Shown here: piece by piece, positions 1-25,022 of the stretch
How positions within the stretch are numbered: position 1 is the stretch's first letter
How the letters are laid out: every line of letters begins with the position of its first letter
Position numbers and translations under genes: made by a program
Virus record (IMG/VR): IMGVR_UViG_3300021964_000490
Location: 1-25,022 of that record
Source of the DNA: a virus
DNA: 25,022 bases
Strand: one strand, 5' to 3'
The notes under the pieces: model-generated
The model's input: the letters and a program-made list of their open reading frames with translations, nothing else
Told to the model about the DNA's origin: nothing
Databases searched by the model: none

Positions 1-77
1 ACCCTTTTACAGGTAATGAAACATCAGACACTGACGCAACATCTGTTACTGCTAAAACAGGTGTACCTACTGAATAA
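1..77 (+). CDS. 3' end of an unidentified upstream gene (partial)
   Basis: An open frame enters from the left edge (codons in phase with base 3) and ends at TAA 75-77. The last residues are Thr/Ser/Ala rich and finish ...VTAKTGVPTE. The stop overlaps the start of the next gene as TAATG, so the two are translationally coupled and in one operon. Its position before a tail hub protein suggests another virion gene, possibly a tail or capsid-completion protein, but 24 residues are too few to identify it. Confidence 0.6.
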   Translation, partial: PFTGNETSDTDATSVTAKTGVPTE

Positions 78-1564
78 TGTCAATCCTCTCTCCTTCAGGA
101 GTAAATACTAAAGGCTTCACCTATACTGACTTCATGGGTGTTGATTCATCTCGTGATAAATCATCATTAGATACAGGTGAGAAACAACATCTTTTAGCTT
201 TAGAAGATGGATTCTGTGACTGGCGTGGAGCCATCGTGCGAAATGCAGGAGTTAAGATACATAAGAATATAGATAAAGCTATTGATCATGTACGTTTCTA
301 TTCAAGAAACAATGTTTGTTTTGTACAACAAGATGGTGGTGGATTAAGTTTAAACTCTGATCAGGATCACTTAGTACAAGAAGCTTTCACTACAGGATCA
401 GTTGTTACTTCTACAGTATTTAACCAAAAAGTATTTATGGTTTCTAAGGATCAATCATCGTACGTATACAATGGTAGTAGTTGGAATAAAGTAGCATCAC
501 TTGATCACCTTAAACCAGCTTACTGCACATCAGTTGGAAGAAGATTAGCTGTTGCAGGTATTACAGGTAAAGCTACAGAGATTCATTTCTCTCGTGTTGA
601 TGATGAAAATTTCTTTACTGAACAAGAGGAAGCAGGAGAAACATCAGTTACTCGTGGTGCATTCTTAGATATAAAAAACTTTATAGGTACAGCAGATGAA
701 ATAAAAGGATTAGGTGTATTAGAAAACAATAAACTATGTATCTTTACAAACGACCAAGTAATAATCTTTAATATTGAGCCTAACTTTGAAAACTGGATAT
801 TAGAAGATAAGGTATCTGTACAAACAGGAACAATATCACATAACTCTATTGTACGTTATGGCACAGACTTAATCTATTGTGGTAGAGATGGTATTCATTC
901 CGTCAAACGATCAATGGAAAATGGTGTAACTATTTTCAGTCAATCACTATCATCTAAAGTTGACATCAAATACAGAGAGTTACTTGCAGCCTGTCCAAAT
1001 TTAGAGAAAGTATCTAGTACCTATGATGCTGATGAGGGTCATATACATTTCTTCTTTCCTAAATCATCACCAAAATTATCAGAGAAATTAACATATGCTA
1101 TTAATCCTGTAGGTGGTGATTCTAAATGGTCAACTGGTGGGCATCTTAACTCACGATGTGGTGACTTTCTAGGTGGTGAACTAATATTAGGTACATCTGG
1201 TGGACTATTTAAAACACAAAACATAGAAGAAAAATCAGACTTTCCTCCTACAATGATAGCTACTACACCTATACTATGGCATGGATCTCTTAACTCTACA
1301 AAGGAAAGTACATCATTCATCTTGCATGCACATGGTTTTGGTGAACTATTGATAGAATGTTTCAATGATAAAGGTCAGCAAATAGATAGTATCAATCTTA
1401 CTATTGATGATACTGGGGACGACAATAACTTCCCTGATGTGCCATTAACTAGACAATATGAAAGACAATTTCTGCATCGCTACAAAGGTGTACAGTTTAA
1501 GTTCACAAGTAGCGGATCAGGAATACTTCGTATTATGGGATTAGCAATTAACGTGAGAGATTAA
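77..1564 (+). CDS. Tail hub/nozzle protein, P22 gp10-like or T7 gp12-like (beta-propeller-like)
   Basis: This 495-aa protein has many short beta-strand repeats with aromatic and Gly turns and no predicted membrane segment. An N-terminal stretch (about 43-60, DWRGAIVRNAGVKI) and the middle part (about 165-300, with FSRVDDENFF, LCIFTNDQVIIFN, LIYCGRDGIHSVKR, FSQSLSSKV) have the rhythm of phage 'packaged DNA stabilisation' or tail-nozzle propellers such as P22 gp10 (about 472 aa) and the T7 gp12 nozzle. Such proteins form the tube tip that holds packaged DNA and carries fibres. The residues after 390 look like a separate beta domain that might dock the fibre. It is coupled to the upstream gene by TAATG. 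The family call is from pattern only; another tail-tube or adaptor protein is possible. Confidence 0.55.
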   Translation: MSILSPSGVNTKGFTYTDFMGVDSSRDKSSLDTGEKQHLLALEDGFCDWRGAIVRNAGVKIHKNIDKAIDHVRFYSRNNVCFVQQDGGGLSLNSDQDHLVQEAFTTGSVVTSTVFNQKVFMVSKDQSSYVYNGSSWNKVASLDHLKPAYCTSVGRRLAVAGITGKATEIHFSRVDDENFFTEQEEAGETSVTRGAFLDIKNFIGTADEIKGLGVLENNKLCIFTNDQVIIFNIEPNFENWILEDKVSVQTGTISHNSIVRYGTDLIYCGRDGIHSVKRSMENGVTIFSQSLSSKVDIKYRELLAACPNLEKVSSTYDADEGHIHFFFPKSSPKLSEKLTYAINPVGGDSKWSTGGHLNSRCGDFLGGELILGTSGGLFKTQNIEEKSDFPPTMIATTPILWHGSLNSTKESTSFILHAHGFGELLIECFNDKGQQIDSINLTIDDTGDDNNFPDVPLTRQYERQFLHRYKGVQFKFTSSGSGILRIMGLAINVRD

Positions 1565-1569
1565 AATAT

Positions 1570-3111
1570 ATGGCAAGATTAAGACAACAGTACCCTTCTA
1601 ACTATTCATCATCATCTAATATCAACACTGAATTAGAAAACATTATACGTTATGTTAATGCTGCAGAATTAGGAGATAAAACTTTATCAGAATTATTAGG
1701 TCAGATATTCAACTCTTCTGGCGAATGGACTGGACCAGTTGAGTTTAAATTTGATTCAACAAATGGATTACAATACAGAGTAGGAACATATACATCTACA
1801 ACAGACGGATGGATTACTATTGCAGAAGCAGCAGACATTAAAGGTACTGCTGGAGATTCATCAGCTACTGTTGGTCAATCAATCTTTTATGATCGTTCAG
1901 ACTTAACAGCCACTTCTGGTCAAACAGTATTTGCTTATGCTAATGCATCAACTGATGTTTTAATTATTTATAAGAATGGATTATTACAACCAACATCTGC
2001 ATACACAGTTTCAGCAGCAAATAACAATGTTACCTTTGGATCAGGTTTAACTAGCGGAGATAAAGTAACTATTTACAAAATACGTACAGATTCAATTTCT
2101 AACTTTAATCGTACAGACTATGCTATCACATCAACACAAACACAAATAGCTTATACGCATACAGCAACAGACACCTTCTTAGTTTATAAGAATGGTGTAC
2201 TAATGCGTACAGGTGGATCAAATGATTACACATCCTCAGATGCAAACAACTCTATTACCTTTACAAGTAACCTTGTTAATAATGATGTTGTATCCGTCTT
2301 AAAAGTAGAAGATACATCAACGGCTACTCTTACAGGTTTAATGACTACCTCTGAGTATACAGATATCTCAACAGGATTAATTGATTTTACTAAACTAAGT
2401 ATTGCCGACGATGAAATACCACAAGCAAAGGTAGCATCCTTAGCAACAGGATTAGCAGCTAAAGCAAAACTTACAGTATCTTCCTCTACGCCATCTGCAC
2501 CAGCAGCAGGTGACTTATGGTTAGATACATCACAAACACCTAACCAATTAAAATTTTATAATGGCACAACCTTTATCTCTACTAATCCTACATCTAGCAT
2601 ACCAACATTTACTTCTTCTAATGCTTCACAAGTATTAAAAGTAAATGGTACAGGTACAGCGTTAGAGTATGGTAGTGTAGATGTAACATCACTTGTACCT
2701 AAAACATTTATGGGTGCAGCTTCAGGTGTTGCTTCATTAGATTCAGCAGCTAAAATTCCAACAGCACAAATACCACCTCTTTATGCAACACATACATTTC
2801 CTTTATTTGAAGGATCAGTATCCAATGCAACCTTCTTAATCAAAAGATTATGGAAAGAGAATATACGAATAGATGGATTAACTGCAATCGTTTCAACTGG
2901 TACATGCACAATACAACTAGCTGTTGATGGTGTAGCTATAGGAACTTCACAAGCTATATCAGCAACAAAAGCAGATGTAACCTTTGGATCATCTGTATCT
3001 ATAGATGCTACAACATCATCGAAAAGACTACAGGTTATCGTAACAAATGATTCTTCATCAGCTAATTTAGAATTAGGAGTAGCAGCAGTATCCACCATTA
3101 GCCTAAGTTAA
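1570..3111 (+). CDS. Tail fibre-like protein with two repeated beta domains
   Basis: This 513-aa protein is rich in Thr, Ser, Ala and Asn. Two copies of one domain lie at about 118-171 and 189-246, each built as ...LIIYKNGLLQ..YTV...NNVTF...L..GDKVTIYKI. This module is frequent in fibres and adhesins of marine phages. A further motif near 309-340 (AAGDLWLDTSQTPNQLKFYNG) is typical of fibre/appendage proteins. The last 110 residues look like an all-beta, jelly-roll-type tip that could bind the receptor. The start is ATG 1570, 5 bp after the previous stop, with GAGAGA at 1555-1560. The N-terminal 50 residues presumably attach to the tail. It probably fixes host adsorption, so the C-terminal part should be the fastest-changing segment. 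A fibre role is likely; the receptor is unknown. Confidence 0.65.
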   Translation: MARLRQQYPSNYSSSSNINTELENIIRYVNAAELGDKTLSELLGQIFNSSGEWTGPVEFKFDSTNGLQYRVGTYTSTTDGWITIAEAADIKGTAGDSSATVGQSIFYDRSDLTATSGQTVFAYANASTDVLIIYKNGLLQPTSAYTVSAANNNVTFGSGLTSGDKVTIYKIRTDSISNFNRTDYAITSTQTQIAYTHTATDTFLVYKNGVLMRTGGSNDYTSSDANNSITFTSNLVNNDVVSVLKVEDTSTATLTGLMTTSEYTDISTGLIDFTKLSIADDEIPQAKVASLATGLAAKAKLTVSSSTPSAPAAGDLWLDTSQTPNQLKFYNGTTFISTNPTSSIPTFTSSNASQVLKVNGTGTALEYGSVDVTSLVPKTFMGAASGVASLDSAAKIPTAQIPPLYATHTFPLFEGSVSNATFLIKRLWKENIRIDGLTAIVSTGTCTIQLAVDGVAIGTSQAISATKADVTFGSSVSIDATTSSKRLQVIVTNDSSSANLELGVAAVSTISLS

Positions 3112-3112
3112 T

Positions 3113-4570
3113 ATGTCTTGGTGGAAAAGGTACACTGCAGGAGGTACAGGAAATACCTCTTCTTCTTCTTCTTCTAATCAAGGTGATGATAATAAAGGTA
3201 ACACTTCTTCAGGTAGTTTTGGTAATTCTTATACAGGCAATAAAGGTAATGCAAATGAAGCAGGCGGATCAACAGTAGTTAATAATACAAACGAAAAAAA
3301 AGATAATAAAAAACCTGATACATCTGCATATGAGAACGCAGCTAACTCAGGATATATGGGTGCAGGCTATACTCCACCAGAAAAAAGAAGAGAGACAAGT
3401 GGTTTCAATCCTGATGATAATAAGGGTGGAACAATGACAGAAACAGACAATGATGGCACAGTTACCACAACAACAAATGTTTTAGGTAATAATGAAACGG
3501 ATGCTCAAACTGTAACAATAACTCCTCCACCAGATAATAGTGATGATAATAATACGGAAGGTGAGGATGATGTTTTTTTTAAAATATTTGGTGATGAAAA
3601 TACTACAGGCTTACCAGATGATGCAAAGAAGAATACAACCATGGAGGAGAAGCGTGCATTAATTTTAAAGTTTAAGGCACAGTCAGGTTATGATCAATTA
3701 CCTACATCTCTTAGAAATGAAGCAGACAAAATTATAGCAAGAATACAGGCAGGCGAATATTTTGGATCAGACTTTGCTAACATGCAAGGAACTACTAAAT
3801 CAGGTAATGAGATACTTGCAGCTAATAATAAAAGTGTAGCTGATATAAATCAAAAAGATGCATTAGCTTTATTCACAATAGCAACACAAAATAAAAATGC
3901 AAGCACAGCAAGAGAAGCTGGATTTTCTGCTACAGCAGAAGCTTTATTAAAATCATATGTTGATTCATTATCTCCAGCAGACAGAGCAGCCTTTCAAGAA
4001 GAAGCTAAAAAACTACAAGGTAATTTTAAAGATCCAAGAAATGAATTAGTAAATTTATATACCCAACCAGCATTACTTAGAAGACTAACTGGCTTATCAA
4101 CTTTAAATGAAAATCAATTAGACTATGATAGATTTGTTAGTGAAGCACAAAGAGTAAGAGACAGTAGATCAGATAACAACACGGGACAAGTTAATACATT
4201 CACTAGCTCACAAATGGGAACAGATAATGTAGCAGAAACTAATACCACTGCTGGTTATGGATCATCCATTGACAATCCTCATACTACAAAAGATTTTATA
4301 GATTCAGATGGTGATGGCATAGACGATAGATATCAGAAGGGACCAAACCAACCATATGAGGGACCAGACAGAGATCCAAATAAAACAACAACACCAGATC
4401 CAGATGTAACGACAGGAGCAACTAATCCTAATTCATTTGGTAACACAGCTTTATCAGGAGTCTATGATATGATTCCTGTAAAAAATAGATTTACTGGAAA
4501 GATTGAATACATTCGTAGACCAGTAAGAAGTAACACAGGAACAAGAAACTTTGGGAGTATATATATATGA
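3113..4570 (+). CDS. Disordered Gly/Asn/Ser-rich virion protein with calcium-loop motif
   Basis: The product has 485 residues. Residues 1-150 are low complexity (a run of serines, then Gly/Asn/Lys/Asp/Thr) and likely disordered. About 170-350 is helical and charged, and the C-terminal 50 residues are basic (NRFTGKIEYIRRPVRS). At 397-405 sits DSDGDGIDD, matching the D-x-D-x-D-G calcium loop of thrombospondin type-3, dockerin and EF-hand-like repeats. The motif is present once only. The gene starts 1 bp after the fibre stop without an obvious Shine-Dalgarno sequence, and its stop overlaps the next start as ATGA. The position between fibre and ejection proteins suggests a virion component, such as a fibre-associated, scaffolding-like or internal protein. 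I do not recognise a family. Confidence 0.5.
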   Translation: MSWWKRYTAGGTGNTSSSSSSNQGDDNKGNTSSGSFGNSYTGNKGNANEAGGSTVVNNTNEKKDNKKPDTSAYENAANSGYMGAGYTPPEKRRETSGFNPDDNKGGTMTETDNDGTVTTTTNVLGNNETDAQTVTITPPPDNSDDNNTEGEDDVFFKIFGDENTTGLPDDAKKNTTMEEKRALILKFKAQSGYDQLPTSLRNEADKIIARIQAGEYFGSDFANMQGTTKSGNEILAANNKSVADINQKDALALFTIATQNKNASTAREAGFSATAEALLKSYVDSLSPADRAAFQEEAKKLQGNFKDPRNELVNLYTQPALLRRLTGLSTLNENQLDYDRFVSEAQRVRDSRSDNNTGQVNTFTSSQMGTDNVAETNTTAGYGSSIDNPHTTKDFIDSDGDGIDDRYQKGPNQPYEGPDRDPNKTTTPDPDVTTGATNPNSFGNTALSGVYDMIPVKNRFTGKIEYIRRPVRSNTGTRNFGSIYI

Positions 4571-5337
4571 GTTGGGGAAGTATTCTATCTACTGGTCTTA
4601 ATATTTTTGGAGCTATCAGCTCCAAAAAAGCAGGAGATAAAGCAGCAGCATTAAATGAAAGATTAACAGATGCACAAGTTGCAGCATTGGATCAACAAAC
4701 AGCAATGCTTGGTGAACAATATGGTATTGAAAAAGGAATACGAAGTAATCTTCTAAATAAAATATATGAATATCAAGCAGTCTTAGACAATGTACAAAAA
4801 GAATTAGGTGCAAGAGATGTAGTATCTGATGCAGACATTGCTGCTGAACAAGGAAGAAGATACAGAAGAAAAGTAGATGATGCCAACAAAGCTTTATCTC
4901 GTGCAGGAAGTTTAACTCAGGCAGAATTAATTAATAGAGGATTAGATAATTCGACAATGGCTGTACAAGCTCAACGAGAATTAGCAGACAAAGGATCAGA
5001 GTTATATGATCAAGCTTACACATCATCATATGATGAAGCATTACAATTCTTACAAAACAGAGATAACTTATTAAATCAATCACGTACTGGAGCCATTGAT
5101 GAGAAGCGAGGTATATATGATTCTAGCATCAACGCATTAGGATCAACGATAGGATCAGTAAATCCTACTGCCTACTCTGGTGCATCAACAGGTTATGGTA
5201 ATGCGGCAACCTCTGCAGGTAATGCAGCGTCTTCTGCGGCAGGTGCATTCGGATCAGCATTAGATGATTTACTTTATGGTAAACCTAAGCGTGTTGAAAC
5301 TGAAGGTGGTTTAGTAAATTATTTAGACAATAGGTAA
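4567..5337 (+). CDS. Internal virion (ejection) protein, T7 gp14-like by position
   Basis: This 256-aa protein opens with MSWGSILSTGLNIFGAISS, a short amphipathic/hydrophobic segment like those of small ejection proteins. Then comes a long helical, Gln/Ala/Arg-rich body (about 25-180), and a flexible Gly/Ala/Ser tail (about 190-235). Small ejection proteins such as T7 gp14 (196 aa) and P22 gp7 share this design and insert into the outer membrane during DNA entry. It is followed directly by a 761-aa helical protein and a giant protein, matching gp14-gp15-gp16 order. The start overlaps the previous stop (ATGA) and has GGGAG at 4553-4557. Assignment depends on architecture and gene order, not on a clear sequence motif. 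Confidence 0.6.
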   Translation: MSWGSILSTGLNIFGAISSKKAGDKAAALNERLTDAQVAALDQQTAMLGEQYGIEKGIRSNLLNKIYEYQAVLDNVQKELGARDVVSDADIAAEQGRRYRRKVDDANKALSRAGSLTQAELINRGLDNSTMAVQAQRELADKGSELYDQAYTSSYDEALQFLQNRDNLLNQSRTGAIDEKRGIYDSSINALGSTIGSVNPTAYSGASTGYGNAATSAGNAASSAAGAFGSALDDLLYGKPKRVETEGGLVNYLDNR

Positions 5338-5339
5338 GT

Positions 5340-7625
5340 ATGGCAAGTATATTTGATTACTATGGATCTATGCGTAAAGGCATGGAGGATAGAGAAAAAG
5401 AAAAAGAAGCAACAATCATTGCAAGACAAGATGCAATGTATAAACATCTAGAGAGATTCCCTACTCTTGATGATGAATCTATTGATGCCTATGCAAGTCA
5501 ATTTGGTATTGGTGGTAATTTTACAGATGCTGTAAAGAAACAACGTGATCAAAATGTATTTGTACAAACAGAAGAAAATGAACAATTAAAACAACAAACA
5601 GTTTCAGGTCAATTAGGTATTAATGAACAAGAGATAGCAAACAAATCATCAGCTTTAAATTATAAAAAAGCCGAAGCAACTTTTGATAATGATATTGCAT
5701 TATCTAATTTAGATGTTGAATTAAAAAATGTTAATCTAAAACAGTCTCTTAATAATTTAAAAGAATCAGAATTTGATTTTGCGGAAAAAAGAAAAAGTGC
5801 AGCATTAGTATTTAGAAAACTACAATTAGATGTTGAAGGTAAAGCAATAAGTAACGATACAGCTAAAGAAACATTATTGCAAAACAAAGCTTTGTTTCCG
5901 TATGAGTTACAAAAAACAATACAGGATCTTGAAAAAGGTGAGATAAGTATTCAACAAGCATTACAAACATTAACACAAGATGCATTGTTATTTGATCACA
6001 CATTAGAATCTAAAAGACTTACTAATATTAAATCTAAAGAAGATATTCTTAATCAATACAAACAATTTAATTACAATGCTACTCCTGAAGAGGTTGAAGA
6101 TTTTTTAAGAGAACTAGATGTAAATCCTGCGAAAGCTTTAGAAATACTTGCTTATCATAAAACTGTAAAAGACAAAGAGGATCAAGAGATATTCTTAAGC
6201 ACATTAGAAACACAAAAGAAACAATCAAGTACCTTTGGAGATTTATATCAACAAGCATTAATAGCTAATGGATTTAATCATCAAGCAGCAGTAGACTCTG
6301 TAATGAATCAAATAGGTCAAAGTGGTAATCAAGATTTAATAAATGCTGCCGCACAAGAGATGACAAAGTATAATCAGGCACAAGCAGACAAAGCTAAAAA
6401 TGCAGAAGCAATGAATATGATAAGAGAGATTAGTCCAACTACGAGCATGGCTGTATTAAAAAATAATTTAGAAAAACAAAATATTGATCCTGAATTAGCT
6501 AAATCAGTAATAGCTGAACACCAAGCTAGGTTAACAGATGCTTTTATAAAAGATGTTAATTCTAACAGAGGTTTACTAGAAAATTTTCTTCAAGCAGATG
6601 AGACAGAAACTAGAAGAATATTAAGAGAAGTTTATTATTTTGATACAGAAAATATGACTACTCAAGAATTAGATTTTCTAAAAAATATTGTTTATGAAAA
6701 TAAAGTTTATGGTGACATGAAAGATAAGTCAGTGTTGGAAACAGCAGGCAATACTATTACTAACAATACAAAAGATATGACTAACTATATAGTAGCAACT
6801 GCTGCAGATTATTCACAAAGAGATTTACCAATCTTACAAATGATTAATCAAAAATATTATATACGACCAGAAGATATTCTTAGATTAACAGCAGAATTAG
6901 GATTGATAGATGGTGATAGTAGTAAAGCTTTTACTCTATGGGAACAACAACATGGTAAAGATTATCAAACACAAACACAATTTAGAACTACTTTTGTAAA
7001 TGGATTAACAGATTCTAAACAACCTGTTTATCTTGATGAAAATAATAATCCTATTGATACTACATCAGATGATGGGGATACAACAGAACTTGGTTTGCTT
7101 TCTATGAAAGATCATCTTGATGAACAAGTAAGTGAGATTATTAATGGAACAGAAACAGGTATGGATAAAGTAAATAAATTATTGGAGCTACAAGAAAAAT
7201 TAAATAAATACCTAGAAGAAATGAGCGATAATGTAAATCGTAAAGACAATCCAGATCAACAAGTAGAAAATGACTTATTATACCAATTTAAAAATACGTT
7301 AGATAAAATAATTAATAATCAAATTGAAGAATTACAACCTGAAGTAGAAATAGAGAAAGAAGAAAAACAAAACACCTTTAACAACACAGATACATTTACA
7401 TTAATAAATGAAAATATAGATAATATAATTAATGAAACTATAGATGGTAGAGGTTTCTTTACAGGAAATGATCAAAGTAGATTTGAAAAAATATTAAAGA
7501 AAAAGTTACAAGAATATAACACTCAAAATGGAACTAATGTAACTTATGAAGCATTAGTAAACTCACTAAAACAATCAGGTAATTATCCAGAGTTTGATAA
7601 ATTTAGTGGAAATATGAAAAACTAG
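5340..7625 (+). CDS. Internal virion (ejection) protein, T7 gp15-like by size and position
   Basis: The product has 761 residues and is almost entirely predicted alpha-helix. It is rich in Gln, Asn, Lys and Glu, without cysteine-rich motifs, signal peptide or membrane span. Coiled-coil-like heptads are evident at about 70-240 and about 590-660. Size and position match T7 gp15 (747 aa), which forms the periplasmic ejection channel with gp16. The neighbours (a 256-aa gp14-like protein before, a giant gp16-like protein after) support the same role. The start is ATG 5340, 2 bp after the preceding stop. A 64-bp gap separates it from the giant gene. No enzymatic motif is visible. Sequence alone would only justify 'helical phage protein'; the function is inferred from context. 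Confidence 0.55.
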   Translation: MASIFDYYGSMRKGMEDREKEKEATIIARQDAMYKHLERFPTLDDESIDAYASQFGIGGNFTDAVKKQRDQNVFVQTEENEQLKQQTVSGQLGINEQEIANKSSALNYKKAEATFDNDIALSNLDVELKNVNLKQSLNNLKESEFDFAEKRKSAALVFRKLQLDVEGKAISNDTAKETLLQNKALFPYELQKTIQDLEKGEISIQQALQTLTQDALLFDHTLESKRLTNIKSKEDILNQYKQFNYNATPEEVEDFLRELDVNPAKALEILAYHKTVKDKEDQEIFLSTLETQKKQSSTFGDLYQQALIANGFNHQAAVDSVMNQIGQSGNQDLINAAAQEMTKYNQAQADKAKNAEAMNMIREISPTTSMAVLKNNLEKQNIDPELAKSVIAEHQARLTDAFIKDVNSNRGLLENFLQADETETRRILREVYYFDTENMTTQELDFLKNIVYENKVYGDMKDKSVLETAGNTITNNTKDMTNYIVATAADYSQRDLPILQMINQKYYIRPEDILRLTAELGLIDGDSSKAFTLWEQQHGKDYQTQTQFRTTFVNGLTDSKQPVYLDENNNPIDTTSDDGDTTELGLLSMKDHLDEQVSEIINGTETGMDKVNKLLELQEKLNKYLEEMSDNVNRKDNPDQQVENDLLYQFKNTLDKIINNQIEELQPEVEIEKEEKQNTFNNTDTFTLINENIDNIINETIDGRGFFTGNDQSRFEKILKKKLQEYNTQNGTNVTYEALVNSLKQSGNYPEFDKFSGNMKN

Positions 7626-7689
7626 GACGACATTAACACCCCTATTCCATTACTTGTATTTCTAAGCAAACAGAAACTGGAGAACTGGA
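7626..7689 (+). promoter_or_regulatory. Leader of the giant gene with duplicated ACTGGAG
   Basis: This 64-bp gap is the only real spacer in the late operon. It ends with ACTGGAG twice (7676-7682 and 7684-7690). The GGAG of the first copy (7679-7682) lies 7 bases before GTG 7690 and is a good Shine-Dalgarno site. The second copy runs into the start codon. In-frame TAA at 7663-7665 rules out a start further upstream. I see no convincing promoter or terminator here. Confidence 0.5.
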
Positions 7690-10600
7690 GTGGCGACTAA
7701 ACATAATAATCTAGATTTTACATTTGGTAAATCAACAAGTGTAGAGAGAGACTCTCAAAACAAACCATACGAAGTAAACAATAACTCAGGTGATTTTAAT
7801 ATAGATAACCTTGAGCCACACGAGATACTTAAGGATGCTAGATTTCTAGGATTGTTACGTGATCACTATGGTGACTCATACATGGGTTATGATATCGAAG
7901 ATGATGATGATGCAGTCAATGTATTCTTAGCAGATAGATACTTTAAAAACTATAACACTCTAGGTACAGGTTACGAATTAGCCAAGTCTGTTGGTGGATA
8001 CACAGACAACGAAACCACAAAGACATTACAAAAAGCATTTAATAAACTTCCTAACTTTTGGAATGATGAAGATAGAATGATGAGTAGGTTAGGTTTTCTC
8101 GCAGCTTCTGTTATTGCTGATCCTCTTAACCTTATAGGTTTTGGTGCAGGTGCAAAGGTAGGTAAAGCAGCAGCAACACAAGCAATCAAAGAAGGTGGAA
8201 CGAAGAAAGCTGCAAAGATGGCAGCATTGAAAGCTGGTGCAAAAGCAGGTGCATTAAAAGAAGGATTAGCAGGTGCAGGAGTTGGTGCAACATTTAATGC
8301 TATTGAACAAGGTAGAGACATGGCTATTGGTGAGCAAGAAGGTTTTAATAAAACTGAGTTACTTGGTACAACAGCATTGTCTGGTGCGGCAGGAGCAGTC
8401 TTTGGTGCAGGCTTTGGTGGTGCAGGTGGTAGGTTTGCCGTACGTGATGCAAGTAAGTTTGGTAAACAAATACCTAATGCAATAGAAAATATTCAAGCGA
8501 ACAAAGCAAGTGGCTTTGGTGCATTCTCTCAACGTGCAGATGATATTGCTGGTGAAGCAAAACCTATTATAGATAAAGAGATAGATGCAACATCGCAAGC
8601 AGTTGATGATATCAATAAAAACCCAGATGATTTTCCTGATGTTGATGATGCACAGAAATCAGCAATAGATAAAAGACTATTTGCTTTACGATCAATCAAA
8701 CGTATTCCTGAAGCTATTACTAAACTCGAACAACAACTTGCAGATACAGCCGATCCAAATGCACAAATAGAAATACAAAAACAAATACAAGATTATAAAA
8801 ATATACAAGACAAAATAGATAATGCTACAACAGTAGAAGACATTGATGAAGCTATCATTATGCTTACGAAAGAGACACCTGAGCCAGAAGGTGCAACTCC
8901 GAAAGTAGAAACAGATACTACTCCAGAAACAGAAACAGTATCACAAGAAGCTTTTACAGAAGAAGAATTAGAAGACATTTATATTAAGATGGCTAACTCT
9001 TGGATGGAAGAGTCAGGTGCAGTAGATTCTGCAGACTTATCTAAACACTGGAGACAAAAGATTGAAGCCTTAGATGAATCACAAATATCTATAGAGAATA
9101 AACAAAAGCTTTTAAATTATCATGATAAAATTATTGGCAATAATACTGTTGATCCAGAAGATACATTAAAAGAGAGTGTTGATATTGTAGCAGCTAAATC
9201 AGATGCTAAGAAAGGTGGTCGACCTAAGAAGCTTGACTACAGTATGCTTGATGATGAGCAAAGACAGATACTAGAAGACAGAGTACAAAAGAAACTAGCA
9301 TCGATTAAAGCAAGAAATCCAGAAGCTAGTGGTTATTACTTACGACAAATGGAAAGACAATATCGTGAGATGTTACTTGATCAAGCTATTCTAAAAACAA
9401 AAACAGTCAAACAAGTATCATCACGATTAGGATCATTCTCAGGAGATAGTCCAGACAATCCTTTACCTAAAGGTGCAGGTAGAGTTATTGTAACAAAGCC
9501 AGATAACTCAAAGGCATTAGGTAGAGTACAAAGTTTCTTACGTAAAGGTGGTGGTCAAGGATCTTTCCTTGGTCGTAAGCCAGTTAAATCTGAACTTATG
9601 TTTGATGAGTTACAAGCTCGTGCAGAAGCAAAAGGTATTAGAGGTGCAATTAGATTTAAGTCTATATCTAAAAAGACAGTTAAGACGAATGATGGCGAAG
9701 AATTAAAATTAGGAGAAGTAGGATACTACTTGCCATCAGCAGGCGAAGGTAAGAGAGGTAAAGTATATAAAGACTTACGTGCAGTAAAAGTTGCTAATGA
9801 AGGATTAGATCCTATTAATGTTAATGATGCACCTAAAACAAAAGTAGATACATCACAAGATGATGTAAATGCAAAAACAATATCTGTATTAGAAAAGAAG
9901 ATTGCTGCAGGAAAAGGTACTGATGCAGATCAAGCAACACTAGCTAGACTACAAACAAAAGCTACTGATGATGCAGCTGAAAGACAATTCTTAGATATAG
10001 TACAAAAAGCAGATGACGATACACAAAAAATATTAAGTGAAATTATAGAGAAAAAAGGTAAACCAGAAGTAAAAGCTCAGACTCCTGATAAACCTAAAGC
10101 AGATGTTAAATCTGATTCTAATCCAATAGCAATACCTGATGGTATGCTTATTGCTATTAGAAATGCGGAAGGTAAGATACGTATACAGACACCAGCACAA
10201 AAACAATTTGGTGAAGGTGTTGATAGATTACTTGGTAAACAAAGTAGAGAAAACTGGGAAGTAGGTTTTGTACCTGAAGGTACAAAAGGATCATCTGCAT
10301 TAGATGCATTCATGCCATACAATGTAAAAGATGAAGTAGTTAAATTAGATATACAATCTGGATTTAATACGTTGTCAGGTAAACCTATGCCTGTTAAATC
10401 TTTTTATAATCATCAAGAATTATCAGAGATAGCTGTAGATTTATCTGATTTAAAAGGACCAATAAGTGAAGAAGCTCAAGGTGTTAACTTGATTGATTGG
10501 TTTTTATCTAAAGATAAAACTGGAACAAGTGCTTACACTTTTGGAATGACTGGTGATTTAAACAATGCGGCAATGGCATATCGTATTGTAGATAAATTAG

Positions 10601-13600
10601 AAGAATCAGATTGGAGATTCTGGGGTGAGAATCAAGATTGGTTAGGAGATACTAAAGCAGCTTTATATGCAAGACTTCCTGAGAGAAGAGTAAATCCAAA
10701 TACAAGAGAAGAATCAATAGTACAAATAGAAAACATATTACAAGGTCAATCAAAAGAAGACATACAAATAGTAAGAAACATACTTAACAATCTTAATGTA
10801 CAATTCTTACCACACTGGAAAACATGGCAATCTGTAGGGTCATCTTCTCCTAATGCTTCACAAGTATTAGGTGGTACAATACCACCAAACTCAGCTAACC
10901 CTAGTTCATTACAAGGTAATATAGCTATAAGTCAAAGAGACTTTGATCCTAACATGCAAACATCTGATGTAATGAAAGCAGAAGATGCAGCACAAGGAAC
11001 ATTAAACTCAACGAAACAATGGGAAAAGATACCAACTAATCATGCACCATCATTAACTGTAGTGCATGAGTTAGCTCACTGGTCATACTTTAATGTTCTA
11101 TCTCCTGAAGACAAAGCTATCTTCCATAAGTCAGTATCTAAATATGTAAAGAATGGTGAAGTAGATCAACAAGCATTAGCAGGCAAAGTATATGATGCTG
11201 ATAGTTACTTTGGTATGAATGCATTAGAAACACCACAAGAATTTTTTGCACATCAATTTACCCTATGGGTAAATGGTAGACAGAATATTGTAGGTAGTGA
11301 TTCATTCTGGTCAAAAGTATATAGAAAAGTACAATCAGTATTTAATAGATTTAATGATAATAAAGCTATTGATCCTGACTTAGTTCCTATTTTTAATAAA
11401 TTATTACCAGAAGAAGAATTAACAAAAGTAAAACCAACAGTAAAAACTAGACCACAAGCAATAGGAATACAAAGTCACTTATATGAAATATCATTTACAA
11501 AAGATGAGTTACGTAATGCTGTTGTTAGATCAGGTAATCCTGCAGACATAATATATAAATTAGAAGATACAGTATTCTCTTTAGAGAATGTCTTATCATC
11601 TGATCAGTATCCACCTGAGTTTACAAATCAAATAGCTTTCCTTCGTGATCAAATAGATGAACAACTAACAAGTGGTAAAAACTCTTTGCAAATGCAAAAT
11701 GGTTTACAAAGTGTTAACGTAGAAAACCCTGAGAAGTTAGTTAACTTTGCTAATGATGTTGTTAATCAATTAGAAGATGTAAGAGTAAACATAGAAGATA
11801 CATTTGGGAAAGTAAATGAAACACCAAATGCTGTACCTTCTTTACCTATCAACCCAGTCAAAGCAAAAGAAGTACCACAAACTGTGGAACAACAGATAGC
11901 AAAACTACAACAACAAATAGATATACTAAAAAATAACAATGCAGAGAAAACAAAAGTAAATAGAAAAGCAAAAGCTGTTGTTGAGAATAAAAATATTAAA
12001 TTTAAAAAACCATTGGAACAAGTTGATCCAACAGATGATACAACTGTATCACCACGTAAGCTAAGTCTAGCAGAGTTATATGATGATTTTGCTAAAGTAG
12101 ATTTAGAAACACCACAAGGATATTCCTTAGCTAATGAAATAGATAGACGTTTACGTACAGAGTTACCTAAACCAGATGACTCTATCATTGTACCTAGAGA
12201 CATTATGCAAATGCGTAAACAAGAAATGATACAAGAGATGCATGCAGCATTACAACAAGGTGCAAAAGGTAAAGAAAGATTTAATCAACTATATAAAGAA
12301 ATATATAGAAGAGAAATAAAACGTAGACAGAAAAATGGCATTGTACCTGCATCAAGTGTACGTATGACTAATGCTATAAGACGTGAGTCTGATGAGTTTT
12401 CAGGAATGATGGATGTTGATTTTATACCAGCAACAACATCAGATACTATTAGACAAATTTTATTAAAGTCTACTCATCGTAACAAAGCAGTACAACCAAT
12501 ACTACGTACAGTAATGTATAGAATGTTAAACTTACATGGTGCAAACATTAAACATACTGGTAACTCATTAGCTAAAGATCCAATAGAGATTAAGTTAAAA
12601 AATCCTAACACATCAGCAACTGATGATGACTTTAATAATATGATTGAAGGTATGATGGTTGATACCAACAGTGAAACCTTTAAGTTTTTACGTAGTCAAG
12701 CAAGAAGACTAGCAGTAGAAATGGCTAAAGATAATGGTGATCCAGAGAAAGTAACTAAAGGTGTATTAGATTTAATTTTCTCTACTAACTATGTTAATGA
12801 CTTTGAAAGAGAATCCATAAGAAAAATATTCCCGTATACATATGTTAACAGAAATGAATTACCTCCAGTTGATTTAGATATATCAGCAGAGGATTGGTTT
12901 ATAGAATCATTCACAGATGTATTGGCAGGTAAAAAATCTTTAGATGAATTATTTATCTTTGATAATCCTGAGTTAACTCCTGATATTGATAGAGTTAAAA
13001 AACTTACAGGTGAATTAACTGAAGCAGCAGCTTACTTTATTAATGACTTAAGTAGAAATAAGAAAGCTAAACAAGCCTTCCCTTCTCTAGCTGTCTATGG
13101 TGATGTTTTCCAAAGCCAATACAAACACTTACCAGTATCAGAAGTATATGGATTAAATACATCTGTACCTTCTTTTGCTGCAAAAAGATTAGCATCAGAA
13201 GCTATAGAGAAAGCAAATAATAATCCAGTAAGAATGGCTAACATCAACGAGTATACTCGTAACAATCCTGTCGTCTTCTATCATGGGAGTATGGATGGTA
13301 ATGCATTTAGTAAAAAAACAAATCCTTCTGTAACAATACAACAATCAGGTGTTGGTGTTTATGGACCAGCATTCTATGTAACAGGTAACCCAATGGTTGC
13401 AGGATACTATGCAGCACCTTCATCATTAACAGCTAAGTCTTTTGATATGTTTAAAAAACAAGCAAAGACAGAAGAAGCTAAAGAATTAATTGATGGATAT
13501 TTCATGAATAGACAAACAATAGATGAAGAAGATGCAGCAATAAGAAAACTAGAGTCAAGACAAACTGGTAAAAACACTGAGAATGTTGTTGAAGATGATT

Positions 13601-16600
13601 TGAATGTTACACAATTAATGAATGTAGATGAAGAGATTTCAAGAAGAAAAGATTACATGAGATCATTAATCATGTTTACTAATAATCAAGGTGAAGAATT
13701 AAAAAAAGTACACAACATTGTAGTTGAGCCAAGTGTTACACCAATGTTTATACGTGCAGATAATTCATTTAACATCAATGAAAAATATAGATTAGACTCT
13801 GATCCAGAGATTGGTATGATACTTGACAATGCTGTATCTAAAAATCTTACATCAGATGCAGAGATAGCAAGAGTATTTAATGATCCTACTGAAGAGATAG
13901 ATGGTGATGAATTATATCATCGTATAGCAATGATATTAGATGATAACATTGATGCAAACTATGATGACTTCACAGCTTACGCACAAGGTAAAGCTAGATT
14001 AAACTCTATCTTAGTAGAATTAGGTTATGATTCTATAAGACACTACACAGGTGGACAACACAAGAATACTGGTAAAGGATCAGGTGGTGTTGCTATAGCA
14101 TTATTAAAAGATGGTCACGTTAAACACGTTAACTCTCCTGAGTTTGATATAGCTAGTGATAGATTATACGATACACAAGTTGGTAAAGGTAGTATCAATG
14201 GTGCAATACTACAACATGGTAGTGATCCAGCAGCAGTATTTGCTACACGTAAAGCTGATGCAATAGTACCACAACTAGAAGATATGGGTATCTCCCCTTC
14301 TGTTGCAGGATTATTTAAAAAGATTAACAATAATGTTGTTGATGAGAAATCATTAAAGACTGCAAAGAAATTTTCTTTTGGTGTACAGATACGTAACAAC
14401 TCAAGACGTGCAAGAGACTTCTCTAATGCTAACTGGTTAGCTGATTGGGTATCACCTCTTGATAACACTGGTATCTATGAAAGACACAATGCTTTAGCTG
14501 CAGATAAATACATTCCTATTAGACAATTACTTAACAAGTTACCTGATGCTTATGGTTGGGCAAGAAACTATGCAAACAACTTTAAGATTATTGGTAAAAC
14601 TCCACAACCTAAATCACATACAAAGATACTACGTGCCTTACGATATGAGTTAGATACAAGTTTACCACAAGTAAAAGCATTAACTCCACAAGAGATGAAT
14701 GTTGCACAATCTATACGTAAACTATTCCAAGAAGAGTATGAGTTTCTTGTCGATAGTGGTGTAGAAATGGGTAAGATTAAAAACTATGTACCTCGTGTCT
14801 ATGATGCAGAAGCTGTTAGACGTAACATGGATGGCTTTACAGATAAGATATCATCCTATTTACTACGTGAAGCAAGAGAAGATAAACGTACACTAACTAA
14901 ACCTATAGCAATGGAGAAAGCAAAAGACATTGCCAATAGAATTATTGATGAAGATGGCACATATCTACCACAGTTTGCAGAAAAGAAATCACCACACTCT
15001 GACAACATTGATTTCCAACGTATGTTAAAATTAAATGGTAAAGAATTAGAAGGTTTAGAAGATTTCTTAATCAATGATTTAGATAGTATACTATCTAAGT
15101 ATGTAGATGGATCAACAAGACGTGGTTTATTCTCACAACAATTTGGTTACAATAACTTTGGCTTCGATGACTACATGCGTGTAGGTACAGAAGGTGTTGC
15201 TGGTGTTGCTGACATGTTGATGTCAGATAAACAGGTAAAAATATCCTTACGTTATCCTACTAACGATGGTGGTATGGATACACAAACAACAACAATACCT
15301 AAATTGTTTGCACCATTTAAAGATAAGCCTGCACAAGCAAGAAAGTTTGCAAACGACATAGTAGCAATGGCAGAAGCTGGTGACTACATGAAAGCTAAAG
15401 CTATGTTACTACGATTAAAACCACTAGCTGGTGAGAATTGGCATGTACGTACAGAAGCAATCATCAATGGTTTAAGAGACTTTGGATCAGATGGTAATAG
15501 TATATCACTTAAGGAACAAAAATTCTTAATGAATTACTTTAGAGTATTACAACGTAAACCAATGGAAGGCGGAGCCTTCCATGAAAGTTTAACAACAGCA
15601 TCTAAAGTATTACGTAATATTAATGCAGTGACGATGTTAGGTTTTACAACCTTAACATCTATTCCAGATACATTCTTACCTCTTATTAGAGGTGGTAGTA
15701 TGGGTAGCTTTGTTAAAGCTTGGAAGAAATACTCTACAGATAAACACTACAGAGAGATGTTAGAACGTACAGGATTAAACCTAGAGAATGTTATCCATGA
15801 TAAGATGGCTGGTATGTATGGTTACTCAGGTGGACGTGCAACAAACAACTTCTTCCATGTCATTGGATTATCACAATGGACAGGCATGCAACGTAAGATG
15901 GCAGGAGCAGTAGGCTTTGAAACATTCCGTACCATGAATAGAATAGCTGCTGATTTATATAGAAGTAATGGTACACAAACGAATAAGTACAGACGAGCAG
16001 CACGTATTCTAAAAGAGTTTGGCTTAGAAGATTATTCTAAACCTGATGCTAAAGGTAAGTTTAAATCAATGACAGAATTAGGCGAAGTAATGTCTTCTCC
16101 TGATGCTGATAGATTACGAGCAGCGATGGTTAAGTTTGGTAACGAAACAATCTTTGCACCTAACCCTAATGATTTACCTCTATGGACACAAACACCTGTC
16201 GGTGCATTAATGTTTCAACTTAAATCATTCCCACTCATGATGGGTAGATTAAGTAGAAAGGTACTAAGTGAAGCAAGACAAGGTAATGTATCACCATTAT
16301 TATACATGGCTACTTTCGGTGCAGGTATAGGTGGTGTTGGATCATTAGCAGTAAAAGACTTAGCACAATTTAGAGGTGGCGATGATCAGAAATCTAGTCA
16401 ATTTAGAGATAGAAAATTCTCTAAAGATGTATTGGAACAATTTGGTAATGAAAGAAGTGAAGTTATTGAAGGATGGCAAAGAGATATAAATCAATTTGCA
16501 GATAAAAATCCTGACATGATGAAGATTGCTTTATCTATAGGATATGATCCTACTCAACATGGTACAGTAGATAGTTTTTTAGGATGGTATATAGAAGGTT

Positions 16601-16983
16601 TGATGCAACTTGGTGGATTAGGTATGGTAGCTGAGTTACTATATAACTCTGCAGCACAAGCAGACAACGGAGCATTTGGTATGTCTCGTACACTATCTTA
16701 TGTGCTTGGACCATCATTCGACACAGTAGCAAACTTTGGTTTCAATACATTGGCTGCTGGTCAAGAAGGTTTAGAAGCTGCAGGTAGTAATCAACCTGTT
16801 GGCAACTCTGCAAGACGTACACTTACAAGACAACTGTTATCTCGTGTACCTTTATTTGGTGGTAATAGGAAGTTTAGAGAAGGTGGTACTGATGTATTAG
16901 CAGGTACACCTAAAGATACTAAAGTAAATAACTGGGGTGCATCAGGATGGCAAGCTGGATGGAAAGGTACTAGCTGGAACTAG
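7690..16983 (+). CDS. Giant gp16-like ejection protein with metallopeptidase, ART-like and PLxRFG domains
   Basis: This 3097-aa protein starts at GTG. Domains in order: an N-terminal phage-specific region (1-120); hydrophobic Gly/Ala segments at 134-155 and 224-247, suited to membrane insertion; acidic/helical linkers; a zincin signature H1126-E-L-A-H1130 with E1184 in EFFAHQF as likely third zinc ligand; a coiled coil near 1398-1420; and an ADP-ribosyltransferase-like region at about 1858-2160. That region shows VFYHGS with H1865, the strand FYVTGNP 1895-1901, YY 1906-1907 and LGYDSIR 2111-2117. The third ART catalytic residue is unclear and there is a large insert at about 1910-2095. Then comes an NYVPRVY segment (2365-2371). 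An LPD38/PLxRFG-type end follows: hydrophobic 2643-2666, FPLMMGRLSRK 2847-2857, a Gly-rich span 2870-2889 and FRGGDD near 2894-2899. T7 gp16 is 1318 aa, so this protein is more than twice that size. It is probably packaged and injected, acting on cell envelope or host proteins. Domain calls are by motif. Confidence 0.75.
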   Translation: MATKHNNLDFTFGKSTSVERDSQNKPYEVNNNSGDFNIDNLEPHEILKDARFLGLLRDHYGDSYMGYDIEDDDDAVNVFLADRYFKNYNTLGTGYELAKSVGGYTDNETTKTLQKAFNKLPNFWNDEDRMMSRLGFLAASVIADPLNLIGFGAGAKVGKAAATQAIKEGGTKKAAKMAALKAGAKAGALKEGLAGAGVGATFNAIEQGRDMAIGEQEGFNKTELLGTTALSGAAGAVFGAGFGGAGGRFAVRDASKFGKQIPNAIENIQANKASGFGAFSQRADDIAGEAKPIIDKEIDATSQAVDDINKNPDDFPDVDDAQKSAIDKRLFALRSIKRIPEAITKLEQQLADTADPNAQIEIQKQIQDYKNIQDKIDNATTVEDIDEAIIMLTKETPEPEGATPKVETDTTPETETVSQEAFTEEELEDIYIKMANSWMEESGAVDSADLSKHWRQKIEALDESQISIENKQKLLNYHDKIIGNNTVDPEDTLKESVDIVAAKSDAKKGGRPKKLDYSMLDDEQRQILEDRVQKKLASIKARNPEASGYYLRQMERQYREMLLDQAILKTKTVKQVSSRLGSFSGDSPDNPLPKGAGRVIVTKPDNSKALGRVQSFLRKGGGQGSFLGRKPVKSELMFDELQARAEAKGIRGAIRFKSISKKTVKTNDGEELKLGEVGYYLPSAGEGKRGKVYKDLRAVKVANEGLDPINVNDAPKTKVDTSQDDVNAKTISVLEKKIAAGKGTDADQATLARLQTKATDDAAERQFLDIVQKADDDTQKILSEIIEKKGKPEVKAQTPDKPKADVKSDSNPIAIPDGMLIAIRNAEGKIRIQTPAQKQFGEGVDRLLGKQSRENWEVGFVPEGTKGSSALDAFMPYNVKDEVVKLDIQSGFNTLSGKPMPVKSFYNHQELSEIAVDLSDLKGPISEEAQGVNLIDWFLSKDKTGTSAYTFGMTGDLNNAAMAYRIVDKLEESDWRFWGENQDWLGDTKAALYARLPERRVNPNTREESIVQIENILQGQSKEDIQIVRNILNNLNVQFLPHWKTWQSVGSSSPNASQVLGGTIPPNSANPSSLQGNIAISQRDFDPNMQTSDVMKAEDAAQGTLNSTKQWEKIPTNHAPSLTVVHELAHWSYFNVLSPEDKAIFHKSVSKYVKNGEVDQQALAGKVYDADSYFGMNALETPQEFFAHQFTLWVNGRQNIVGSDSFWSKVYRKVQSVFNRFNDNKAIDPDLVPIFNKLLPEEELTKVKPTVKTRPQAIGIQSHLYEISFTKDELRNAVVRSGNPADIIYKLEDTVFSLENVLSSDQYPPEFTNQIAFLRDQIDEQLTSGKNSLQMQNGLQSVNVENPEKLVNFANDVVNQLEDVRVNIEDTFGKVNETPNAVPSLPINPVKAKEVPQTVEQQIAKLQQQIDILKNNNAEKTKVNRKAKAVVENKNIKFKKPLEQVDPTDDTTVSPRKLSLAELYDDFAKVDLETPQGYSLANEIDRRLRTELPKPDDSIIVPRDIMQMRKQEMIQEMHAALQQGAKGKERFNQLYKEIYRREIKRRQKNGIVPASSVRMTNAIRRESDEFSGMMDVDFIPATTSDTIRQILLKSTHRNKAVQPILRTVMYRMLNLHGANIKHTGNSLAKDPIEIKLKNPNTSATDDDFNNMIEGMMVDTNSETFKFLRSQARRLAVEMAKDNGDPEKVTKGVLDLIFSTNYVNDFERESIRKIFPYTYVNRNELPPVDLDISAEDWFIESFTDVLAGKKSLDELFIFDNPELTPDIDRVKKLTGELTEAAAYFINDLSRNKKAKQAFPSLAVYGDVFQSQYKHLPVSEVYGLNTSVPSFAAKRLASEAIEKANNNPVRMANINEYTRNNPVVFYHGSMDGNAFSKKTNPSVTIQQSGVGVYGPAFYVTGNPMVAGYYAAPSSLTAKSFDMFKKQAKTEEAKELIDGYFMNRQTIDEEDAAIRKLESRQTGKNTENVVEDDLNVTQLMNVDEEISRRKDYMRSLIMFTNNQGEELKKVHNIVVEPSVTPMFIRADNSFNINEKYRLDSDPEIGMILDNAVSKNLTSDAEIARVFNDPTEEIDGDELYHRIAMILDDNIDANYDDFTAYAQGKARLNSILVELGYDSIRHYTGGQHKNTGKGSGGVAIALLKDGHVKHVNSPEFDIASDRLYDTQVGKGSINGAILQHGSDPAAVFATRKADAIVPQLEDMGISPSVAGLFKKINNNVVDEKSLKTAKKFSFGVQIRNNSRRARDFSNANWLADWVSPLDNTGIYERHNALAADKYIPIRQLLNKLPDAYGWARNYANNFKIIGKTPQPKSHTKILRALRYELDTSLPQVKALTPQEMNVAQSIRKLFQEEYEFLVDSGVEMGKIKNYVPRVYDAEAVRRNMDGFTDKISSYLLREAREDKRTLTKPIAMEKAKDIANRIIDEDGTYLPQFAEKKSPHSDNIDFQRMLKLNGKELEGLEDFLINDLDSILSKYVDGSTRRGLFSQQFGYNNFGFDDYMRVGTEGVAGVADMLMSDKQVKISLRYPTNDGGMDTQTTTIPKLFAPFKDKPAQARKFANDIVAMAEAGDYMKAKAMLLRLKPLAGENWHVRTEAIINGLRDFGSDGNSISLKEQKFLMNYFRVLQRKPMEGGAFHESLTTASKVLRNINAVTMLGFTTLTSIPDTFLPLIRGGSMGSFVKAWKKYSTDKHYREMLERTGLNLENVIHDKMAGMYGYSGGRATNNFFHVIGLSQWTGMQRKMAGAVGFETFRTMNRIAADLYRSNGTQTNKYRRAARILKEFGLEDYSKPDAKGKFKSMTELGEVMSSPDADRLRAAMVKFGNETIFAPNPNDLPLWTQTPVGALMFQLKSFPLMMGRLSRKVLSEARQGNVSPLLYMATFGAGIGGVGSLAVKDLAQFRGGDDQKSSQFRDRKFSKDVLEQFGNERSEVIEGWQRDINQFADKNPDMMKIALSIGYDPTQHGTVDSFLGWYIEGLMQLGGLGMVAELLYNSAAQADNGAFGMSRTLSYVLGPSFDTVANFGFNTLAAGQEGLEAAGSNQPVGNSARRTLTRQLLSRVPLFGGNRKFREGGTDVLAGTPKDTKVNNWGASGWQAGWKGTSWN

Positions 16984-17239
16984 GTGGCTTCGGAGGAACG
17001 AAGACATCAGGATTCTTTTCTCCCTGTTTAATCTCTTTACGTATTTCTTTTTTAATATCTTTTTGTATTTCTTTACGTATCTCTTCTTTCTCTTCTTCGG
17101 CTATAACTCTATCAAGATAACGTAGCTTTGCTTTATCATCCATTATTTTCCATTCAGCATCTTCTATCTTTGCTTGAGTCCACTTGTTACTTTCCATTTC
17201 ATTAAGTTGTTTCTTTGTATAACCATCATGAATCGACAT
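16970..17239 (-). CDS. Small charged coiled-coil phage protein, last gene of the leftward operon
   Basis: This 89-aa protein is very rich in Lys and Glu. A heptad-like KEEIRKEIQKDIKKEIRKEI run at about 51-70 predicts a single long helix, and the C-terminus is Pro/Ser rich. The start has a strong GGAGG six bases before ATG and overlaps the end of the upstream gene by 14 bp. Its last codons also overlap the end of the convergent giant late gene by 14 bp. I do not recognise a family. It is probably a genuine early gene because of the strong ribosome site and operon position. Confidence 0.5.
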   Translation of the reverse strand: MSIHDGYTKKQLNEMESNKWTQAKIEDAEWKIMDDKAKLRYLDRVIAEEEKEEIRKEIQKDIKKEIRKEIKQGEKNPDVFVPPKPPSSS

Positions 17240-17507
17240 TCATCACCTCCGCAGTACATGCAGCATAGCCAGCAATATCTATCCAAGAGTCTATGTGACG
17301 TGGATCCTCTTGTAATCTAGCTATTTTCATCCATAACATCATCATTCCATATTGATCAGGTGTAATCTCATGACCTAAGATTAACTCCCAACCTTTGATA
17401 ATTCTTTGAAAATTTATTTTTGGATCACCATATCTGAGATTACGATCGCCTTGTATAATCTCTTTAGCTTTATCTAATACATCTTCTTTCTTCACCTTAA
17501 CCTTCAT
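17226..17507 (-). CDS. DUF6378-type phage protein
   Basis: This 93-aa protein has the DUF6378 signature in order: EDVLDKAKEIIQGDRNLRYGDP (about 8-29, with GDR and YGDP), NFQRIIKGW, EITPDQYGMMMLWMKIARL and DSWIDIAGYAACTAE near the end. The length matches the family's usual single domain. Members are widespread in phages as short helical proteins of unknown biochemical role. A relation to all-alpha NTP-pyrophosphatase (MazG-like) folds is possible but is my speculation. A GGAG site lies 7 bases before the start. The start overlaps the preceding stop as ATGA, and its own end overlaps the next gene. Confidence 0.75.
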   Translation of the reverse strand: MKVKVKKEDVLDKAKEIIQGDRNLRYGDPKINFQRIIKGWELILGHEITPDQYGMMMLWMKIARLQEDPRHIDSWIDIAGYAACTAEVMNVDS

Positions 17508-17785
17508 AATACTTCTCCGTATTGTAACTTTAAAACAAATGTCTCTGCCTCTGTATCAAGGTCAGCAATTTTCTTTTTAAGCTCAACTATTTCTTTTTCT
17601 AAATGTCTTCTTTTATCTGCAGCTTTATTCATTTGATCTGTTGTATCTTTGTTAAACATATCATCATGTTTCTTAAGCACATCTAACCTATCTCCTATAC
17701 TTCTATGTTCGACATTCTTTAGGTCTATTTCTCTTTCCAATCCGTTACGTTGTAAGCGTAAAGATTTTATTTTTTCTATGGTCAT
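17504..17785 (-). CDS. Small coiled-coil phage protein
   Basis: A 93-aa protein that is helical almost throughout. It has two charged heptad regions (about 5-35 and 50-82, e.g. RRHLEKEIVELKKKIADLD) separated by a short break, so an antiparallel coiled coil or helical hairpin is likely. AAGGAG sits a few bases before ATG 17785. Both ends overlap neighbours as ATGA, so it is translated as part of the leftward operon. No family is recognised. Coiled-coil phage early proteins often act as inhibitors or adaptors, but nothing here shows it. Confidence 0.6.
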   Translation of the reverse strand: MTIEKIKSLRLQRNGLEREIDLKNVEHRSIGDRLDVLKKHDDMFNKDTTDQMNKAADKRRHLEKEIVELKKKIADLDTEAETFVLKLQYGEVL

Positions 17786-17988
17786 TTTTCTCCTTCGTAT
17801 TGTTTTACTAAATTTTCATATTGATTTTTTATTTCCTCAAGTTTGCTTGCTCTCTCTTCATTATTAATTACATTACTTATCTTGCGTGCTTTATCAGCTA
17901 ACTCTCTCAATCTTTTCACATCAATTAAAGTACAGTGACGTAAGAAAGATTGTGGAGGAACGCCAAGAGGACCCCATGAACTACTCAT
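17782..17988 (-). CDS. Small hypothetical phage protein
   Basis: A 68-aa protein. The first 20 residues (MSSSWGPLGVPPQSFLRHC) are Pro/Gly-containing; the remainder is a charged helix. A perfect AGGAGG lies 5 bases before ATG, which fixes the start and makes it one of the best ribosome sites in the operon. It overlaps the nuclease gene by 8 bp and the following gene by 4 bp. The family is unknown. The small size and position just after a PD-(D/E)XK nuclease might suggest a partner, but this is not shown by sequence. Confidence 0.55.
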   Translation of the reverse strand: MSSSWGPLGVPPQSFLRHCTLIDVKRLRELADKARKISNVINNEERASKLEEIKNQYENLVKQYEGEK

Positions 17989-18826
17989 AAGATCCTCCTG
18001 ATGTTAAAGGTTGGTATAATTTGTATTCGTCACAGAGTTTTACAGCATCACTATCATGGAATGTGCAGTGCCAAGCCTTGTCTCCCTTATCGGTTGGCTT
18101 TGCATGCTGACAGTTGTAACAAGCTGGAGAAGGATTAACACCTTCCCAACATGTGCTTTTTTTAAAGCACATTTTACAAGCAAAATAAGCAGGATCAGAA
18201 GATATTTTCCTTCCTTTACCTTCTAACACTACATTTATTCTCCTTAGTAAATCGGCATACTCAAACTCATCATAGGTTACTACCTCTGATAAATATTCGC
18301 TTGAGTTTTTATTGTATGATACGAGGCAGGCTTTATGTATGCCACTTAAACCCATTAGTAATTGCATCTGTGCAAAGTATTTATAGTCAGATACTTTAAC
18401 TCCAACCTTCTTACATTTCTTCCACCTTGCATCATTCATACTTTTGATTTCAAGTATGTGCTTTTCATCTTCTATAATTATTACGCCATCACCATTACCC
18501 ATGACATGATTACCAAACATACTGTATCTATGTTGTTTACCTGTCTCTTCATCAATCTCACTAACTTCAAAGCCTGCTAGTTTTAAATCATTAACAACAT
18601 CATCTTCAATACGATGACCATCTCTAAAAATTCTTTTTACTTTTGGTATAGGATCTGACTCTGGAAAACCTCTTAGACAATAGGATAAATAAGCATTACA
18701 AGAATGACCTACACCTGATGCACCTATATATCTTCTTGGATCTTCTCTCTCTTTATCTTCATATGCTTTATCTATTAACTCTTCTATTGAATAATTTTTA
18801 TTAGATAAATAATCGTCTATGTTCAT
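17981..18826 (-). CDS. Cas4/RecB-like PD-(D/E)XK exonuclease with cysteine cluster
   Basis: The product has 281 residues. The PD-(D/E)XK core is visible: RYIGASGVGHSC (32-43), DGHRIEDDV (69-77), D113 in GNGDGVI, E126-I-K128 in HILEIKSM, then YFAQMQLLM (150-158) with Q153/Q155. Cas4- and AddB-type nucleases bind a 4Fe-4S cluster through one early and three late cysteines; here C43 with C217, C220 and C226 would fit. A further group (C236, C239, C254, C265) resembles an added zinc-binding tail. It probably resects DNA ends for the Sak4/SSB recombination genes in the same operon, like the exonuclease of lambda Red. AAGGAT lies 6 bases before ATG, and ATGA couples it to the upstream gene. Metal content and directionality are inference. 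Confidence 0.75.
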   Translation of the reverse strand: MNIDDYLSNKNYSIEELIDKAYEDKEREDPRRYIGASGVGHSCNAYLSYCLRGFPESDPIPKVKRIFRDGHRIEDDVVNDLKLAGFEVSEIDEETGKQHRYSMFGNHVMGNGDGVIIIEDEKHILEIKSMNDARWKKCKKVGVKVSDYKYFAQMQLLMGLSGIHKACLVSYNKNSSEYLSEVVTYDEFEYADLLRRINVVLEGKGRKISSDPAYFACKMCFKKSTCWEGVNPSPACYNCQHAKPTDKGDKAWHCTFHDSDAVKLCDEYKLYQPLTSGGSYE

Positions 18827-19008
18827 TTGTAATCCTTGTATCTTCTACCTTTATAAAGTTTATCTTCGTCTTCCTTAGATATCAGACGAGCCTTGTAACC
18901 CCTTTCATGGTTAGCTAATCGAGAGTTACTGTTAATCTCTTTAGCTTTCTTCTTTGCTGATATTAACAGTGATCGGTGATCCCTCTCCCTGTTTGTCTTC
19001 TTCATCAT
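18823..19008 (-). CDS. Small basic phage protein overlapping the 117-aa gene
   Basis: A 61-aa, strongly basic protein (many Lys/Arg, e.g. SAKKKAKEIN and the end YKGRRYKDYK), perhaps nucleic-acid binding. From ATG 19008 it shares 68 bp out of frame with the end of the 117-aa gene. A shorter product from a later non-ATG start after the AGGGAGAGG stretch would reduce the overlap. Its stop overlaps the nuclease start as ATGA, which supports real translation through this region. The family is unknown and the start is uncertain. Confidence 0.45.
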   Translation of the reverse strand: MMKKTNRERDHRSLLISAKKKAKEINSNSRLANHERGYKARLISKEDEDKLYKGRRYKDYK

Positions 19009-19294
19009 CTTTTGCTACCTCATAAATTCCTGATGCTATTTCTTCTAATTCCTTACGTGATAAATTATTCATATCTTTTGTTTGTACGTCTACCTGTGCA
19101 AAGCTTAGTGATACATCTGGAATCACTTTGTTTAATAATGCTGTAAAGACTCTTGCTTGAGTAGGATTCCATTCTCTAGTTCCATTCAATACTTCTTGAG
19201 CCATTGTTAAATTCTTACTAAGTTTTTCTGATATCTTACCCCTCAACACAGAAACTTGTTGAGGAGTAAGACTAGGTGTAGTTTTTTTAGACAC
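18941..19294 (-). CDS. 117-aa phage protein, possibly terminase-small-subunit-like
   Basis: It starts at GTG, overlapping the stop of the SSB gene as TAGTG, so it is coupled to it. The protein is mainly helical: LTPQQVSVLRGKISEKLSKN, then WNPTQARVFTALLNKVIPDVS (43-63), then NLSRKELEEIASGI. The middle motif (T-x-x-x-V/A-x-x-LL-x-K-x-x-PD) is one I associate with small terminase subunits and related phage DNA-binding proteins. The C-terminus is acidic. Lying inside a recombination operon away from any large terminase is unusual for TerS, so an early DNA-associated function is equally plausible. Confidence 0.45.
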   Translation of the reverse strand: MSKKTTPSLTPQQVSVLRGKISEKLSKNLTMAQEVLNGTREWNPTQARVFTALLNKVIPDVSLSFAQVDVQTKDMNNLSRKELEEIASGIYEVAKDDEEDKQGEGSPITVNISKEES

Positions 19295-19809
19295 TAAAAC
19301 GGGATCTCATCCGTTGTTGTTGACGAGGAGGTTTCGGCAACAGTTCCATTTGCAGCAGGGAAATAAGCTCCAAATCTTTTTACCCTACTACCTTCCCGTT
19401 TCATTCCAGTTGAGTCTGTATACTCATCTTTCTCGACATGAACGCCCACCCTTAGACCAACTAAGGAGGAAATATCCCCTGGCTTATCAGGGGACGGATG
19501 ACCGCCATGTGTCAACAAAGCCTTGAGTTTTTCTCTACCCCACTTCTGAGCGTTGTTTTTATTATTCTTTTCCTCAACACTCAAACCTTCACTTGCTGGT
19601 ACATGTACATTGATAAAGTCTTTGATTGATGATCCACTTTGTTCATCCTTCAAATCAATAACAACTTGTTTACCACCTGTACGTGTATCCTTAACTTCAG
19701 CAGAATTAATCTTACAACTATAATCTCCTGCTTTTAAAATTGATCCACCAGAAGATTCCTTCTGTGCATCGACACCATCCAATGATAGTTCTCTAAATGA
19801 AAATGACAT
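19294..19809 (-). CDS. Phage single-stranded DNA-binding protein with DEIPF tail
   Basis: This 171-aa protein resembles DUF669-like SSB proteins. It has a beta-rich N-terminal body (GDYSCKINSAEVKDTRTGGKQ, then VVIDLKDEQSG at about 48-58), a middle with LVGLRVGVHVEKDEY (115-129), then a Ser/Thr linker and the terminal DEIPF. Acidic C-termini ending in I-P-F are the known docking peptide of bacterial SSBs for recombination and replication partners. The gene is coupled to the Sak4-like gene upstream (TAATG) and has AAGGAGG seven bases before ATG. It likely coats ssDNA made by resection and loads the Sak4 annealase. Fold is inferred; the tail motif is directly visible. Confidence 0.75.
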   Translation of the reverse strand: MSFSFRELSLDGVDAQKESSGGSILKAGDYSCKINSAEVKDTRTGGKQVVIDLKDEQSGSSIKDFINVHVPASEGLSVEEKNNKNNAQKWGREKLKALLTHGGHPSPDKPGDISSLVGLRVGVHVEKDEYTDSTGMKREGSRVKRFGAYFPAANGTVAETSSSTTTDEIPF

Positions 19810-20573
19810 TATGCAGCCTCCTTTTTATTTGGTTTTGTCATCAGTTTAAAAATTTCAGTGATATCTGCAGTACGCATCACTGCTTCTATCTTCCTGTTTG
19901 GATCTCGGACTTTACCTTTCCATCCTCTTACTTCATCACAAACAAGAAACCTTTCAACTTTAGGATCAGTACGATCACCATCAGTTACACGCACACCACA
20001 CAATACATTGTCAAATATTGCTGGTAGTTGTTTCTGTATGGATGCACCTTTAATCATCGCCCAGTAATCTGTTTCACCATTGTCGTTTGTTTCTTCTTTT
20101 GCTAATGCTGTAACAACAACATTGTAAGGTAAGTCTCTTATCCACTTAACACTACCCAACATCAGGCGTTGATTGTCTCCCCACATAGCCAGTTTGTTTC
20201 TGCTATCTCGGTACTCAACTTCTAAATGTTGTATTAGTCTGTCAGATAATTCTGTTAAACTATCCAACATAATCCATTTGTATCCTGCATTCCTAAAGTC
20301 TTCTGTGTCCATAAGTTTACAGATACCTCTGAATGAATAGATATTTTTTGATGGATTATTCTCACCATCCCATGATGTGAATGGTAAATAGTCTATGTCT
20401 GCATTCATAACAGAACGTAAACCACTCTCTCCACTTATGATAAAACCTTTACCATAATGTTTCTTCATATTGATTGCTTGGGTAGTCTTACCCCAACCAT
20501 GATGTCCGTATAACAAAGTCTTTTGGACACCAGAATTTTCTACTGCTGATGTACTCATAGGTTTAAACGTCAT
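19809..20573 (-). CDS. Sak4-like RecA-type ATPase (single-strand annealing/recombination)
   Basis: The product has 254 residues. Walker A is GHHGWGKTT (23-31) and Walker B is WIMLDSL (100-106, D104). FIISGESGLRSV (44-55) and VVVTALAKEE (152-161) match the core strands of AAA_24/Sak4 phage ATPases. The length fits the family, which is smaller than cellular RecA and lacks its C-terminal domain. Sak4 proteins promote annealing of SSB-coated DNA, and here SSB is the next gene, coupled by TAATG. AAGGAG lies 5 bases before ATG; the start overlaps the previous gene by 11 bp. It is probably the phage's recombinase for repair and concatemer formation. Confidence 0.85.
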   Translation of the reverse strand: MTFKPMSTSAVENSGVQKTLLYGHHGWGKTTQAINMKKHYGKGFIISGESGLRSVMNADIDYLPFTSWDGENNPSKNIYSFRGICKLMDTEDFRNAGYKWIMLDSLTELSDRLIQHLEVEYRDSRNKLAMWGDNQRLMLGSVKWIRDLPYNVVVTALAKEETNDNGETDYWAMIKGASIQKQLPAIFDNVLCGVRVTDGDRTDPKVERFLVCDEVRGWKGKVRDPNRKIEAVMRTADITEIFKLMTKPNKKEAA

Positions 20574-21009
20574 TCAAACTCCTTACCTCTATTGAAGGTT
20601 TAATATGTTTAATTGTTAAAGCATCTCTCAGATCATTCTGTTCTTTGGTTGTAAGGTTTTTAAAATGCTTACGATGTATGCTTAGATTTTCACTAATGAA
20701 GTGAGGTAAGGTATTACCTGTATATAAAGATTTTAATTTACTAGAATCCCATGACCAGTTTTCTCTACGTTTTAATGTAACCTCAAATTTATTAGTTGTT
20801 TTTGTATGTGTACCTGCTGACGTAGGTAACACCTTAGTTATTTCATCTCTTACAGTATCTCTTTTGAACGTGAGCTTATCAATCTGAGCTTGTAAATTCT
20901 CATACTGTCCACATAATGTGTCAAAACTGTGCTGCTCTGGAGTAGAAATATTGGCATTGTTTATCTTGCCATCGTCTTCGACAAAGACGTTAAATGGATT
21001 GTCTTCCAT
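20563..21009 (-). CDS. First gene of the leftward operon, unknown 148-aa protein
   Basis: An acidic N-terminus (MEDNPFNVFVEDD) is followed by a coiled-coil segment at about 30-60 (QYENLQAQIDKLTFKRDTVRDEI). The rest is a mixed domain with KFEVTLKRRENWSWD and FKNLTTKEQNDLRDALT. I do not recognise the family. A perfect AAGGAG five bases before ATG and its place first behind the leftward promoter mean it should be among the earliest and most strongly made proteins. Position before Sak4 suggests a recombination or host-nuclease-inhibition role in the manner of Gam, but only context supports this. Confidence 0.6.
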   Translation of the reverse strand: MEDNPFNVFVEDDGKINNANISTPEQHSFDTLCGQYENLQAQIDKLTFKRDTVRDEITKVLPTSAGTHTKTTNKFEVTLKRRENWSWDSSKLKSLYTGNTLPHFISENLSIHRKHFKNLTTKEQNDLRDALTIKHIKPSIEVRSLNDV

Positions 21010-21068
21010 ATATTCTCCTTAAAGTTATGATACAGAACTCATGTTCGGCATCTAATTACACAACTTTG

Positions 21069-21097
21069 TTTGTATGCTATTGACAACATAGTGTCAA
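21069..21097 (-). promoter_or_regulatory. Leftward early promoter
   Basis: On the - strand, TTGACA (21097-21092) is a perfect sigma70 -35 box, followed after exactly 17 bases by TACAAA (21074-21069) as -10 (4 of 6 matches). It would transcribe 21009 to 16970. Its -35 is the right half of the inverted repeat at 21080-21097. Confidence 0.6.
21080..21097. repeat. Candidate operator: inverted repeat TTGACA-N6-TGTCAA
   Basis: The two 6-bp arms are perfect inverted repeats around an asymmetric 6-bp centre (ACATAG). Each arm is the -35 hexamer of one of the two divergent promoters. An HTH dimer, for example the adjacent Cro-like protein, bound here would cover both -35 boxes at once. Confidence 0.55.
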
Positions 21098-21108
21098 CTA
21101 TTTAATAA
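21080..21108 (+). promoter_or_regulatory. Rightward early promoter
   Basis: TTGACA (21080-21085) is followed after 17 bases by TAATAA (21103-21108), a weak -10 with 3 of 6 matches inside an A/T run, so the exact -10 is uncertain. It would drive the Cro-like and helicase-primase genes. Its -35 is the left half of the shared inverted repeat. Confidence 0.5.
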
Positions 21109-21138
21109 CTATTAAATAACTTTACATACAAGGGGACT

Positions 21139-21342
21139 ATGAAAGTCAAATTCAATATAGAAAAAATGGTTAATGATTTGGGAGGTGCTGCCATTGTAGC
21201 AGAGGCTATAGGTAAACACCGAACTGCTCCTTATGGTTGGATAGCTAGAGGAAAAATTACAAGTGACATTTTAGAATTAATTAAACTTAAATTTAAAGGA
21301 ACTAACATCGATGGATACTTTGAAACTACCACAACAGAATGA
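21139..21342 (+). CDS. Cro-like helix-turn-helix repressor
   Basis: This 67-aa single-domain protein has a Cro/YdaS-type HTH at about 16-37 (GAAIVAEAIGKHRTAPYGWIAR), followed by GKITSDILELIKLKF. The length is typical of Cro (about 60-75 aa). It has no dimerisation or cleavage domain like CI. AGGGG lies just before ATG (3-base spacing). It sits alone at the divergent promoter region and its end overlaps the helicase-primase gene by 32 bp. The expected role is binding the inverted repeat upstream to shut down early transcription in both directions. No partner CI is visible in the window. Confidence 0.75.
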   Translation: MKVKFNIEKMVNDLGGAAIVAEAIGKHRTAPYGWIARGKITSDILELIKLKFKGTNIDGYFETTTTE

Positions 21343-23143
21343 AATATTATTAGAGGCACAAGAATATTTAGATAAGGGTTGGTCAGTAATACCTATACAC
21401 CCTACTAAGAAATTACCTTTAATTAAATGGAAAGAATATCAATCACGTCATGCTACAGAAGAAGAATTAAATTATTGGTTTACACAATTTCCTGATGCAC
21501 AGATTGCAGTAGTAACAGGAAGTATATCTAGTTTAATTGTTGTTGATGCTGATAGTGATAGTGCAAAATTATTTTGCAAAGCAAATAATTTATCTTCACC
21601 TTTTGCTGTTAAGACTACAAGAGGTATGCATTATTATTTCGCACATCCTAAAAATGGATACAGAAAAAAGAATGCAACAAATTTATATGGTGTAAAAAAT
21701 TTAGACTTACGTGGTGATGGTGGTTATGTATTAGCACCACCTAGTCATGGTAAAAAGTGGGAGCCATTCACTATTGACTGGGAAGATATGCCTATCTGGG
21801 GTGGTGATGGTGACTTAGTAGACGTTGATTTTTCGTGGGAAAACCTTGATTTATCTAACGTACAAGTCAAATCACCAGAAGATTATTTACCTACATGGGA
21901 AAGATTTCAAAACATTATAAAGAAAGAAGGTAAGCTTGGTGAAGGTGATGGACGTAACGATGCCTTGATACGTTTTGCAGGTGAGAAAGTTAACAAAGGT
22001 ATAACAGGTAGACAGCTTAGAGATTTATGTTGGAAATTTTCTGATGAATTTTTTCAGTACAGTTTAGAAAAAGAAGAATTTGAAAGAACAATATCTAGTG
22101 CAGAAGAAATGCATAGACGTGATCATCCATATTTGTATGATGATACAGGTAGTCGTATCAATAAAAAGTTTAGACCAATCTATGCAAGTGATATTGAATC
22201 ATTAAAAGAAAGAACAAGTAATCAAAAATATTTAGTTGATCCATTCTTACGACCAGCATCTATCATACAGGTGTATGGTTACTCTGGTCATGGTAAATCA
22301 TTTATAACATTAACTACCATGTGGCATCTAGCATTAGGTAAAAACTTTGGTGCATTTGAAATAAATGCACCTTGTCGTGTCTTGTATATGGATTTTGAAA
22401 ATGGTGCCAGTACAGTTACAGATAGATTAGATATCATGAATAGATCATACGGAGATCCAGATACTAACATGATGTATTGGTCATCAGCTTTAATTAAACC
22501 AGAAGATGGTGGTGATATGAATCTACAAACAGATGAAGGTGTAGAAATATTACAAGGTTGGTTGAATGAATTAAAACCAGATGTCGTTGTCTTTGATACT
22601 ATTCGTACAGCATTTGCAGGCTTGATGGAAAACAATGCAGAACAATGGGCAAGGATAAATAGTATCTGTTTAAAGATACGTAACAATGGTGCATCAGTCA
22701 TCATGTTACACCATGCTAATAAACCTACACAAGATGGATTAGGTAGAGAGGCTGGATCAACTAACCAATTAACTGTTGTTGATCAACAGATACGTATTAC
22801 ACCTATCATGGAAGACAAGGAATTAGCGAGAATCAAGGCAGCGAAACATGATCCAGCTAAGATAGTAGGATTAAATAAGTTACTCGAGGCAGACAGTAGA
22901 CTGGGTTTAACGATAGAGATGTCTTATGGAAAGCTTAGGGATCATACTGACAACCATGCTGCTGTATCTATCGGATTTGCAGAGAGACTTAAGTCTGGTG
23001 AACAATACATTGTATCTGAATCATCACCTAAACAGAAAGCTTTACGTATGAGTTTCAATGGATCAACAGTTATTGATATTGCTAAAGCTTTAATGATACC
23101 TTCTCGTACCATCAAACGTTGGTTAGGATTACATGACGATTGA
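21311..23143 (+). CDS. Bifunctional primase-polymerase / AAA helicase
   Basis: The product has 610 residues. N-terminal Prim-Pol domain (about 12-165): opening GWSVIPIHPTKKLPLIKW, catalytic D79-A-D81 (VVDADS), H107 in TTRGMHYYF, and D132 in LDLRGDGGYVLAPPS. RepA-like AAA_25 helicase (about 305-540): Walker A GYSGHGKS (323-330), DFENG (361-365), Walker B VVVFDT with D429, and LHHANK (466-471). The C-terminal 25 residues (TVIDIAKALMIPSRTIKRWLG) form an HTH. It should prime and unwind phage DNA at the origin, and the HTH may give DNA specificity. An AAAGGA ends 10 bases before ATG 21311. Order and residues match replicative Prim-Pol fusions of phages and plasmids. No phage DNA polymerase lies in the window. 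Confidence 0.9.
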   Translation: MDTLKLPQQNEILLEAQEYLDKGWSVIPIHPTKKLPLIKWKEYQSRHATEEELNYWFTQFPDAQIAVVTGSISSLIVVDADSDSAKLFCKANNLSSPFAVKTTRGMHYYFAHPKNGYRKKNATNLYGVKNLDLRGDGGYVLAPPSHGKKWEPFTIDWEDMPIWGGDGDLVDVDFSWENLDLSNVQVKSPEDYLPTWERFQNIIKKEGKLGEGDGRNDALIRFAGEKVNKGITGRQLRDLCWKFSDEFFQYSLEKEEFERTISSAEEMHRRDHPYLYDDTGSRINKKFRPIYASDIESLKERTSNQKYLVDPFLRPASIIQVYGYSGHGKSFITLTTMWHLALGKNFGAFEINAPCRVLYMDFENGASTVTDRLDIMNRSYGDPDTNMMYWSSALIKPEDGGDMNLQTDEGVEILQGWLNELKPDVVVFDTIRTAFAGLMENNAEQWARINSICLKIRNNGASVIMLHHANKPTQDGLGREAGSTNQLTVVDQQIRITPIMEDKELARIKAAKHDPAKIVGLNKLLEADSRLGLTIEMSYGKLRDHTDNHAAVSIGFAERLKSGEQYIVSESSPKQKALRMSFNGSTVIDIAKALMIPSRTIKRWLGLHDD

Positions 23144-23429
23144 TCCAGTAGACATCAATAAGTTTCCTATGGTTAGAGTTACATGGGTAGACGCAAAGGA
23201 TGGGGTATCTGGTTGGGAAGAATTAGAAGAAATAATTAATTATGATTTAGCTACTGTGGTGGATATAGGTTGGATGGTTTCTAAGGATGCCAGAAAAATT
23301 GTGATCATGGGTAGCTTCTGCACAAGTGATGAAGATCCACAAGAAGGTGGGCGATATACAGCTATACCTACTAGCTGGGTAACGAAAGTAGAATATTTAA
23401 AAGTTGATAAAGTTAAGTTGATAGAATGA
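23133..23429 (+). CDS. Small conserved phage protein of unknown function
   Basis: A 98-aa protein, mainly beta with one helix. The pattern VTWVDAKDGVSGWEELEEI, then TVVDIGWMVSKDARKIVIMG and IPTSWVTKVEYL, recurs in small phage proteins, usually of 80-100 aa, without known activity. The start overlaps the helicase-primase stop by 11 bp. Its stop codon lies at the inner edge of the left arm of the long outer stem at 23418-23428, so transcript folding could influence its translation end or mRNA stability. Confidence 0.6.
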   Translation: MTIDPVDINKFPMVRVTWVDAKDGVSGWEELEEIINYDLATVVDIGWMVSKDARKIVIMGSFCTSDEDPQEGGRYTAIPTSWVTKVEYLKVDKVKLIE

Positions 23430-23517
23430 CTACGCTACGGCTTCGCCTTCGCTAGCTTTACTCTCCAAGACAAATCGGAGATTTGGCTTGGCTTCATAGA
23501 AGCAAGCATTCTATCAA
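23418..23517 (+). other. Cloverleaf-like structured element (possible RNA element, terminator or origin)
   Basis: Perfect 11-bp arms TTGATAGAATG (23418-23428) and CATTCTATCAA (23507-23517) enclose three hairpins. The first is GCTA/TAGC at 23434-23437/23453-23456 with inner GGC-TTC-GCC (23439-23447). The second is CCAAGACAAAT/ATTTGGCTTGG at 23465-23475/23481-23491 with one A-G mismatch. The third is CTTC/GAAG at 23492-23495/23499-23502 with loop ATA. It is not a tRNA: no T-loop signature and the closing stem is too long. No U-run follows, so a Rho-independent terminator is not clear. The left arm overlaps the end of the 98-aa gene. Confidence 0.5.
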
Positions 23518-23562
23518 AAATTTCATCGTTGTCAAGCAGACACCAAAATACATAACTAACAC

Positions 23563-23592
23563 TTGCAAAACTACCCATAAGTTGTGTATAAG
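23563..23592 (+). promoter_or_regulatory. Candidate promoter for the nuclease gene cluster
   Basis: TTGCAA (23563-23568) and TATAAG (23587-23592) are spaced by 18 bases and precede the 103-aa gene. The -10 lies inside the inverted repeat TGTGTAT-N8-ATACACA, so regulation by a DNA-binding protein is plausible. A second weaker candidate is TTGTCA at 23529-23534 with CATAAC at 23551-23556. Confidence 0.35.
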
Positions 23593-23654
23593 TTATCATA
23601 CACATACTACATAATGTAGTTGGGAGACATTAAATGATACAACTTATAGTATCA
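23577..23654. repeat. Cluster of inverted repeats and ATAAGTT boxes
   Basis: TGTGTAT-N8-ATACACA spans 23583-23604, ACTACA-TAA-TGTAGT spans 23606-23620, and TGATAC-N8-GTATCA spans 23635-23654; all arms are perfect. ATAAGTT occurs at 23577-23583 and 23588-23594 (11 bp apart, one helical turn) and inverted as AACTTAT at 23641-23647. This is the density expected of an operator or a replication origin; which one cannot be told from sequence. Confidence 0.55.
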
Positions 23655-23664
23655 CAGAGACGAT

Positions 23665-23976
23665 ATGCCAAAGCGAGTACCTGTGACTTCACAGGATATA
23701 GAATGGCTTCGTCAAAATGCCGAGAATTTACCTGTCAAAGATATAGCAAAACGTTTCAACTGCTGCATCGACACAGCCAAAAGAATTTTACACCGAAATG
23801 ACATCATACATTTTGATGGAGCAAAATATGAGAAGAGACGGGATCACGATTTAAAGATGTGGAGTCGACCCTGTATGGGTTGTAAGTCTACTGATCCTCG
23901 ACCAAAGAATCAATACTTCTGCGACACCTGTCGTGAGAATCTTGATATGGAAAACTCTCATGATGGGTGGGTATAG
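23665..23976 (+). CDS. HTH and zinc-ribbon DNA-binding protein
   Basis: A 103-aa protein. Residues about 20-50 (NLPVKDIAKRFNCCIDTAKRILHRNDI) are a homeodomain-like/HTH_23-type helix-turn-helix. Residues about 70-93 hold CMGC and CDTC, two CxxC knuckles 16 residues apart, that should bind zinc. Such small HTH/zinc-ribbon proteins are often phage transcription regulators. It leads the rightward cluster of nucleases and its stop overlaps the next start (TAGTG). An in-frame stop at 23647-23649 excludes an upstream extension. The ribosome site is weak (AGAGA at 23656-23660), unlike the good GGGAG at 23622-23626, which serves a different frame. The repeats just upstream may be its own binding sites. 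Confidence 0.65.
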   Translation: MPKRVPVTSQDIEWLRQNAENLPVKDIAKRFNCCIDTAKRILHRNDIIHFDGAKYEKRRDHDLKMWSRPCMGCKSTDPRPKNQYFCDTCRENLDMENSHDGWV

Positions 23977-24395
23977 TGGCTAGATATACTTACTTTCAAT
24001 CAGGTGATCCTTTTTCTGAGTGGCATCGCAAACAATCTGGCATTCGACAGATAGATATAGATGGGTGTGAAGTATGCGAATACTGCTATTCTCCCCTCGC
24101 TTTATCAGAGACAGCGTATGACAAGGGTCAAATCTTTAAAGCCTTCTGGACGACTCGTTTATTGGCATTAAAGGCTAATATCCCAGCCTATCTTATTCTG
24201 TACAAGGTTGATGAGGCTACAGAGAATCGGGATGTCGTTTCTCTACGTATCAAACGCATCGCACCAGAAGTATCTAAAGACTGGATCACCATTAAGCCTG
24301 AAGATTTTCGCAAAGAATTACTCCGCATACAATCACAACATAGAAAGGAATGTAAGAAACTCCATGAGTGGAAAGACTGCCAAGAGGAAAGGTAG
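23976..24395 (+). CDS. Phage protein with possible restriction-endonuclease-like fold
   Basis: I take GTG 23976 (TAGTG overlap with the previous stop; product begins with M-ARYTYFQSGDPFSEWHRKQ), though GTG 23967 is in frame. The motif block QIDIDGCEVCEYCYSPLALSETAYD is followed by WTTRLLALKANIPAYLILYKV. It resembles a widespread phage family with conserved D-I-D, Cys and E-T-A positions, compatible with a PD-(D/E)XK-like fold. CxxC inside the motif may bind metal. The C-terminal 25 residues are basic. The next gene starts inside its end (32-bp overlap). Nuclease activity is inference from motif layout and from the neighbours (resolvase, HNH). Confidence 0.5.
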   Translation: MARYTYFQSGDPFSEWHRKQSGIRQIDIDGCEVCEYCYSPLALSETAYDKGQIFKAFWTTRLLALKANIPAYLILYKVDEATENRDVVSLRIKRIAPEVSKDWITIKPEDFRKELLRIQSQHRKECKKLHEWKDCQEER

Positions 24396-24717
24396 TGGTT
24401 TTGAAAGAGAGATATCTAAATATCTCAACTTGAAGCTAGGTATCAACTCGTATCGTACACCCCTGAGTGGTGCGATACAAAACTTACGTGCCGACTTGAT
24501 GGGTACACCTGACTTACATGTGGAGTGTAAGCGTACCGAAAAGTTTCAAATCTATGCAGCATTGGAACAAGCAGAGAAAGCCAGAGAGAAAGATACACTG
24601 GTGACTGTCATTAACAGACGTAACAAAATGACAACGGGTGAGTCTCTTGTCGTCATGCGATTAGATGAATGGCTTGAGTTATATAAACGATACTTGCAAT
24701 CTGAAGGATTGAAGTGA
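24364..24717 (+). CDS. Holliday-junction-resolvase-like PD-(D/E)XK nuclease
   Basis: I place the start at ATG 24364, giving 117 aa. A longer frame from 24208 adds 52 residues that look like out-of-frame reading of the preceding gene. Motifs: GSGFEREI (10-17, E14), YRTPLSGA (30-37), DLMGTPDLHVECKR (44-57; D50, E54, K56 as the D...ExK core), then ALEQAEKAR with Q69, and LDEWLELYK. This order (E, R-x-P-x-S-G, D-ExK, QA) matches archaeal Hjc-type and phage resolvases, which act as dimers cutting four-way junctions to clear branched DNA before packaging. A weak AAAGGA at 24344-24349 is 14 bases upstream. It overlaps both neighbours. Confidence 0.7.
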   Translation: MSGKTAKRKGSGFEREISKYLNLKLGINSYRTPLSGAIQNLRADLMGTPDLHVECKRTEKFQIYAALEQAEKAREKDTLVTVINRRNKMTTGESLVVMRLDEWLELYKRYLQSEGLK

Positions 24718-25022
24718 AGTTAGACTTCTGTGTAGCCTGTGGAACAAAAGAAAATTTACATCATCATCACCTCCTTCCTAAGAGTCGTGGTGGGAGTGAT
24801 GATGATTCTAATCTTATTACTGTGTGTCAACATCACCATGCTATTATTCATAATACTAAGTGGAATGGCAACCTATCTGAACTCATTAAGGCAGGGTTAC
24901 AACGTGCCAAGAAAGAAGGGAAACGTATACATGGTACACCCGAAGAGATGGAAAGATTACACGAGATCAAAAGAATAGAATATTTAAACTATTGTAAGAG
25001 ACTTCTACCACACCTTGATCCT
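24714..25022 (+). CDS. HNH endonuclease (3' end missing)
   Basis: The start is GTG 24714 (GTGA overlap with the previous stop) with GAAGGA at 24703-24708, five bases away. 103 codons are present and the frame is still open at the window edge. Translation shows FCVACG (C6, C9), then HHHHLLPKSRGGSDDDSN (16-33) and LITVCQHHHAIIH (34-46). The betabetaalpha-metal HNH core would be the H17-H19 region, N33 and H42, with C6, C9 and C38 as likely structural zinc ligands. Phage HNH proteins of this type are commonly next to terminase and needed for cos cleavage/packaging; others are homing nucleases. The tight coupling to neighbours favours the former. Confidence 0.8.
   Translation, partial: MKLDFCVACGTKENLHHHHLLPKSRGGSDDDSNLITVCQHHHAIIHNTKWNGNLSELIKAGLQRAKKEGKRIHGTPEEMERLHEIKRIEYLNYCKRLLPHLDP

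Follow-up and report, generated by a model that had tools for sequence, protein, structure and literature searches.

Ejection proteins are usually viewed as a mere conduit. T7 gp16, encoded by the last ejection-protein gene of its phage, has two membrane regions, and the part between them has been placed in the cytoplasm (PMC8954989). Polyvalent phage proteins combine unrelated enzyme domains, including zincin and ADP-ribosyltransferase (ART) domains, and are predicted to enter the cell with the DNA (PMC5512222). N4 virion RNA polymerase (vRNAP) gp50 and RPP1 vRNAP are ejected giants of ∼3500 aa that combine an HExxH domain with a large C-terminal part, and RPP1 vRNAP also contains an ART (PMC12633501, PMC5512222). 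In the cyanophage A4 pre-ejectosome, an ART fold lies inside an ejectosome protein (9k3a_B). Roseobacter phage CRP-810 belongs to a family with a single isolate and 251 uncultured genomes (PMC11288001). That paper names gp36 internal virion protein D, and its consulted sections describe no enzyme domains; gp35 and gp34 are annotated in the sequence record only as hypothetical.

The giant ORF, its phage and its family

The window, i.e., the whole 25,022-base stretch of viral DNA analyzed here, opens with a series of genes that ends in a giant ORF.

77..1564, + strand: homologue of CRP-810 gp42 (stabilization protein), 45% identity
1570..3111, + strand: homologue of CRP-810 gp41 (tail fiber), 49% identity
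4567..5337, + strand: gp14-position protein, 256 aa, matches CRP-810 gp38
5340..7625, + strand: gp15-position protein, 761 aa, family profile matches CRP-810 gp37 (99.5%)
7690..16983, + strand: giant ORF, putative ejection protein, 3097 aa, GTG start

The giant ORF is the last among the ejection-protein genes of the window. Eleven neighbouring genes match those of CRP-810 with their order kept, and the shared set includes tail, PD-(D/E)XK nuclease, AAA ATPase, Prim-Pol and Holliday resolvase genes. The window is therefore part of the genome of a marine phage of the CRP-810 type. Profile comparison detected no homology of the gp14-position protein to T7 gp14 or of the gp15-position protein to T7 gp15. 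Elsewhere, the window contains a Ser/Asn/Gly/Asp-rich ORF of 485 aa (3113–4570) that is matchless in Pfam, PHROGs and CRP-810, an opposite-strand cluster with a DUF6378 protein (17226–17507, − strand, E 6e-29) and a DUF7173 protein (20563–21009, − strand, E 1e-7), and a weak MSV199-like match (23967–24395, E 0.001, below cut-off).

The giant ORF is uninterrupted, with zero internal stops. The initial annotation had put its product at more than twice the size of T7 gp16, and the ratio is indeed 2.35 (3097 vs. 1318 aa). Its parts are as follows.

7810..8469, + strand: N domain, membrane part, aa ∼41–260, homologous to pelagiphage internal virion protein D
8089..8145, + strand: hydrophobic segment, aa 134–152, Kyte-Doolittle 1.52
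8359..8415, + strand: hydrophobic segment, aa 224–242, Kyte-Doolittle 1.37
8470..10809, + strand: variable linker, aa 261–1040, the fastest-evolving part (dN/dS 0.28–0.29)
10897..11589, + strand: zincin 1, predicted metallopeptidase domain, aa ∼1070–1300, from motif conservation and a weak model
11065..11079, + strand: HELAH motif, aa 1126–1130
11239..11241, + strand: predicted third zinc ligand E1184 (PQEFFA), invariant
12436..13098, + strand: zincin 2, degenerate, aa ∼1583–1803, HExxH lost
13252..14184, + strand: ART-fold domain (modelled), aa ∼1855–2165
13282..13284, + strand: H1865, ART strand 1, in 40 of 40 members
13375..13377, + strand: Y1896, ART strand 2, in 40 of 40 members
14029..14031, + strand: D2114, GYD motif, in 39 of 40 members
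14377..16980, + strand: C domain, cytoplasmic-hub-like part, aa 2230–3097
16297..16353, + strand: hydrophobic segment, aa 2870–2888, Kyte-Doolittle 1.56

When compared with two relatives (L001 and L002), the giant ORF had a dN/dS of 0.20–0.24 overall and of ≤0.20 in the zincin 1, zincin 2, ART and C regions. We show that the 3097-aa ORF is a real gene under purifying selection across all of its domains.

Over its whole length the giant ORF is colinear with CRP-810 gp36, gp35 and gp34 taken together, which lie in the same neighbourhood (OR671924; PMC11288001). The two loci differ in that the CRP-810 record has three ORFs and the window one, and in that the zincin 2 HExxH is intact in CRP-810 and lost in the window. 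Natural fission was considered for the three-ORF state. The gp35/gp34 break, however, coincides with a 31-bp tandem duplication (L012, OR671924.1, ∼18240–18340) that is absent from L020, so that natural fission is less likely at this point than a frameshift or an assembly artefact; the gp36/gp35 break stays outside this explanation.

Relatives were gathered by scans of viral contigs and genome contigs, and then with family profiles. The N, zincin 1 and C domains occurred together in 39 distinct single ORFs (2970–4059 aa), in 29 of which all five domains were detectable, in the order N, zincin 1, zincin 2, ART fold and C. One member (L100, 3278 aa) is found in the genome of the cultured Poseidonocella sp. 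HB161398. In L059, L071 and L099 an upstream ORF of its own encodes the N domain; in L099 this ORF directly precedes the one with the zincin, ART and C domains. Relatives without a first-pass ART or zincin 2 match carried no Pfam effector family above cut-off, and in several of them the ART was recovered by more sensitive profiles.

Homology to ejection proteins and membrane segments

The N profile matched internal virion protein D of pelagiphages HTVC019P and HTVC142P in hhalign comparisons (99.8%, E ∼1e-28). The C domain matched TL-2011b gp38 and phiA008 gp66 (99%, profile comparison), and TL-2011b gp38 matched the T7 gp16 family profile (97%). When compared with the T7 gp16 profile directly, the C domain reached only 56% (E 1e-4), although colinear over 513 columns. 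Reversed controls of the N and C comparisons yielded zero matches. The C domain also matched phrog_6958 (virion structural) in two of the three relatives scanned singly, and searches of the PDB with the N and C profiles gave chance-level matches or none.

By hydrophobicity only, 20 of 24 members had membrane-type segments in the N part, 18 had them in the C part and 4 in the middle. By analogy with the T7 gp16 topology, these flanking segments suggest that the enzyme block should face the host cytoplasm. The giant protein is like T7 gp16 in being encoded by the last ejection-protein gene and in having two membrane regions and a probably related C part. T7 gp16 differs in its N-terminal transglycosylase and in lacking a zincin or ART block. 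The N and C homologies, the flanking segments and the gene position support the initial annotation, which had called the product a gp16-type ejection protein. We consider it probable that the giant protein is of this type (internal virion protein D), and infer that it is located in the virion.

Putative peptidase and ART-fold regions of the middle block

A HELAH...E zincin had been noted in the initial annotation. Its motif is invariant: H1126, E1127, H1130 and E1184 did not vary among 14 full-length members, HExxH was kept in 47 of the 47 domains covering it, and none of 49 domains lacked the third-ligand Glu. At the composition of the giant protein, the chance expectation of an HExxH is 0.025. 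The AlphaFold2 model of zincin 1 is poor (pLDDT 53). It orders a helix, three strands, the HExxH helix and the Glu helix, as described for polyvalent peptidases by Iyer et al. (2017; PMC5512222). With this weak model, the VIA-align rows covering residues 1–224 were exclusively zincins, of which the catalytic region of anthrax lethal factor scored Z 6.3–6.4 and PPEP-3 Z 5.8, where a Z of ∼6 is middling. Foldseek returned zero significant matches and no zincin, the model being too weak for more. Pro-Pro endopeptidases were the best PDB matches of the zincin 1 profile, below significance, and MPTase-PolyVal (PF18818) matched 0 of 10 records, with a control search positive in three genomes. A weak in-register match to N4 vRNAP C1 was also observed. 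Zincin 1 is likely a peptidase; the zincin fold is probable, but itself not proven. As predicted from its sequence, zincin 1 probably processes its own polypeptide or host proteins, and both self-processing and attack on host proteins have been considered for such peptidases (Iyer et al., 2017; PMC5512222).

A second zincin copy had been overlooked. Comparison of the zincin 1 and zincin 2 profiles gave 86% (E 5e-6), and a profile search of the PDB with zincin 2 was uninformative. Of 43 members, 21 retain the HExxH of zincin 2 and 22 have lost it. On the C-domain tree its state changed five times, at least three of these changes being forced by well-supported branches, and the window sits in a clade with the loss. 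Zincin 2 is nevertheless still constrained (dN/dS <0.09 vs. L001 and L002), which suggests a structural role for the degenerate domain.

The ART-like domain of the initial annotation was recovered. PF18760 (ART-PolyVal) matched aa 1859–2000 with E 5.6e-4 and 21.1 bits, under the curated cut-off of 31.2 bits, and 6 of 14 family members with a best E of 2.6e-6. A model of zincin 2 plus ART had a mean pLDDT of 70, with values mostly of 70–93 in the ART core strands. In VIA comparisons the ART model matched residues 1418–1600 of 9k3a_B with Z 10.8 over 174 residues, and tankyrases and PARP1 with Z 6.1–6.6. A PARP-like ART fold in the giant protein is thus supported by both the Pfam match and the structural comparisons. 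In the ART-PolyVal active site, H-Y-D, strand 5 supplies the Asp (Iyer et al., 2017; PMC5512222). The third residue was assigned here by sequence alignment: 14 of 40 members are acidic at the position in strand 5 that aligns with it, and the window has Val. Because this acid is missing, ART catalysis in the window phage is doubtful. With zincin 2 lacking its HExxH as well, only zincin 1 looks catalytically complete.

The annotated LPD38/PLxRFG region was not found: LPD38 (PF18857) gave no match in 14 members or in ten records, in the latter of which the controls were also silent, and NCBIfam gave zero PLxRFG matches in the 14 members.

The giant ORF encodes at least two unrelated enzymatic domains (zincin motif and ART fold, activity predicted) in one polypeptide, as polyvalent proteins do. 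In contrast to polyvalent proteins, the carrier is of the gp16 type, no LPD38 was found in the window family, and the zincin and ART domains fall below or outside the curated PF18818 and PF18760. The N4 and RPP1 vRNAPs differ in having an RNA polymerase: the N4-type virion RNA polymerase domain was absent from 14 members in Pfam and NCBIfam scans. Both vRNAPs gave zero matches to the N, ART and C profiles, and their zincin similarity was weak (32%). ORF27 of Anabaena phage A-4L (L098, 20116–25269, − strand), annotated as a tail protein, carries the ART-like motifs YHGT and GSGTY in the region corresponding to the ART match, and is likely the chain in 9k3a. This protein differs from the giant ORF in its length (1717 aa), in lacking an HExxH and in having no detectable N or C homology.

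A probable peptidase within a proposed ejection machine

With the zincin motif, the ART fold and the N and C domains in the same ORF, the initial annotation was supported in placing the enzyme domains and the ejection parts in one polypeptide. This combination is less unprecedented than it had implied, because the N4 and RPP1 vRNAPs are ejected giants with a zincin, and that of RPP1 also with an ART. What is new here is a polyvalent-type enzyme block inside a probable gp16-type ejection protein; these vRNAPs are precedents for it, and the A4 pre-ejectosome is one for the ART.

We favor as probable an inner-membrane-spanning gp16-type ejection protein that has gained in size through an enzyme block lying between the two membrane regions. 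The giant protein would reside in the head, then unfold and exit via the tail, and its N and C hydrophobic segments would insert into the inner membrane. The middle block (zincin 1, degenerate zincin 2 and ART fold) would be presented to the cytoplasm beside the DNA-translocating hub, where zincin 1 would most likely cut its own polypeptide, freeing the block, or else cut host proteins. The ART fold may act on a host target, by modification or by binding, its activity in the window phage being doubtful. A predicted peptidase and a PARP-like domain built into the middle of an ejection-type protein suggest that the injection machine itself carries enzymes into the cell.

The cytoplasmic placement that this topology would give the block also suits a host-directed effector, in which zincin and ART would, at an early stage of infection, act against host defence or reprogramme proteins of the host, as predicted for polyvalent proteins as a class (PMC5512222). 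We regard this as unlikely: neither a target nor a connection to any defence system turned up, the window ART is incomplete at strand 5, and a single peptidase that is constant in all members fits self-processing equally. The incomplete ART would, on the other hand, fit a purely structural protein, whose zincin and ART folds would serve to build the internal core and perform no catalysis of consequence. The repeated loss of the zincin 2 HExxH from a domain still under selection, and the location of the closest ART-fold match in an ordered pre-ejectosome, point the same way. However, all four catalytic residues of zincin 1 are kept in every member, and the ART His and Tyr in 40 of 40; we regard the purely structural reading as unlikely.

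A soluble multidomain protein outside the virion, whose location after the tail genes is incidental, would be compatible with the undetected T7 gp14 and gp15 homology of the two upstream proteins. It is highly improbable, given that the N and C domains are homologous to internal virion proteins and that the phrog_6958 match, the ART match to a pre-ejectosome and the gene position all argue against it.

Returning to the enlarged ejection protein, we put forward only tentatively that, throughout the phage family, the DNA channel itself includes a peptidase and an ART, anchored in the membrane and facing the cytoplasm. If so, genome entry would be coupled to modification of the host, or to a self-cleavage that dismantles the channel. 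A complete peptidase site is kept in the conduit protein of every member examined, and the adjacent enzyme domains decay or vary. Since CRP-810 is cultured, with FZCC0198 as its host, the role of a putative ejected peptidase, self-processing vs. host attack, becomes testable.

Aeromonas phage phiA008 gp66 (L013) has a HELGH at aa ∼1079, before the homologous C domain, and the arrangement of a zincin followed by C seems, at the sequence level, to reach beyond the CRP-810 family.
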